Shown one piece after another: positions 1 through 64,000 of a DNA stretch of 64,000 bases. Location: the NCBI RefSeq assembly GCF_022682305.1, contig NZ_CP093528.1, positions 1,563,501 to 1,627,500 of the forward strand, given 5' to 3'. Both the position numbers and the translations under genes were made by a program. This DNA is from Shinella zoogloeoides (GTDB lineage Bacteria > Pseudomonadota > Alphaproteobacteria > Rhizobiales > Rhizobiaceae). Every line of letters begins with the position of its first letter. The stretch's first letter is position 1. The notes beneath the pieces are model-generated. The model was given only the letters and a program-made list of their open reading frames with translations. It searched no databases and had not been told where the DNA came from.

Positions 1-74
1 GCGACATACTGGTATTTGAAAAAGATGGCCGAACGTCTTAAATCGGGGTTCAGGTTTCAACGGGAGTTAAGGGA

Positions 75-272
75 ATGGGTTCTTTCAGCATCTGGCATTG
101 GCTGATCGTTCTGGTGGTTGTGCTGCTGCTGTTCGGCCGCGGCAAGATTCCGGAACTGATGGGTGACGTCGCCAAGGGCATCAAGAGTTTCAAGAAGGGC
201 ATGGCCGACGAGGAAGCCTCTGCGGCCGATACGTCCAAGACGGTCGAGCACAAGGCCGACGAGGCCAAGTGA
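75..272 (+). CDS. tatA: Sec-independent protein translocase TatA
   Basis: This 65-residue protein is the TatA subunit, which multimerises in the inner membrane to let folded twin-arginine substrates pass. One N-terminal membrane helix (about residues 7-20) is followed by the [18 protein letters not shown] hinge and amphipathic helix, then a short charged tail. The ATG follows a GGAGTTAAGG ribosome-binding region. It heads tatA-tatB-tatC, and the 74 bases before it look like a promoter/leader. A perfect GC-rich hairpin lies just after its stop codon, so tatA may be expressed above tatB. Confidence 0.96.
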
Positions 273-280
273 TCGCATCC

Positions 281-304
281 GGCCGGGAACCCCGGTTCCC
301 GGCC
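281..304 (+). terminator. GC-rich hairpin between tatA and tatB (attenuator or mRNA stabiliser)
   Basis: GGCCGGGAACC pairs perfectly with GGTTCCCGGCC, 11 bp around a two-base gap, starting 8 bases after the tatA stop codon. There is no T-run, so it is more likely a partial terminator or 3'-end stabiliser than a full terminator. TatA is needed in excess over TatB, which fits. Confidence 0.55.
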
Positions 305-321
305 CTTGAGGACAATACCCT

Positions 322-924
322 ATGCTTGATGTCGGCTGGACCGAAATACTCGTCATCGCCATCGTCCTGATCATCGTGGTGGGTCCGAAGGACCTGCCGC
401 AGATGTTGCGTACGTTCGGCCGCATGGTCTCCAAGATGCGCGGCATGGCGAGCGATTTCCGCCAGCAGTTCGACGAGGCGCTGCGCGAAGCCGACCTCGA
501 CGACGTCAGGAAGACGATCGGCGAGGCGCAGAAGCTCAATCCGCTGAACACCATCCGCGATGCGGTCAATCCGCTGCGCCAGATGGGCGACGAGATCAAG
601 TCCGATCTCCAGAAGGCGACGAGCTTCACGTCCACCCCAGCCGGAAATCCGGCTGAGGGCGCCTCCGACATTCCCGCCGCCGTGTCATCGGAAGCGGGTA
701 AGCCGGCTTCCGCCGAACCCGTCGCCGCAGCGCCGCTGAAGGCCGGGCCGGTCGCCAAGTCTTCGACGAAGAAGGCCGAAGGCGAGGGCGTGAAGACGGC
801 AAAGCCGCGCAAGGCGGCTGCCAAGCCCGAGGCTGAGGCGAAGGCTACCTCCAAAAAAGCTCCGGCCAAGAAGGCGGCCTCCGCAAAGCCGAAGACCGTA
901 AAGACCAAGAAGGACGAGGCATGA
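322..924 (+). CDS. tatB: Sec-independent protein translocase TatB
   Basis: TatB is the substrate-receptor partner of TatC. The 200-residue product starts with a membrane helix (MLDVGWTEILVIAIVLIIVV), continues with the GPKDLPQ hinge and an amphipathic helix to about residue 90, and ends in a roughly 80-residue tail rich in Lys, Ala and Pro (KKAPAKKAASAKPK). It is longer than the E. coli protein, and the excess is this basic tail. Its stop codon overlaps the tatC start in ATGA, which indicates translational coupling. Confidence 0.94.
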   Translation: MLDVGWTEILVIAIVLIIVVGPKDLPQMLRTFGRMVSKMRGMASDFRQQFDEALREADLDDVRKTIGEAQKLNPLNTIRDAVNPLRQMGDEIKSDLQKATSFTSTPAGNPAEGASDIPAAVSSEAGKPASAEPVAAAPLKAGPVAKSSTKKAEGEGVKTAKPRKAAAKPEAEAKATSKKAPAKKAASAKPKTVKTKKDEA

Positions 925-1751
925 GCGGCGATCTTGACGACAAGCCCCAGCCGCTCATCGAGCACCTGATCGAGCTTCGCCAGCGCCTGCTCTGGGCCGT
1001 TGGTGCGTTCTTCGTCGCCTTCCTTGTCTGCTTCTATTTCGCCAAGCAGCTCTTCAACCTGCTCGTCCTGCCTTTCAAGTGGGCGGTGGAATGGGCGGGG
1101 CTTTCCCATCGCAATGTCGAGCTGATCTATACGGCGCCGCAGGAATTCTTCTTCACGCAGATCAAGGTCGCCATGTTCGGCGCGCTGGTCATCGCCTTTC
1201 CGGTGATCGCCCAGCAGATCTACAAGTTCGTCGCTCCCGGTCTTTACAAGAACGAGCGCGCCGCCTTCCTGCCGTTCCTGATCGCATCGCCCATCCTCTT
1301 CCTCATCGGCGCGGCGCTGGTGTACTTCTTCTTCACGCCCATGGTCATGTGGTTCTTCCTCGCCATGGAACAGGGCGGCGGCGAGGGGCAGGTCTCCATC
1401 CAGCTTCTGCCGAAGGTTTCCGAATATCTCAGCCTGATCATGTCGCTGATCTTCGCCTTCGGCCTCGTCTTTCAGCTTCCGGTCATCTCGTCGCTGCTGG
1501 TGCGGTCGGGCTTCATCGACTCGAAGGCTCTGGCGGACAAGCGCAAATACGCCATCGTCATCGCCTTCGTCGTTGCGGCCGTGCTGACGCCGCCCGATCC
1601 GGTTTCCCAGATCGGCCTTGCGCTGCCGGCCATCCTTCTCTACGAGATTTCCATCTACACGGCCCGACTCATCGAACGGCAGCGGGCGCGCGCCTCGGAA
1701 GCGCAGGATGCGGAAAACGAGGTCGTTGCAACGCCGGACAAAGCCGATTGA
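921..1751 (+). CDS. tatC: Sec-independent protein translocase TatC
   Basis: TatC is the multispanning core of the twin-arginine translocase and binds signal peptides. The 276 residues hold the conserved N-terminal segment MSGDLDDKPQPLIEHLIELR, followed by about six hydrophobic segments. Family features visible include LIEHLIELRQRLL near residue 15 and the LTPPDPVSQ motif near residue 215, before the last helices. The start overlaps tatB by four bases. This completes tatABC. Confidence 0.97.
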   Translation: MSGDLDDKPQPLIEHLIELRQRLLWAVGAFFVAFLVCFYFAKQLFNLLVLPFKWAVEWAGLSHRNVELIYTAPQEFFFTQIKVAMFGALVIAFPVIAQQIYKFVAPGLYKNERAAFLPFLIASPILFLIGAALVYFFFTPMVMWFFLAMEQGGGEGQVSIQLLPKVSEYLSLIMSLIFAFGLVFQLPVISSLLVRSGFIDSKALADKRKYAIVIAFVVAAVLTPPDPVSQIGLALPAILLYEISIYTARLIERQRARASEAQDAENEVVATPDKAD

Positions 1752-1828
1752 GGCTTCGTCGGCGGCGTTGCCGCTAGTCGCTGCCGGGCGTGGATGGGCT
1801 TCAATCCACGGAAGCGCCTGGAACGACA

Positions 1829-3112
1829 ATGCTTGATATCAAATGGATCCGCGACAATGCCGCCGCCCTTGACGCCGCCCTCGCAAAGCGCGGCGCAAGC
1901 CCTCTCGCCGAGGCGCTGATCGATCTCGACGAGAAGCGCCGCGCCGTCATCCAGAAGGCGCAGGACATGCAGTCGCGTCGCAACGCCGCCTCCAAGGAGA
2001 TCGGCGCGGCGATGGCTGCCAAGAACGCCGAGCTTGCCGAAAAGCTGAAGGCCGAAGTCTCGGCCATCAAGGACCAGCTTCCGGCCGCCGAGGAAGAAGA
2101 GCGCCAGGTCACGGCCGAGCTGAATGACGCCCTGTCGCGCATCCCGAACATTCCACTTGATGACGTGCCGGTCGGCTCGGACGAGACCGGTAATGTCGAG
2201 AAGCTGAAATGGGGCAGCAAGCCCGGCTGGAGCCACAAGGCGCTGGAACACTATGAGATCGGCGAAGCGCTCGGCTACATGGATTTCGAGGCCGCCGCCA
2301 AGATCGCCGGCTCGCGCTTCACCGTGCTGAAGGGCCAGCTTGCCCGTCTCGAACGCGCGCTTGGCCAGTTCATGATCGACGTGCACACGCAGGATCACGG
2401 CTATACGGAAGTCCATGCGCCGCTTCTCGTGCGCGACGACGCCATGTTCGGCACCGGCCAGCTTCCGAAGTTCTCCGAGGACCTGTTCCGCACCACGGAC
2501 GGCCGTTGGCTGATTCCGACCGCAGAAGTCTCGCTCACCAATCTCGTGCGCGAGGAAATCCTGGAGCAGGAGAAGCTGCCGTTGCGCTTCACCGCGCTGA
2601 CGCCGTGCTTCCGCTCGGAGGCCGGCTCGTCGGGCCGCGACACGCGCGGCATGCTGCGCCAGCACCAGTTCATGAAGTGCGAGCTGGTCTCGATCACCGA
2701 TGCGGAAAGCGCCGTAGACGAGCACGAGCGCATGACGGCCTGCGCCGAGGAAATCCTGAAGCGCCTCGGCCTGCATTACCGCGTCATGACGCTTTGCACC
2801 GGCGACATGGGGTTTGGCGCGCGCAAGACCTACGATCTCGAAGTCTGGCTGCCCGGCCAGGATACGTTCCGCGAAATCTCGTCCTGCTCGGTCTGCGGCG
2901 ATTTCCAGGGCCGTCGCATGAATGCGCGCTATCGCGGCAAGGACGACAAGGCGACGAAGTTCGTGCACACGCTGAACGGCTCGGGCACGGCCGTCGGCCG
3001 CGCGCTCATCGCCGTCATGGAAAACTACCTCAACGAGGATGGCTCGATCACTGTGCCTGATGCGCTGCTGCCCTATATGAGCGGGCTGAAGAAGATCGAC
3101 AAGGCTGCTTGA
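1829..3112 (+). CDS. serS: seryl-tRNA synthetase
   Basis: This cytoplasmic enzyme charges tRNA-Ser (and tRNA-Sec where present). The 427 residues begin [10 protein letters not shown], and the first 100 or so residues form the tRNA-binding coiled-coil arm, rich in Glu, Lys and Ala. Class II motifs are visible: motif 2, [20 protein letters not shown], from about residue 260, and motif 3, [17 protein letters not shown], from about 384. An upstream in-frame start would add 13 atypical residues; the ATG at 1829 matches the family N terminus. The surE reading frame begins 11 bases after the stop codon. Confidence 0.97.
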
Positions 3113-3123
3113 GCGGGGACGGG

Positions 3124-3894
3124 ATGCGTATCCTTCTGACCAATGACGACGGTATCCACGCCGAGGGCCTTGCGGTCCTCGAGCGGATCGCCCGCGAACT
3201 GACCGACGACGTATGGATCGTCGCGCCGGAGACGGACCAGAGTGGCCTTGCCCATTCGCTGACGCTCTCCGAGCCGCTGCGCCTGCGCAAGATCGACGAC
3301 AAGCGTTTCGCGTTGCGCGGCACGCCGACGGATTGCGTCATCATGGGCGTGCGCGAAGTGCTCGACGAGAAGCCCGACCTTGTCCTGTCCGGCGTCAATG
3401 TCGGTGCGAACATGGCGGACGACGTGACCTATTCGGGCACCATCGCCGGCGCCATCGAGGGCACGCTGCAGGGCATCAAGTCCATGGCGCTGAGCCAGGC
3501 CTACAACCATGCCGGCGGCCGCGTCGTGCCGTGGGAGGTCGCCGAAGCTTTCGCGCCGAAACTGATCCGCCAGCTCATGGACGTCGAATTGCCCGACTGG
3601 ACCTTCTTCAACCTCAACTTCCCGAACTGCGCGCCGTCCGATCTCCAGGGCATCGAGGTGACGAGCCAGGGCAAGCTCGATTTCGGCCTGACGATCGAGG
3701 AACGCGCCGACGGCCGCGGCTTGCCCTATTACTGGCTGCGCTTCGGCGAGCGGAAGGGCGACTTCCGCGTGGGCACGGATATCCATGCGGTGAAGAACCA
3801 CAAGATTTCCGTGACGCCGCTGAAACTCGACCTCACGGACTACACGGTGCTCGACCGGGTGCAGCGGGCACTCAGCGCAAGGGGTGACGATTGA
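3124..3894 (+). CDS. surE: 5'/3'-nucleotidase SurE
   Basis: SurE is a metal-dependent nucleoside monophosphatase. The 256-residue protein starts [15 protein letters not shown], with the metal-binding pair Asp8-Asp9, and carries the family motifs SGLAHSLT and [24 protein letters not shown] five codons upstream is possible, but the ATG at 3124 has the canonical SurE N terminus and a GGGGACGGG stretch before it. Its stop overlaps the start of pcm. The surE-pcm-nlpD order matches the stationary-phase cluster known from gammaproteobacteria. Confidence 0.96.
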
Positions 3895-4547
3895 ACACGG
3901 GGCGGGTGATTGAGAAGGAAGGTTTTGCCGCGCTGGCTCTGCGTCTGCGCGGTGAGGGCATCAACAATCTCGACCTCCTCACGGCCGTCGAGCAGACGCC
4001 GCGCACGCTCTTCGTGCCGCCGCAGTTTGCCGGCGAAGCTTATTCAAGCCGCCTCCTGCCGCTCGATTGCGGTTCGTTCGTCGAAGGCATCGACCTTGCC
4101 GTCCGGCTGCTCAACCTGCTCAATCTCAAGGCCGGCCAGCGCGTGCTGGAGGTCGGCACCGGCAGCGGTTTCACCGCCGCCGTCATGGGCCGGCTCACCG
4201 AGCGCGTCCTGACCATCGACCGCTACCGCACGCTCGTCGCCAATGCGCAGCAGTCCATGGAGAAGGCCGGTATCCGCAACGTCATCGTGCGGCAGGCCGA
4301 CGGCAGCAACGGCATGCCGGGCGAGGGGACCTTCGACCGCATTCTGGTGACCGCCGCCTTTCCGGCCCTGCCGCGCTTCTTCGCCGAACAGCTCGTTTCC
4401 GGCGGCATGCTGATCGCGCCCGTCATGACCAGCGAAACCGAGTGTCGCATGCTCAAGCTCGTCAAGACCGGCAGCCGCTTCGACCGTGAGGACCTTTTCG
4501 CGGTCCCCTATCTGCCCATCGTGCCCCAGATGGCACAGGCCCTCTAG
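3891..4547 (+). CDS. pcm: protein-L-isoaspartate O-methyltransferase
   Basis: Pcm methylates isoaspartyl residues so that damaged proteins can be repaired. The 218 residues contain the SAM-binding motif [15 protein letters not shown] near residue 85 and the TPRTLFVP segment typical of the family. The start is TTG at 3891, within the surE stop region, with AAGGGG seven bases upstream; GTG at 3906 is an alternative that would drop five residues. A terminator-like hairpin follows the stop codon. Confidence 0.93.
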
Positions 4548-4572
4548 CAGATTTCCAGTCGTTTTCCTCCGG

Positions 4573-4603
4573 CTCGGCAGGCGCCCGCCTGCTGAGTCTT
4601 TTA
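4573..4603 (+). terminator. intrinsic terminator after pcm
   Basis: CTCGGCAGGCG pairs with CGCCTGCTGAG (one G-U) and is followed by TCTTTTA. It would end the serS-surE-pcm transcript before the next gene. Confidence 0.7.
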
Positions 4604-4614
4604 CCGTTTTCGCC

Positions 4615-4670
4615 GGAAAGCCGGCGTTCCAGCGGCGTGCGCCTGCACGCCGCTGGAACGCCGGTTTTCC
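4615..4670. repeat. large perfect palindrome upstream of an unknown gene
   Basis: Two 20-base arms (4621-4640 and 4645-4664) are exactly complementary around a GCCT loop. The pairing extends outward for six more base pairs with one G-T, giving 26 bp arms. Together with the shorter palindrome at 4573-4596 this makes a two-palindrome intergenic block of about 100 bp, the general shape of rhizobial intergenic mosaic elements (RIME). I cannot confirm the family without comparing copies elsewhere in the genome. Confidence 0.75.
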
Positions 4671-4698
4671 AGTTGGTTCGGCCGCGATGGAGAGGGAA

Positions 4699-5328
4699 AT
4701 GTACGTTTCGAACAGGATTGCCAGCGGCTCGACAAGCGACAGCCTCGCGTATCTCGCGACACGGGCTGCCGGAAGCGTTGCCGAGGAGAACGCCGAGGCG
4801 GGATCGACGGCTCATCTGGCCGGCGGCAGCTACGACCCCTCCGCGCTGGTCAGTCTGTCCGTGGACGCGCTTCTGGTGCTGAGCGCCACGCGGGAAGAGA
4901 CGGCTTACGGTCAGCCCGCCCTTACCGAGGCAGAGCGGAACAATCTCGACACGACGGAACTGGAAAAGCGTGAACACGCCGCCTACGGCCGCTTCCTCGA
5001 CGAGGGAGATCGCAAGGCCTATCTGCGTGCCTATATCGAATATTTCGACAGCATGCCGGCGCAGGATCAGCGTAGTTCGCGCTATGCCGGCACGCGCGAA
5101 CCGGCCGTGGCAGCGCTTCGCGCCATTGCCTATAACGAAAGCGCCCTCGACATGACGGCACCGGATGCCGCGCTGGAGAATGTCTCTGAGCCTGATGACG
5201 GCAGGTCTGCACGCCGGGCAACGCCGATCGCCGCAATCTTCCAGCCGAGTGCCGGCGATTTCGAGAACGCCGCCCGCTTCGGCGGCCGGATCTCGCGCGC
5301 CGACAGCATGTACGCGACGGGCTTCTGA
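4699..5328 (+). CDS. hypothetical protein between pcm and nlpD
   Basis: I do not recognise this 209-residue protein. It has no signal peptide or membrane segment, a low-complexity Ala/Ser/Gly start, a charged central region with EAERNNLDTTELEKREHAAY (roughly residues 76-95) that may be helical, and an acidic-to-neutral C terminus. The ATG at 4699 is chosen because GGAGAGGG lies directly upstream; ATG 4687 would place that ribosome-binding site inside the gene. It sits where only short spacing separates pcm and nlpD in other bacteria and follows the large palindrome at 4615-4670. Confidence 0.7.
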   Translation: MYVSNRIASGSTSDSLAYLATRAAGSVAEENAEAGSTAHLAGGSYDPSALVSLSVDALLVLSATREETAYGQPALTEAERNNLDTTELEKREHAAYGRFLDEGDRKAYLRAYIEYFDSMPAQDQRSSRYAGTREPAVAALRAIAYNESALDMTAPDAALENVSEPDDGRSARRATPIAAIFQPSAGDFENAARFGGRISRADSMYATGF

Positions 5329-5456
5329 CCTGCCCATTCCGGGCATGGTTATCAATTCATCAAAAAACAGATGCGGATAGTCCGGCTTTAACCGGGCAGT
5401 AACTCTAACGCGCTTTAATCGGCCTACATCAAGTAGCGTACCGATTGGGTAGTTTC

Positions 5457-7040
5457 ATGCGTAAGAGTGTATCGCCGAGTTTTGGTAGGACCGCGACCCG
5501 TCTTATGGCGGCTGCCCTGCTGGCAAGCGTAGCGACCGGGTGCAGCTCGGACGTCAGCCGCTTCGGCGGCCTTTTCTCCAGCTCCGGTCAGGACAATATG
5601 ACCACGAGTTCGGTTCCGCGCCGCACGCTGTTCGGCGGTGGCGGCGGCAATCCTGTTCCGCGCGGCGATGTCGGCAATGGCGGGCAGCAATATGCCGCCG
5701 GCAACCAGATGGGCACCCGCAACGAGGCGCTCAATCAGCCGTTCCCGGATCAGGGCAACGTTTCCTACGACCCGATCAATACGGCCACGACGGCCGGTTC
5801 CGGCACGCGCTTCGCGACGACGCCGATGAGCGTTCAGCGCGGCGAGCTTGCCGATCCGACCGCGGACGCCCGCCGTTCGGCCGAGCGTCAGGCCGCCCTG
5901 GCTCAGGATTTGCCGCAGCGCAAGGCCAAGGCCGTTGCGGAGGACGTGGATACGCTCAAGACGGCGACCGTCAAGAGCAAGGCGGGCTGGTCGGCCAACA
6001 ATGGCCCGGTCGTCATGCTGCGCCAGGGCGAAAGCGTGAAGACGCTCGCCAACCGCTACGGCGTGCCGGAAAAGGAAATTCTCGCCGCCAACGGTCTCAA
6101 GCGCTCCTCGGATGCCGAGCCGGGCCAGCGGATCGTCATCCCCACCTTCAGCACGACGGCGAGCGCCGCCAAGGCTTCGACCGATCATACCCTCAAGGTC
6201 GACAACAAGCTGCCGACGCCCGAGCGTAACGGCGAGCAGAACGTCGCCATCCTGCCGGGCACGACGACCCGCGACAAGGTGAAGTCGGAGAGCGGCCAGA
6301 CGAATTCCAACGTCGCGGATGCCGGCGAAGGCAGCGGCAAGGGCGGCTACGAGGTCAAGCCCGGCGATTCGCTCGCTAAGATCGCGCGCAGCAACGGCGT
6401 TTCCGTCGCGGCGCTGAAGAAGGCGAACGGCATCGACACCGCATCGATCCGCATCGGCCAGAAGCTCGTCATTCCGGCCGGCGGCGCAGCCGTCGAGACG
6501 GGGACCGACAAGACGCAGACCGCATCCATCCCGGTCTCCAAGGAAAAGAAGATCGAAACGGCCGAGAAGAAGCCGGAAGCCTACAAGGCGCCTGTGAAGA
6601 CCGTTTCGGTGACGGAAGCGACGGAAAAATCCGACGTGACCGACGAGGCCCCCGAATCGACCGGTATCGGCAAGTACCGCTGGCCGGTGCGCGGCGCGGT
6701 CATCGCCGGCTACGGCGCCAATGTCGAGGGCAACCGTAACGACGGCATCGATATCTCGGTTCCCGAGGGCACGCCGATCAAGGCCGCCGAGAACGGCGTG
6801 GTCATCTATGCCGGCAGCAGCCTGAAGGAACTCGGTAACGCGGTCCTCGTGCGCCACGACGACGGCACGGTCACGGTCTACGGCCATGCCGGCGACCTCA
6901 ACGTCCAGCGCGGCCAGAAGATCCAGCGCGGCCAGACGGTCGCCACGTCCGGCATGAGCGGCAATGCCACCCGCCCGAAGGTGCATTTCGAGGTGCGCAA
7001 GAACGCGACGCCGGTCAACCCGATGACCTTCCTCGAATAG
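5457..7040 (+). CDS. nlpD: NlpD/EnvC-type LysM lipoprotein with degenerate M23 peptidase domain
   Basis: This is probably an outer-membrane-linked activator of cell-wall amidases at division. The 527 residues begin with a lipoprotein signal (lipobox VATGC), followed by a long Ser/Thr/Ala-rich linker, LysM domains near residues 185-235 and 295-340, and a C-terminal M23 domain from about 405. Catalytic M23 enzymes have an HxxxD and an HxH motif. Here the first His is Asn (NDGID) and the first His of HxH is Lys (KVHFEV), as in NlpD, so the domain is probably not a peptidase. The ATG at 5457 is preferred over a TTG four codons earlier. No rpoS follows. Confidence 0.88.
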   Translation: MRKSVSPSFGRTATRLMAAALLASVATGCSSDVSRFGGLFSSSGQDNMTTSSVPRRTLFGGGGGNPVPRGDVGNGGQQYAAGNQMGTRNEALNQPFPDQGNVSYDPINTATTAGSGTRFATTPMSVQRGELADPTADARRSAERQAALAQDLPQRKAKAVAEDVDTLKTATVKSKAGWSANNGPVVMLRQGESVKTLANRYGVPEKEILAANGLKRSSDAEPGQRIVIPTFSTTASAAKASTDHTLKVDNKLPTPERNGEQNVAILPGTTTRDKVKSESGQTNSNVADAGEGSGKGGYEVKPGDSLAKIARSNGVSVAALKKANGIDTASIRIGQKLVIPAGGAAVETGTDKTQTASIPVSKEKKIETAEKKPEAYKAPVKTVSVTEATEKSDVTDEAPESTGIGKYRWPVRGAVIAGYGANVEGNRNDGIDISVPEGTPIKAAENGVVIYAGSSLKELGNAVLVRHDDGTVTVYGHAGDLNVQRGQKIQRGQTVATSGMSGNATRPKVHFEVRKNATPVNPMTFLE

Positions 7041-7058
7041 GCCGGGCGACTATCTTTG

Positions 7059-7098
7059 AAACGCAAAGGGCGGCTCCATGGGGCCGCCCTTTGCGTTT
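7059..7098. terminator. bidirectional terminator between nlpD and the DUF815 gene
   Basis: AAACGCAAAGGGCGGC (7059-7074) pairs perfectly over 16 bp with its complement at 7083-7098, leaving A/T ends on both sides. It serves the two convergent genes. Confidence 0.88.
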
Positions 7099-7111
7099 GG
7101 AGCCGATCCGG

Positions 7112-7981
7112 TCACTTGTTGAGCGATTTGCCGAGGCGGCCCGCCAGGTCCTGCACATATTGCCAGGCGACTCGGCCTGAGCGCGAGCCGCGCGTGGTGG
7201 CCCATTCGAGCGCCTCCGCGTGGAGCTGTTCCTGCGGCAGGTCGAGGTCGAAATGGCCGGCATAGCCGTCGATCATTTCAAGATATTCCGCCTGGCTGCA
7301 CTTGTAGAAGCCGAGCCAGAGACCGAAGCGGTCGGAGAGCGAGACCTTCTCCTCCACGGCTTCCGACGGATTGATGGCGGTCGACTGCTCATTCTCTATC
7401 ATGTTGCGCGGCAGGAGGTGCCGGCGGTTCGAGGTGGCGTACAGCAGCACATTGTCCGGCCGGCCCTCGACGCCGCCGTCCAGCGCCGCCTTGAGCGACT
7501 TGTAGGACGTGTCGTCATGATCGAAGGACAGGTCGTCGCAGAAGATGATGGCCGGGAAGGGCGCATCCTTCAGCACGTCGAGAAGCGCCGGCAGGGTGGC
7601 GATATCCTCGCGATGCACCTCGATCAGCTTGAGGCCGCTTCCGGTCTCCCTAGCCGCGAGCGCGTGCACGGACTTGACCAGCGAGGATTTGCCCATCCCG
7701 CGCGCGCCCCACAGCAGCACGTTGTTGGCCGGCAGGCCGCGCGCGAAACGCACCGTATTGTCGACGAGGATGTCGCGCACATGGTCCACGCCGCGGATAA
7801 GGTCGATGTCGATGCGGTTCGGCCGCTTGACGGGCTGCACCTGAAGGCGTGCCGGCGCCCAGACGAAGACGTCGGCGGCGTTCCAGTCGTTGACGGCAGG
7901 GGCGGGGCCGGCGAGGCGTTCCAGCGCGGCGGTGATGCGGCCGATTTCGGCCAGCAGATGCTTGACGTGATCTTCCTGCAA
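7112..7981 (-). CDS. DUF815-family AAA ATPase
   Basis: This is an AAA-type ATPase of the DUF815 family (289 residues); its cellular role is not established. A Walker A motif, GARGMGKSS, lies near residues 92-100, and a Walker B-like AIIFCDDLSF follows about 60 residues later. The TTG at 7981 is chosen because AGGAG lies seven bases upstream; an in-frame ATG at 7996 would add five residues and has no ribosome-binding site. The gene converges on nlpD and diverges from yajC. Confidence 0.85.
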   Translation of the reverse strand: MQEDHVKHLLAEIGRITAALERLAGPAPAVNDWNAADVFVWAPARLQVQPVKRPNRIDIDLIRGVDHVRDILVDNTVRFARGLPANNVLLWGARGMGKSSLVKSVHALAARETGSGLKLIEVHREDIATLPALLDVLKDAPFPAIIFCDDLSFDHDDTSYKSLKAALDGGVEGRPDNVLLYATSNRRHLLPRNMIENEQSTAINPSEAVEEKVSLSDRFGLWLGFYKCSQAEYLEMIDGYAGHFDLDLPQEQLHAEALEWATTRGSRSGRVAWQYVQDLAGRLGKSLNK

Positions 7982-8163
7982 GGTCTTTCTCCTCATGCTG
8001 CTAGCCGGGTAGCATGCGCCGGCAGGTCGCGAAAAGAGGTAAAGCGCTTGAAAAACGAGAGCTTCGCGGTCTCGTGTGTTGCAATCAATGGCCGCTTGCC
8101 TATATTCCGGCAACCGAAATGGCCGCTCAGGCGGCAAGAATCCCAGATTTCAAGGAGTAACTG

Positions 8164-8502
8164 ATGTTCATTACCGAGGCCTTCGCCCAGACGGCGGCAC
8201 CCGGCGGGGCAGCAGGCGGCGCGGACATTCTCATGTCGATCCTGCCGTTCCTGCTGATCTTCGTGGTGATGTATTTCCTCATCATCCGCCCGCAGCGCGC
8301 TGCCATGAAGCGTCGCGAGGAGCTTCTGAAGAACATCCGCCGCGGTGATCAGGTCGTGACCGGCGGCGGTATCGTCGGCAAGGTCACCAAGGTCGTCGAC
8401 GATAGCGAGCTTGAAGTCGAAGTCGCCGAAGGCGTCAAGCTGCGTGTCGTGCGCAGCGGCGTCAGCGAAGTCCGCGTCAAGGGCGAACCCGTCAAGGAAT
8501 AA
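8164..8502 (+). CDS. yajC: preprotein translocase subunit YajC
   Basis: YajC is the small membrane partner of SecDF. The 112 residues contain a membrane helix around residues 22-42 (ILMSILPFLLIFVVMYFLII) followed by the family motif RPQRAAMKRREELLKNIRRGDQ in the cytoplasmic part. AAGGAG precedes the ATG. It sits directly upstream of secDF, its usual place. Confidence 0.96.
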   Translation: MFITEAFAQTAAPGGAAGGADILMSILPFLLIFVVMYFLIIRPQRAAMKRREELLKNIRRGDQVVTGGGIVGKVTKVVDDSELEVEVAEGVKLRVVRSGVSEVRVKGEPVKE

Positions 8503-8593
8503 GCTTGGCCTGCCGCCAGGCCGGGGATACTCTCGGCCGGCGGCCCGACTGGTTTTCAGCCGGCGCCGATGCCGGACCCTAGACGAGATCGCG

Positions 8594-11101
8594 ATGCAGC
8601 AATCCGCCCGCTGGAAGACCGTTTCTTTCTGGCTCGTCCTCGTGGCGAGTCTTGTCGTCATCCTACCGAGCCTGTTGCCGGCGCGCATGGCCGCCGGGCT
8701 TCCGGAATGGATGGGCGAGCATCGCCTCGTTCCTGGCCTCGACCTGACCGGCGGCTCCCGTCTCGTCCTCGAAGTCTCACGCGCTGACATGACCGAAGAG
8801 CGGCTGCGCGCCGGCGTCGGCACCATCGGCAATGCGCTTCGCGCTGCAGGCGTTCCCTATAGCGATCTCAACGGCTCGGAAGGCGCCATCGATGTGACGG
8901 TGACGGTGCCTGAGCGCATCGATGCGGCGCGCCAGACGCTCACGGGCCTTGATCTCGGCGCCCTCAGCGAACCGGAGAACGGTCAGTTTCGCATCGTCCT
9001 GCCTTCCGAGGCTATCGACGAGGCGGTCGGCGCTGCCTCCCTGGGCGCGGTGGATGCCGTGCGTCGCCGCGTCGAAAGCCTCGATATCCCGTCTCTTCTG
9101 GTGTCGCGCGGCGAGCGTGACCGTATCGTGGTCTCCATGCCGGGGCTGACCGATCCGCAACGCGTCAAGGACATGCTGGCGCAGGTCGGCCGGCTTTCTG
9201 CCCGGCTGGTCGACGACAGTATGCCGGTCAACACCGCGATCGAGGATGGCCCGCCGGAAGGCTCCGAGGTGCTCTATTCCACCGGCGAACCGCCGGTCGG
9301 CTATCTTGTGAAGCGTGACGATCTCTTCACGGCCGTCGACGTGGCCTCGGCCCAGCCGGCGGCGAACGGCGAAGCCTTCGTTGAATTCGTCCTCAAGGCG
9401 GAGGCCGCCGAGCGGCTGGCGGCCTTCACGCGGGAAAACAGCGGACGGACTATCGCTGTCCTGCTCGACGATCAGGTCATCTCGACCTCGCAGATTCAGG
9501 GCGCCATCGTCGATGGCGTCGGCCGCCTTTCCGGCGACTTCGACGCCGAGGGCGCGGCGAACATCGCGCGCATTGTCGCGAGCGGCCCCTTGCCCGCGCC
9601 GCTCACCATCATCGAGGAGCGCTCCATCGAGCCGGCGCTCGGCACCACGTCGGTCGGAACGGTCCTGCTCGCGCTTGCCGCCGCCGTCGCGGCGGTCGTC
9701 GCCTTCATGACCATTTTCTACGGCGTGCTTGGCGTCATCGCCTCGCTCTCGCTATTCTTCAACGTGCTGGTGACCTTCGCCGTTCTGGCGCTCGTCGGCG
9801 CGCCGATCTCGCTCTCCATGATCGCCGGCGTGGTGCTCACCGTCGGTGTCACGGTCGATGCCAGCGTGCTGATCTTCGAGCGCATCCGTGAGGAGGTCAG
9901 GAACGGCCGTTCGCTGGCCGATGCCGTCGCCATCGGCTTCGGCCGGGCGCGCAGGACGGTGGTGGATGCGTCCGTCACCATGCTCATCGCCGTCACGGTT
10001 CTCCTCCTGCTGTCCGCCGCGCCCGTCCGCGCTTTCGCGCTCACCGTCGCCATCGGCCTGCTCGCGACGCTCTTCACGACCTTCACGCTGACGCGGGGCC
10101 TCGTGCGGGCATGGCTCGGCCGCAGCCACGCGACCCACCTGCCGAAGGGCGTGCGTACCGGCGTCTTCGACCGGCTCAATCTGCGTTTCATGGCTGTGCG
10201 CAACGTGGTGTTCCTGGCGACGGCGGCGCTGTCGCTGGTTATCGCGGGCCTGCTGGTGCTCGGCGAGCTACGCCTCGGCATCGATTTCACCGGCGGGGCA
10301 GCGGTGGAGATCCAGGCCAAGTCCGGCAACGCGGACCTCTTCGACATTTCCGCGCGCCTCGCGGACGCCGGTATCGACGTGCAGAGCATAGACACCCATG
10401 GCAACGACCGCCGCGCGCTGGTGCGCCTGTCCTCGATGGGCGAGGGCGAGAATGCCGAGCAGACCTCCGTGCTCGTTGCACGCGGCGAGCTTGAGGACGC
10501 CTATGATTTCCGCCGCGTCGAGGTGGTCGGCCCCGCCATCTCGGGCGAGCTGATCGACACGGCGACGATCGGCTTCGTCGCCGGTCTTCTCGCGCTCGTC
10601 GCCTATATCTGGATCCGCTTCGAGTGGCACTTCGCCATCGGCGCGATCATCGCGCTGGCGCATGACGTGTTCTTCACGCTCGGTTTCCTTGCCATAGCCA
10701 ATATCGAGTTCAATGTCAGCGCCGTCGCGGCGCTGCTGACGGTCGCCGGCTATTCGCTGAACGACACGATGGTCGTCTATCATCGCATCCGTGAAAACCT
10801 CCGGCATTTCAAGCATATGCCGCTGCCGATCCTCATCGACGACGCGATCAACCGCACGCTTTCGCGTACCGTCCTGACCTCTGCGACGACGCTGATCGCG
10901 CTGGCCGCGCTCGCGATCTTCGGCGGCGAGGCGATCCGCACCTTCGCGCTGACGCTGCTCTTCGGGGTGGCGATCGGCACTCTTTCCTCCATCTATATTG
11001 CCGGACCGGTCCTCATCCTGTTCCGCCTTCGGCCGGAACACTACCGTCCCGGCAAGAGCGGCAAGGGACCTGTGACGGAAGCGACGGGAGCCAATGGCTA
11101 A
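8594..11101 (+). CDS. secDF: fused protein translocase SecDF
   Basis: This single 835-residue protein combines SecD and SecF, which use the proton-motive force to complete Sec-dependent export. The SecD half opens with a membrane helix and the DLTGGSRLVLEV motif near residue 52, then has a large periplasmic region and a helix bundle. The SecF half restarts near residue 535 with its own helix and the GIDFTGGAAVEIQ motif. Fused forms are common in this order. The ATG at 8594 starts MQQSARWKTVSFWLVLVASL. Its last eight bases overlap the next gene, so the downstream genes are probably co-translated. Confidence 0.97.
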   Translation: MQQSARWKTVSFWLVLVASLVVILPSLLPARMAAGLPEWMGEHRLVPGLDLTGGSRLVLEVSRADMTEERLRAGVGTIGNALRAAGVPYSDLNGSEGAIDVTVTVPERIDAARQTLTGLDLGALSEPENGQFRIVLPSEAIDEAVGAASLGAVDAVRRRVESLDIPSLLVSRGERDRIVVSMPGLTDPQRVKDMLAQVGRLSARLVDDSMPVNTAIEDGPPEGSEVLYSTGEPPVGYLVKRDDLFTAVDVASAQPAANGEAFVEFVLKAEAAERLAAFTRENSGRTIAVLLDDQVISTSQIQGAIVDGVGRLSGDFDAEGAANIARIVASGPLPAPLTIIEERSIEPALGTTSVGTVLLALAAAVAAVVAFMTIFYGVLGVIASLSLFFNVLVTFAVLALVGAPISLSMIAGVVLTVGVTVDASVLIFERIREEVRNGRSLADAVAIGFGRARRTVVDASVTMLIAVTVLLLLSAAPVRAFALTVAIGLLATLFTTFTLTRGLVRAWLGRSHATHLPKGVRTGVFDRLNLRFMAVRNVVFLATAALSLVIAGLLVLGELRLGIDFTGGAAVEIQAKSGNADLFDISARLADAGIDVQSIDTHGNDRRALVRLSSMGEGENAEQTSVLVARGELEDAYDFRRVEVVGPAISGELIDTATIGFVAGLLALVAYIWIRFEWHFAIGAIIALAHDVFFTLGFLAIANIEFNVSAVAALLTVAGYSLNDTMVVYHRIRENLRHFKHMPLPILIDDAINRTLSRTVLTSATTLIALAALAIFGGEAIRTFALTLLFGVAIGTLSSIYIAGPVLILFRLRPEHYRPGKSGKGPVTEATGANG

Positions 11102-11480
11102 GGGCATCGAAATCCGGGAGGCGCATTTCCCCGGGCGTGCGCCGATCGACGCATATGGCAATGGCGGCTTCCGCTTCGCCGACATGTCGCATCGCGGCTC
11201 CATCCTCTGCCTGCCCTCGGGCATCCACGGTTGGGACAAGACCGAAGAGACGCCGCTGACGCTCGCCGACCTTACACGCGTGCTGGACGAGGCGGGCGAT
11301 ATCGAGGTTCTGCTTGTCGGCACCGGCATGGAGATTCGTCCGCTGTCGCCGGAAATCAAGGCGGCGCTGCGCGAACGGAAGATCAGTTCCGACCCGATGA
11401 GCACGGGCGCGGCCGTGCGCACGTTCAACGTCATGCTGGCCGAGGGCCGCGCGGTCGCCGCCGCGCTCATCGCGGTGTGA
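11094..11480 (+). CDS. Mth938-domain protein, NDUFAF3-like
   Basis: This 128-residue protein belongs to the Mth938/DUF498 family, which includes the human complex I assembly factor NDUFAF3. Visible features are IEIREAHFPGRAPIDAYGNG at the N terminus, then PSGIHGW and the LLVGTGMEIRPLSPEI segment characteristic of the fold. It overlaps the end of secDF by eight bases and is followed by an NDUFAF6-like gene. A role in respiratory-complex assembly is inferred from family membership and context; the bacterial function is not settled. Confidence 0.86.
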   Translation: MAKGIEIREAHFPGRAPIDAYGNGGFRFADMSHRGSILCLPSGIHGWDKTEETPLTLADLTRVLDEAGDIEVLLVGTGMEIRPLSPEIKAALRERKISSDPMSTGAAVRTFNVMLAEGRAVAAALIAV

Positions 11481-11500
11481 GCGGAAGGCGGATTACGGAC

Positions 11501-12355
11501 GTGACGGGCAAGGAACAGGAAAATTACGCGCACTGCCTTGCAGTGCTTCGCGACACCGATCGTGATCGCTATCTGGCCTGCCTGCTGGCGCCGGTTGAAA
11601 AGCGTGGCGCGCTGGCGGCGCTTTATGCCTTCAATGCCGAGATCGCGCGGGTGCGCGATCTGGTGCGCGAGGCGCTGCCGGGTGAAATCCGCCTGCAATG
11701 GTGGCGTGACCTTCTGGAAGGCTCCGCCGATGGCGACGCCATGGCCAACCCGCTCGCGGCGGGCCTGCTCGCCTGCGTGGAGGAGCACCGCCTTCCCGTC
11801 GCCGTGCTGACGGACATGATCGAGGCGCGCATCTTCGACGTCTATAACGACCCCATGGAAAGCCGCTCCGCGCTGGAGGGCTATGCCGGCGAGACGGCCT
11901 CGGCGCTCATCCAGCTCGCAAGCCTCATCCTCGATCCGCAGAATGCGCCGCAGTCGGCCGTTGCCGCCGGCCATGCCGGCGTGGCGCAGACGGTGGCCGG
12001 AACCCTGCTGATGCTGCCGATCCACCGCCGGCGGGGGCAGGTGTATCTGCCGGCCGATCTCATGGCCGCCACGGGCCTGACGCCGGAAGCCCTCCTCGGT
12101 GGCAGCGACAAGGCCGCCGCGGCGCGCGCCGTCGAGGCTTTCGCCGGCCTCGGCCGCGAGCATCTGGCCAAGGCGCGTGCCGCCAACGGCATTTCGGTGG
12201 CCAATCGCCCGGCCTTCCTGCCGGTCGCCCTTGTGCCGCATGTCCTCAGCGCGGCGGAAAAGGCCGGCGCGGATGCGCTCGAACGCTCCCTGCAGCCGTC
12301 GCAATGGCGGCGGCAATGGTGGATGTGGCGCGCGCTTCGCGGCAGCCCGTTCTGA
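11501..12355 (+). CDS. squalene/phytoene synthase-like protein without catalytic aspartates, NDUFAF6-like
   Basis: The 284-residue protein has the all-helical squalene/phytoene synthase fold, recognisable from LYAFNAEIARVRD (about residues 41-53) and RRRGQVYLPADLM (about 177-189). True synthases have Asp-rich motifs (DxxxD) at both places. Here the first reads NAEIARVRD and the second is preceded by VAGTLLMLPIH rather than an NxxRDxxxD pattern. It therefore resembles the mitochondrial complex I assembly factor NDUFAF6 more than a carotenoid enzyme. The GTG at 11501 gives MTGKEQENYAHCL; GTG at 11477, overlapping the previous stop, is the alternative. Confidence 0.83.
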   Translation: MTGKEQENYAHCLAVLRDTDRDRYLACLLAPVEKRGALAALYAFNAEIARVRDLVREALPGEIRLQWWRDLLEGSADGDAMANPLAAGLLACVEEHRLPVAVLTDMIEARIFDVYNDPMESRSALEGYAGETASALIQLASLILDPQNAPQSAVAAGHAGVAQTVAGTLLMLPIHRRRGQVYLPADLMAATGLTPEALLGGSDKAAAARAVEAFAGLGREHLAKARAANGISVANRPAFLPVALVPHVLSAAEKAGADALERSLQPSQWRRQWWMWRALRGSPF

Positions 12356-12455
12356 GCAGGACTGCGCTGCGCGGCCAAAGTTCTTGACGGGACGCCAAAC
12401 TGGCGCAAGCCTTGTCCGCTACAGCGACGGGACGTTTTCGCCAAGGAGTGCCGAG

Positions 12456-12911
12456 ATGCTCTGGACCATCACCATTGCCTGCCTGTTGCTGGCGGGCCTG
12501 ATCTTCCGTCAGAGTTTCCGCAAGCGGCACGAGGCGGCGGAGACACTGGGCGAGGATGCGGGACTGGCGATCCTTGAATTCGGCCGGGCTTTCCCGGGAG
12601 AAGCGATCCGCGCCGTGATCACGACGGCGAACGGCCGTACGGTCTTCCTGCGACTGCACGATGGCAAGGCGGGCTGCATGCACGCCCACGGCCATCACTA
12701 TGCCTGCCACCTTATCGAGCCCGGCACGGTGCGCGTTTCCAGCGCCGGCCCGAAGCGGCTCGAGGTGCGCTTCGCCAATGCCGCCTTCGAGGGCGGCACG
12801 TTCGAGTTCAGGGACGAGAAGCAGGCGGCCGAGGTCTCGCTCTGGCTGCTCGGCAGCTTCATGCCGGGCCTTGCCGGCCAGAATCCGCAGATATCCGGCC
12901 AGCCGGGCTGA
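12456..12911 (+). CDS. small membrane-anchored protein with a His/Cys cluster
   Basis: I do not recognise a named family for this 151-residue protein. One N-terminal membrane helix (MLWTITIACLLLAGLIF) is followed by a soluble domain. Residues 74-85 read CMHAHGHHYACH, a dense set of four His and two Cys, with another His as the final residue, that could bind a metal or haem. AAGGAG precedes the ATG at 12456. It lies 100 bases after the NDUFAF6-like gene on the same strand and converges with trmFO three bases after its stop. Confidence 0.8.
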   Translation: MLWTITIACLLLAGLIFRQSFRKRHEAAETLGEDAGLAILEFGRAFPGEAIRAVITTANGRTVFLRLHDGKAGCMHAHGHHYACHLIEPGTVRVSSAGPKRLEVRFANAAFEGGTFEFRDEKQAAEVSLWLLGSFMPGLAGQNPQISGQPG

Positions 12912-12914
12912 GGC

Positions 12915-14324
12915 TCAGCGCCCGAGCCAGCGGGCGCAGTCTTCCAGCGCCCGCGCGGCGGTCGCGTGCTTCTTGGCGAGCGCCTTGTCCTTGCCGCGAA
13001 AGCGCTTCACGCCCTCCGGCTTCGTCACCGTGCCCGGTTCCAGTGGGGGGAACAGGCCGAAATTGACATTCATCGGCTGGAAGGAACGCTTGCCCGGCTC
13101 GTCGTCGGAAACGATATGGCCGCCGGTGATGTGGTTCAGCAGCGCGCCGAAGGCGGTGGTCTCGGGCGGCAGCGACGGCGTTTCGCCGCGCCGCTCGGCA
13201 GCGGCGAAACGGCCGGCCAGAAGACCGATGCTGGCGCTTTCGACATAGCCCTCGCAGCCGGTGATCTGCCCGGCGAAACGCAGGCCCGGCCGGCCCTTGA
13301 GCGTCAGCGAGCGGTCGAGCAGGGTTGGCGAGTTGATATAGGTATTGCGGTGGAGGCCGCCGAGGCGGGCGAATTCCGCATTCTCGAGGCCGGGGATGAG
13401 GCGGAAGATCTCCGCCTGCGCGCCGTATTTCAGCTTCGTCTGGAAGCCGACCATGTTGTAGAGCGTGCCGAGCGCATTGTCCTGCCGGAGCTGGACGACC
13501 GCATAGGGCTTGACCGTCGGGTTATGCGCGTTGGTGAGGCCCATGGGCTTCATCGGGCCGTGGCGCAGCGTCTCGCGGCCGCGCTCGGCCATCACCTCGA
13601 TCGGCAGGCACCCGTCGAAATAGGGCGTGCCTTCCCATTCCTTGAACCCGGTCGTGTCGCCCGCGATCAGCGCGTCGATGAAGGCGTTGTACTGCGCCTC
13701 GTCCATCGGGCAGTTGATGTAATCCTTGCCCGTGCCGCCGGGGCCGACCTTGTCGTAGCGCGACTGATACCAGCAGATATCCATGTCGATGCTCTGCGTG
13801 TGGACGATCGGCGCGATGGCGTCGAAGAAGGCGAGCGAATCGGCGCCGGTGCGTGCCTGGATCGCTTCGGCAAGCGAGGGGGCGGTGAGGGGGCCGGTGG
13901 CGATGATCGCCTGATCCCAGTCCTCCGGCGGCAGGCCCGTCACTTCCTCGCGCTGGATGGTGATCAGCGGATGGCTTTCCAGCGCGGCGGTGACGGCGAT
14001 GGAGAAGCCGTCGCGGTCGACGGCGAGCGCGCCGCCGGCAGGCACCTGGTTGGCGTCGGCCGAGCGCATGATCAGCGACCCGGCAAGCCGCATCTCCGCA
14101 TGCAGCACGCCGACCGCGTTGCTGGTGGCGTCGTCCGAGCGGAAGGAGTTGGAGCAGACGAGTTCGGCAAGGCCGTCCGTCTTGTGGGCATCCGTGCCGC
14201 GCACGCCGCGCATTTCATGCAGGACGACGGGAACGCCGGCTTCGGCGATCTGCCAGGCTGCTTCTGAACCGGCAAGGCCGCCGCCGATGACGTGGATGGG
14301 GCTGAGGGAGGAGGTCTTTGTCAT
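12915..14324 (-). CDS. trmFO: methylenetetrahydrofolate-tRNA-(uracil-5-)-methyltransferase TrmFO
   Basis: TrmFO uses folate and FAD to methylate U54 in the T loop of tRNAs. The 469 residues begin with an FAD-binding [11 protein letters not shown] motif at about residue 13, followed by the family segments [33 protein letters not shown] and [19 protein letters not shown]. An in-frame start 12 codons upstream is less likely, because the ATG at 14324 puts the nucleotide motif at the usual distance. It converges with the His/Cys-cluster gene. Confidence 0.95.
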
Positions 14325-14395
14325 GGGCGGTTCGTTACCATGGCGGCCGGCGCATTCCAAGGAAAAGCGCTCCGCGCCTCTTCATGGTCCCGGAA

Positions 14396-14423
14396 TCAAA
14401 AACGGCACCATGCGGTGCCGTTT
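14396..14423 (-). terminator. intrinsic terminator after the first DUF1127 gene
   Basis: On the minus strand AACGGCACC pairs with GGTGCCGTT around a four-base loop and runs into TTTTTGATT. It lies about 57 bases after the stop codon at 14480. Confidence 0.75.
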
Positions 14424-14479
14424 GAAGTGTTCCTCGCGCGTCGCCGTTTCCGGCCGCAGCGGCGGAAACCAGCGATGTC

Positions 14480-14623
14480 TTAGCGGAACGAGCGCGAAGC
14501 GATGTCGCGGATGTCGTAACGGGTCAGGCCGATGTCCGAGAGCGTGTGGTTCGACAGGTTGCCGAGCTCGTTCATGGTGCGGCGGTAGGACATCCAGTTC
14601 TTTGCAATGCGGATCGGGTTCAT
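14480..14623 (-). CDS. DUF1127 small protein
   Basis: The 47-residue protein MNPIRIAKNWMSYRRTMNEL... is a DUF1127 family member: an Arg-rich amphipathic N-terminal half, then the LSNHTLSDIGLTRYDI motif. In alphaproteobacteria such proteins have been linked to RNA turnover and metabolic control, and one is co-encoded with CCTCCTCCC-loop sRNAs in Rhodobacter. GAGGA lies eight bases before the ATG. The gene has its own promoter with the TTGCACTGCA element and its own terminator. Confidence 0.9.
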   Translation of the reverse strand: MNPIRIAKNWMSYRRTMNELGNLSNHTLSDIGLTRYDIRDIASRSFR

Positions 14624-14679
14624 GATCGTCTTCCTCGAAGTGTTTGGCCGGGAGGTCTGTCTCACCGGCTCGTGACGCC

Positions 14680-14714
14680 TATATAGGCGATAGCCTTGTC
14701 AATGTGCAGTGCAA
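14680..14714 (-). promoter_or_regulatory. promoter of DUF1127 gene 1 with TTGCACTGCA element
   Basis: On the minus strand the element TTGCACTGCA (14705-14714) overlaps a CTGCAC -35-like hexamer, which is followed 17 bases later by CTATAT. This resembles the rhizobial sigma-70 consensus (CTTGAC-N17-CTATAT) with a regulatory element over the -35. Confidence 0.5.
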
Positions 14715-14903
14715 AGAGAATGGAGCTGCTATGCATTTGTGCAATAAGACGCCCGGCGATGATGCAGATGCATCACATGCAGTCGCAACAGGCTGAAAAA
14801 CAGGCGTTTTCAGCTGGATAGCCATATGTTCTGCCGAAGTTTCAGGCTGCTCCATCTTGTCGCATATGATTGTTTGCGACATTGTGCGCCGCAAAAAGAC
14901 GCG

Positions 14904-14940
14904 CAAACGAAAACGCCCTCCGGCGGGAACCGAAGGACGT
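14904..14940 (-). terminator. intrinsic terminator after the second DUF1127 gene
   Basis: On the minus strand CGTCCTTCGG pairs with CCGGAGGGCG (two G-U pairs) and is followed by TTTTCGTTT. Confidence 0.65.
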
Positions 14941-14971
14941 TCGAATTGGGATCCGGAAGGATCTGGTCGGC

Positions 14972-15115
14972 TTAGTTGGAAGCCTTGCGGGCGATATACG
15001 GGATATCGCTGCGGCCGATGCCGAGGTCGCGAAGTTCACGGTCCGTCATGCGGCCGAGTTCGCTGACGGTCTGACGGTACTTGCGCCAGTTGTTGAAAGA
15101 GCGTGCCAGGTTCAT
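14972..15115 (-). CDS. DUF1127 small protein
   Basis: This second 47-residue DUF1127 protein, MNLARSFNNWRKYRQTVSEL..., has an Arg/Lys-rich first half and the RMTDRELRDLGIGRSDI motif. The ATG at 15115 follows AGGGGTAAAGAC; longer in-frame versions would add unrelated residues. It lies downstream, on the same strand, of two tandem sRNA genes and has its own candidate promoter between 15189 and 15207. Confidence 0.9.
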   Translation of the reverse strand: MNLARSFNNWRKYRQTVSELGRMTDRELRDLGIGRSDIPYIARKASN

Positions 15116-15188
15116 GTCTTTACCCCTTTCTTGGGCTTCCTGCTGGGCGGCCGCTCGTCTTTGGCGCCGCCCCGATCTGTTGATTTGG

Positions 15189-15207
15189 AATATACGCTGC
15201 AGTGCAA
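15189..15207 (-). promoter_or_regulatory. TTGCACTGCA element and -10 of DUF1127 gene 2
   Basis: On the minus strand TTGCACTGCA (15198-15207) is followed four bases later by TATATT (15189-15194), a good -10. The element therefore lies in the spacer rather than over the -35, unlike the other two copies. Confidence 0.45.
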
Positions 15208-15238
15208 AAATGAACAGCGCTGGAATGGCACGGCACCT

Positions 15239-15290
15239 ATGCGTAATTCGCATGTCAAGCGGAAATTTTGGCAAGAATCTGGCCAAAATT
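15239..15290. repeat. two inverted repeats upstream of DUF1127 gene 2
   Basis: ATGCG-TAATT-CGCAT (15239-15253) is an operator-like palindrome. Eleven bases further, AATTTTGGC (15264-15272) and GCCAAAATT (15282-15290) form a 9 bp stem with a nine-base loop. They lie between sRNA copy A and the DUF1127 promoter; their role is unknown. Confidence 0.5.
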
Positions 15291-15346
15291 CGCGCTTTTG
15301 TCACAAAGGTTAAGGCCAGTTATGCATTGAGGTTGGGAAGGCCCCG

Positions 15347-15478
15347 AAAAGCGAACGCCCGCCGGGGGAGGAAATCCGGCGGGCGTTGCTGATATCGATT
15401 GGCAGCTTGGGAGGAGGAGGAGGAGGGGCTGCCAATCCTGTTCGGGGAACGCTGGGAGGAGGAGTGCGTCGCCCGATC
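15347..15478 (-). ncRNA. alpha-r14 (NfeR1-like) sRNA, copy A
   Basis: Read on the minus strand this is three successive hairpins whose loops carry the anti-Shine-Dalgarno motif. Hairpin 1 (stem GACGC/GCGTT) has loop ACTCCTCCTCCCA. Hairpin 2 has a perfect 10 bp stem, GATTGGCAGC/GCTGCCAATC, and an expanded loop with five CCT repeats. Hairpin 3 is a terminator, with stem AACGCCCGCCGG/CCGGCGGGCGTT, loop ATTTCCTCCC and then CGCTTTT. Architecture and length match the rhizobial alpha-r14 family, also described as cuckoo RNAs. The exact 5' end is estimated. Confidence 0.85.
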
Positions 15479-15605
15479 GATGGCTGTCCTGTAGCGCTGG
15501 CCGCCGACGCACGCCAGCGTCCGGTCGGAATGGCACCCATGCGTCGTCCGCATATGTGGGCCTGGTTGCCAAGCGGATGAAAAATATTGGAATTGGCGCC
15601 TGGGG

Positions 15606-15730
15606 AAAACAATAACGCCCGCTGGGGGAGGAGGTCCAGCGGGCGTCATATTGGTGATTGGCAACTGGGAGGAGGAGTGTTGCCAATCGTATCGGAGGGA
15701 CGCTGGGAGGAGGAGTGCGTCGCTCCGAAT
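15606..15730 (-). ncRNA. alpha-r14 (NfeR1-like) sRNA, copy B
   Basis: This has the same three-hairpin design on the minus strand. Hairpin 1 is GGAG-C-GACGC/GCGTC-C-CTCC with loop ACTCCTCCTCCCA. Hairpin 2 is GATTGGCAAC/GTTGCCAATC (15656-15688) with the same loop. The terminator stem is ACGCCCGCTG/CAGCGGGCGT (15615-15646) with loop GACCTCCTCCCC, followed by TATTGTTTT. Each loop could pair with GGAGG ribosome-binding sites. If the -10 at 15762-15767 is used, the transcript starts near 15755. Confidence 0.88.
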
Positions 15731-15761
15731 TCCGGTGGATCATCTCTGATCCGATGTCTGC

Positions 15762-15795
15762 AGTATAGCCGCGGCCCCGATTTTGTGCAGTGCAA
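15762..15795 (-). promoter_or_regulatory. promoter of sRNA copy B with TTGCACTGCA element
   Basis: On the minus strand TTGCACTGCA (15786-15795) overlaps CTGCAC, which lies 17 bases upstream of TATACT (15762-15767). The layout is almost the same as at DUF1127 gene 1. Confidence 0.55.
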
Positions 15796-16047
15796 TATGG
15801 GAATGGATGATATGCGCCCCTTGCATGCCCTGAACGGGAAGGCCATTCGGCTCCGTTATTGCCAAATCTGCCATGGATTTCTTTATTCTCCGTTAATCCT
15901 GATCGGTCTTGGCGGCAGTTTTGCGCATATTTCGGTGAAGACATGCCGATTTCGCGATTTTTGCCGAGATTGCGAATTTCCTGTGCCCCTATATCGTCCG
16001 TGTTGACAGGGCCGGAGTCGGTCTGTGCGAATGTGGAGCGGGAACGG

Positions 16048-17151
16048 ATGTACAGGGGCAGGCTGGAACGCGATCTCAAACTCTGGGCGACGCAGGGCCT
16101 TATCGATGTGGAAACGGCCGGCCGCCTGCTCAGGGAATACGACAGCCGCGAAAGCGCCTTCAGCGTCGGCCGCGTGCTGATGATGATCGCCGCGCTTCTT
16201 GTCGCGGCGGCGATGCTTCTGCTCGTCGCGGCGAACTGGGATGTCATTCCCCGCATCGTCCGGCTTGTCGGCGTCCTCGCGCTGATCTGGGGGGCGTACC
16301 TTGCCGGCGGCCTCCTGATCGCGCGGGGCGCCGAGCGGCTGGCCGCTGCCTTCCTGATGCTCGGCACGCTCGCCTTCGGCGGCGCGATCGCGCTGGTGGG
16401 GCAGATGTACCATCTCTCCGGCGATACGTTCCAGGCGATGCTCGTCTGGTTCGCGGGCGCAGTCGTGGCCGCGGCGCTCTTCCGCTCCGGCGCGGTCGCC
16501 GCGATTGCCGGCTTTCTCGCCTTCGTCGTCGCGGGCGCGCACTGGACGCAGTCCTATAGTGCCGACGAAACGGTGCTGCTCTGGTTGATGCCGCTGATGG
16601 CTGTCATTGTCATCCTGCTGGTGCGCTACAGCGGGGCCGACCGGGTGCGCCATCTCGCCTATCTGCTGCTCGTCGCCTGGCTCGCCTATATATATGGCGA
16701 GAACGAAACGCCCGGCACCGCGATTGCCATCGCCGCTTTTGGCGCGGTCGCCTATCTTCTCGCCGCCGTGCCGCAATCGCCGCTCCACGCGCTTGCGCGT
16801 AGCGCCGGCGCAGCGCCGGCCTTCTATTCCTATCTCGTGCTGCTCCTCGGCCTTCTCGTGCTGCATGCCGAATTCAACGGCGTGGCGGACCGGCTTTTCG
16901 TCGGCATCGTCACGCTGGGCGCGGCTATTGCCGGCATTGCGCTTTCCGGCAAGGAGAACGGCGCGGTGCGTTATCTCGGCTATGCCGCCTTTGCCGCCGA
17001 AACGCTGTATCTTGCCTCGGAAACCATCGGCTCGATCATTGGCACTTCCGGTTTCTTCCTCGTCGCGGGCCTCGTGGTGGCGCTGATCGCCTGGGCGGTG
17101 ATCGCGCTGGAGCGGCGCCTTTCCAATGCCGAAGCGAAGGTGGAGGCCTGA
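16048..17151 (+). CDS. DUF2157 multispanning membrane protein
   Basis: The 367-residue protein has a soluble N-terminal DUF2157 region (ERDLKLWATQGLIDVETAGR, about residues 7-26) followed by at least ten hydrophobic segments to the C terminus. The ATG at 16048 follows GAGCGGGAACGG; the frame stays open further upstream, but that stretch lacks coding character and runs into the sRNA promoter region. The gene is three bases from a GDYXXLXY gene. The two families commonly occur together, and their function is unknown. Confidence 0.88.
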   Translation: MYRGRLERDLKLWATQGLIDVETAGRLLREYDSRESAFSVGRVLMMIAALLVAAAMLLLVAANWDVIPRIVRLVGVLALIWGAYLAGGLLIARGAERLAAAFLMLGTLAFGGAIALVGQMYHLSGDTFQAMLVWFAGAVVAAALFRSGAVAAIAGFLAFVVAGAHWTQSYSADETVLLWLMPLMAVIVILLVRYSGADRVRHLAYLLLVAWLAYIYGENETPGTAIAIAAFGAVAYLLAAVPQSPLHALARSAGAAPAFYSYLVLLLGLLVLHAEFNGVADRLFVGIVTLGAAIAGIALSGKENGAVRYLGYAAFAAETLYLASETIGSIIGTSGFFLVAGLVVALIAWAVIALERRLSNAEAKVEA

Positions 17152-17154
17152 GCC

Positions 17155-17745
17155 ATGACCGAATCCCGTTTCTTCCGCGTTCCGCCGCTCGTTGCCGCCG
17201 TCGTCGCGGCCGCGCTCCAGACGGCCGTCATCGGCTATATGGTTGAAGGCCGCGCCTCCATCCTGCGCAGCGGCGCGGACATCCGGCTGAAGACGCAGCC
17301 CGTCGATCCGCGGGACCTTCTGCGCGGCGACTATGTGATCCTGTCCTACCCGATCTCGACGATTCCGAAATCCATCGTGACTGGAGAGGGGCCGAAAGGC
17401 GGTGCATGGACGCGCCTTTTCGTGCGCCTGAAGCCGGGCGCGGACGGGCTTTGGGCGGCGACCGAGGCAAGCTTCGCCACCCTGCCGGCGCAGGAGGGCA
17501 GCGTCGTGCTGCGCACGCTTCCCTTCGATTATTACACCGGGGCCGACGGCGGCATGCCCGATACGCTCTTCGTGCAATACGGTATCGAGCGCTATTATGT
17601 GCCGGAAGGCGATGGCAAGGCGCTGGAGGACGCCCGGAACCAGGAAGAGCTGGAAGTCGAGGCCCGGGTGTCGAGGGACGGCACCGCGCAGATCGCCCGG
17701 CTGATTCTCAAGGGCGAGCCGATCTACGAAGAACCGCTCTATTGA
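17155..17745 (+). CDS. GDYXXLXY-domain protein
   Basis: The 196-residue protein has one N-terminal membrane helix (PPLVAAVVAAALQTAVIGYM) and an extracytoplasmic domain with the signature motif RGDYVILSYPIS near residues 58-69. The family is named for this motif and is found with DUF2157 partners, as here. The three-base gap implies coupled translation. No enzymatic role can be assigned. Confidence 0.88.
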   Translation: MTESRFFRVPPLVAAVVAAALQTAVIGYMVEGRASILRSGADIRLKTQPVDPRDLLRGDYVILSYPISTIPKSIVTGEGPKGGAWTRLFVRLKPGADGLWAATEASFATLPAQEGSVVLRTLPFDYYTGADGGMPDTLFVQYGIERYYVPEGDGKALEDARNQEELEVEARVSRDGTAQIARLILKGEPIYEEPLY

Positions 17746-17746
17746 A

Positions 17747-17778
17747 GCGGGATCGACGCGCTCGATCCCCCCGCATTT
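17747..17778 (+). terminator. intrinsic terminator after the GDYXXLXY gene
   Basis: GCGGGATCGA and TCGATCCCCCCGC form a stem around CGCGC, with one side bulged, and are followed by ATTTTT. Confidence 0.65.
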
Positions 17779-17783
17779 TTCCT

Positions 17784-17811
17784 TTGATCCACCGAAAACG
17801 GATGATATAGA
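17784..17811 (+). promoter_or_regulatory. candidate promoter for tRNA-Leu
   Basis: TTGATC (17784-17789) and TATAGA (17806-17811) are 16 bases apart and would give a precursor with a leader of about 60 bases. Confidence 0.5.
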
Positions 17812-17880
17812 GACGCCGCGCTCGGAAGGCGTCATGAGCAGCGGCATCGGCCCGCTCGTGGCACGGCGGTTTCTCGAGGC

Positions 17881-17965
<85 letters not shown>

Positions 17966-18142
17966 GAGCCACCGGACACGGAAACGGAGGTTTCCGCGCC
18001 GTGTGGAGCATGAGAGCGCCATTTTGCTTGCCAAAAGGCCATCGAATTCAGTAAAGCCACAGCCGGCAAATGGACCGGCGGGGTGCTCGCCATAACCGGA
18101 AGGCCGGTTTGAGCACCGCCAACTCGAAATGAAGGTTTGAAC

Positions 18143-19618
18143 ATGCAGGTTATCGAAACGCTCGCTGAAGGGCTGAAGCGCGAAATCAAGGTCGTCATCC
18201 CGGCCAAGGACATGGAAGCTCAGATGAACGAGCGTCTTGAAGACGTGAAGGGCCGTGTCCGCATCAACGGCTTCCGTCCGGGCAAGGTGCCGTTCGCACA
18301 TCTCAAGAAGATGTACGGCAAGTCCGTCATGGCCGAACTCGTCAACGAAATCGTCCGCGACCGTCCGTCCGCGATTCTCTCCGAGCGCGGCGAAAAGTCC
18401 GCCACGCAGCCGGAAGTCGGCATGACCGAAGACCAGGCCGAAGCGGAAAAGATCCTCGCCGGCGAGGCAGATTTCGAATTCACCCTGTCTTACGAAGTCA
18501 TTCCGGCCATCGCGCTGAAGGACAATTCCGGCATCGCCGTCACGCGCGAAGTCGTTGACGTCGACGCCAAGGAAGTCGACGACCAGATCCTGAAGATCGC
18601 CGAAAGCGCCCGTTCCTACGAGACGAAGAAGGGCAAGGCCGCCGACGGCGACCGCGTTACCATCGACTATCTCGGCAAGGTCGACGGCGTCGCCTTCGAC
18701 GGCGGCAAGGACGAAGACGCAGAACTCGTCCTCGGCTCCAACCGCTTCATCCCGGGCTTCGAAGAGCAGCTCGTCGGCCTGAAGGCTGGCGACGAGAAGG
18801 TCATCACCGTTACCTTCCCGGCTGACTACCCGGCCGCAAACCTTGCCGGCAAGGAAGCCACCTTCGACATCAACGTCAAGGAAGTCGCTGCCGCTGCCGA
18901 CATCGAGATCAACGACGACCTCGCTTCCAAGCTCGGCCTCGAATCGGCCGACAAGCTGCGCGAAATCGTCCGCGGCCAGATCGAAAGCCAGTACGGCTCG
19001 GTCACCCGCCAGAAGGTCAAGCGTCAGATCCTCGACCAGCTCGACGAGATGTACAAGTTCGACACGCCTTCGCGCCTGGTCGACGCCGAGTTCGAAAACA
19101 TCTGGCGTCAGATCAACACGGACCTCGCACAGTCGGGCAAGACCTTCGCTGACGAAGACACGACCGAAGAAGCCGCTCGCGAAGAATACCGCAAGCTGGC
19201 CGAACGCCGCGTTCGCCTCGGCCTCGTTCTCTCAGAAATCGGCGAAAAGGCCGGCGTCCAGGTAACGGACGAAGAGATGCAGCAGTCGCTCTTCCAGCAG
19301 CTCCGCCAGTTCCCGGGCCAGGAAAAGCAGATCCTCGAATACTTCCAGAAGACCCCGGGCGCAGCCGCTTCGCTCCGCGCACCGATCTTCGAAGAGAAGG
19401 TCGTCGATCACCTGCTCGGCGAGATCAAGGTAACGGACAAGTCCGTTTCCAAGGACGAGCTGATGGCTGACGACGAAGAAGGCTCCGACAAGGACGCCAA
19501 GAAGGCCGCGCCGAAGAAGAAGGCTGCCGCCAAGGCCGAAGCTGCGGAAGGCGAAGATGCCGCTCCGAAGAAGAAGGCCCCGGCCAAGAAGAAGGCCGCT
19601 GAAGGCGACGCCGAGTAA
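18143..19618 (+). CDS. tig: trigger factor with Lys/Ala-rich C-terminal tail
   Basis: Trigger factor is the ribosome-bound chaperone and prolyl isomerase. The 491 residues include the ribosome-binding signature GFRPGKVPF near residue 45, an FKBP-type isomerase domain (about 155-245) and a long helical C-terminal region. Unlike E. coli (432 residues) it ends in about 50 residues of Lys, Ala, Glu and Pro with [24 protein letters not shown] repeats, reminiscent of the TatB tail in this window. The ATG at 18143 follows GAAGG; a TTG two codons earlier is less likely. Confidence 0.97.
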
Positions 19619-19640
19619 TCGGCTCTTGCAATCACAAACG

Positions 19641-19667
19641 AAAAGGCCGCCCTCGGGCGGCCTTTTT
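19641..19667 (+). terminator. intrinsic terminator after tig
   Basis: AAAAGGCCGCCC and GGGCGGCCTTTTT form a short-looped stem with A/T ends, so it may also work for sthA on the other strand. Confidence 0.88.
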
Positions 19668-19706
19668 GCATTTGAGCGTTGCGATGGGTGAAGCGCCGGA
19701 GCGCCG

Positions 19707-21113
19707 TCACTCCTGCTGCGAGAGGTCACCCATGCGGTTCCAGGCGTCGAGGCCGGCGATCTTGTAGGCTTCGGCGAGCGTCGGGTAGTTGAAGGTGTTT
19801 TCGACGAAATATTCGACGGTGCCCTTCAGGTTCAGCACGGCCTGGCCGATATGCACCAGCTCGGTCGCGCCTTCGCCGACGATATGCACGCCGAGCAGAC
19901 GGCGCGTCTTCAGCGAGAAGATCATCTTCAGGAGGCCGGAATTGAGGCCCATGATGTGGCCGCGCGACGTCTCGCGGAAACGCGCCATGCCGCATTCATA
20001 GGGAATGCCGCGCTCCTTGACTTCCTCTTCGGTGAGGCCGCAGGTCGAGATTTCCGGTACCGCATAGATGCCGTAGGGGAAGTATTTCGGCGGCTCCTTG
20101 GCGATCGCCCCAACGGCGACGCGGGCGGCGATGCGGCCCTGTTCCATGGAGGTGGAGGCAAGGCTGGGGAAGCCGACGACGTCGCCGGCGGCATAGATAT
20201 GCGGCACCTCGGTCTGGAAGGTTTCCGGGTTGACGCTGAGGCGGCCGCGCGAATCGGCGGTAAGGCCGGCGGCGGCAAGGTTCAGGCTGTCCGTCGCGCC
20301 GACGCGGCCGGCGGCATAGAGCACCATGTCGCAGGTGACATGGCGGCCGTTGTCCAGCGTGATCTCGCACTTCCCGTTTTCGAGCTTCTCCACCTTGTCG
20401 GCCTTCTGGCCGAGGATGAGCTTCATGTTGCGGTCGCGCAGGTCGTGGATGAATTCCTCGACGATCTCGCGGTCGATGAAGTCGAGGATGGTCGGCTTGG
20501 GATCGATGACCGTGACCTGCGTATCGAGCGCGGAGAAGATCGTCGCATATTCGATGCCGATGACGCCCGCGCCGATAACGGCCATGGAGCGCGGCAGTTC
20601 CTTGATGTCGAGCAGTTCATCGCTATCGAGGATGCTGGCGCCGTCGAACGGAATGCTCTCCGGCCGGTAGGGCTTCGTGCCGACGGCGAGCATGATGCTC
20701 TTGGCCTGCACATGGATGGTTTCGCCGTCGTCCTTGACGATTTCGAGCGTATCGGCGGCGACGAACCGTGCCTTGCCCCGGATGTGCTGTACGCGGTTGC
20801 GGGCGAACTGATGCTCCAGCACCTCCACCTCATGATCGAGCGTGATGAGCAGGCGGCGGCGCAGGTCGTCGGCGCTGATTTCCTGCTTCACGCGGTAGGC
20901 GCGGCCGTAGAAGCCGCGCTCACGCCAGCCGGAAAGGTTGAGCGCCGTTTCGCGCAACGTCTTGGAGGGAATGGTGCCGGTATGCACCGAGACGCCACCG
21001 ACGCGCTTGCCCTGTTCGATGACGAGAACCTTGCGCCCGAGCTTGGCTGCCTGGATGGCGCCCCGGCGGCCTGCGGGGCCGCTGCCCACGACGACGAGAT
21101 CATATTCCTGCAT
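19707..21113 (-). CDS. sthA: soluble pyridine nucleotide transhydrogenase (SthA-type)
   Basis: This flavoprotein moves reducing equivalents between NADPH and NADH in the cytoplasm. The 468 residues start MQEYDLVVVGSGPAG, with an FAD-binding GxGxxG. Lipoamide dehydrogenases have a redox Cys pair (CxxxxC) here; in this protein the same positions are Ser42 and Thr47 (VSVHTGTIPSK), which is the SthA signature. An NAD-binding GAGVIGIEYATIF follows near residue 182, and the C-terminal dimerisation domain is intact. CDS start at 21113 matches the family; longer in-frame starts add unrelated residues. Confidence 0.92.
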   Translation of the reverse strand: MQEYDLVVVGSGPAGRRGAIQAAKLGRKVLVIEQGKRVGGVSVHTGTIPSKTLRETALNLSGWRERGFYGRAYRVKQEISADDLRRRLLITLDHEVEVLEHQFARNRVQHIRGKARFVAADTLEIVKDDGETIHVQAKSIMLAVGTKPYRPESIPFDGASILDSDELLDIKELPRSMAVIGAGVIGIEYATIFSALDTQVTVIDPKPTILDFIDREIVEEFIHDLRDRNMKLILGQKADKVEKLENGKCEITLDNGRHVTCDMVLYAAGRVGATDSLNLAAAGLTADSRGRLSVNPETFQTEVPHIYAAGDVVGFPSLASTSMEQGRIAARVAVGAIAKEPPKYFPYGIYAVPEISTCGLTEEEVKERGIPYECGMARFRETSRGHIMGLNSGLLKMIFSLKTRRLLGVHIVGEGATELVHIGQAVLNLKGTVEYFVENTFNYPTLAEAYKIAGLDAWNRMGDLSQQE

Positions 21114-21244
21114 GTGAGATTGCCCCAGTCTTTGCGGGAAGGCCGTTGCCACGCGGCAAACGTCTTCACCGAGCAATTTTCGTCGACCGAATATGGCGGG
21201 AAACCGTTTCAAACGGATGAAAGCCCGCCCCCGGCTTTGGAATT

Positions 21245-22075
21245 TCACATAAGTCTCAGTCCTTTGAGACTGGCGTGCCCGTCCTTGCCGATGATGATGT
21301 GGTCATGGACAGTGATACCAAGCGGACGGGCGGTTTCCACGATCGTCTTCGTCATGTCTATGTCCGCCCGCGACGGGGTCGGGTCACCGGAGGGGTGGTT
21401 ATGGACGAGAATGATGGCGGTGGCGGAAAGTTCCAGCGCGCGCCGCACCACCTCGCGCGGATAGACCGGCGTGTGATCGACCGTGCCGCGGCCCTGCACC
21501 TCGTCGGCGATCAGCGCGTTGCGCTTGTCGAGGAAGAGGATGCGGAACTGCTCGCGCGGCTCGTGCGCCATGGCGGCATGGCAATACTGGATGACGGAGG
21601 ACCACGAGGCGAGCACGGTCTTGTTGCGGATCTCGCTCTTCAGCGTGCGCTGGGCGACGGCGGAGATGAGCTTGAGATCGAGCGCCACGGCCTCGCCAAT
21701 GCCCTTGACCTCCTGCAGCAAGGCGGGCGTCGCGCCGAAGACGCCGGAAAGCGTGCCGAATCGGTCGAGCAGCGCCTTTGCCACCGGCTTGGTGTCGCGA
21801 CGTGGAATGAGGCGGAAGAGGAGGAGTTCGAGGATTTCGTAGTCGGCGAGGGCGGTGTCGCCGTTGTCGCGGAAGCGGGTGCGCAGGCGCTCGCGATGGC
21901 CGTGATAGTGTTTGTCGTCCGCCTGCGGCACGGGCTTTGCCGGGGTGGCGCGGGCCGGTCGCTCGAAGAAATGGCCGCGCTCGTCGCCACCGTCGAAGAG
22001 ATCGTCAGCGGGCGGCACGGCGTCCTCCACCTCGGAGAGGGAAGGAATGCCGGTGCGTCCGCGCGATCCCGTCAT
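21245..22075 (-). CDS. radC: RadC family JAMM protein
   Basis: The 276-residue protein has the UPF0758/RadC layout: a helix-hairpin-helix segment ([20 protein letters not shown]) and a C-terminal JAMM metalloprotease-like domain with the full [14 protein letters not shown] metal motif. The name RadC is historical; a repair role is doubtful. It begins seven bases after the map stop codon on the same strand, so the two are probably co-transcribed. Confidence 0.93.
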
Positions 22076-22082
22076 GGGCGGC

Positions 22083-22910
22083 CTATGCGGGAAGGCCGGG
22101 GCGGTCGAGGCCGCCGGGCGACAGGGTGAATATCTCGCAACCATCGGTCGTGACGCCGACGGTGTGCTCGTACTGGGCGGAAAGCGAGCGGTCGCGCGTG
22201 ACCGCCGTCCAGCCGTCCGAAAGCACTTTCACATGGGGGCGTCCGAGATTGATCATCGGCTCGATGGTGAAGATCATGCCTTCCTTCATTTCCGGCCCTT
22301 CATTGGCGCGGCCGTAATGCAGGATGTTCGGCGCATCGTGGAAGAGCCGGCCGACGCCGTGACCGCAGAAGTCGCGTACCACCGAGCAGCGTTCCGCTTC
22401 CGCATAGGTCTGGATGGCCTCGCCGATGGCGCCGGTGCGTGCGCCGGGCCTTACGGCGGCGATGCCGCGCATCAGGCATTCATGAGTGACTTCCAGCAGG
22501 CGCTCGGCGGCGCGCTTGATCTCTCCGACCGGATACATGCGGCTCGAATCGCCGTGCCAGCCGTCGAGGATGAAGGTGACGTCGATATTGACGACATCGC
22601 CCTCGCGCAGCGGCTTGTCGTTTGGGATGCCGTGGCAGACGACGTGGTTGATCGAGGTGCAGCTCGATTTGGTGTAGCCGCGATAGTTCAGCGTCGCGGG
22701 GAGTGCGCCGTGATCCATGCCGAACTCGAAGACGAAGCGGTCGATGACATCGGTGGCGACGCCCGGCTTGACCAGCGGGTAAAGCTCATCGAGGCAGCGG
22801 GCCGTGAGCTGGCAGGCCTTGCGCATGCCGGCGAAGGCGTCCGCGTCGTAGAGGCGGATCACGCCCGTGTTCTTGAGCGGCGCGGAGGTCGCGTCGATAT
22901 AGGTCACCAT
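22083..22910 (-). CDS. map: type I methionine aminopeptidase
   Basis: This enzyme removes the N-terminal methionine from new proteins. The 275 residues show the five metal ligands and surrounding motifs: [20 protein letters not shown] and SSRMYPVG in the middle, [22 protein letters not shown], and AQYEHTVGV near the end. The ATG at 22910 gives [16 protein letters not shown]; frames upstream run into sfsA. It follows sfsA by about 30 bases and precedes radC. Confidence 0.96.
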
Positions 22911-22941
22911 GGTCGAACTTTCACTCGTCTTTGAAAGACCG

Positions 22942-23661
22942 TCATAAATCAGCGACACCGGGTTCGTCCATGGCGATCGACGCCACAGGCCGGATTTGCT
23001 CCGAAGTAACGGCACATTTGACCGCATAGGCCTCGACGCCACGCGAAAGCGCGCGCCGGAAGCCGCTGGCATAGAAGGGGTCGAGATCGGCGCAGATGCG
23101 GAAGGTGTCGCAGTCCTCGCGCTGGATGAGATAGAGCATGATGGCGCGGAAGCCGGCCTCGGCCATGTCGCCCAGCTCCTCCAGATGCTTTGCGCCGCGC
23201 GCCGTCACCGTATCGGGAAATTCGGCAAGGCCCGGCGTGCGGCGGAAATGCACGTTCTTCACCTCGACATAAGCCTGCGGGCGGGTATCGCCGGACAGGA
23301 GGATGTCGATGCGCGAGTTGCGGCCGTATTTCTTCTCCCGCTCCAGCACCGGATAGGTGCCGAGATCGGCAACGAGGCCGGCAAGGATCGCTTCCTCCGC
23401 CAGCCGATTCGGCAGGCCCGTATTGATACCGACGACGGTGTCGTCCGTTTCCACGAGTTCGAGGCGATGGCGGTGCTTGCGCGTCGGGCTGTCGCTCTCC
23501 GACATCCAGACGCGCGAGCCGGGTGCAGTGAGGCCGCGCATGGAGCCGGTATTGGGGCAGGAACCGGTGATCGCCGTCCCGTCATCAAGGATGGCGTCGA
23601 AAAGGAAACGCTTGTAGCGCTGCACGAGGGTGCCGGAAACCAGCGGCGGATCGAACTTCAT
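22942..23661 (-). CDS. sfsA: SfsA family protein (sugar fermentation stimulation protein)
   Basis: The 239-residue protein matches Sfs[30 protein letters not shown] (about residues 35-43), and the nuclease-fold segment [11 protein letters not shown], with Asp/Glu/Lys positions near 124-135. E. coli SfsA was named for effects on maltose metabolism; the domain resembles PD-(D/E)XK-type nucleases and the real activity is uncertain. The gene starts six bases after the phaC stop codon. Confidence 0.93.
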
Positions 23662-23667
23662 GGAGCG

Positions 23668-25524
23668 TCAGGCACGCACGCGCACATAGGAGCCGGGAGC
23701 TTCTTCAATGGAGTTCATCTTCCCGCCGGTCTTGCGGGCCGGCACCATGCGGTCGTCCTCGGCCTTAATCCATTCGTGCCAGTGCGGCCACCAGGAGCCG
23801 GGCGTTTCCTCCGCCTTCTTCACCCAGTCCTCGAACTCGCCCTTCACCGGGCCGCCGGTCCAGTACTGGTACTTCATCTTGTCGGGCGGGTTGACGACGC
23901 CGGCGATATGGCCGGAGCCGGCCATGACATAGGTGACCTTGCCACCGAAGGACTTGCTGCCGACGAAGACCGATTTCGCCGGCGCGATATGGTCCTCCTT
24001 GGTGGCGAGATTGTAGATCGGTATCTTCACGTCCTTCAGCGAAAGCTTTTTGCCGGCCAGCACCATCTCGCCCTTGGAGAGGGTGTTATTAAGATAACAA
24101 TTCCTCAGATAAAACGAATGGTTGGCGGCAGGCATTCGCGTGGAATCTGAATTCCAGTAGAGCAGGTCGAAGGGCATAGGTTCCTGGCCCTTCAGGTAGT
24201 TGTTGACGAAATAGGGCCAGATCAGTTCCGAGGCGCGCAGCATGTTGAAGGCGGTCGCCATCTTGGAGCCGTCGAGATAGCCGGTCGCCTTCATGCCCCT
24301 TTCGATGACACCGATCTGGTCCTCGTCGGCAAAGACCTTGAGATCGCCTGCATGGGTGAAATCGACCTGGGTGGTGAAGAGCGTGGCGGTGCGGATGCGC
24401 TTGTCGCCTTCCTGTCCGTGCAGGGCGAGCGTGGCGGACAGCAGCGTGCCGCCGACACAGTAGCCGATGGCGTTCACCTCTTCCTCGCCCGTTGCCTGTT
24501 TGATCGTATCAAGCGCGAAGCCGATGCCCTCGCGGGCATAGGATTCCCAATCCTTGTCCGCATGCCGCTCGTCCGGGTTCACCCAGGAGATGACGAAGAC
24601 CGTATGGCCTTGATCGACCGCCCATTTGATGAAGGATTTCGCGGGGTTGAGGTCGAGGATGTAGAACTTGTTGATCCATGGCGGGCAGATGAGGAGAGGG
24701 CGCTTCAGCACCTTGTCCGTCGTGGCGTCGTACTGGATCACCTGGCAGACATCGCTCTGCGCCAGCACCTTGCCCGGCGTCATCGCCATGTTCTCGCCGA
24801 TGGCAAACTTGCTGGTGTCCGTCTGGCGCATCTTGAGGTCGCCCTTGCCGGCGGCGATGTCCTCGGCGAGCATCTTCATGCCACGCACGAGGTTCTCGCC
24901 GTTCGAGGCGACCGTCTCGCGGTAGAGCTGCGGGTTGGTGGTGACGAAGTTGGTCGGCGAAATCGCGCTCGCGATCTGCTTCACATAGAAGCCTGCCTTG
25001 TGGCGGGTGTGCTCGTCGAGGCCGTCGGCGTCGGCGACCAGCTTTTCCGCCCAGTCGGAGGTTACGAAATAAGCCTGCCGCAGGAAGTCGAAGAACGGGT
25101 TCTTCACCCAGTCTTCGTCCGCGAAACGCTTGTCTTTGGCGTGCGGGTCGGGTGTCTGGTCGCTCTCCTGGCCGCCAAGCCTGTTCAGCGTGCGCGACCA
25201 GATGTTGAAATAGCTGCCGAGCAGCATGGTCTGCGCCTCAAGTGTGCGGCGCGGGTCGGCAAGCCAGTATTCCGACACTTTGGAGAGGGTCTTGACCATG
25301 TCGACCATCGGCTCGGCGACGGTATCGACCTTCTCGCCGCTCTCGCGGGGCGCGAGCCATGCAGACGCGGCCTTGCCGAGCTGTTCGACGGTGCGGGCGA
25401 AATTGACTGTCAGCGCCTCGGGATCCTTGACGATATAGGGCTCGATGGCGGCGGGATCGAAGGGCTGAAAACCGGGCTTGTCCCCGGCTGCAACGCGTTC
25501 CTTCGCCTTGCGTTCCTCGGACAT
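23668..25524 (-). CDS. phaC: class I poly(R)-hydroxyalkanoate synthase PhaC
   Basis: PhaC polymerises hydroxyacyl-CoA into storage granules. The 618 residues have the variable N-terminal domain, then an alpha/beta-hydrolase core with the lipase-like box GYCVGG and its nucleophilic Cys near residue 350. The catalytic Asp is in TKEDHIAPAKS, and the His is in AGSGHIAGVVNPP. Length fits class I. GGGAGG precedes the ATG. Downstream on the same strand come sfsA, map and radC; whether they share its transcript is unclear. Confidence 0.96.
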   Translation of the reverse strand: MSEERKAKERVAAGDKPGFQPFDPAAIEPYIVKDPEALTVNFARTVEQLGKAASAWLAPRESGEKVDTVAEPMVDMVKTLSKVSEYWLADPRRTLEAQTMLLGSYFNIWSRTLNRLGGQESDQTPDPHAKDKRFADEDWVKNPFFDFLRQAYFVTSDWAEKLVADADGLDEHTRHKAGFYVKQIASAISPTNFVTTNPQLYRETVASNGENLVRGMKMLAEDIAAGKGDLKMRQTDTSKFAIGENMAMTPGKVLAQSDVCQVIQYDATTDKVLKRPLLICPPWINKFYILDLNPAKSFIKWAVDQGHTVFVISWVNPDERHADKDWESYAREGIGFALDTIKQATGEEEVNAIGYCVGGTLLSATLALHGQEGDKRIRTATLFTTQVDFTHAGDLKVFADEDQIGVIERGMKATGYLDGSKMATAFNMLRASELIWPYFVNNYLKGQEPMPFDLLYWNSDSTRMPAANHSFYLRNCYLNNTLSKGEMVLAGKKLSLKDVKIPIYNLATKEDHIAPAKSVFVGSKSFGGKVTYVMAGSGHIAGVVNPPDKMKYQYWTGGPVKGEFEDWVKKAEETPGSWWPHWHEWIKAEDDRMVPARKTGGKMNSIEEAPGSYVRVRA

Positions 25525-25649
25525 CGTTCCCTCCCGATTTTATTGTTACGTTTGTATTTTTACATTCTGTTCGAAACAGATTACAAGGGCCTGACAGCCT
25601 TTCGCCGCAATATCCGGAACCGGTGGTTTCGACAGGAGCATACAGCCAC

Positions 25650-25988
25650 ATGGCGTTCGAAATCAGGCGCTTGAGCGCCGTTCTTCTCATGGCCGCAACG
25701 TCGGCGGCCCTCGTTTCCTGCGCCTCTTCCGAAGCGCCCGCCACGGTCAATGCCGGCGCCAACCGCGCGGACACCTATCCGGATATCACCGCGATCGTGA
25801 GCGCCGAGACGAAGCAGATGAGTGACGAGGAAGTCGCCGATTACGGTTCGCGTCTCTCGGCGCTTGCAAGCCGCCGCAAGTCGGGTACGATTTCCGACGC
25901 CGAGTACCGTCGCCAGCTTGCCGAATTGCAGGCGCTGCGCGACAACCACGGCAAGGCCGCGCTTGCCGAGATCGAAGGCACGAAATAG
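25650..25988 (+). CDS. small putative lipoprotein
   Basis: The 112-residue protein has a lipoprotein signal (MAATSAALVSCAS, lipobox LVSC) and a short acidic/helical mature part ending in GTISDAEYRRQLAELQALRD, which resembles the short helical SHOCT motif. An AGGAG lies 11 bases before the ATG. It diverges from phaC across a 125-base AT-rich gap. Function unknown. Confidence 0.75.
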   Translation: MAFEIRRLSAVLLMAATSAALVSCASSEAPATVNAGANRADTYPDITAIVSAETKQMSDEEVADYGSRLSALASRRKSGTISDAEYRRQLAELQALRDNHGKAALAEIEGTK

Positions 25989-26160
25989 CGCTTGCGTTTC
26001 TTGCCGTTTGGCAGCAAAGCGGAAGACGGCCATTTGGCCGCCGGCGCGGGCGGAGCGCCTTCATTTTGAACGCTTTCGCCCTTATCCGGTCATTTGAATC
26101 GCGTGGAGTTTCGTCGTCCGGCCGGACTGCCGGAGGGCTCCGCGCCCAACGGGGTTAGAG

Positions 26161-27378
26161 ATGGAAGAGTTTCACAAGGTCCGGCGTCTGCCGCCGTATG
26201 TTTTCGAACAGGTCAACCGTTTGAAAGCAAGCGCGCGAGCGGGCGGCGCCGACATCATCGACCTTGGCATGGGCAACCCCGACCTGCCGACGCCGAAAGC
26301 CATTGTCGACAAGCTGTGCGAAGTGGTCCAGGACCCGCGCACGCACCGCTATTCCTCGTCCAAGGGCATTCCCGGCCTCCGCCGCGCGCAAGCCGCCTAT
26401 TACGCCCGCCGCTTCGGCGTGAAGCTGAACCCGGAGACGCAGGTCGTCGCGACCCTCGGCTCCAAGGAAGGCTTCGCCAACATGGCGCAGGCCATCACCG
26501 CGCCGGGCGACGTCATCCTCTGCCCGAACCCGACCTATCCGATCCACGCCTTCGGCTTCCTGATGACCGGCGGCGTCATCCGTTCCATTCCGGTGGAGCC
26601 GGACGAGACCTTCTTCCCGCCGCTCGAGCGCGCCGTGCGCCACTCGATCCCGAAGCCGCTGGCGCTGATTCTGAACTATCCGTCGAACCCGACGGCGCAG
26701 GTTGCCACGCTCGATTTCTACAAGGACGTCATCGCCTTTGCGAAGAAGCACGACATCATCGTGCTTTCCGACCTTGCCTATTCGGAAATCTACTTCGACG
26801 ACACGCCGCCGCCGTCCGTGCTGGAAGTGCCGGGCGCCATGGACGTGACGGTGGAGTTCACCTCCATGTCGAAAACCTTTTCCATGCCCGGCTGGCGCAT
26901 GGGCTTTGCCGTCGGCAACGAGCGTCTGATCGCCGCCCTGACGCGCGTGAAGTCCTATCTCGACTACGGCGCCTTCACGCCGATCCAGGTGGCCGCGACC
27001 CATGCGCTGAACGGCGATGGTTCGGACATCGCAGAAGTGCGCAATGTCTACAAGCGCCGCCGCGACGTGATGGTCGAGAGCTTCGGCAAGGCCGGTTTCG
27101 AAGTGCCGCCGCCGGCCGCAACCATGTTCGCCTGGGCGAAGATCCCGGAAAAGTTCCGCCATCTCGGCTCGCTGGAATTCTCCAAGCTGCTCGTCGAGAA
27201 GGCGGATGTCGCCGTCGCCCCGGGCGTTGGCTTCGGAGAGCTCGGCGACGATTACGTCCGCCTCGCGCTGGTCGAGAACGAGCACCGCATCCGCCAGGCT
27301 GCGCGCAATATCAAGAAGTTCCTTTCCACGGCCGACGAGACGATGCACAACGTCATCTCGCTGAACGCCCATCGCTAA
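26161..27378 (+). CDS. PLP-dependent class I/II aminotransferase (AlaC-like)
   Basis: This fold-type I aminotransferase of 405 residues starts MEEFHKVRRLPPYVFEQVNR and contains GMGNPDLPTP, NYPSNPTAQVA and the PLP-lysine motif SMSKTFSMPGWRMGF (Lys near residue 237). Close families are AlaC (alanine-pyruvate) and LL-diaminopimelate aminotransferases; I favour AlaC-like but cannot separate them. It stands just before hom with a terminator between them, a common rhizobial arrangement. Confidence 0.88.
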   Translation: MEEFHKVRRLPPYVFEQVNRLKASARAGGADIIDLGMGNPDLPTPKAIVDKLCEVVQDPRTHRYSSSKGIPGLRRAQAAYYARRFGVKLNPETQVVATLGSKEGFANMAQAITAPGDVILCPNPTYPIHAFGFLMTGGVIRSIPVEPDETFFPPLERAVRHSIPKPLALILNYPSNPTAQVATLDFYKDVIAFAKKHDIIVLSDLAYSEIYFDDTPPPSVLEVPGAMDVTVEFTSMSKTFSMPGWRMGFAVGNERLIAALTRVKSYLDYGAFTPIQVAATHALNGDGSDIAEVRNVYKRRRDVMVESFGKAGFEVPPPAATMFAWAKIPEKFRHLGSLEFSKLLVEKADVAVAPGVGFGELGDDYVRLALVENEHRIRQAARNIKKFLSTADETMHNVISLNAHR

Positions 27379-27386
27379 TGAAATCC

Positions 27387-27416
27387 GCCCTCCGCGCTTC
27401 CAGCGGAGGGCTTTTC
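27387..27416 (+). terminator. intrinsic terminator after the aminotransferase gene
   Basis: GCCCTCCGC (27387-27395) pairs with GCGGAGGGC (27403-27411) and is followed by TTTTCC. Confidence 0.8.
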
Positions 27417-27438
27417 CAAAAACGCATAGGACATGACC

Positions 27439-28761
27439 ATGGCTGATGCCCTGAAGATCGGCATTGCGGGCTTGGGGACCGTTGGTGCCTCGCTCGCGAA
27501 GATTCTCGTCGAACGCAGGGACATGCTTCAGACGACGTGCGGCCGGCCGATCGAGATCGTCGCCGTCACGGCGCGCACGAAGGGTCGCGATCGCGGCGTC
27601 GATCTGTCCGCGGCCGAATGGTTCGACGATGCGGTTTCGCTCGCCGGAAATGCGAAGATCGACGTCTTCGTGGAATTGATGGGTGGGTCGGGCGACCCGG
27701 CCTATTCCGCCGTTAAGGCGGCGCTGTCGCGCGGCGTCCATGTCGTGACGGCCAACAAGGCGCTGCTTGCCGCCCACGGCGTCGAGCTTGCCGGCATTGC
27801 CGAAAAGCACGGCTGCATCCTCAACTACGAGGCGGCGGTTGCTGGTGGCATCCCGGTCATCAAGGCGCTGCGTGAATCCCTGACGGGCAACACGATTTCC
27901 CGCGTCTATGGCATCATGAACGGCACCTGCAACTACATCCTCACCAAGATGGAGAAGGAGGGGCTGTCCTTCGAGGCCTGCCTGAAGGAAGCCCAGCGCC
28001 TCGGTTATGCCGAAGCCGACCCGGCCTTCGATATCGAGGGCAACGATACGGCGCACAAGCTTTCGATCCTGACGACGCTTGCCTTCGGTACGAAGATCGC
28101 GGCCGACGACATCTATCTCGAAGGCATCACCAACATCTCCATCGACGACATCCGCGCCGCCGCCGATCTCGGCTACCGCATCAAGCTGCTCGGCGTGGCG
28201 CAGAAGACCGATACGGGCGTCGAACAGCGCGTTCACCCGACCATGGTGCCGCTCGACAGCGTCATCGCGCAGGTGGACGGCGTGACGAATGCGGTCGCCG
28301 TCGAATCGGACATTCTGGGCGAACTCCTGATGGTCGGCCCCGGCGCCGGCGGCAATGCCACGGCCTCCGCCGTGCTCGGCGACATCGCCGACATCGCCAA
28401 GAGCCGTCCGGGCGCACAGACCGTTCCGGTCCTCGGCCGCCCGGCCGCGGCGCTTGCGCCCTACAAGCGCGCGCAGATCCGCAAGCATCACGGCGGCTAT
28501 TTCATCCGCCTTTCGGTGGAGGACCGCACGGGCGTCTTCGCCAGCATCGCCAGGCACATGGCGGAGAACGGCATCTCGCTGGAATCCATCGTGCAGCGCG
28601 CGCAGTCCACGGCCGAATCGACCGATCCGAAAACGATCATCCTCGTCACCCATGCGACGATGGAGGATTCCGTCCGCAAGGCCGTCGCTTCCATCAAGAG
28701 CGAAGGCTACCTCGTCGGCGAACCGCAGGTGATCCGCATCGAGCGGCCGAAGGCGGCTTGA
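27439..28761 (+). CDS. hom: homoserine dehydrogenase
   Basis: This enzyme reduces aspartate semialdehyde to homoserine for Thr, Met and Ile synthesis. The 440 residues contain the NAD(P)-binding GIAGLGTVGASLAK, the catalytic-region motifs TANKALLA and NGTCNYILTKM, and a C-terminal ACT domain from about residue 354 (FIRLSVEDRTGVFASIA) for amino-acid feedback. The second ATG (27439) is chosen because AGGA lies seven bases upstream; the first ATG at 27433 is too close to it. Confidence 0.96.
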   Translation: MADALKIGIAGLGTVGASLAKILVERRDMLQTTCGRPIEIVAVTARTKGRDRGVDLSAAEWFDDAVSLAGNAKIDVFVELMGGSGDPAYSAVKAALSRGVHVVTANKALLAAHGVELAGIAEKHGCILNYEAAVAGGIPVIKALRESLTGNTISRVYGIMNGTCNYILTKMEKEGLSFEACLKEAQRLGYAEADPAFDIEGNDTAHKLSILTTLAFGTKIAADDIYLEGITNISIDDIRAAADLGYRIKLLGVAQKTDTGVEQRVHPTMVPLDSVIAQVDGVTNAVAVESDILGELLMVGPGAGGNATASAVLGDIADIAKSRPGAQTVPVLGRPAAALAPYKRAQIRKHHGGYFIRLSVEDRTGVFASIARHMAENGISLESIVQRAQSTAESTDPKTIILVTHATMEDSVRKAVASIKSEGYLVGEPQVIRIERPKAA

Positions 28762-28784
28762 TTTTCGCTTGTCACCGTAAACCA

Positions 28785-28833
28785 TCCAGTGCCCGCCTCC
28801 GCCCTTGCGCCGGAGCGCGGGCACTGGTCTTTT
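28785..28833 (+). terminator. intrinsic terminator between hom and recJ
   Basis: CCAGTGCCCGC-CTCCG pairs with CGGAG-C-GCGGGCACTGG, one base bulged, and is followed by TCTTTT. Confidence 0.75.
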
Positions 28834-28854
28834 AGGCCAAGCAGGAACGCCGCC

Positions 28855-30663
28855 ATGAGCATGTTGGAAAACGCAGATCCCGTCAGCCGGGCCTTTCTCG
28901 GCGTCGAGCGCTCGGCGACCGGGCAGCGCTGGGTGGCGAGGCTCGACCAGGTGGGGGAGAACCGCGCGCTGGCGATGAGCCAGACCCATGGCCTGCCGGA
29001 CCTCATCTCCCGCGTGCTTTCGGGGCGGGGCGTTGCTTTCGAGGGCGCACTGGAATTCCTCGATCCGACGTTGCGCCGGCTGATGCCGGAACCCTACAGC
29101 CTGGTGGATTGCGAGGCGGCGACGGAGCGGCTGGCGCGCGCCATCGAGCGGCGCGAGCGGGTGGCGATCTTCGGCGACTACGATGTCGACGGGGCGTCGT
29201 CCTCCGCCTTGCTCTATCGTTTCCTGACGCATTTCGGCGTGCCGGCGGAAATCTATATCCCCGACCGTATTTTCGAGGGCTACGGCCCGAACCCCAACGC
29301 CATCGGCCAGCTCATCGACCGGGGTGCACAACTGATCGTGACGGTCGATTGCGGTTCCACGAGCCACGAATCGCTCGCCGTCGCGAAGGAGCGGGGCATC
29401 GATGTCATCGTCATCGATCACCATCAGGTCGGTGAGGAGCTGCCGCCGGCCGCGGCGCTGGTCAATCCGAACCGCGAGGACGACCTGTCGGGACAGGGGC
29501 ACCTGTCCGCCGCCGGTGTCGTCTTCCTCGTGCTGGTGGCGCTGCAGCGGCTTCTGCGCCAGCGCGGCGATGCACGGGCTACGAGCTTCGACCTTCTCTC
29601 CATGCTCGACCTTGTGGCGCTGTCCACGGTCTGCGACGTCGTTCCGCTGAAGGGGCTGAACCGCGCCTATGTGGTCAAGGGCCTCGTCGCCGCGCGCCAT
29701 CTCGGCAATGCGGGCCTGACGGCGCTGCTGAAGCAGGCGGGTATCGGCGGGCCGGTGACGCCCTATCATCTCGGCTTCCTCGTCGGCCCGCGCATCAATG
29801 CCGGCGGGCGCATCGGGGACGCGGCGCTCGGTAGCCGCCTGCTGACCATTGACGAGCCGGGTGAGGCCGAACGCATAGCGAAACAACTCGACGAGCTGAA
29901 TCGCGAGCGGCAAGCCATGGAGGCCGCCATGCTGGCGGAAGCCGAGGCCGAAGCGCAGGCCGAATACGGAACGGGCGACAACGCCTCGGTGATCCTGACG
30001 GCCCGTGAGGGCTGGCATCCGGGAGTCGTCGGGCTGCTCGCCTCGCGGCTGAAGGACCGTTTTCGCCGCCCGGCCTTCGCCATCGCTTTCGACCCTTCCG
30101 GCAAGGGCACCGGTTCCGGCCGCTCGATCAGCGGTTTCGACCTTGGGCGCATGGTCCGTGCGGCGGTGGAGGAGGGCATCCTCGTCAAGGGCGGTGGCCA
30201 CGCCATGGCGGCGGGCCTGACGGTGGAGCGGGAAAAGCTCGGCCGCCTGCGCAGCTTCTTCGAGGAGCGTACGCAGCGCACCGTGCCGAATCTGGTGGCG
30301 ACGGAAACCCTGAAGATCGACGGCGCGCTCAGCGCCTCGGGCGCGACGCTGGCGCTCGCCGATCAACTCGAACAGGCCGGTCCCTACGGCTCCGGCCATC
30401 CGCAGCCCATCTTCGCGCTGCCGGCACACCGCGTTCGCGATGTGCGGCCTGTCGGCGTGAACCATCTGCGTGTCGGCCTCGAAGGCCCGGATGGCGGCCG
30501 GCTCGACGCCATGGCCTTCCGCGCGGCGGAGGCCGATCTCGGGCTTTTCCTGATGAAGGAGCGTGGTCAGACCGTGCATCTGGCCGGCACGCTCTCGGCC
30601 GATAGCTGGCAGGGAAACCAGCGTATCCAGTTCCGCATCATCGACGCAGCGAAAGCGTTCTGA
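28855..30663 (+). CDS. recJ: single-stranded-DNA-specific exonuclease RecJ
   Basis: RecJ degrades single-stranded DNA 5' to 3' in repair and recombination. The 602 residues contain the DHH phosphoesterase motifs FGDYDVDGASSSALLYRF, VDCGSTSHE and VIDHHQVG, then a DHHA1 domain with KGGGHAMAAGLTV and a C-terminal OB-type domain. The ATG at 28855 follows AGGA at eight bases. In several rhizobia, as I recall, glpX lies between hom and recJ; it is not here. Confidence 0.96.
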   Translation: MSMLENADPVSRAFLGVERSATGQRWVARLDQVGENRALAMSQTHGLPDLISRVLSGRGVAFEGALEFLDPTLRRLMPEPYSLVDCEAATERLARAIERRERVAIFGDYDVDGASSSALLYRFLTHFGVPAEIYIPDRIFEGYGPNPNAIGQLIDRGAQLIVTVDCGSTSHESLAVAKERGIDVIVIDHHQVGEELPPAAALVNPNREDDLSGQGHLSAAGVVFLVLVALQRLLRQRGDARATSFDLLSMLDLVALSTVCDVVPLKGLNRAYVVKGLVAARHLGNAGLTALLKQAGIGGPVTPYHLGFLVGPRINAGGRIGDAALGSRLLTIDEPGEAERIAKQLDELNRERQAMEAAMLAEAEAEAQAEYGTGDNASVILTAREGWHPGVVGLLASRLKDRFRRPAFAIAFDPSGKGTGSGRSISGFDLGRMVRAAVEEGILVKGGGHAMAAGLTVEREKLGRLRSFFEERTQRTVPNLVATETLKIDGALSASGATLALADQLEQAGPYGSGHPQPIFALPAHRVRDVRPVGVNHLRVGLEGPDGGRLDAMAFRAAEADLGLFLMKERGQTVHLAGTLSADSWQGNQRIQFRIIDAAKAF

Positions 30664-30698
30664 AGCGCGCTGGACTGTCGAAATTCGGGGAGGGAAGG

Positions 30699-30773
30699 TG
30701 GCACGCCCTAGGGGAGTCGAACCCCTCTTTCCAGAATGAAAATCTGGCGTCCTAACCGATAGACGAAGGGCGC
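30699..30773 (-). tRNA. tRNA-Glu (anticodon TTC), copy 1
   Basis: On the minus strand GCGCCCT pairs with AGGGCGT (one G-T). The loop TTTTCAT between CCAGA and TCTGG gives anticodon TTC. The T arm GAGGGGTTCGACTCCCCT and an encoded CCA are present. The sequence is identical to the next two copies. Confidence 0.97.
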
Positions 30774-30786
30774 GTGCGGTGGGCGT

Positions 30787-30815
30787 TTTCTAGTCGGGAG
30801 CGCGGATTCGCGCAA
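30787..30815 (-). promoter_or_regulatory. promoter of tRNA-Glu copy 1
   Basis: On the minus strand TTGCGC (30810-30815) and TAGAAA (30787-30792) are 17 bases apart. The 13 bases from the -10 to the tRNA are the same in all three copies. Confidence 0.7.
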
Positions 30816-30913
30816 GTCCCTAAATGCAGGAATTTTCAGTTTTTTTCGCTGGCGCAAGCATATGGCTGCGCGCGTTGCGGAGGCACGGTTCAAGGGTTTG
30901 CGAAGGGAGAGGG

Positions 30914-30988
30914 TGGCACGCCCTAGGGGAGTCGAACCCCTCTTTCCAGAATGAAAATCTGGCGTCCTAACCGATAGACGAAGGGCGC
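30914..30988 (-). tRNA. tRNA-Glu (anticodon TTC), copy 2
   Basis: Identical over all 75 bases to the copies at 30699 and 31120, with encoded CCA. Confidence 0.97.
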
Positions 30989-31001
30989 GTGCGGTGGGCG
31001 T

Positions 31002-31030
31002 CTTCTAGTCGGGACGCGGCGGATGCGCAA
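31002..31030 (-). promoter_or_regulatory. promoter of tRNA-Glu copy 2
   Basis: On the minus strand TTGCGC (31025-31030) and TAGAAG (31002-31007) are 17 bases apart. Confidence 0.7.
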
Positions 31031-31119
31031 GACGGAAAATCATGTTCCGCGCAACTTTTTCAACAGCGCGCACGGATGGTTCAGACAGATAAAACGGCTT
31101 GTTTCAGGGGAGGGAACCG

Positions 31120-31194
31120 TGGCACGCCCTAGGGGAGTCGAACCCCTCTTTCCAGAATGAAAATCTGGCGTCCTAACCGATAGACGAAGGGCGC
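31120..31194 (-). tRNA. tRNA-Glu (anticodon TTC), copy 3
   Basis: Identical to the other two copies, with encoded CCA. It is the first of the three in the direction of transcription. Confidence 0.97.
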
Positions 31195-31207
31195 GTGCGG
31201 TGGGCGT

Positions 31208-31236
31208 CTTATAGAAGGGCGCTTTTTAATGCGCAA
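31208..31236 (-). promoter_or_regulatory. promoter of tRNA-Glu copy 3
   Basis: On the minus strand TTGCGC (31231-31236) and TATAAG (31208-31213) are 17 bases apart. The -10 is closer to consensus than in copies 1 and 2. Confidence 0.75.
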
Positions 31237-31333
31237 GCGGGAAAAAGCCGTTGCGGCAAAAAAATGGAAAGCCGCCCGAAGGCGGCTCTGGATGGCGAAA
31301 AAACCATCGATCGCAATGGCTTGGCATCTACCG

Positions 31334-32575
31334 TCATTTGCGCCGGCGGCAGCGCCAGTTCCAGTCGCGCTCCGGGCCGACGTCGATATGCACGGATTCG
31401 GTATGGCAATAAGTGCCGACGCCGCCACGTCCGGGCATGCTGCGCAGATATTCCGCCAGCTCCCATTTGGTGACGCCCGCGATCTGGATATCGGCCGCCT
31501 CGCAGCGCGTGTGCAGCGATTGCTTGGCGCGGTTCACCTTGATGTCGCGCAGGCCTGAGGTGACGATGATCGGCTTGTCGTAGTGCTTCTCGATCGTCTT
31601 CAGCACCTGCAGCAGCTCCGGCTTGAAGCAGCCCGTCTTCACCTTCTCGGTCTGCAGCCAAAGGCCGTTCGGCGCTAGGCGTGCGAGACCGGCGAGCGAG
31701 GCCACTTCCTTGAACTGCGGCGTACCATCCTCGACCTCTTCGGCTTCGGAGTGATCGTTGGTGTCGGTGGAGAAAAGGGCGTTGGCGCCTTTAACGCCGG
31801 GCAGGGTGCCGAGTGAGGCCGTCTGCATGGCGCCGGCGCTGTTACGGTTGAGCGTGCGGCGCGCCGTTCCGGAGAATCGCTGACCGTCGAACTGTTCCGC
31901 CTGTCCGCTCTTGTCGGCGAAGAGGGAACCGTCCGGCAGCGCATCGGCCGTCGCCGGCATGGCGAGCGCCCGGTCGGCGGCGTTGCCTGCCGCCGGCTCT
32001 TCCACAAGCGCGGTGCGGGCCGTCTTGGGGATAGGAATATTCGCCGGCAACACGACGGCCTGGCCGTCCTCGAAGGTCGCGACCTGCTGGCCCGTTGCGC
32101 CGACCGGCGGCATGTCCTCGACGGGCAGGCGGCCGGTCTGGTCGGTGCCCTGCTGGGCTGTCCCGGCATAGAGGCTGTTTACGGCGGCGTTCGTGCCGGC
32201 GGTCTGGCCTGCATAGGCCGAGCCCGCCGGGCTGACCTGTCCGCCGTTGGAATAGATACTGGCCTGACCGGCATTGAGTGCCGCCGGCTGCATGATCGCA
32301 CCGGCCATGTCGCGCGCGGCTTCGCCGCCCGCCTGCTGCTGATCGGCCGTTGCATCTGCGGCGACGCCGGAAGCCTGCGTCGATGCGCCGGCGACGACAG
32401 GCGTCGTGGTCTCCGCCGCGCCGCCTTCGGCCACGGTCTCTTCTTCCTGCGCGGGCGTCATGTCCGCGCGCATATCGCTGGAGACTGCGGAAACGCAGCC
32501 CGAGAGTGTGGCGACCGAAACGGCCAGCAGCAATCCATACCGCAGCGTTTTCAAGACCGGCCGCTTTCCTTGCAT
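31334..32575 (-). CDS. DUF882/peptidase M15-like (YcbK family) lipoprotein
   Basis: The 413-residue protein has a lipoprotein signal (LLLAVSVATLSGC) and a long low-complexity stretch rich in Ala, Gly, Gln and Thr (about residues 30-290). A C-terminal DUF882 domain carries VTSGLRDIKVNRAKQS, SLHTRCEAADIQIAGV and SVHIDVG, the His/Asp positions of the M15A zinc fold. Members are thought to act on peptidoglycan; activity here is inferred. The start at 32575 places the signal peptide at the N terminus; upstream in-frame residues look non-coding. Confidence 0.85.
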   Translation of the reverse strand: MQGKRPVLKTLRYGLLLAVSVATLSGCVSAVSSDMRADMTPAQEEETVAEGGAAETTTPVVAGASTQASGVAADATADQQQAGGEAARDMAGAIMQPAALNAGQASIYSNGGQVSPAGSAYAGQTAGTNAAVNSLYAGTAQQGTDQTGRLPVEDMPPVGATGQQVATFEDGQAVVLPANIPIPKTARTALVEEPAAGNAADRALAMPATADALPDGSLFADKSGQAEQFDGQRFSGTARRTLNRNSAGAMQTASLGTLPGVKGANALFSTDTNDHSEAEEVEDGTPQFKEVASLAGLARLAPNGLWLQTEKVKTGCFKPELLQVLKTIEKHYDKPIIVTSGLRDIKVNRAKQSLHTRCEAADIQIAGVTKWELAEYLRSMPGRGGVGTYCHTESVHIDVGPERDWNWRCRRRK

Positions 32576-32912
32576 GTCCTGCAAAGGCTTTCCCCCGCTT
32601 TCGACGTTCGTGCCCCCGGTCTTGCCGCCGTCGGGCCATTTCTTCAAACAGTCGCAACCGCAATCGAGAAAGCCGGACGGGCCAGGCTGCGGTTGCCGCG
32701 ATGTTACCGTTTCGGCCAAGGGTGTAAAGGCCGAAGCGCTGAAGCCGTGAAACGCAGAACGGGAAGCAATCCGGCCCAAAAACGGCCAAACGCCCCCTCA
32801 CGCTGGCGAACGACCGGAATCGCAAGAAAATCCCGGTCAAATACGGCGAAACAATGGTTTGTGACGGAGGGTATAGGACGCAAGCTTTACCCGGAGCTTG
32901 CGTCCCGGCCGT
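32576..32912. other. intergenic region with no gene seen
   Basis: These 337 bases lie between the glyoxalase stop codon and the DUF882 start on the minus strand. I see no RNA gene, clear terminator or convincing short gene. It should contain the DUF882 promoter, but no strong -35/-10 pair stands out. Confidence 0.5.
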
Positions 32913-33353
32913 TTACCAGGCGCCCGTATTGCCCATCGAGACCCACGGCTCGGCCGGTGCAAGGCGTTCGCCCTTCTGCAGGATTTCGATGGAAATGCCG
33001 TCCGGCGAGCGCACGAAGGCCATGTGGCCGTCGCGCGGCGGGCGATTGATCGTGACACCGCCGTCCATCAGCTTGCGGCAGAACGCATATATATCGTCGA
33101 CCTCATAGGCGAGGTGGCCAAAATTGCGCCCGCCGGTATAATCCTCGCTGTCCCAGTTATAGGTGAGTTCCAGGCAGGGGGCGGCCTTGTCGCGCGCTGC
33201 CGCGACGTCCTCGGGCGCGGCGAGGAAGATCAGCGTGAAACGGCCGTTCTCGTTCTCGTGGCGGCGGACTTCCTGAAGGCCGAAAAGCGTGCAGTAGAAA
33301 TGAAGGGACTGGTCGACATCTTTGACGCGGACCATCGTATGAAGATAACGCAT
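32913..33353 (-). CDS. gloA: lactoylglutathione lyase (glyoxalase I)-like VOC protein
   Basis: The 146-residue protein starts MRYLHTMVRVKDVDQSLHFY and contains CLELTYNWDSEDYTGGRNFG and HLAYEVDDIYAF, the two beta-alpha-beta modules of glyoxalase I. His5, Glu near 72, His near 90 and Glu near 121 (SPDGISIEIL) are at the expected metal-ligand places. It detoxifies methylglycarbonyl-type compounds such as methylglyoxal with glutathione. It stands alone, divergent from the cold-shock gene. Confidence 0.9.
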   Translation of the reverse strand: MRYLHTMVRVKDVDQSLHFYCTLFGLQEVRRHENENGRFTLIFLAAPEDVAAARDKAAPCLELTYNWDSEDYTGGRNFGHLAYEVDDIYAFCRKLMDGGVTINRPPRDGHMAFVRSPDGISIEILQKGERLAPAEPWVSMGNTGAW

Positions 33354-33456
33354 TGGAAAATCCTCTGAAAGGGAATCGCCCGGAAGGTTAGGGTTTTGTC
33401 AGCTTCAGGCAAGCCTTGCGGCCTACCAATGCGATCGGCAAAACTTTCAAAGGGGC

Positions 33457-33487
33457 TTGCGCATTCGCATCGGGACAATGTTATTCT
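33457..33487 (+). promoter_or_regulatory. candidate promoter of the cold-shock gene
   Basis: TTGCGC (33457-33462) is 17-19 bases from GTTATT/TATTCT (33480-33487). It would give an untranslated leader of about 85 bases, as is usual for cold-shock genes. Confidence 0.4.
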
Positions 33488-33580
33488 GATTATCAAGAAT
33501 CAGTTAACCGTAACTCATGTGACGCGTAAACGAGGGGCTGGCAGGTCATGGTGGACAGGGTGTCTTCAAAGGAAATCACG

Positions 33581-34126
33581 ATGCGTGATGACCAGGGCAA
33601 CGACGCTGTCGATCTGATTGAGATCACCGGCGTCATCAAGTGGTTCGACGTCGCCAAGGGCTTCGGCTTCATCGTGCCGGACAACGGCATGCAGGACGTT
33701 CTCCTGCATGTGACGTGCCTGCGCCGCGACGGCTACCAGACGGTTCTGGAAGGCACGCGCGTCGTCGCCCTCATCCAGAAGCGCGACCGCGGCTACCAGG
33801 CGTTCCGCATCCTTTCCATGGACCAGACGACGGCCATTCATCCCTCGCAGCTTCCGCCGGTCAAGACGCATGTGCAGGTTACGCCGTCGAGCGGGCTGGA
33901 GCGCGTTCTCGTCAAGTGGTTCAACCGGACCAAGGGTTTCGGCTTCCTGACGCGCGGCGAGGGCACGGAAGATATCTTCATCCATATGGAGACGCTGCGT
34001 CGCTTCGGCCTTACGGAGCTGCGCCCCGGCCAGGTCGTGCTGGTGCGTTTCGGCGACGGCGACAAGGGCCTGATGGCCGCGGAAATCCACCCGGACATGC
34101 CGGTCGCCGGAAACAGGGCGCACTGA
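33581..34126 (+). CDS. two-domain cold-shock protein
   Basis: The 181-residue protein holds two cold-shock domains: the first at about residues 14-80 (VIKWFDVAKGFGFIVPDNG, DVLLHV) and the second at about 108-172 (LVKWFNRTKGFGFLTRGEG, DIFIHM). Each has RNP1 and RNP2 motifs for single-stranded nucleic acid binding. Start 33581 has AAGGA seven bases upstream; ATG 33548 is an alternative adding 11 residues. Its stop overlaps the next start in TGATG. Confidence 0.9.
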   Translation: MRDDQGNDAVDLIEITGVIKWFDVAKGFGFIVPDNGMQDVLLHVTCLRRDGYQTVLEGTRVVALIQKRDRGYQAFRILSMDQTTAIHPSQLPPVKTHVQVTPSSGLERVLVKWFNRTKGFGFLTRGEGTEDIFIHMETLRRFGLTELRPGQVVLVRFGDGDKGLMAAEIHPDMPVAGNRAH

Positions 34127-34626
34127 TGTCAGCGGCTTTCGCACGCCCCTTCGGCTTCGCCCGTCTGGCAAGCGCCGTCCTGGCGCTTTTTCTTTGCCTG
34201 TCGTTCAACGCTGCGGCCGGCGAAAAATTCGACAGCCAGCCGCTGACCATTGTCACGAAGGACGGCAAGAGCCATACCTTCACGGTGGAGCTCGCCGTGA
34301 CACCGCGCCAGCGCGAGCAGGGATTGATGAACCGCCGCGAAATGGCCGATGACCACGGCATGCTCTTCGCCTTCGGCGAGACGCGGCAGGTCTATATGTG
34401 GATGAAGAACACCTATATCCCGCTCGACATGCTCTTCATCGGCAAGGACGGCAAAATCCGCACCATCAGGCAGAATGCCGAACCGCTTTCCGAGGCGATC
34501 ATCGATTCGGGCGGCCCGATCGATTATGTGTTGGAACTGAACGGCGGCACCGCGAAACGTCTCGGCATCCGCGCCGGCAACCGCGTGCGGAATGAACTGA
34601 TGGATTCGCTGCGCAAGGGACAATAA
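34126..34626 (+). CDS. secreted DUF192 family protein
   Basis: The 166-residue protein has a Sec signal peptide (about residues 1-28, ending FNAAAG) and a DUF192 domain with QGLMNRREMADDHGMLF and MWMKNTYIPLDMLFIG. The family is small, widespread and of unknown function; it is predicted here to be periplasmic. Its start overlaps the cold-shock stop by one base, so the two genes are coupled. Confidence 0.9.
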   Translation: MSAAFARPFGFARLASAVLALFLCLSFNAAAGEKFDSQPLTIVTKDGKSHTFTVELAVTPRQREQGLMNRREMADDHGMLFAFGETRQVYMWMKNTYIPLDMLFIGKDGKIRTIRQNAEPLSEAIIDSGGPIDYVLELNGGTAKRLGIRAGNRVRNELMDSLRKGQ

Positions 34627-34712
34627 CAGGCGCTCATCTTCTCCGCTCTGGGAAGATGGGAGAACCGCTTGCGGAATTGGCGCTACCGTTCGCCTTCTGC
34701 CCGGGAAGAAAA

Positions 34713-34737
34713 GAGGCCCGGTAACAGGCCTCCTTTT
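34713..34737. terminator. bidirectional terminator between the DUF192 and small secreted protein genes
   Basis: GAGGCC (34713-34718) pairs with GGCCTC (34727-34732), with CTTTTAT on one side and TCTTTTC on the other strand. Confidence 0.65.
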
Positions 34738-34798
34738 ATAAGTGATGCCAGGTAGTTGCCGTGAACTAGCTGGGCGGGACAACGCCCGCCCGTACCCT

Positions 34799-35125
34799 TT
34801 AGTTTCTTATGTAATCGCAGATCGTTTTGAAGCCGGCGGCGAGCAGTCGCGCCTGAGCCGCACCGTTATGGCATTGCGTCATGGAGGTGAGACGAAAGGC
34901 GCGCTGGCACTTCCCTTCTTCCGCAGCCTTTACGGCGTGCTCCATGACGCAGGCGCGGTTCCCTTTGCCAAGACAGGCATCCACGCCGAGTTGCGCATAG
35001 GCGCCATCGCAATCGGCAGGGCCGGTGTCCTGCATGGCCCAGCTTACATCGTTCTGCCATGAGTCTTGAGCGAATGCCGCGCCGCCGATTGCGGAAAACA
35101 GGCACAGCAGTAATACTTTACGCAT
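34799..35125 (-). CDS. small secreted cysteine-rich protein
   Basis: I do not recognise the family. The 108-residue precursor has a clear signal peptide (MRKVLLLCLFSAIGGAAFAQ), and the mature part of about 89 residues has six cysteines (DCDG, ACLG, ACVM, KCQR, QCHN, ICDY), enough for three disulfides. GGAGGAAACC precedes the ATG at 35125. A hairpin lies just past the stop codon. It stands alone, so context gives no hint of role. Confidence 0.8.
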   Translation of the reverse strand: MRKVLLLCLFSAIGGAAFAQDSWQNDVSWAMQDTGPADCDGAYAQLGVDACLGKGNRACVMEHAVKAAEEGKCQRAFRLTSMTQCHNGAAQARLLAAGFKTICDYIRN

Positions 35126-35372
35126 CGTGGTTTCCTCCAGCCCATTGGTTCCATAGCGCGATGCCGCCATCGCCCTCGACATGTCTTTTCTGTCGCGGCT
35201 TAGGTGTCAGATTGTTTTGTTCGTGGATCGCTCTACCATTGGATGTAATCATCCGGCTGGGTGAAAAGCAAGTGAAAATTGCTTTCGCGTAAAATGCAAC
35301 TTTGTAGCGCAAATCTGCAGGATGCGTCGCCACCAATGCAAAGGAAACGCGCAACAATGCTCATGTTGGAAA

Positions 35373-35449
35373 TGGCGACCCCTGCAGGGCTCGAACCTGC
35401 GACATTCTGCTTAGAAGGCAGATGCTCTATCCAGCTGAGCTAAGGGGCC
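35373..35449 (-). tRNA. tRNA-Arg (anticodon TCT)
   Basis: On the minus strand GGCCCCT pairs with AGGGGTC (one G-T). The anticodon loop CTTCTAA between TCTGC and GCAGA gives TCT, reading AGA. The T arm GCAGGTTCGAGCCCTGC and an encoded CCA are present. It begins nine bases after the NDUFS4-like gene and may share its transcript. Confidence 0.96.
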
Positions 35450-35458
35450 GGAGGGACC

Positions 35459-35764
35459 TTAGTGGGTCCAGGGCTGCATGCGGTTGAAGCGGAAGTTATC
35501 CGGGTAGGCGACGCGCTTGCGGGTCGATTCCTTCGGTTCGATCAGGCGGTATTCGATACCGTTGCGTTCCGCATAGGCAATCGCTTCCTCGCTCGTTTCG
35601 AAGGTCAGCTTCACCTGCTGGTACATGTCGCCCGAGCTGGTGTAGCCCATGATCGGATCGATCGTCCGCGGCTTTTCGGCATCGAACTCCAGCACCCAGA
35701 GGTGAGTCTTGGCCTTGCCGGACTGCATGGCTGTCTTGGCGGGACGATAGATCTTCGCGGTCAT
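35459..35764 (-). CDS. NDUFS4-like NADH dehydrogenase accessory subunit (ETC complex I conserved region)
   Basis: The 101-residue protein MTAKIYRPAKTAMQSGKAKT... matches the ETC complex I subunit region of mitochondrial NDUFS4, with HLWVLEFD, PIMGYTSSGDM and FETSEEAIAYAERNGIEYR. In alphaproteobacteria this is an accessory subunit of respiratory complex I, on the cytoplasmic peripheral arm. GGAGCC precedes the ATG. It lies between tRNA-Pro and tRNA-Arg, all on the minus strand and far from any nuo operon in this window. Confidence 0.93.
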   Translation of the reverse strand: MTAKIYRPAKTAMQSGKAKTHLWVLEFDAEKPRTIDPIMGYTSSGDMYQQVKLTFETSEEAIAYAERNGIEYRLIEPKESTRKRVAYPDNFRFNRMQPWTH

Positions 35765-35894
35765 CGAAGCGGCTCCAGAATTCTCGCATACGGACACGCC
35801 GTTCCGCCGGCGCGCGTTCGGGAATGCATAACCCAGATTCCGTAAAGGGGGAATGACTGGAAGGAACATTCGGCATCGAGACGCCCGCCGGACG

Positions 35895-35971
<77 letters not shown>

Positions 35972-35988
35972 TCCGTCCCGGCGATGGG

Positions 35989-36017
35989 GAGATACACGCA
36001 TCCGGCTCCCGTCGCAA
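35989..36017 (-). promoter_or_regulatory. promoter of tRNA-Pro
   Basis: On the minus strand TTGCGA (36012-36017) and TATCTC (35989-35994) are 17 bases apart. Confidence 0.55.
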
Positions 36018-36081
36018 CAGCAAATGGGTGGTTTGACACACTTGTAGAAGGAAATGCGGCAAGGCCTATCGGGGCGGCCGT

Positions 36082-37233
36082 TCAGGGGCCGGCCGCGGCC
36101 TCCTTGAGTTCGCAGGCGCCGGTGCCGATCGTCATCGTATTGCCGCGCCAGTCGATGGTTCCACCGAGCCAGGCACGCAGCCAGATAGCGGGCAGCAGGA
36201 GGTCGCGGACAATCAGCGCCGGGATCGACAGGAGCGAGAACCGCCAGCCCTTGGCGCGGGCGAGGGCGGCTTCCGGCAGGTAGATACCGATGAAGACCAG
36301 TAGAGCGGCGAGCGGCAGCGATGCGCCGGCAAGGGTGGCGGCGGCGAGGGCAAGCAGCAGGGGCGGCAGTATGCCGAGCAGGATCTCCGGCGCGAAGAAG
36401 CGGGGGAAGGTGACACGGCGAAGGCGCGACCAGCGGCATTGGCGCGACCAGATTTCCCGCCCGGTGCGCCGCCCCAGCGGCTGTTCGAAGGGGGAGGAGA
36501 CGAGGTGGACCTTGAGGCCGAGACGGTTCACCAGCTTGGTCGAGGCGGCGTCTTCGGCGATTTCCGCATTCAGGGCGTGGATGCCGCCATTCGCATCCAG
36601 CAGCGGCTTGTGCCAGAGCATGCTCTTGCCCTGCGCGAAGCCGAGGCCGAGCGCTTCGCCGGCATATTGCCAGCGCGCCTGCTGGGTATTGAGAAACATG
36701 CATTCCACCTCCGCCCAGAAACCGTCCGGCCGGGAGCCGAGCGGCGTGGAGCAGACGAGGCCGGAATCGCGGCGCCAGCCGCCCACGAGATGCTGGATAT
36801 AGTCCGCCGGCATCAGCACGTTCGAATCGGCGAGGATCACCCAGGCGTGGCGGGCCGCCTGCCAGCCCTTGACGCAGTTGTTGAGCTTCGGGTTCGCGCC
36901 GACGCGGTCGTCGCCGACGAGGATGCGCGCTTCGATGTGCGGATAGGCGGCGGCCGTCTTCTCGATCATCGCGACGATCGGATCGTTGCCGTGGGCGACG
37001 CAGAAGAGCAGCTCATAGCGCGGCCAGTCGAGGCGGAAGGCGCGAGCGAGTGTCTCGCCCGAAAAGCGCTCGACGCCGCGCACGGGGATGACGACGGAGA
37101 CCGGCGGCTTGCCGCCGAGGGCCGGCGGCGGCGCGCCGGCGGGTTTCAGCCGTTTTCCGGCGATAAGGATGCTGGCGAGATTGGTCGCAACGAGGGCGCC
37201 GGAGGCAAGGGCGAGGGCCTGGGCCATGTCCAT
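36082..37233 (-). CDS. GT21/ceramide-glucosyltransferase-like membrane glycosyltransferase
   Basis: The 383-residue protein has an N-terminal membrane helix, a GT-A fold starting PVSVVIPVRGVERFSGETL, and two or three C-terminal helices (about residues 285-350). The family motifs are seen: ILADSNVLMPADY (Asp-rich, nucleotide sugar), AEIAEDAAS, and RQCRW, the (R/Q)xxRW motif of processive and glycolipid GTs. It resembles bacterial glucosylceramide synthases and hopanoid/sphingolipid GTs. The lipid acceptor cannot be told from the sequence. Confidence 0.83.
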   Translation of the reverse strand: MDMAQALALASGALVATNLASILIAGKRLKPAGAPPPALGGKPPVSVVIPVRGVERFSGETLARAFRLDWPRYELLFCVAHGNDPIVAMIEKTAAAYPHIEARILVGDDRVGANPKLNNCVKGWQAARHAWVILADSNVLMPADYIQHLVGGWRRDSGLVCSTPLGSRPDGFWAEVECMFLNTQQARWQYAGEALGLGFAQGKSMLWHKPLLDANGGIHALNAEIAEDAASTKLVNRLGLKVHLVSSPFEQPLGRRTGREIWSRQCRWSRLRRVTFPRFFAPEILLGILPPLLLALAAATLAGASLPLAALLVFIGIYLPEAALARAKGWRFSLLSIPALIVRDLLLPAIWLRAWLGGTIDWRGNTMTIGTGACELKEAAAGP

Positions 37234-37403
37234 TCAGGCATACTCCGATGGGCGCCGGCCGTCTTGCGGCCGCTGCCGGGTGCATTCACGCGGCAAGAGA
37301 CACCATCGTCCCATGACAGGGGCATGACGGTGCGCGCCCCTCGGCCGGAATGCGCCGTCCGGATCGATGGGCCGAACAGCGCTTCCCGCGTGGTTTCAGG
37401 AGG

Positions 37404-37949
37404 TTATGACAGGAATTCGGCAGTCGTCGTGACCGTGCCGTAGCCGAATTCGAGGGCGGACATGATCGTGGCGTGGACCTGCGCTGCCGGCACGACCGAA
37501 TCGCCGAAGGCCTTGTCGCGGGTCGCGCAGGCGTCGTGCACGACGGTGAGGCCGTAGCCGAGATCGGCCGCCGCGCGCGCCGTGGCGTCGATGCACACGT
37601 CGCTCATCGCGCCGACCACCACGACGTCGCTGACGCCGTCTGCCTGAAGGGTCTCCTGCAGTGCCGTCTCACGGAAGGAGTTCGGGTAGGCCTTGACGAT
37701 GACCGTATCGCCCGTTTGCGGCGCGACGACCGGGATCGGCTGGATGCCGTCCGTGTTCGGCGCGAACAGCGGGGAGTCGGCCTCCTTCGAGATGTGGTGG
37801 ACATGCACGATGCGGTCGCCCTTCCGGCGGGCCGCCTCGACGACGCGGGCGGCATTGGCGGCGGCCGTGTCGATGCCGGTCAGCGCGAAACTGCCGGTGG
37901 CGAGATAGTCCTTCTGGAGATCGACGACGATAATGGCGCGTTTGCTCAT
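37404..37949 (-). CDS. isochorismatase-family cysteine hydrolase
   Basis: The 181-residue cytoplasmic hydrolase carries the triad of the family: Asp10 in IIVVDLQKDY, Lys near 86 in VIVKAYPNSF, and Cys near 118 in AMSDVCIDATARAA. Known members hydrolyse nicotinamide, ureas or isochorismate; the substrate here is unknown. It is divergent from a GlxA-type regulator, its probable controller, across 97 bases. Confidence 0.9.
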   Translation of the reverse strand: MSKRAIIVVDLQKDYLATGSFALTGIDTAAANAARVVEAARRKGDRIVHVHHISKEADSPLFAPNTDGIQPIPVVAPQTGDTVIVKAYPNSFRETALQETLQADGVSDVVVVGAMSDVCIDATARAAADLGYGLTVVHDACATRDKAFGDSVVPAAQVHATIMSALEFGYGTVTTTAEFLS

Positions 37950-38000
37950 GGGAAATCCTTTCCTGACGGAGTGTCATGGACATATTGCCCCGGGTCTGCC

Positions 38001-38019
38001 ATCGCTGACTATTGGCGAT
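38001..38019. promoter_or_regulatory. candidate operator between hydrolase and regulator
   Basis: ATCGC (38001-38005) and GCGAT (38015-38019) form an inverted repeat around nine bases in the 97-base divergent gap. A binding role for the AraC-type protein is inferred only. Confidence 0.35.
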
Positions 38020-38046
38020 ACCGACATAATTCAGGGTGGAAATGAC

Positions 38047-39006
38047 ATGGCTGCTTCGGTGGAGATCGGTCTGGTGATCTATCCCGGCGTGCAGATGGCC
38101 GCCGTGCTTGGCATGACCGATCTGTTCAATGCCGCGACGGAGCTTGCCGGCCGCAAGGGCAAGGCCGGTCCGAGGTTGTGCGTGAGCCACTGGCGGCTCG
38201 ATGAGGGCAAGCCGGTCCGCACCGGCGTGGGCGATGTGTCCGGCGAAGCGTCCCGGCCCTGCGTGCTCGTGCTCCCGCCGGCACTTGGCGATCCGATCCG
38301 GCGCGAGGACGCCGCGCCCTTTGCCGCATGGCTCTGCGAGTGTCATGCAAGCGGCATCCAGCTTGCCTCGATCTGTGCGGGCGCTTTCCTGCTGGGGGAG
38401 ACGGGACTTCTCGCCGGGCGGACGATCACCACCAACTGGGTGATCGCGGAAACGTTCGAACTGCGCTTCCCACAGGTGCGGGTGGATACGGACCGGCTGC
38501 TCAGCGACGACGGCGATATCGTCACGGCGGGCGGCGTCATGGCCTGGGTCGACCTCGGGCTGAAACTGATCGACCGCTTCCTCGGGCCAACGGTGATGCT
38601 GGAGATTGCACGACAGTTCGTCATCGATCCGCCGGGGCGCGAGCAGCGTTACTACAGCACCTTCTCGCCGCGCCTGCTGCATGGCGATGCGGCGATCCTG
38701 AAGGTGCAGCATTGGCTGCAGGCGACGGAGGCGCGGGAGGTGGGTATCGATGCGCTCGCCGCGCAGGCCGGACTGGAGGAGCGGACGTTCCTTCGCCGTT
38801 TCCGCAAGGCGACGGGCCTGACGACGACGGACTATTGCCAGCGGTTGCGCGTGGCGAAGGCGCAGGAGCTGTTGCAGTTCGGCGCGCGCTCCGTCGATCT
38901 CGTGGCGAACGATGTCGGCTATAACGACCCCGGCGCGTTCCGGAAGGTCTTCGCCCGCATTGTCGGGCTGACGCCGGGGGAATACCGCAAGCGCTTCCGC
39001 TCCTGA
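38047..39006 (+). CDS. GlxA-type transcriptional regulator (DJ-1/PfpI + AraC HTH)
   Basis: The 319-residue protein has a DJ-1/PfpI-like N-terminal domain (about residues 1-180) with the elbow Cys in LASICAGAFLLGE, and a C-terminal AraC DNA-binding domain (about 215-319) with two helix-turn-helix segments and GYNDPGAFRKVFARIVGLTP. The ATG at 38047 follows GGTGGAAATGAC; the upstream frame overlaps the divergent hydrolase. It likely regulates that gene. Members of this group sense nitrogenous small molecules. Confidence 0.9.
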   Translation: MAASVEIGLVIYPGVQMAAVLGMTDLFNAATELAGRKGKAGPRLCVSHWRLDEGKPVRTGVGDVSGEASRPCVLVLPPALGDPIRREDAAPFAAWLCECHASGIQLASICAGAFLLGETGLLAGRTITTNWVIAETFELRFPQVRVDTDRLLSDDGDIVTAGGVMAWVDLGLKLIDRFLGPTVMLEIARQFVIDPPGREQRYYSTFSPRLLHGDAAILKVQHWLQATEAREVGIDALAAQAGLEERTFLRRFRKATGLTTTDYCQRLRVAKAQELLQFGARSVDLVANDVGYNDPGAFRKVFARIVGLTPGEYRKRFRS

Positions 39007-39011
39007 CGAGC

Positions 39012-40415
39012 CTATTCCGGCCGCTGGCGATTGCGCACAACCGTCACGGTACATGGCGCATGGGCCGCGATCTCGCCGGAGACGCTGCCGAGCATGGAGC
39101 GCATCGTCGATTCGGCGCGCGCGCCGAGGACGATGTGATCGACATAGTTTTCCCTGGCATATTCGAGGATGGCATCGGCCGGCGAGACGGCCTCCAGCAC
39201 ATGGAAGGTGATGCCGCCGCCGGGTGTCGGAAGGTCCGTCGACCAGTTGCGCAGTTGCACGAGGCGCAGGACGTGCTTGTTGCGGCCCTCCTCGTCCAGC
39301 GAGGTGTCGATGGCGATGCGGTTGATCTTCAGGACATTGATGCAGGCGATGCGGGCGTCCGGCGTGTTCTCGATGATGCGGGCGACGGTTTTGCGCTTGG
39401 CGTCATCGAGGTCCGGTGCGTTGCCGGCAAGGTCTATCGCCACGGCGACGATGGGCGCGTTGGCGAGCTGCGCTTCCGCGGTCTGCGGTTTCACGGTTTC
39501 GATGGGCACCGGATTGAACCGGCGGCGCAGCACCGTGCCGAGCGGGTCGCGTTTCATCTTGTCCGCGCGCGCCGTCAGCTTGACGGCGGAAAGGTCCTGC
39601 AGGTCGAGGGCGAGCTGGGCGGCGCTCGGATAGCGCCAGGCCGGGTTCACCTCCAGGCAATGCAGGATGATCTCCTGCAAGGCCGGCGGGATGGCGGCAT
39701 TGCGGGCGCGGGGCGGCAGCGGATCGCGCCAGAGCCGGCGTTTCAGGCCCTTCAGGCGCTGCGGATCGCCGAAGGGGCGCTCGCCGGTGGCGAAGAAATA
39801 GAGCATGACGCCGAGCGCGAAGAGATCGCTGCGGAAATCGCTGCGCGTGCCGAGCACCTGTTCGGGCGCCATATAGGGCGCGGTGCCGTAGGGCAGGCGG
39901 AACTGTTCGTCCATCAGGTCCGGCAAGTGGATGTGGCGTGCAAGGCCATAGTCGATCAGCACCGCCTCGCCGGTCTCGCGGAACATGACGTTGGAGGGCT
40001 TCAGGTCGAGATGCACGACATGCTGGCGGTGCAGCGAATCGAGCGCCACCGCCACCTTCGCGCCGATGGCGGCGACCTCTTCCGGCGGCAACGGCAGGCG
40101 CTCCAGCAGCGGATAGAGCGAGCCGCCGGGCAGGCGCTCCATGACGATATAGGGCAGCATCGCAAAGTCGCCGTTGGCGATAAAGCGCGGCACATGCGGG
40201 CCGGAAAGGCGCGGCAGGATCATCTGCTCCATCTCGAAGCCGACGATGGCCGCCGGGTCGTCGCCTTCGCCGATCACCGGCACCTTCATCAGGATCGGGA
40301 TGTCGATATCCGGCCGGCTGACCTTCCAGATCCGCGCCATGCCGCCGTTATGGGCGATATCCTCGATGACGAAGCCATCGATCTCGTCGCCGGGTTTCAA
40401 GCGTGCTTTCACCAT
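39012..40415 (-). CDS. serine/threonine protein kinase fused to a universal stress protein domain
   Basis: The 467 residues comprise a eukaryotic-like kinase and a Usp domain. Kinase features are a loop HNGGMA near 22-27, Lys44 (ILMKVPV), the catalytic loop HLDLKPSN with Asp137 and Asn142, and the DFG equivalent DYG at 155-157. The C-terminal part (about 320-467) has ANAPIVAVAIDL and GARAESTMRSMLGSVSGEIA, the nucleotide-binding region of Usp proteins. No membrane segment is seen. It begins directly after the phosphoesterase stop codon, so the two are an operon. It converges with the regulator gene. Confidence 0.9.
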   Translation of the reverse strand: MVKARLKPGDEIDGFVIEDIAHNGGMARIWKVSRPDIDIPILMKVPVIGEGDDPAAIVGFEMEQMILPRLSGPHVPRFIANGDFAMLPYIVMERLPGGSLYPLLERLPLPPEEVAAIGAKVAVALDSLHRQHVVHLDLKPSNVMFRETGEAVLIDYGLARHIHLPDLMDEQFRLPYGTAPYMAPEQVLGTRSDFRSDLFALGVMLYFFATGERPFGDPQRLKGLKRRLWRDPLPPRARNAAIPPALQEIILHCLEVNPAWRYPSAAQLALDLQDLSAVKLTARADKMKRDPLGTVLRRRFNPVPIETVKPQTAEAQLANAPIVAVAIDLAGNAPDLDDAKRKTVARIIENTPDARIACINVLKINRIAIDTSLDEEGRNKHVLRLVQLRNWSTDLPTPGGGITFHVLEAVSPADAILEYARENYVDHIVLGARAESTMRSMLGSVSGEIAAHAPCTVTVVRNRQRPE

Positions 40416-41156
40416 CTAGCGTCCCCGGAACAGGCGGTCGGCGAGCGAGGCCGGCAGGCCCGCCGCGTGAATCTTGCCGGCGGCCTTCCCCACGTCGTAG
40501 GCGGCGCGCAGGAAGCGCAGCGTCGCGCTTGCCGTATCGTAGAGCGCGAAGGCGGCGGCTGGGTTGCCGTCGCGCGGCTGGCCGACGGCGCCCATGACGG
40601 CGAGCCACCGGCGCTGCGGCAGAAGCGGCACCGGCGTTGCGGCGACGGGACAGAAATACGTGACCTTGCCGCCCGGCGCGGTGCAGTAGAGCGCCGGCTT
40701 GTGCACATGGCCGCAGAAGCTGACGGGTGCCGTGCAGGCGGCAAGGTGTTGCCCGGCGTCGCCCGTATCAAGCACATAGTTCCAGTCGGCCGGTGCGCTG
40801 GCATCGGCGTGGACGAAGAGACAATCGCCTTCGCGGGCGGTGAAGGGCAACGCGGCCAGGAAGGCGCGCGTGCGTCCGCCGAGCTGCCGGCGCGTCCATT
40901 CGAGAGCGAGCGTCGCCGTCGGGTTCATCGAGACGGAAGGATTGCCGACGGCATCGTCGTGGTTGCCGCGCAAAACGATCGCGCCCGTTTCGGCAAGCGC
41001 CATCGCCCGCTCGGCGCACCATTCCGGGTCCGCGCCGTAGCCGACGATATCGCCGAGCAGCACGAAGCGTTCGGCGCCCGCGTCCTCGGCGGCCGCCAGC
41101 ACGGCCTCGAAGGCCTCGCGGTTGGCGTGGATATCGGAGAGGATGGCGAGCAGCAT
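40416..41156 (-). CDS. calcineurin-like metallophosphoesterase
   Basis: The 246-residue protein has all the metal-binding motifs: LSDIHANREA (Asp8, His10), LLGDIVGYG, LRGNHDDAV, FVHADAS and FCGHVHKP. It belongs to the YfcE/MJ0936-like phosphodiesterase or protein-phosphatase-like group. Its stop abuts the start of the kinase-Usp gene without a gap, which suggests that phosphatase and kinase work on related targets. Confidence 0.9.
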   Translation of the reverse strand: MLLAILSDIHANREAFEAVLAAAEDAGAERFVLLGDIVGYGADPEWCAERAMALAETGAIVLRGNHDDAVGNPSVSMNPTATLALEWTRRQLGGRTRAFLAALPFTAREGDCLFVHADASAPADWNYVLDTGDAGQHLAACTAPVSFCGHVHKPALYCTAPGGKVTYFCPVAATPVPLLPQRRWLAVMGAVGQPRDGNPAAAFALYDTASATLRFLRAAYDVGKAAGKIHAAGLPASLADRLFRGR

Positions 41157-41253
41157 GGCGATCCGATCTGTAGTCGTCGTAGACCATAGCGTGCCTTGCC
41201 CGCCGCAGCCATTCGACGGAAGGGGAATATCGCGGTGCGTGACTGGCGGTTCG

Positions 41254-42567
41254 TCAAGTTTTACCGCGTGTCAGGGCGAAGAGGTCGGCATCCGCATCGC
41301 CGTGGCCGGCAATGTCCGCGGAGACGATCTCGGCGGCGATCTGGCTGAAGGTGATGCCGTTTCCGCCGAATCCCATCACCGCGAAGACATTCTCGTGGCC
41401 CGGAACGCGGCCGATCAGCGGAAGGCCGGTGCGTGTCGTCCCGAAGGGCGCGGCCCAGATATGGTCCGGCTCCGGAAGGGAGATATCGAGCAGCGCTTCC
41501 AGTTTCCTGCGAATGGTCCTCGTCTTGCTTTTCAGCTTGCGCGGCGAGGCATAGGCATCCTCGCTTTCCTCGTCCTCGCCGCCGGCGATCAGCCGGCCGT
41601 CGCGGGTGCGGCGGAAATAGAGATAGGGATCGGCGCCTTCCCAGACGATGCAGTCGCCCAGCCAGTCCGGCAACTTCGTGGCCGGTGGGGTGGCAAGCGC
41701 CCAGGTCGAGACGATGGCATGGTCTTTGTTCGCCACCGCCTCCAGAAACTCATAGCCGGAGCAGAAGACAACGTGGCGGGCGGAAAGCAGAGCGCCCGTG
41801 GCGGTTGCAAGGAAAACACCCTGCGGCGTCGAGCGCATGTCGGTGATTTCGAGTGGACTTGCGATCTCCACGCCTTGCCCCGCCGATGCCCGCAGGATGC
41901 CGGCCGCCATCTGCGCGGGATTGCCGGAGGCCGATATATCGCTGAGGATTGCGGCGGTGCGGTCGATGGAGAAGGTGCTGGAAAGATCGGCGGCGGCGAG
42001 GAAATCCGCTGCGATGCCGGCGGCATGACGGGCCTCGACTTCCGTGTGCAGCGCCCGCCGGCCATAGGCATCACCGGCAAGAAACAGCGTCTTCTTGCGC
42101 TCGAAGCCGCAGGAGATGCCGGTATCCGACACGATATGCGTCAATTGCTCGACGGCGCGGGCAGAGCGCCGCCACGCGCGCCGGGCCTTCTCCTCACCGA
42201 TCATGCCGGCAAGCCTGTGGAGCGGAATATCGATCTCGTGCTGGATCATCGCGGTGCTGGCAAGCGTGCTGCCCCGCACGGGTTCGCGCCGATCGACGAC
42301 GAGAATGGAACGCCTGCCGTCCGCCAGAGCATGCGCCATCAGTGCCCCGGATATGCCGGCGCCGACGACGATGACGTCGTAATCGGCGCGTGACGGCCTT
42401 GATCGTGTTTTGAGGGAGATGCGCGGCGAATCCGCCCAAACGGGACGGGACTGGTGCAGATCGCGTTGCCGGGTGATATCGCGGGACCGGGAAATGTGCA
42501 GCCTCCATGGTTGAAGGTCGTTCGAAATGGCGGGCGGGCGGAAAAGTTCCCGCCATGTTTCAAGCAC
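41254..42567 (-). CDS. FAD-dependent oxidoreductase (DAO family), start uncertain
   Basis: The protein contains the dinucleotide-binding motif DYDVIVVGAGISGALMAHAL, VDRREPVRGSTLASTAM, and a C-terminal GTTRTGLPLIGRVPGHENVF typical of D-amino-acid-oxidase-like enzymes. There is no in-frame ATG or TTG close upstream of the FAD motif. The nearest start is GTG at 42567, giving 437 residues with an N-terminal extension of about 45 residues and no ribosome-binding site. A frameshift or an unusual start are other explanations. It is divergent from the VOC gene. Confidence 0.8.
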   Translation of the reverse strand: MLETWRELFRPPAISNDLQPWRLHISRSRDITRQRDLHQSRPVWADSPRISLKTRSRPSRADYDVIVVGAGISGALMAHALADGRRSILVVDRREPVRGSTLASTAMIQHEIDIPLHRLAGMIGEEKARRAWRRSARAVEQLTHIVSDTGISCGFERKKTLFLAGDAYGRRALHTEVEARHAAGIAADFLAAADLSSTFSIDRTAAILSDISASGNPAQMAAGILRASAGQGVEIASPLEITDMRSTPQGVFLATATGALLSARHVVFCSGYEFLEAVANKDHAIVSTWALATPPATKLPDWLGDCIVWEGADPYLYFRRTRDGRLIAGGEDEESEDAYASPRKLKSKTRTIRRKLEALLDISLPEPDHIWAAPFGTTRTGLPLIGRVPGHENVFAVMGFGGNGITFSQIAAEIVSADIAGHGDADADLFALTRGKT

Positions 42568-42639
42568 GGTACTGGCGCTTGCATTGCGCGGCGAAAGCAG
42601 GCAAAGCAAGCGCGCCTGAAACACGACAGGATTTTGCCC

Positions 42640-43533
42640 ATGACCGTGAGTTCGAGAACGCCCCGCCCGATCGACCATCTGGTGCTGCCGGTATCCGAAC
42701 TTGCCCTTGCCCGCGACCGGCTGACGGCGCTTGGCTTCACCGTCGCGAAGGATGCCCGCCATCCGTTCGGCACGGAGAACTGTTGCGTCTTCCTTGCCGA
42801 CGGCAGCTACCTCGAACCGCTCGGCATCGCCAATCGCGAGGAATGCGAGGCGGCGGCGCGCGAGGGTAACGCCTTCGTCGCGCGTGACCAGGCCTTCCGT
42901 TTCCGTCGCGGCCTCGATGGCTTTTCCGGTATCGCCATGGCGACCGGCGATGCCTTCGAGGATGATCGGCGCTACGCGGCGGCCGGCCTTTCCGGCGGCG
43001 AGGTTCTGGAATTTTCCCGCGATATGCTGCTGCCTGATGGAACGAAGGCGACCGGCAGCTTCCGCCTTGCCTTCGCCGCCGACCTGCGCAGCCCGGATTT
43101 CTTCTTCTTTGCGTCCCAGCGCGTCGTGGCGTTGCCCTCCGACCGCAAGGCGCTGGAGGCGCACGAGAACGGCGTCGTCGCCCTTGCCGAAGTCGTGCTG
43201 TCGGAACAGAACCCGACCGACTTCCAGTATCTGGTGCAGGAAGCCGCCGACGAGCGCGAGGTCGAGGCGCTGTCCTTCGGCATGACTGTCGAGACGCCGC
43301 GCGGTCGTATCACTGTGCTGAACGACGCCGGCCTCGAAGGCTTCTACGGCATTGCGCCGGTCGCCGGCGCGGATCGCGGCCTCAAGGGGCAGGCGGTCGT
43401 CTTCAAGGTTTCCAGCCTGTCCGATTGTCGCCGCCTGCTGACGGAGCGCGGCGTCGCCTTCCGGGAACGGGATAACCGTCTTCTGGTGCCGCCGGCGCCG
43501 GGGCAGGGCGTCCTCTTCGTCTTTGGAGAATGA
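42640..43533 (+). CDS. glyoxalase-like (VOC, PF13468-type) protein
   Basis: The 297-residue protein begins [20 protein letters not shown] and has two VOC-type halves: [20 protein letters not shown] near residue 11, and a second repeat from about 160. [20 protein letters not shown] is typical of the glyoxalase-like domain described in PF13468. The substrate is unknown. It ends one base before kdsA and so may be co-transcribed with it. Confidence 0.83.
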
Positions 43534-43534
43534 G

Positions 43535-44374
43535 ATGAATACCAATTCCACCGTTATTGTCGGCGAAGGCGCCAGGAAGGTCACCTTCGCGCAAGACAAA
43601 CGCTTCTCGCTGATCGCCGGCCCCTGCCAGATGGAGAGCCGCGACCATGCCTACATGATCGCCGGCACGCTCGCTGAACTCTGCGGAAAGCTCGGCATCG
43701 GCCTCGTCTACAAGTCCTCCTTCGACAAGGCGAACCGCACCTCGCTGTCCGGCAAGCGCGGCATTGGGCTTGAAAAGGCGATGGAAATCTTCGCCGATCT
43801 CAAGAAGGATTTCGGTTTTCCGGTGCTGACCGACATTCACACGGAAGAGCAGTGCGGCCTCGTTGCCGGCACGGTCGATATCCTGCAGATCCCGGCCTTC
43901 CTGTCGCGCCAGACGGACCTACTCGTCGCCGCGGCGAAGACCGGCCGCACGATCAACGTCAAGAAGGGCCAGTTCCTCGCGCCCTGGGACATGAAGAACG
44001 TGCTCGCCAAGTTCACCGAGAGCGGCAATCCCAACGTGCTGCTCTGCGAGCGCGGCGCATCCTTCGGCTACAACACGCTGGTCTCCGACATGCGTTCGCT
44101 GCCGATCATGGCCTCGCTCGGTGCGCCGGTCGTGTTCGACGCGACCCATTCGGTGCAGCAGCCGGGCGGGCAGGGCGGCTCCTCCGGCGGGCAGCGCGAA
44201 TTCGTCGAGACGCTGGCCCGGGCGGCGGTCGCCGTCGGTGTCGCCGGCCTCTTCGTCGAAACGCACGAAGACCCGGATCATGCGCCTTCCGACGGGCCGA
44301 ACATGGTCCACCTCAAGGACGTGCCGAGGCTTCTCGAAAAGCTGCTCGCCTTCGACGCAATCGCCAAGGCCTGA
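43535..44374 (+). CDS. kdsA: 3-deoxy-8-phosphooctulonate synthase (class II, metal-dependent type)
   Basis: KdsA condenses phosphoenolpyruvate with arabinose 5-phosphate on the route to KDO in lipopolysaccharide. The 279 residues contain [39 protein letters not shown] and [14 protein letters not shown]. Cys31 occupies the position held by Asn in the metal-free E. coli enzyme, which predicts a metal-dependent enzyme. GGAG precedes the ATG at 43535; a TTG four codons earlier is less likely. Confidence 0.96.
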
Positions 44375-44380
44375 CACTTC

Positions 44381-44416
44381 AAACGGATGACACGGAGACG
44401 TGCCATCCGTTTTTTC
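44381..44416 (+). terminator. intrinsic terminator after kdsA
   Basis: AAACGGATG-CACG pairs with CGTG-CATCCGTTT, with a one-base mismatch between the two blocks, and runs into TTTTTTC. Confidence 0.85.
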
Positions 44417-44438
44417 TGGCGCCGACGCGCCATTGTAA

Positions 44439-45779
<1,341 letters not shown>

Positions 45780-45808
45780 TTGGAGAAACAGTTTCTCCGA
45801 AACGACGA

Positions 45809-45838
45809 AACCCGCATCTGACGATGCGGGTTTTGTTT
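45809..45838 (+). terminator. intrinsic terminator after eno
   Basis: AACCCGCATC and GATGCGGGTT form a stem around TGAC, followed by TTGTTTTTT. A second small hairpin (GGAGAAAC/GTTTCTCC) lies at 45782-45798. Confidence 0.9.
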
Positions 45839-45840
45839 TT

Positions 45841-46229
45841 TGAAGGGGCGCGAACGGCCCTTTTTAGAGGCGCTCGCTACGCCTTTTGCCGCCCGGCCAA
45901 CCCGCCGGCGCAGTCCCGGCGGGCAGGGTGGACGGCGATGAAAAAGCGGATGGTGTGAGGTCGGCGAGGGAGCGGAGAGGGGGCTTCACCGGGTCGCGTC
46001 ACGCGCCAGGCCCGTCGCTCCAAATCACCCTTTCTCCCCCGTCAGATACCTTCGGAGCCGAACCCGGGGCGATTGCGCGGGCGGTGCTGCCCGGCCCCGT
46101 CCAGGGCGGCTGCCGGCGGCGCTCCGTATCTGCCGCACGCGCTTTTTCCTGCGCATCCCCATCATGGTCAATGATCGGTTAACCCCTTGGCGTTAGTATC
46201 GAATCCGTATTGCGTATCAGGGCACGGAC
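45841..46229. other. intergenic region between eno and ftsB
   Basis: This gap of about 390 bases shows no convincing gene. A 98-codon open frame (45886-46182) has low-complexity Pro/Gly/Arg content and no ribosome-binding site. The last 60 bases should carry the ftsB promoter. The block is GC-rich and may be remnant repeat sequence. Confidence 0.5.
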
Positions 46230-46538
46230 ATGTGGACCAAGCATCATAAGAAGCGGAAATTCGGCCGTTTGGCGCTACCGGTAATTACAGTCGCATTCCT
46301 TTCCTACTTCGGGTATCATTCCATTCACGGCGACTTGGGTCTGCGCGGAATGGAGGATTTCGAGCGACAGAGAGTGGAACGGCAGGCGCGTCTGGACGTG
46401 CTCGTGCGGCAGCGCCAGATCCTGGAAAAAGAGGTGGCTTTGATGAGTGACGGCTCGCTCGAGCGCGACATGCTCGACGAAAAGGCGCGCTCGTATCTCA
46501 ACATGTCCCGGGCCGACGAAATCGTTATTTTCCACTGA
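46230..46538 (+). CDS. ftsB: septum formation initiator FtsB/DivIC
   Basis: The 102-residue protein has a short basic cytoplasmic N terminus, one membrane helix (LALPVITVAFLSYFGY, residues 14-29) and a periplasmic coiled coil (MEDFERQRVERQARLDVLVR), then the YLNMSRADEIVIF end typical of DivIC/FtsB. It joins FtsL and FtsQ in the divisome. In alphaproteobacteria it commonly lies between eno and pdhA, as here. Confidence 0.92.
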   Translation: MWTKHHKKRKFGRLALPVITVAFLSYFGYHSIHGDLGLRGMEDFERQRVERQARLDVLVRQRQILEKEVALMSDGSLERDMLDEKARSYLNMSRADEIVIFH

Positions 46539-46594
46539 AAAAGTCGATTAACTGAAATCTGGTTAATCATAAATCTGCCTTAGTAATCAGCGGC

Positions 46595-46625
46595 TTGCGA
46601 AGAATATAAGCCATGCATTTATAGC
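46595..46625 (+). promoter_or_regulatory. candidate pdhA promoter
   Basis: TTGCGA (46595-46600) and TATAGC (46620-46625) are 19 bases apart in the AT-rich gap after ftsB. The spacing is longer than ideal. Confidence 0.35.
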
Positions 46626-46687
46626 ATTGCTGCGCTGGGCTTTCTCCCCTATGGTTTTCGCCAAGAGGCAAACATAGGGAGGTACGA

Positions 46688-47734
46688 ATGGCTCCGCGCA
46701 AAAACGCGTCCACGTCCAGCCGCAAGCTTGCGGCAAAGCCTGCGAAAAAAGATTTCAACGGCGGCATCATCGCCGACTTCTCCAAGGAAGACGACCTGAA
46801 GGCCTACCGCGAGATGCTGTTCATCCGGCGTTTCGAGGAAAAGGCCGGCCAGCTCTACGGCATGGGCTTCATCGGCGGCTTCTGTCACCTCTATATCGGC
46901 CAGGAAGCTGTCGTCGTCGGCATGCAGATGGCGCTGAAGGAAGGCGACCAGGTCATCACCGGCTACCGTGACCACGGCCACATGCTCGCCTGCGGCATGA
47001 ATGCGCGCGGCGTGATGGCGGAGCTGACCGGACGCCGGGGCGGCCTTTCCAAGGGCAAGGGCGGCTCCATGCATATGTTCTCCAAGGAGAAGCATTTCTA
47101 TGGCGGCCACGGTATCGTCGGCGGCCAGGTGTCGCTCGGCACGGGCCTCGCCTTCGCCAACCGCTACCGCGGCAACGACAACGTCTCGCTGACCTATTTC
47201 GGCGACGGCGCGGCCAACCAGGGCCAGGTCTACGAAAGCTTCAACATGGCCGCGCTCTGGAAGCTGCCGGTCATCTACATCATCGAGAACAACCGCTACG
47301 CCATGGGCACCGCCGTCTCGCGCGCCTCCGCCCAGACGAACTTCTCCGAGCGCGGCACCTCCTTCGGCATTCCGGGCTACCAGGTCGACGGCATGGACGT
47401 TCGCGCCGTGAAGGCCGCGGCCGACGAGGCTGTCGAGCATTGCCGCTCCGGCAAGGGTCCGATCATTCTCGAAATGCAGACCTATCGCTATCGCGGCCAC
47501 TCCATGTCGGACCCGGCGAAATACCGCTCGAAGGATGAAGTGCAGAAGATGCGCTCCGAGCACGACCCGATCGAGCAGGTGCGCGCGCGCCTTCTGGAAA
47601 AGGGCTGGGCGAGCGAAGACGATCTCAAGCAGATCGACAAGGACATCCGTGACGTCGTCGCCGACAGCGCCGATTTCGCGCAGGCCGATCCGGAGCCGGA
47701 TGCATCCGAACTCTACACCGACATCCTGCTGTAA
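46688..47734 (+). CDS. pdhA: pyruvate dehydrogenase E1 component, alpha subunit
   Basis: E1-alpha with E1-beta decarboxylates pyruvate using thiamine diphosphate. The 348 residues have a basic N-terminal segment and the TPP motif [15 protein letters not shown], ending about 30 residues later in [30 protein letters not shown] is the phosphorylation-loop region. GGGAGG precedes the ATG. It opens the pdhA-pdhB-pdhC run. Confidence 0.97.
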
Positions 47735-47751
47735 TCCGGGGAGGGACACCA

Positions 47752-49128
47752 ATGCCAATCGAGATTCTCATGCCCGCCCTGTCTCCGACCATGGAGGAGG
47801 GCACGCTCTCCAAGTGGGTCAAGAACGAGGGTGACACCGTCAAGTCCGGCGACGTGATCGCCGAAATCGAAACCGACAAGGCGACGATGGAAGTCGAAGC
47901 CGTCGACGAAGGTGTGATCGGCAAGATCCTGATCGCCGCCGGCACCGAGGGCGTCAAGGTCAACACCGCGATCGCCGTTCTGCTGCAGGATGGCGAAAGC
48001 GCCGACGCTGTTGCCGCGCCGAAGGCCGCCGCCGCGGAAAAGCCGGCGGAAGCCGCTGCGCCTGCTGCAGCTCCGGCTGCCGCGCCCGTTCCGGCTGCGC
48101 CGAAGGGCGAAGTCGCGTCCGATCCGGATATCCCGGCCGGTACCGAAATGGTCATGACGACGGTGCGCGAAGCGCTGCGCGACGCCATGGCGGAAGAAAT
48201 GCGTCGCGACGCCGACGTCTTCGTCATGGGCGAGGAAGTGGCCGAATATCAGGGCGCCTACAAGATCACGCAGGGCCTTCTTCAGGAGTTCGGCGACCGC
48301 CGCGTCATCGACACGCCGATCACCGAGCACGGCTTTGCCGGCCTCGGCGTCGGCGCCGCGATGACGGGTCTGAAGCCGGTCGTGGAATTCATGACCTTCA
48401 ACTTCGCCATGCAGGCCATCGACCACGTCATCAACTCCGCCGCCAAGACGCTCTATATGTCTGGTGGCCAGATGGGCGCGCCGATCGTCTTCCGCGGCCC
48501 GAACGGCGCGGCAGCCCGCGTCGCCGCCCAGCACTCGCAGTGCTATGCGGCCTGGTACAGCCATGTTCCCGGCCTCAAGGTCGTCATGCCCTACACGGCA
48601 GCCGACGCCAAGGGCCTGCTCAAGGCCGCCATCCGCGATCCGAACCCGGTCATCTTCCTTGAAAACGAAATCCTCTACGGCCAGAGCTTCGAAGTGCCGA
48701 AGATGGACGATTTCGTGCTGCCGATCGGCAAGGCCCGCATTCACAAGAAGGGCAACGACGTCACCGTCGTCTCCTTCGGCATCGGCATGACCTATGCGCT
48801 GAAGGCCATCACGGAACTTGAGAAGGACGGCATCGACGTCGAACTGATCGACCTTCGCACCATCCGCCCGATGGATCTGCCGACCGTCATCGAATCGGTC
48901 AAGAAGACCGGCCGTCTCGTCGTCGTCGAAGAGGGCTTCCCGCAGTCTTCCGTCGGCACCGAGATCGCGACCCGCGTCATGCAGCAGGCCTTCGATTATC
49001 TCGATGCGCCGATCCTGACGATTGCCGGCAAGGACGTTCCGATGCCCTACGCCGCCAATCTCGAAAAGCTGGCGCTTCCGAATGTCGGCGAAGTCGTCCA
49101 GGCGGTCAAAACCGTCTGCTACAAGTAA
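47752..49128 (+). CDS. pdhB: pyruvate dehydrogenase E1 component, beta subunit with N-terminal lipoyl domain
   Basis: The 458-residue protein fuses a lipoyl domain (residues 1-80, lipoyl Lys43 in [13 protein letters not shown]) through an Ala/Pro linker (about 83-125) to a full E1-beta subunit with [20 protein letters not shown] and [16 protein letters not shown] lipoyl domain on E1-beta is typical of rhizobia and relatives and unlike most bacteria. Its lipoyl part closely matches that of pdhC at DNA level. Confidence 0.96.
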
Positions 49129-49143
49129 GGGGAGGGTTGAGGT

Positions 49144-50487
49144 ATGCCGATCAACATTACGATGCCGGCCCTTTCGCCCACCATGGAAGAGGGCAATCTC
49201 GCCAAGTGGCTCGTCAAGGAAGGCGACACCGTGAAATCCGGTGACGTCATCGCCGAGATCGAGACCGACAAGGCGACGATGGAAGTCGAAGCCGTCGATG
49301 AAGGCGTTGTCGCCAAGATCGTCGTGCCGGCCGGTACGGAAGGCGTAAAGGTCAACAGCCTGATCGCCATCCTCGCCGCTGACGGCGAAGACGTGGCTGC
49401 CGCCGCTGCCGGCGGTGGCAGTGCCGCTGCTCCGAAGGCGGAAGCACCGAAGGAAGCCGAAAAGCCCGCTGCTGCTGCCGCAGCCCCGGCCGCCGCTGCG
49501 CCTGCGACGGCAGCCGCCGCTGCCGGCCCGCGCGTCGGCAACGGTCTCTTCTCCTCGCCGCTCGCCCGCCGTATCGCCAAGGAGGCCGGGATCGACATTT
49601 CGGCCGTCACCGGCTCCGGCCCGCATGGCCGTGTGGTCAAGAGCGACGTCGAGAAGGCCGTGGCCTCCGGCGGCGCCAAGCCCGCCGCTGCTGCGGCCCC
49701 GGCTGCTGCTGCCGCGTCCGCTGCGCCTGCCAGCGCTCCGAAGGGCATGTCTGAAGATGCCGTGCTCAAGCTCTTCGAGCCGGGTTCTTACGAGCTCGTG
49801 CCGCATGACGGCATGCGCAAGACCATCGCCAAGCGCCTGCAGGAATCCAAGCAGACGATCCCGCACTTCTACGTCTCGGTCGACGTCGAACTCGACGCGC
49901 TGCTCGCGCTACGCGCCCAGCTCAACGGCTCCGCCCCGACGGACAAGGACGGCAAGCCGGGCTACAAGCTCTCGGTCAACGACATGGTGATCAAGGCCAT
50001 GGCGCTCGCGCTGCGCGACGTGCCGGACGCCAACGTCTCCTGGACCGACAGCAACATGGTCAAGCACAAGCACGCGGATGTCGGCGTCGCCGTCTCCATT
50101 CCGGGCGGCCTGATCACCCCGATCATCCGCAGCGCCGAACTGAAGACCCTGTCCACCATCTCCAACGAGATGAAGGACCTCGGCAAGCGCGCCAAGGAAC
50201 GCAAGCTGAAGCCCGAGGAATACCAGGGCGGCACGACCGCGGTCTCCAACATGGGCATGATGGGCGTGAAGAACTTCGCCGCCGTCGTGAACCCGCCGCA
50301 CGCGACGATCCTGGCGGTCGGCGCGGGCGAGGAGCGAGTCGTGGTCAAGAAGGGCGAGATGGTCATCGTCAACGCGATGACCGTGACGCTCTCCACCGAC
50401 CATCGCTGCGTCGATGGCGCGCTCGGAGCCGAGCTTCTCGGCGCCTTCAAGCGCTACATCGAGAACCCGATGGGGATGCTCGTCTGA
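49144..50487 (+). CDS. pdhC: dihydrolipoyllysine acetyltransferase (PDH E2)
   Basis: E2 is the core of the pyruvate dehydrogenase complex. The 447 residues have a lipoyl domain (Lys43 in [13 protein letters not shown]), an Ala/Pro linker, the E1/E3-binding domain [20 protein letters not shown] (about 140-175), a second linker, and the catalytic domain ending in the active-site [14 protein letters not shown]. Only one lipoyl domain is present; pdhB supplies another. Confidence 0.97.
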
Positions 50488-50502
50488 TAGCGGGGTGCGG
50501 CC

Positions 50503-51144
50503 ATGAAAACGGTTCTCTGCTACGGTGACAGCCTGACCTGGGGCTACAACGCGGAAACGCTCGACCGGCACGCCTTCGCGGATCGGTGGCCGAGCGTTCT
50601 CGCCAAGGCTCTCGGACCTGACGCCACCGTGATAGCGGAGGGTCTCAATGGCCGCACCACCGCCTATGACGACCATCTGGCGGATTGCGACCGCAACGGC
50701 GCGCGCATCCTGCCGACGATCCTGCACAGCCACGACCCGATCGATCTCGTGATCATCTTGCTGGGCGCCAACGACATGAAGCCTGCCATCTGCGGCACGG
50801 CCTTCGGTTCGGTGCAGGGCATGGAGCGGCTGGTGTCGCTGGTGCGCCACCACGCCTGGTCGTTCGGTGCGGAAGAGGGGCCGGAAGTGCTGCTCGTCTC
50901 GCCGCCGCCGCTTTGCGAAACCGCCAACACCGTCTTCGCGGCGATGTTTGCCGGCGGCGTGGAGCAGTCGGCCATGCTGGCGACGCTCTATGCGGACCTT
51001 GCGGACGAAACCGGCTGCGGCTTCTTCGATGCAGGCTCCGTCGCTGAGACGACGCCGCTCGACGGCGTGCATCTCGATGCGGCCAATACGCGGGCGATCG
51101 GCAAGGGTCTGGAACCGGTCGTGCGCATGATGCTCGGACTCTAA
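50503..51144 (+). CDS. GDSL/SGNH-family esterase in the pdh operon
   Basis: The 213-residue SGNH hydrolase has block I CYGDSLTWGYNAET (nucleophile Ser10), a Gly-containing block II in GLNGRTTAYDD, block III LLGANDMKP (Asn), and block V DGVHLDAANT (Asp, His). It has no signal peptide, so it is probably cytoplasmic. It starts 15 bases after pdhC and precedes lpdA, so it sits inside the pyruvate dehydrogenase cluster. Its substrate is unknown. Confidence 0.9.
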   Translation: MKTVLCYGDSLTWGYNAETLDRHAFADRWPSVLAKALGPDATVIAEGLNGRTTAYDDHLADCDRNGARILPTILHSHDPIDLVIILLGANDMKPAICGTAFGSVQGMERLVSLVRHHAWSFGAEEGPEVLLVSPPPLCETANTVFAAMFAGGVEQSAMLATLYADLADETGCGFFDAGSVAETTPLDGVHLDAANTRAIGKGLEPVVRMMLGL

Positions 51145-51202
51145 ACATATAGGACAAGACGCGGCGCTTCGTTCCCGCGCAACAAGTGAGGCAGGAAACG
51201 AC

Positions 51203-52648
51203 ATGGCTCAATCCTACGACGTCATCGTAATCGGTTCGGGTCCGGGCGGCTACATCGCCGCGATCCGTGCGGCGCAGCTCGGCCTGAAGACGGCCATCGT
51301 GGAGCGCGAGCACCTCGCCGGCATCTGCTCCAACTGGGGCTGCATTCCCACCAAGGCGCTGCTGCGCTCGGCGGAAATTTTCCATTACGCCCAGCATCCC
51401 GGTGACTATGGCATCAAGGTCGAAGGCTCGGTCACGCCGGACCTCAAGGCCATCGTCGCCCGCTCGCGCGGCATTGCCCAGCGCATGAACGGCGGCGTCG
51501 GCTTCCTGATGAAGAAGAACAAGGTCGATGTCATCTGGGGCGAGGCCAAGGTCACGAAGCCCGGCGAGATCGTCGTTTCCAAGACGACCAAGGCAATCCA
51601 GCAGCCGCAGGCACCCGTTCCGAAGAACGTCCTTCCCGAAGGCACCTACACGGCCAAGCACATCGTCATCGCCACCGGCGCCCGTCCGCGCGCGCTGCCG
51701 GGCATCGAGCCTGACGGTAAGCTGATCTGGACCTATTTCGAGGCGATGAAGCCGGAGGAAATGCCGAAGTCGCTGCTCGTCATGGGCTCGGGCGCCATCG
51801 GCATCGAGTTTGCTTCCTTCTATCGCACGCTCGGCGTCGATGTGACCGTCGTCGAGGTGATGAAGTCCGTCATGCCGGTCGAGGACGTCGAAATCTCGGC
51901 GCTCGCCAAGAAGCAGTTCGAAAAGCAGGGCATGAAGATCCATCTGGAGGCCAAGGTCGCCAAGGTGGAGAAGGGCGCCAACTCGGTCACCGCCCATGTC
52001 GAGATGAAGGACGGCAAGATCGAGAAGATCACGGCCGACCGCATGATCTCCGCCGTCGGCGTGCAGGCCAATATCGAGAATATCGGCCTCGAGGCGATCG
52101 GCGTGAAGACCGACCGCGGCTTCATCGCCATCGACGGCTACGGCAAGACGAACGTTCCCGGAATCTATGCCATCGGTGACGTCGCCGGCCCGCCGATGCT
52201 CGCCCACAAGGCCGAGCACGAGGCCGTCATCTGCATCGAGAAGATCGCCGGCCTGCCGAACGTCCATCCGATGGACAAGTCCAAGATTCCGGGCTGCACC
52301 TATTGCCACCCGCAGGTCGCCTCGGTCGGCCTCACGGAAGCCAAGGCCAAGGAACAGGGCCGCGACATTCGCGTCGGCCGCTTCACCTTCGCCGGCAACG
52401 GCAAGGCCGTCGCGCTCGGCGAGGACCAGGGCATGGTCAAGACGATCTTCGACAAGAAGACCGGCGAACTGCTCGGCGCGCATATGGTGGGCGCGGAAGT
52501 GACGGAAATGATCCAGGGCTTCGTGGTCGCCATGAACCTGGAGACGACCGAGGAAGAGCTGATGCACACGATCTTCCCGCATCCGACGATCTCGGAAACC
52601 ATGAAGGAAAGCGTTCTCGACGCCTATGGGCGTGCACTGAACGCTTGA
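51203..52648 (+). CDS. lpdA: dihydrolipoyl dehydrogenase (PDH E3)
   Basis: E3 reoxidises the lipoyl groups and reduces NAD. The 481 residues have an FAD motif [10 protein letters not shown] (residues 11-20), the redox-active Cys42 and Cys47 in [12 protein letters not shown], an NAD motif [14 protein letters not shown], and a C-terminal dimer domain with HPTISE. About 20 extra residues in [21 protein letters not shown] sequence occur near residue 130. It is followed by a terminator and then lipA. Confidence 0.97.
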
Positions 52649-52655
52649 ACGTGCT

Positions 52656-52685
52656 AAAGCCCGCCTCCACATGAGGCGGGCTTTC
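52656..52685 (+). terminator. intrinsic terminator after lpdA
   Basis: AAAGCCCGCCTC and GAGGCGGGCTTT form a perfect stem around a five-base loop. The T-run is short. Confidence 0.8.
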
Positions 52686-52736
52686 GAATTTCGGTCCGCA
52701 AGACGGGCGCAGAAGCCCGCTAGGAAGTGGATAGAC

Positions 52737-53714
52737 ATGGTCACCATTCTCGACCGCACCAATCCTGACCCGAACGTTCCGCGCGTTCGCCACCCGGAAA
52801 AGGCCCATCGGCCGGATACCGAGGTGCTGCGCAAGCCGGAATGGATCCGCGTCAAGGCGCCGGTCTCAAAAGCCTATCAGGAAACGCGCGATCTCGTGCG
52901 CAGCCACAAGCTGGTTACGGTCTGCGAGGAAGCGGGCTGCCCGAATATCGGCGAGTGCTGGGACAAGAAGCACGCGACCTTCATGATCATGGGCGAGATC
53001 TGTACCCGCGCCTGTGCCTTCTGCAACGTGGCGACGGGCAAGCCCAATGCGCTCGACATGGAGGAGCCGGAAAACGTCGCCAAGGCCGTCAAGCAGATGG
53101 GCCTGTCGCATGTCGTCATCACCTCGGTTGACCGCGACGATCTGGAAGACGGCGGCGCCGAGCATTTTGAAAAGGTGATCTGGGCGATCCGCGCCGCGTC
53201 GCCCGCAACCACCATCGAGATTCTGACGCCGGACTTCCTGAAGAAGCCGGGCGCTCTGGAGCGCGTCGTCGCCGCAAAGCCCGACGTCTTCAACCACAAT
53301 ATGGAAACCGTGCCGGGCAACTATCTCACGGTTCGCCCCGGCGCGCGCTACTTCCACTCCGTCCGCCTCCTGCAGCGCGTGAAGGAACTGGACCCGACCA
53401 TGTTCACCAAGTCGGGCATCATGGTGGGCCTCGGCGAGGAGCGCAACGAAGTGCTCCAGCTTATGGACGACCTGCGCACCGCCGACGTCGACTTCCTGAC
53501 CATCGGCCAGTACCTTCAGCCGACGCGCAAGCACCACAAGGTCGATCGTTTCGTGACGCCGGACGAGTTCAAGTCCTACGAGACCGTCGCCTATACCAAG
53601 GGTTTCCTGATGGTCTCCTCCAGCCCGCTGACGCGCTCCTCGCACCATGCCGGCGACGACTTCGCCCGCCTGCGCGCCGCCCGCGAGAAAAAACTTCTCG
53701 CCGCCGCGGAATAG
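52737..53714 (+). CDS. lipA: lipoyl synthase
   Basis: LipA inserts two sulfurs into octanoyl groups on E2 and related proteins. The 325 residues carry both iron-sulfur sites: Cys63, Cys68 and Cys74 in [13 protein letters not shown], and the radical-SAM Cys89, Cys93 and Cys96 in CTRACAFC. The C-terminal [10 protein letters not shown] contains the conserved Ser. The ATG at 52737 gives [10 protein letters not shown] with AGGAA upstream. It supplies cofactor for the adjacent pdh complex. Confidence 0.97.
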
Positions 53715-53738
53715 ACTTTTCCGCCGGTCTCCTTTAAG

Positions 53739-53769
53739 CCCCGCCGTCCTGCAGGACGGCGGGGTTTTT
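53739..53769 (+). terminator. intrinsic terminator after lipA
   Basis: CCCCGCCGTCC pairs with GGACGGCGGGG around TGCA and is followed by TTTTT. Confidence 0.92.
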
Positions 53770-53785
53770 CGTTTCGGAGGCGGCG

Positions 53786-54346
53786 ATGACTATCACGATG
53801 GAGGAAGCGGCGGGGCGCTTGAAAACGGCCGAGCGCGTGCTGGTCATCGGCTGCTCGGGCAGCGGCAAGAGTACCCTGGCGCGCAAGCTCGCCGGACGGA
53901 TCGGCCTGCCTTACGTTTCAATGGACCGCGAAATCTTCTGGCTGCCGGGCTGGCAGTCGCGGCCGCGCGCCGAGGCTCTGGCGCGTCTTGAGGCGGTCGT
54001 TGCCGGCGAACGCTGGATCATCGACGGCACCAGCCCCGGCACCCTGCCGCTGCGCCTGCCTCGCGCCCATCTCGTGCTCTGGCTTCGTCCGCCGCGCTAT
54101 ATGTCGCTCTACGGCGTCGTATCGCGCTGGCTGCGCTATCGCGGGCGCTCGCGGCCGGAAATGGCGGATGATTGCCCGGAGAAGATAGACCGCGAATTCC
54201 TCGCCTATGTCTGGAATTTCGAAAAGACGGAAAGCCCCGAGATTGCGGAAAATCTTGCGGCATTTGGACCCGACGTGCCGGTTTGCGTGTTGAAATCGCG
54301 GCGGGAGAACGACCGGCTACTTGCAAGACTTGCCGCGGTTCATTAG
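53786..54346 (+). CDS. P-loop nucleotide kinase-like protein (FlaR/AAA type)
   Basis: The 186-residue protein has a Walker A motif VIGCSGSGKSTLARKLA near residue 20, then LPYVSMDREIFWLPGW and GERWIIDGTSPGTLPLRLPR, the layout of adenylate-kinase-like proteins annotated as FlaR or topology modulation proteins. It has the usual fold of nucleoside kinases, but the substrate is not known. GGAGG is placed well before the ATG. Confidence 0.85.
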   Translation: MTITMEEAAGRLKTAERVLVIGCSGSGKSTLARKLAGRIGLPYVSMDREIFWLPGWQSRPRAEALARLEAVVAGERWIIDGTSPGTLPLRLPRAHLVLWLRPPRYMSLYGVVSRWLRYRGRSRPEMADDCPEKIDREFLAYVWNFEKTESPEIAENLAAFGPDVPVCVLKSRRENDRLLARLAAVH

Positions 54347-54355
54347 CTCTCGGCC

Positions 54356-54814
54356 ATGCCCCAGTTCGAAACCCGCAGGCCCGTTCCCCACACGCCAGAC
54401 CAGATGTTCGATCTCGTCGCCGATGTCGAGCGCTACCCGGAATTCCTGCCGCTCTGCGAGGGGCTCGCGATCCGCTCGCGCAAGGAGCGCGACGGCAAGG
54501 AACTGCTGATCGCGGACATGACGGTCGGCTACAAGGCCATCCGCGAAACGTTTACGACGCAGGTCCTGCTGAACCGCGCCGAACGGGCCATCGACGTGAA
54601 ATATATCGACGGGCCGTTCCGCTACCTCGACAATCGCTGGCGCTTCGAGCCGACAGCGGACGGCGGCTGTTCGGTGCATTTCTTCATCGACTACGAGTTC
54701 AAGAGCCGCATTCTCGGCGCGCTGATGGGGTCGATGTTCGACCGCGCCTTCCGCATGTTCACCGAGGCCTTCGAAAAGCGTGCGTCGGCGATCTACGGCG
54801 GCTCAATCAGCTGA
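54356..54814 (+). CDS. Coq10/RatA-family START-like protein
   Basis: The 152-residue protein belongs to the polyketide cyclase/START-like Coq10 family: MPQFETRRPVPHTPDQMFDL, VADVERYPEFLPLCEG, and the C-terminal FKSRILGALMGSMFDRAFRM. Mitochondrial COQ10 binds ubiquinone; the E. coli homologue was described as the toxin RatA. In this context a ubiquinone-binding role seems more likely. It overlaps cinA by 12 bases at the 3' ends. Confidence 0.88.
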   Translation: MPQFETRRPVPHTPDQMFDLVADVERYPEFLPLCEGLAIRSRKERDGKELLIADMTVGYKAIRETFTTQVLLNRAERAIDVKYIDGPFRYLDNRWRFEPTADGGCSVHFFIDYEFKSRILGALMGSMFDRAFRMFTEAFEKRASAIYGGSIS

Positions 54815-55300
54815 TATCTCCACCAGCATTTCCAGCGCGGTGCGCACGGTAGCCAATCGCACGGCGCTGCGGCCGATATCGCCGTAACGCATTTCGCGGT
54901 GAATGCTCTTGCCGTCTTTGCGGGCGGCGAGATGGACGAGGCCGACAGGCTTTTCCTCCGAGCCACCGCCCGGGCCGGCAATGCCGGTCACGGCGACGGA
55001 AACGTTGGCGCCGGAATTTCCGATGGCGCCTTCCGCCATCTCCAGGGCGACCTCACGGGAGACGGCGCCATGAGCCTTCAGCGTCGCATTGGCAACGCCG
55101 ATCATTTCCCGCTTGGCCTCGTTGGAATAGGTGACGAAGCCCCGGTCGAAGACCAACGAGGAGCCGGCGATCTCGGTAATGACGCCAGCGATCAGCCCTG
55201 CGGTGCAGGATTCGGCGGTGGCGATCATCAGCTTGCGCTCGGTGAAATCCGCGACGATGCGGCGGGCGGCATCCTCGATATCGTCGGGCCAGATGCTCAT
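54803..55300 (-). CDS. CinA C-terminal domain nicotinamide-nucleotide amidohydrolase (PncC-like)
   Basis: The 165-residue protein is the stand-alone CinA C-terminal (PncC) domain: [39 protein letters not shown] and [18 protein letters not shown] are all diagnostic. It deamidates NMN to NaMN in NAD recycling. The start overlaps the ispDF stop by four bases, which couples them; the 3' end overlaps the Coq10-like gene on the other strand. Confidence 0.93.
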
Positions 55301-56508
55301 GCGTCGGTTCCCCTGTAGACGACGGTTGCGGTGGCGATGGCGGCGATGCCCTCGCGCCGGCCGATGAAACCGATCTTCTCATTCGTCGTCGCCTTCACCG
55401 AGCAGCGGTCGATGGAAATGCCGAGGAAATCGGCAAGGTTCTGGCGCATCGCATCGCGGTGCGGCCCGACCTTCGGCGCTTCGGCGATCAGCGAGACGTC
55501 GGCGTTCATGATCGTGCCGCCCCTGGCGCGCACGATGCCGGCGGCATGCTCGAGAAAGATGCGCGAAGCGGCGCCCTTCCATTGCGGATCGGACGGCGGG
55601 AAATGATCGCCGATATCGCCCGCGCCGCAGGTGGCGAGCAGGGCGTCCGTCAGGGCGTGCAGCGCCACGTCCGCATCGGAATGACCGGACAGTTTCTGGT
55701 CATGCGGGATGAAGAGGCCGCACAGCGTCACGCCGTCGCCCTCGACGAGCTGGTGCACGTCGTAGCCGTTGCCGGTGCGCACATCGGGCAATCCGTGGGA
55801 AAGGCGCTGGTCGGCCATGGCGATATCCTTCTGCAGCGTAAGCTTGACGTTACCGGCGCCGCCTTCGACGAGGTGCACGCGCACGCCGGCCCATTCGGCA
55901 ATCGAGGCGTCGTCGGTGAAATCCGCGCGGCCGGAAGCCGCGGCTCGGCGATGGGCTTCCAGAATGGTCGGGAAGTGGAAAGACTGCGGCGTCTGCGCGG
56001 CGAAGAGGCCGGAGCGGGAGACGGTTTCGGCGACATTGCCGTTGGCGTCGGCCCGTTTCAGCGTATCCGCGACGGCGATGGCCGGCAGGACGGCGCGCGC
56101 GCCGTGCTGGAAGGCGGTCAGCGTGCGCTCAAGGATGGCCGGCTCGACGAAGGGGCGCACGGCATCCTGGATGAGGACATGGCTGACGGCGTCCGCGGCC
56201 AGCAATTCGAGGCCTGCGAGGACGGATTGCTGGCGTGTCGGACCGCCGTGAACGACGGTGAGGCGGTCGCCGGCGGGCAGGGCGGCGGCGCGGGCGGTCT
56301 CGAACAGCGCTTCGTCATCGGGGTGTATCACCACGACGATACGCCGGGCGTGCGGCCAATTGACGAAGAGGTCCAGCGTATGGGAGATGACCGGCCTTCC
56401 GCCGATGCGGCGGTACTGTTTTGGGCCTTCGGCATGGCTGCCGGCCCGTTCGCCCCGACCGGCGGCAACGATCACAACACCGCAGGAAAACGCGTTTTCC
56501 GCCTGCAT
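55297..56508 (-). CDS. ispDF: bifunctional IspD/IspF (MEP pathway)
   Basis: The 403 residues join two non-consecutive MEP-pathway enzymes. The N-terminal IspD (cytidylyltransferase) half has [13 protein letters not shown] and [16 protein letters not shown]. The C-terminal IspF (cyclase) half starts near residue 243 with [11 protein letters not shown] and contains [19 protein letters not shown] and [11 protein letters not shown] with the zinc-site Asp/His residues. The fusion is usual in alphaproteobacteria. It is divergent from dusB. Confidence 0.96.
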
Positions 56509-56654
56509 TTCGGTCCATCGCCTCCCGTTTCAAAGCGTTTTGAGGTGGTTTAGCCGGAAGGGCGGTGCAATTCCAGCGCTTCACGGAAAAATGCCGGATC
56601 GCAGGATTGCGGCTTGGCAAGAACGACAACAATGTCTAAAAATAGTGCACGGAA

Positions 56655-57680
56655 ATGATCTGCTTGAAAGATGAGCATTTGGCGACCCCCGATCTCTCAG
56701 CGCCGCTGGCGATAGGCAACCAGACCCTGCGCAACCGCGTGGTTCTGGCGCCGATGTCCGGCGTTACGGACCTGCCGTTCCGCGATCTCGCCTGGCGTTT
56801 TGGCGCCGGCCTCGTCGTGACGGAGATGGTGGCGAGCCGGGAACTGGCGCTGAACGCCCGCGAAAGCTGGTCGCGCATCCGCAATTGCGGCATCCAGCCG
56901 CATATGGTGCAGCTTGCCGGCCGCGAGGCGCACTGGATGGCGGAAGCGGCGCGGATCGCCGAAGGCGAGGGCGCCGATATCGTCGATATCAATATGGGCT
57001 GCCCGGCCAAGAAGGTGATCGGCGGCTATTCCGGCTCCGCCCTGATGCGCGATCCGGACCACGCGCTCGGCCTGATCGAGGCGACCGTCAAGGCCGTGAA
57101 GGTGCCGGTGACGGTGAAGATGCGGCTCGGCTGGGATCATGATTCGCTGAATGCCCCGCATATCGCCTCGCGCGCCGAGGCGGCGGGCGCGGCGATGATC
57201 ACCGTGCACGGGCGCACCCGCATGCAATTCTACGAGGGTAGAGCCGATTGGGACGCGATCCGCGCGGTGCGTGATGTGCTCTCCATCCCGCTCGTCGCCA
57301 ATGGCGATGTCGATACGGCCGCGGACGCGCTGGAAATCCTGCGCCGTTCGGGCGCCGACGCCGTGATGGTCGGCCGTTCGGCGCAGGGCCGCCCCTGGCA
57401 TCCGGCTGTTCTCGCCGGCGCTTGCGCGCATCCCTCGCCGGAAGAGGTCGCGGCGCTTGCCGTGGAGCACTATCGCATGATGCTTGATTTCTACGGCGTC
57501 GAAGGTGGCCTTCGCCATGCGCGAAAACATGTCGGCTGGTATCTGGAGCGCTTCGCGCCGGCCCTGACGGGACCTGCCAAGGCCGAGATCATGACGGCGC
57601 GCGACACCGATTTCGTCGCCGGCCGGCTGGCGGAGGCCCTGCTGGGCGGCGCGGCGCAGACCCTGGGAGACGCGGCATGA
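56655..57680 (+). CDS. dusB: tRNA-dihydrouridine synthase (DusB/NifR3)
   Basis: This flavoenzyme reduces uridines in the tRNA D loop. The 341 residues contain [28 protein letters not shown], the catalytic Cys near residue 116 in [20 protein letters not shown] and [11 protein letters not shown]. In rhizobia it is known as nifR3 and heads the ntrBC operon, as here, where its stop overlaps ntrB in ATGA. The ATG at 56655 has a weak ribosome-binding site; TTG 56679 is an alternative. Confidence 0.94.
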
Positions 57681-58825
57681 CCGGAAAGCCGGCTGACCCG
57701 AATGCGGCCAAGGCCCCGGAACTGGCGCTTGCCGTGCTCAACGCCATCCAGAACCCCGTGATCCTCGTCGATGCCGACGGGCTGATCGCCTTCGCCAACT
57801 GGGAGGCGGAATCCTTCTTCGGCGCGAGCGCCAGCCATCTCGCGCGCCACAAGGTCTCGACCTTCATTCCCTTCGGCAGCCCGCTCCTGACGCTGATCGA
57901 TCAGGTGCGCGAGCGCCGGGCGCCGGTCAACGAATACCGCGTCGATCTAAGTTCGCCGCGGCTCGGCGCGGAAAAGCTTGTCGATATCTATGTCGCGCCG
58001 GCGACGACGGAGCCGGGATCGGTGGTGGTCGTCATCCAGGAACGTTCGATGGCGGACAAGATCGATCGGCAATTGACCCATCGCACGGCCGCGCGTTCCG
58101 TGACGGGCCTTGCTTCCATGCTGGCGCACGAGATCAAGAACCCGCTCTCCGGCATTCGCGGTGCGGCGCAGCTTCTGGAAACCTCCGTCATCGACGAGGA
58201 CCGGGCGCTGACGCGCCTCATCTGCGACGAGACGGACCGTATCGTTTCGCTGGTCGATCGCATGGAGGTGTTCTCCGACGAGCGGCCGGTCGATCGTGTG
58301 CCGATCAACATCCATGCCGTGCTCGACCATGTGAAGGCTGTGGCCAAGGCCGGCTTCGGACGCAAGATCAGGATTACCGAGCTTTACGACCCGTCGCTGC
58401 CGCCGGTCTATGCCAATCGTGACCAGCTCGTGCAGGTCTTCCTCAACCTCATCAAGAACGCCTCTGAGGCCATCGGCGACCGGCCGGACGGCGAGATCCA
58501 GCTCACGACGGCCTACCGTCCCGGCATCCGCCTCTCGGTCGCCGGAACGCGTGAGAAGATATCGCTGCCGCTGGAATTCTGCGTGCACGACAACGGCCCC
58601 GGCGTGCCGGGCGATCTGCTTCCCCATCTCTTCGATCCCTTCATCACCACGAAGACCAATGGCTCCGGCCTCGGCCTCGCGCTGGTCGCCAAGATCATCG
58701 GCGGCCATGGCGGCATCGTGGAATGCGACAGCCAGGGATCGCGGACCACCTTCCGCGTGCTGATGCCGGCCTCCCGCGGCGTCAGCGAAGACGACGACAT
58801 TTCCAAGATCAAAGGACATGATTGA
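57677..58825 (+). CDS. ntrB: nitrogen regulation sensor kinase NtrB
   Basis: NtrB controls NtrC phosphorylation according to nitrogen status through PII proteins. The 382 residues have a PAS domain (about 15-125, [20 protein letters not shown]), the phosphoacceptor His151 in [12 protein letters not shown], and HATPase boxes [19 protein letters not shown] and GSGLGLALV. No membrane segment is present, as expected for a cytoplasmic sensor. Its stop overlaps the ntrC start by one base. Confidence 0.96.
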
Positions 58826-60279
58826 TGACAGGCGCCACAGTCCTCGTTGCCGATGACGATGCCGCGATCCGCACGGTGCTCAACCAGGCCTTGAGCCGCG
58901 CGGGATACGACGTGCGGATCACCTCCAACGCGGCGACCCTGTGGCGCTGGATCGCCGCCGGCGAGGGCGACATCGTCGTGACCGACGTGGTCATGCCCGA
59001 CGAGAACGCCTTCGACCTCCTGCCGCGCATCAAGAAGGCCCGGCCTGACCTGCCGGTGCTCGTCATGAGCGCGCAGAACACCTTCATGACGGCGATCAAG
59101 GCCTCGGAGAAGGGCGCCTACGACTATCTGCCCAAACCCTTCGACCTCACGGAATTGATCGCTATCATCGGTCGAGCCTTGTCCGAGCCGAAGCGCAAGC
59201 CCGCGCATTTCGACGACGACACGCAGGACGGCATGCCGCTCGTCGGCCGCTCGGCGGCGATGCAGGAAATCTACCGCGTGCTCGCCCGCCTGATGCAGAC
59301 GGACCTGACGCTGATGATCACCGGCGAATCGGGCACCGGCAAGGAACTCGTCGCCCGCGCGCTGCATGACTACGGCAAGCGCCGCAACGGCCCCTTCGTG
59401 GCGATCAACATGGCGGCGATCCCGCGCGACCTCATCGAATCGGAACTTTTCGGCCACGAGAAGGGCGCCTTCACCGGTGCGCAGAACCGCTCGACCGGTC
59501 GCTTCGAGCAGGCCGAGGGCGGTACGCTCTTCCTCGACGAGATCGGCGACATGCCGATGGACGCGCAGACCCGGCTTCTGCGCGTGCTCCAGCAGGGCGA
59601 ATACACCACCGTGGGCGGGCGCACGCCCATCCGCACGGATGTGCGCATCGTCGCGGCGACCAACAAGGACTTGAAGCAATCGATCAACCAGGGCCTCTTC
59701 CGTGAGGACCTCTATTACCGCCTGAACGTCGTGCCGCTGCGCCTGCCGCCGCTGCGCGATCGGGCGGAGGACATTCCCGATCTTGTGCGCCATTTCGTGC
59801 AGCAGGCGGAGAAGGAAGGGCTGGACGCCAAGCGCTTCGACCAGGAGGCGCTGGAGCTGATGAAGGCGCACCCCTGGCCGGGCAATGTGCGCGAACTGGA
59901 AAACGTCGTGCGCCGCCTGACTGCGCTTTATCCGCAGGATGTCATCACCCGTGAGATCATCGAGGCGGAGCTTCGCGCCGATATCCCCGACAGCCCCATC
60001 GAAAAGACCGTGACGCGCAGTGGTTCGCTGTCCATCTCGCAGGCCGTCGAGGAGAACATGCGCCAGTATTTCGCGAGCTTCGGCGACAGCCTTCCGCCTG
60101 CGGGCCTCTACGACCGCGTGCTCGCCGAGATGGAGTATCCGCTGATTCTCGCCGCCCTGACCGCCACGCGCGGCAACCAGATCAAGGCGGCCGACTTGCT
60201 CGGCCTCAACCGCAATACGCTGCGCAAGAAAATTCGCGAGCTTGGCGTGTCTGTGTACAGAAGTTCCCGCTCTGCTTGA
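58825..60279 (+). CDS. ntrC: nitrogen regulation response regulator NtrC
   Basis: NtrC activates sigma-54 promoters under nitrogen limitation. The 484 residues comprise a receiver (Asp54 in [10 protein letters not shown]), an AAA+ domain with Walker A GESGTGKE (167-174) and the sigma-54 contact loop GAFTGA (214-219), and a Fis-type HTH at the end ([19 protein letters not shown]). ATG 58825 has AAGGA at the right distance; a TTG one codon earlier is possible. Confidence 0.97.
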
Positions 60280-60479
60280 CTTTGCGGCAGGGGGCGTTGC
60301 ATTTTAGCCACAATCTGTTGCTTGAGGGTAACAGAGGGGTGGCGGCCGAATAAGTCCGTTCTTCCGGCCGTCAGGACCATGGAGGCGGATGCGGCCGGTT
60401 CTCTCAGCCGGCGCCATCCCGGACAACAAGAGATAATGCCGACGCCGAAAGGCATACGGCCGGGGAAGCGAAGCCGCAG

Positions 60480-62750
60480 ATGACGGAAGGCGATAGCCTG
60501 CTTTCGAATGAACAGGGTGGCAGCGCGGTTTCCGATCGTCGCGCCTCCTTTGCCCTGCCGGGCCTCATGCTGGCCGGCGGCGCGCTGGTTGCCGCAACGA
60601 TTTCGCTGTTCATCCTGCTCGGCCTGACACCGATCAAGCCCGAACCCAATGTCGTCATCGCTTCGGCGACGATCAATGCGCTCTTCGTCGTCGGCCTGAT
60701 GTTCCTGATCGGCCGCGAGATCCTGCGCCTGCTGCGCGCGCGCAGTCGCGGCCGCGCTGCTGCCCGCCTGCATGTGCGCATCGTGGCGCTGTTCTCCATC
60801 GTCGCCATCACGCCGGCGGTGCTCGTCGCCATCTTCGCCTCCATCACGCTCGATGTCGGCCTCGACCGCTGGTTCTCCATCCGCACCCAGTCTATCGTCA
60901 GTTCCTCGTTGAACGTCGCGCAGGCCTATGTGCTGGAGAACGCGAGCTACCTGCAGGGCCAGACGGTCTCCATGGCCAACGACCTCGAGCGCAACCGGCA
61001 GCTCTACAGCCTTGACCGTACCGGCTTCATCGACCTGATGACGCGGCAGGCGCGCGGGCGCGGCATGCTCGGCGCCTTCCTGCTGCGTGCCGACGGCTCC
61101 ACGATCCTGAAGGCCAACATCCCGACCGAGAGCCCGTTGCCGCCGATTCCGGAGGATGCCCTCAGGGCATCGGCCGCCGGACAGCCGACGCTGATCCCGC
61201 CGGGCACGACAAACCTTGTCGGCGCCATCATCAAGCTCGAGAACATCCCGAACGCCTTCCTCTACACGGTCCGCACGGTGGACCCCGAAGTCATGCGCTC
61301 CATGCGGATGATGGAGGAGAACACGGCGGAATACCGCGCACTGGAAGCCGGCCGCACGCCGCTGCAGATCGCCTTCGGCGTCCTCTATCTCGGTTTCGCG
61401 CTGATCGTGCTGCTCGCCGCCATCTGGACCGCCATCGCGGTCGCCGACCGGATCGTGCGGCCGATCCGCCAGCTCATCGGCGCGGCCGACAGCGTCGCTT
61501 CCGGCAATCTCGACGTCAGCGTGCCGGTCCGCGTGGCGGATGGCGACGTCGGCAATCTCTCGCGTACCTTCAACAAGATGATCGCCGAGATCCGCGCGCA
61601 GCAGGACCAGATCCTCGACGCCAAGGACGAGGTGGACCATCGCCGCCGCTTCATCGAGGCCGTGCTGTCCGGCGTGACGGCCGCCGTCATCGGCGTGGAG
61701 GAGGACGGGCGGATCACCATCGCCAACCTTTCTGCGGAAATCCTGCTCGGGCGCGACGTCAACGCGCTCATCGGCATGCCGCTGGCGGAAGCCGCGCCGG
61801 AGATCGCCGCCGTGCTCGCCGAAGGTTCGACGCGCTACCGCAACGACCACCGCAAGCAGATCAACATCATGCACGGTGGCAAGGAGCGGACGCTGAACGT
61901 GCAGGTGACGCGCGAGGAGGCGAAGGATGCGCAGGAATCCTATGTCGTCACCATCGACGACATCACCGACCTCGTCATCGCGCAGCGCTCGACCGCCTGG
62001 GCGGATGTGGCGCGCCGTATCGCGCACGAGATCAAGAACCCGCTGACGCCGATCCAGCTTTCCGCCGAACGCATCCGTCGCCGCTATGGCAAGCAGATCG
62101 ACCAGGAGGACCGCGCGGTCTTCGACCAGTGCACGGACACCATCGTGCGGCAGGTCGAGGATATCGGCCGCATGGTCGACGAGTTCTCGGCCTTCGCGCG
62201 CATGCCGAAGCCGACCAAGGAGCGCTCCGACCTGCGCAGTATCCTCAAGGATGCCGTGTTCCTGCGCGAGATGGGCAATACCCATGTCGTCTTCCGCAAG
62301 GAGCTGGGCGATGTGGCGCTGTCGGGTCTGTTCGACGCGCGCATGCTCGGCCAGGCTTTCGGCAATCTCATCAAGAATGCGGTGGAGGCCATCGAGGCTT
62401 TGCCGCCGGAAGCCTCGCGTGACGAGCGCAAGATTCTCGTCCGCGCCGAGGCGGACGATGCGGGACGCCGCTTCGTGGTCGATGTCATCGACAACGGCAA
62501 GGGCCTGCCGACCGAGAACCGGCATCGCATTCTCGAACCCTATATGACGATGCGCGAGAAGGGCACGGGTCTTGGCCTCGCAATCGTCAAGAAGATCATC
62601 GAAGACCACGGCGGGCAGCTCGAGCTGCATGATGCGCCTGCGGACTTCGATCACGGCCACGGGGCGATGATCCGCGTGATCCTGCCCTATGAGGAAACGG
62701 TGGCCGCCGATGCGGACAAGAAGAACAAGGAAATGAGCCATGGCCTCTGA
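60480..62750 (+). CDS. ntrY: nitrogen regulation sensor kinase NtrY
   Basis: NtrY is the membrane sensor of the second nitrogen/redox system. The 756 residues have helices near 23-45, 55-75 and 98-118, then an extracytoplasmic region to about 300, another helix (YLGFALIVLLAAIWTAIAVA), HAMP, PAS, the His516 box [20 protein letters not shown], and HATPase motifs FGNLIKNAVEA and GTGLGLAIVKK. A gap of 200 bases after ntrC may hold its own promoter. It overlaps ntrX by 11 bases. Confidence 0.95.
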   Translation: MTEGDSLLSNEQGGSAVSDRRASFALPGLMLAGGALVAATISLFILLGLTPIKPEPNVVIASATINALFVVGLMFLIGREILRLLRARSRGRAAARLHVRIVALFSIVAITPAVLVAIFASITLDVGLDRWFSIRTQSIVSSSLNVAQAYVLENASYLQGQTVSMANDLERNRQLYSLDRTGFIDLMTRQARGRGMLGAFLLRADGSTILKANIPTESPLPPIPEDALRASAAGQPTLIPPGTTNLVGAIIKLENIPNAFLYTVRTVDPEVMRSMRMMEENTAEYRALEAGRTPLQIAFGVLYLGFALIVLLAAIWTAIAVADRIVRPIRQLIGAADSVASGNLDVSVPVRVADGDVGNLSRTFNKMIAEIRAQQDQILDAKDEVDHRRRFIEAVLSGVTAAVIGVEEDGRITIANLSAEILLGRDVNALIGMPLAEAAPEIAAVLAEGSTRYRNDHRKQINIMHGGKERTLNVQVTREEAKDAQESYVVTIDDITDLVIAQRSTAWADVARRIAHEIKNPLTPIQLSAERIRRRYGKQIDQEDRAVFDQCTDTIVRQVEDIGRMVDEFSAFARMPKPTKERSDLRSILKDAVFLREMGNTHVVFRKELGDVALSGLFDARMLGQAFGNLIKNAVEAIEALPPEASRDERKILVRAEADDAGRRFVVDVIDNGKGLPTENRHRILEPYMTMREKGTGLGLAIVKKIIEDHGGQLELHDAPADFDHGHGAMIRVILPYEETVAADADKKNKEMSHGL

Positions 62751-64000
62751 TATTCTTGTGGTGGACGACGAGGAGGACATCCGCGAGATCGTCTCCGGCA
62801 TCCTTTCCGACGAGGGGCATGAAACGCGCACCGCCTTCGACAGCGACAGTGCGCTCGCCGCCATCAGCGATCGCGTGCCGCGCCTCGTCTTCCTCGACAT
62901 CTGGATGCAGGGCAGCAAGCTCGACGGCCTCGCGCTGCTCGACGAGATCAAGAGCCGCCATCCGGACCTCCCGGTGGTGATGATCTCCGGCCACGGCAAT
63001 ATAGAGACCGCCGTTTCGGCGATCCGGCGCGGCGCCTACGATTTCATCGAGAAGCCCTTCAAGGCCGACCGGCTGATCCTGATCGCCGAGCGGGCGCTGG
63101 AAAATTCCAAGCTGCGCCGCGAGGTGACGGAACTGAAGAAGCGCTCGGGCGATCCGGCCGAGCTGATCGGCACCTCCGTCGCCGTCTCGCAGCTTCGCCA
63201 GAACATCGAGAAGGTCTCCCCGACCAACAGTCGCATCATGATCCTCGGCCCCTCCGGCTCCGGCAAGGAACTGGTGGCGCGCATGATCCACCGCAAGTCC
63301 AGCCGCGCGGGCGGGCCGTTCGTCGTGCTGAATGCGGCGGCGATCACCCCGGAGCGCATGGAGATCGCGCTGTTCGGCACGGAGGGCACGCCCGGCCAGC
63401 CACGCCGGACGGGCGCACTGGAAGAGGCCCATGGCGGCATCCTCTATCTCGACGAGATCGGCGAGATGCCGCGCGAGACGCAGAACAAGATTCTCCGCGT
63501 GCTGGTCGATCAGCAGTTCGAGCGCGTCGGCGGCTCCAAGCGGGTGAAGGTCGATGTGCGCATCATCTCCTCCACGGCCTACAATCTGGAAAGCCTGATC
63601 GCCGAGGGTGGCTTCCGCGAGGACCTCTACCATCGCCTCGCCGTGGTGCCTGTGCGCGTGCCGCCGCTTGCCGAACGCCGCGAGGACATCCCGTTCCTCG
63701 TCGACATGTTCATGCGGCAGGTCAGCGAGCAGGCCGGCATCCGCTCGCGCAAGATCGGCGACGATGCGCTGGCCGTCCTGCAGGCGCACGACTGGCCTGG
63801 CAACATCCGCCAGCTTCGCAACAATATCGAGCGCCTGATGATCCTCGCACGCAGCGACGGTCCTGACACGCCGATCACCGCCGACATGCTGCCGACGGAA
63901 GTCGGCGACATGCTGCCGAAGATCTCCACGCAGGGCGATCAGCACATCATGACCCTGCCGTTACGCGAGGCGCGCGAAATGTTCGAGCGCGATTACCTCA
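62740..64000 (+). CDS. ntrX: response regulator NtrX (cut by window end)
   Basis: The visible 420 residues begin MASDILVVDDEEDIREIVSG, overlapping the end of ntrY. The receiver has Asp53 (LVFLDIWMQG), the AAA+ domain has Walker A GPSGSGKE (170-177), and Walker B GGILYLDEIGEM is present. The GAFTGA loop found in sigma-54 activators is replaced by GTEGTPGQPRRTGAL (about 213-227), so contact with sigma-54 is doubtful. The DNA-binding end lies beyond the window. Confidence 0.95.
   Translation, partial: MASDILVVDDEEDIREIVSGILSDEGHETRTAFDSDSALAAISDRVPRLVFLDIWMQGSKLDGLALLDEIKSRHPDLPVVMISGHGNIETAVSAIRRGAYDFIEKPFKADRLILIAERALENSKLRREVTELKKRSGDPAELIGTSVAVSQLRQNIEKVSPTNSRIMILGPSGSGKELVARMIHRKSSRAGGPFVVLNAAAITPERMEIALFGTEGTPGQPRRTGALEEAHGGILYLDEIGEMPRETQNKILRVLVDQQFERVGGSKRVKVDVRIISSTAYNLESLIAEGGFREDLYHRLAVVPVRVPPLAERREDIPFLVDMFMRQVSEQAGIRSRKIGDDALAVLQAHDWPGNIRQLRNNIERLMILARSDGPDTPITADMLPTEVGDMLPKISTQGDQHIMTLPLREAREMFERDYL

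Follow-up and report, generated by a model that had tools for sequence, protein, structure and literature searches.

Why do small RNAs (sRNAs) with loops complementary to Shine-Dalgarno sequences lie beside genes for DUF1127 proteins, and why do they precede these genes at one locus and follow them at another? The CcsR RNAs, for which the neighborhood is known, are hairpin RNAs with CCUCCUCCC loops. The question is raised by a 64,000-nucleotide stretch of Shinella zoogloeoides DNA (the window), in which a sequence-only reading had noticed two tandem minus-strand sRNAs of the alpha-r14/NfeR1 type, at about 15347–15730, upstream of DUF1127 genes. In the CIN1 locus of Rhodobacter and other bacteria, CcsR1–4 (cuckoo RNAs) are linked to a DUF1127 gene as in the window, according to PMC10253847. 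There, the DUF1127 gene leads and shares a transcript with the sRNAs, whereas in the window the sRNAs come first and have boxes of their own. Our analysis adds three things to a known locus: the history of its gene order, the identification of the second copy with NfeR1, and a shared promoter geometry that points to the regulator LsrB/VtlR.

Structure and family of the two RNAs

Both RNAs are members of the ar14 family, which is itself already known, at a known locus. In an Rfam covariance-model search, each spanned positions 1–123 of model RF02344 and scored well over the gathering score of 58.8 bits (Table 1), in agreement with the proposed alpha-r14/NfeR1 assignment. They stand in tandem on the minus strand, at 15733–15610 and 15482–15350. 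When one genome per genus was sampled, an ar14 match was present in 60 of 61 genomes, in 56 of them above the cut-off.

Each copy folds into the three hairpins first described, with energies of −58.4 (copy 1) and −59.5 kcal/mol (copy 2) and strongly negative z-scores; none of 200 dinucleotide shuffles folded as well as either copy. The stems quoted in the sequence-only reading, GATTGGCAAC/GTTGCCAATC and GATTGGCAGC/GCTGCCAATC, are both there in the window sequence, and its claim of compensatory change was borne out by 48 ar14 copies, in which 26 of 28 pairs vary on both sides yet stay paired. The paired share of cells was 92.9% in this set and 74.9% in shuffles, and it did not exceed 43.0% when partners were slid by one to three columns; two-sided changes with pairing kept were counted in 261 cells, the shuffled mean being 75.9. 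We conclude from the folding z-scores and the covariation that the three-hairpin reading is right; the third hairpin is the presumed terminator of each copy. Model A1, built from the 48 family copies, gave the window copies 131 and 95 bits and its next best match 21 bits, scores that are no independent test of membership because both window copies are among the 48. Model R1 had two weak matches elsewhere in the window, at 45747–45838 (+, 21.3 bits) and 52652–52750 (−, 19.3 bits), which may be chance pyrimidine-rich hairpins.

A run complementary to ribosome-binding sites had been expected in every loop. This holds for copy 1, all three loops of which carry the full CCUCCUCCC motif (core UCCUCCC), and for loops 1 and 2 of copy 2; loop 3 of copy 2 is TTTCCTCCCCC, not a complete CCTCCTCCC, and retains the core only (UUUCCUCCCCC). 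The second loop of copy 2 is enlarged to five CCT units. Among the matches listed, a CCT run of five or more occurs in 2 of 149 copies, and the UCCUCCC core is present three times in 138 of the 149. Two copies outside the window, at C1:592038 (L155) and C3:48848 (L156), have an extra hairpin-like stretch with a CCTCCTCCC loop just 5′ of the modeled three and, judged by their sequence, look like four-hairpin family members.

Table 1. Features of the cluster, its flanking genes and a candidate target, in window coordinates
Feature	Coordinates	Strand	Remarks
ar14 sRNA copy 1	15610..15733	−	RF02344 123.6 bits; fold z −9.4; three hairpins, three CCTCCTCCC-type loops
ar14 sRNA copy 2	15350..15482	−	RF02344 85.5 bits; fold z −7.4
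Copy 1 LsrB-type box, TGCA-N6-GCAT	15812..15825	−	−10 TATACT 58 bp on, 15762–15767
TTGCACTGCA element, copy 1 promoter	15786..15795	−	further copies 15198–15207, 14705–14714
Copy 2 LsrB/VtlR-type box, TGC-N7-GCAT-N3-TG-N3-T	15530..15552	−	70 nt before the sRNA; expected −10 is CTACAG
DUF1127 gene 1, 47 aa	14972..15115	−	PF06568 61.5 bits
DUF1127 gene 1 LsrB/VtlR-type box	15230..15252	−	−10 TATATT 58 bp on, 15189–15194
DUF1127 gene 2, 47 aa	14480..14623	−	PF06568 55.6 bits
DUF1127 gene 2 box, TGC-N6-GCAT	14731..14743	−	TATATA 58 bp on, 14680–14685
trmFO, downstream flank (synteny, tree)	12915..14324	−	NCBIfam NF003739/TIGR00137
tig (trigger factor), upstream flank (synteny)	18137..19618	+	Pfam Trigger_N/Trigger_C
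ntrB, candidate target	57677..58825	+	CUGGGAG before ATG complementary to CUCCCAG of copy 1 loops 1 and 2

Correspondence with NfeR1 and history of the gene order

The locus is syntenic with that of Sinorhizobium meliloti. The window order on the minus strand is sRNA, sRNA, DUF1127, DUF1127 and then trmFO, with a DUF2157 gene, a GDYXXLXY gene and tig 5′ of the sRNAs on the opposite strand; in S. meliloti Ak57 (CP090106.1, record L245) tig is followed by ar14 copies at 3210–3332 and 3488–3610, DUF1127 genes at 4220 and 4670, and trmFO at 4906. The closest named TrmFO among 80 kept loci (96% identity) is that of Shinella yambaruensis. In Shinella sp. PSBB067 (L244), the two ar14 copies are split by roughly 1 kb of DNA (2029–3060) that includes an IS4/5-type transposase ORF. 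Elsewhere in the window, three successive tRNA genes with equal scores lie about 210 bp apart at 30702–31194 (−).

S. meliloti NfeR1 (Smr14C2, SmelC397; RF02344) has three hairpins with CCUCCUCCC loops, like the window RNAs. Its promoter is described as having CTATAT as −10 and, numbered from the start of a 123-nt RNA, an LsrB box (TGCA-N6-GCAT) at −72 to −60 and an NtrC site (TGC-N11-GCA) at −116 to −101 (PMC10746234); PMC8844928 gives its length as 115 nt. Six copies exist in S. meliloti, only one of them reliably detected by Northern blot, as reported in PMC7143759. The second copy of the Ak57 pair has the LsrB box at −70, the NtrC site at −114 and CTATAT at −12. The first has an LsrB-like box and a −10 about 100 nt ahead of the hairpins, from which a transcript would exceed the reported 123 nt by roughly 90 nt; TGC-N11-GCA was not found within 300 nt upstream of it. 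The published marks fit the second copy best, and therefore window copy 2, second of its pair between tig and DUF1127–DUF1127–trmFO and with an LsrB-type box at −70, is the positional counterpart of NfeR1. Copy 1, first chosen for its higher score, was rejected in this role because the S. meliloti promoter marks point to the second copy.

We call copy 2 a positional counterpart and not a proven NfeR1 orthologue because the NtrC site is missing: TGC-N11-GCA was not found in the 300 nt upstream of either window copy. Among ten second copies, the window included, five have the site at −113 to −115, two at −124 and −174, and three have none. Copy 2 further differs from S. meliloti NfeR1 in its enlarged loop, in a poorer −10 (CTACAG versus CTATAT), and in one box mismatch (TGCG for TGCA in TGCA-N6-GCAT); owing to the last two, it may be weak here. 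A rival view, possible though to us somewhat doubtful, is that copy 1 alone works in this strain, copy 2 being in decay with its role passed to copy 1. Such decay would account for an RF02344 score 38 bits below that of copy 1, the altered second and third loops, the degraded −10 and the absent NtrC site, and copy 1 does combine an exact TGCA-N6-GCAT box with TATACT. However, all three stems of copy 2 fold, its extended box at −70 is an exact match to the LsrB/VtlR consensus, and the second copy of S. yambaruensis (L159) retains CTATAT at −12. The reading that we prefer, and consider likely, is that the pair are tandem trans-acting ar14 sRNAs in an LsrB/VtlR-linked cluster with DUF1127 genes, and that their sRNA-first order is derived.

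That the sRNAs precede DUF1127, as originally noted, is true of this locus, where two same-strand DUF1127 genes lie behind them. As a difference of kind from Rhodobacter it did not survive, both orders being present in the same genome: DUF1127 at C1:591680–591784 (+) is followed by ar14 at C1:592038–592162 (+). The CIN1 arrangement is absent from the window locus and is matched for order only at C1:591680–592162. A search of the genome gave five ar14, six DUF1127 and seven suhB-type RNA genes in total.

To place this in the family, 149 ar14 copies among the matches listed were assigned to 118 loci in 55 genera (one contig-end copy was left out), and DUF1127 was sought within about 2 kb on each side. 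Same-strand DUF1127 genes were near 61 of the 118 loci, upstream only at 44, downstream only at 11 and mixed at 6, with 1 locus having DUF1127 on the other strand and 56 none; these linkage counts are lower bounds, because contig ends shorten seven loci. At least one DUF1127-linked locus was present in 50 of the 55 genomes (again among the matches listed); chance linkage is well under 1% by arithmetic from six DUF1127 genes in 5.1 Mb. In 31 of 48 upstream-DUF1127 loci among these matches, a gap of 5 to 25 nt separates the end of the DUF1127 domain from the sRNA start, which is the CIN1 arrangement, so named by Reinkensmeier and Giegerich (PMC10253847).

Gene orders at 82 trmFO loci (80 named ones plus the plasmid-collection records L244 and L245) were read with model R1, of which 87 of 90 matches were used and the three weakest left out, and a DUF1127 profile. 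The TrmFO tree also has 82 rows, namely the 80 loci, L245 and the window, without L244. They comprise 21 sRNA-first rows, 27 with DUF1127 first and then sRNA, 21 with DUF1127 only and 11 with neither; two sRNA-only rows (L199, L221) were not grouped. Twenty of the 21 sRNA-first rows fall in one well supported core Rhizobiaceae set of 29 rows (100/96), which contains no DUF1127-first row with sRNA, its other nine rows having DUF1127 only (five) or neither (four). The exception, Pararhizobium haloflavum (L190), takes no resolved place on the tree. Because of the nine core rows and L190, the sRNA-first label needs seven changes, of which five are forced by well supported branches. Since the tree has weak deep branches and an arbitrary root, the direction of change depends on how widely DUF1127-first rows are distributed: they extend over Phyllobacteriaceae, Brucellaceae, Aurantimonadaceae, Stappiaceae and Ahrensiaceae. 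DUF1127-first as the older order is supported by intermediates between tig and trmFO: DUF1127–sRNA–DUF1127–DUF1127 (L060), sRNA–DUF1127–sRNA–DUF1127–DUF1127 (L082) and sRNA–DUF1127–sRNA–DUF1127 (L076). We infer that the sRNA-first order derives from an older CIN1-type arrangement with DUF1127 directly before the sRNA.

Several further observations concern these arrays. In Aurantimonas sp. (L202), a single DUF1127 gene is followed by a run of six ar14-like copies (3584–4390). No R1 match at E 0.01 was found at the trmFO loci of L178 and L182 (Agrobacterium) and L229 and L234 (Bartonella); L178 retains two DUF1127 genes, and the other three have neither sRNA nor DUF1127. An ar14 copy is kept behind DUF1127 gene 1 in L190 (65.6 bits) and, at low scores, in L167 (31.3 bits) and L168 (34.5 bits). 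A vestige of such a copy in the window was rejected, since R1 finds nothing at 14880–14990 with E up to 1; this stretch folds as a terminator-like hairpin. The uORF-controlled duf1127_1 of S. meliloti was likewise dropped as a relative of the window leader, as PMC12218461 equates it with a large Agrobacterium DUF1127 gene and names neither NfeR1 nor trigger factor in its main text.

Promoter geometry and the candidate regulator LsrB/VtlR

In three of the four window units, copy 1 and DUF1127 genes 1 and 2, TGC-N6/7-GCAT stands 58 bp before the −10. This geometry was counted at the 82 loci and the window, for those units whose free upstream stretch exceeded 100 nt. A box followed by a −10 at 57–60 bp was found in 11 of 32 core ar14 units and 27 of 44 core DUF1127 units, in 20 of 56 DUF1127 units elsewhere and in neither of two other sRNA units; shuffled means were 0.02 or less per set, although the −10 pattern and distance range were picked after the alignments had been viewed and the shuffles preserve base composition only. 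When the box alone, TGCR-N5/6-GCAT, was sought 150–300 nt upstream, the core set had it at the first sRNA in 7 of 22 cases and at the second in 7 of 10; for DUF1127 genes the counts were 21 of 22 (first) and 18 of 22 (second). It is patchy at inner DUF1127 genes (5 of 14 in DUF1127-first arrays, compared with 22 of 27 leading genes) and at DUF1127-only loci (12 of 21). Over all these sets the means in shuffled sequence were 0.25 to 1.65. When 300 nt and the looser TGC-N7-GCAT were allowed, the count rose to 17 of 22 for the first sRNA and stayed at 7 of 10 for the second. A further element, TTGCACTSCA, occurs three times in the window, always in cluster promoters (chance mean 0.18; 0 of 100 shuffles reach three). 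Over 22 core loci it is present at 12 first sRNAs, 19 second DUF1127 genes and one first DUF1127 gene (that of the window); at second sRNAs it was found in 0 of 10.

Published work suggests a protein that reads such boxes. LsrB binds the NfeR1 promoter in S. meliloti (PMC10746234), and LsrB/VtlR is reported to bind abcR1 at the consensus GCAT-N3-TG-N3-T, AbcR promoters being bound in both S. meliloti and A. tumefaciens (PMC8844928, PMC7486931). AbcR1/AbcR2 (ar15) resemble the window pair as tandem anti-Shine-Dalgarno sRNAs with an LsrB/VtlR box; they differ in belonging to another Rfam family (RF02345) and in binding Hfq, which NfeR1 is reported not to do (PMC8844928, PMC10746234). In A. tumefaciens, VtlR binds the promoter of and directly activates atu1667, described as an orthologue of small proteins activated by Brucella VtlR (PMC7486931), and in Brucella VtlR activates three DUF1127 genes and AbcR2 (PMC12595884). 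Of the open-access papers found to print both LsrB and DUF1127, all but the Brucella VtlR paper have one of the two names in the reference list alone. Searches of the same literature found no paper joining NfeR1 and DUF1127 under those names as printed, and none joining any two of ar14, DUF1127 and trmFO, the latter search missing Greek-letter spellings of alpha-r14.

Of the four window units, copy 2 and DUF1127 gene 1 match the published consensus; the other two, copy 1 and DUF1127 gene 2, are without its TG. An extended box, the consensus plus a TGC arm, was defined after the window promoters had been seen and has 15 exact matches in the genome, versus 3 for the reversed pattern. Five of the 15 lie at most 300 nt upstream, on the same strand, of the 18 ar14 (5), DUF1127 (6) and suhB-type RNA (7) genes, where 0.008 are expected. 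These sites precede window DUF1127 gene 1, window copy 2, the DUF1127 gene at C1:591680, an AbcR pair at C1:2508667 and a suhB-type RNA at C1:3134505; only those at C1:591680 and C1:3134505 are independent, because two shaped the pattern and abcR1 is the type site of the published consensus. The other ten matches are near none of the 18 features; they include a third exact match in the window (46614–46636, +), away from the sRNA cluster. The AbcR pair itself (ar15, RF02345; 103 and 87 bits) stands behind a thioredoxin-reductase-like gene and a LysR-type gene, the same order as the trxB and vtlR reported beside AbcR (PMC7486931). From these sequence features, the two sRNAs and the two DUF1127 genes are probably under shared LsrB/VtlR control.

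It is unlikely, in our estimation, that the sRNAs and DUF1127 genes are adjacent by shared ancestry only, with different regulators, and that the box is read by a factor other than LsrB. This would suit the absence of the published TG from two of the four window units and the shortness of the box core, of which the whole window holds 14 TGCR-N5/6-GCAT matches, 5 of them inside the cluster. Yet the 58–59 bp spacing from box to −10 is constant in many genera, the box co-occurs with AbcR-type promoters in this genome, and binding of LsrB to PnfeR1 (PMC10746234) and of VtlR to the atu1667 promoter (PMC7486931) has been reported. Shared control by LsrB/VtlR accordingly remains our preferred reading of the boxes.

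Mode of action, targets and meaning

Under this reading, active LsrB would switch on a separate sigma-70-type promoter for each of the two minus-strand sRNAs, with the third hairpin terminating the transcript. The fixed-geometry activator box shared by the four cluster promoters would most likely be read by the LysR regulator LsrB/VtlR. Single-stranded CCUCCUCCC loops would then pair with the Shine-Dalgarno regions of targets and block translation, as for S. meliloti NfeR1.

The dusB-ntrB-ntrC operon, both target and repressor of NfeR1 in S. meliloti, is located in the same window (56655–60279, +), about 41 kb from the sRNAs. The ntrB gene was named by rank and place, its score being 184.5 bits against an NCBIfam model cut-off of 240. 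In S. meliloti NfeR1 silences ntrB and a loop-mutant NfeR1 loses this silencing (PMC10746234); transporter mRNAs are described as further targets at the Shine-Dalgarno step (PMC8844928). In the window, pairing energy places ntrB no higher than 11th among 42 crude start regions, so the prediction is weak and ntrB is a candidate target by analogy only. Without an NtrC site, no more than half of the S. meliloti double-negative loop would be present here. A target list based on perfect GGGAGGAGG before ATG was discarded (five genome matches versus five for the reversed pattern), one of its matches being antisense to the trmFO start. The first trmFO codons carry ACCTCCTCCC on the minus strand (14306–14325, antisense +), the same motif as in the sRNA loops. 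Self-targeting within the cluster found no support either, DUF1127-1, DUF1127-2, trmFO, tig, dusB and ntrC ranking 21 to 41 of 42.

The loops might instead bind a protein, such as the arginine-rich DUF1127 product in the manner of CcaF1, making the RNA a protein sponge and not mainly an antisense regulator. The same-strand linkage seen at 61 of the 118 ar14 loci among the matches listed fits such a role, and Rhodobacter CcaF1 is reported to bind RNA and to promote CcsR RNA maturation (PMC10253847). However, the loss of ntrB silencing with the loop mutant (PMC10746234) speaks for antisense action, and for Agrobacterium and Salmonella DUF1127 proteins, protein partners have been reported instead (PMC12501420), which together lead us to regard the sponge as improbable. 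Finally, mechanical ORFs overlap the sRNA region, but that the features are chance or coding sequence and not RNA genes is scarcely conceivable given the covariance-model scores, the covariation and the presence of ar14 in all but one of the sampled genomes.

For trans-acting sRNAs in an LsrB/VtlR-linked cluster, we tentatively propose a history that is plausible but falls a little short of probable. NfeR1-type sRNAs may have begun as 3′-UTR hairpins of DUF1127 mRNAs (CIN1) under an LsrB/VtlR-type promoter and have been freed near the base of the core Rhizobiaceae, when the leading DUF1127 gene was lost and a box of their own was gained or retained. On this view, the entire sRNA–DUF1127 array from tig to trmFO would form a compact regulon, with a single redox-linked LysR activator driving the joint production of RBS-blocking sRNAs and of microproteins that bind RNA or kinases.

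NfeR1 adjusts nitrogen signaling as well as nodulation in S. meliloti, and the widespread DUF1127 proteins are a puzzle. Should the array prove to be a single LsrB/VtlR regulon, there would be a regulatory reason, testable in one strain, for the neighborhood of sRNAs and DUF1127 genes that has been noted for so long. The change of order would be a concrete case, with living intermediates, of how a 3′-UTR sRNA may become an independent gene.
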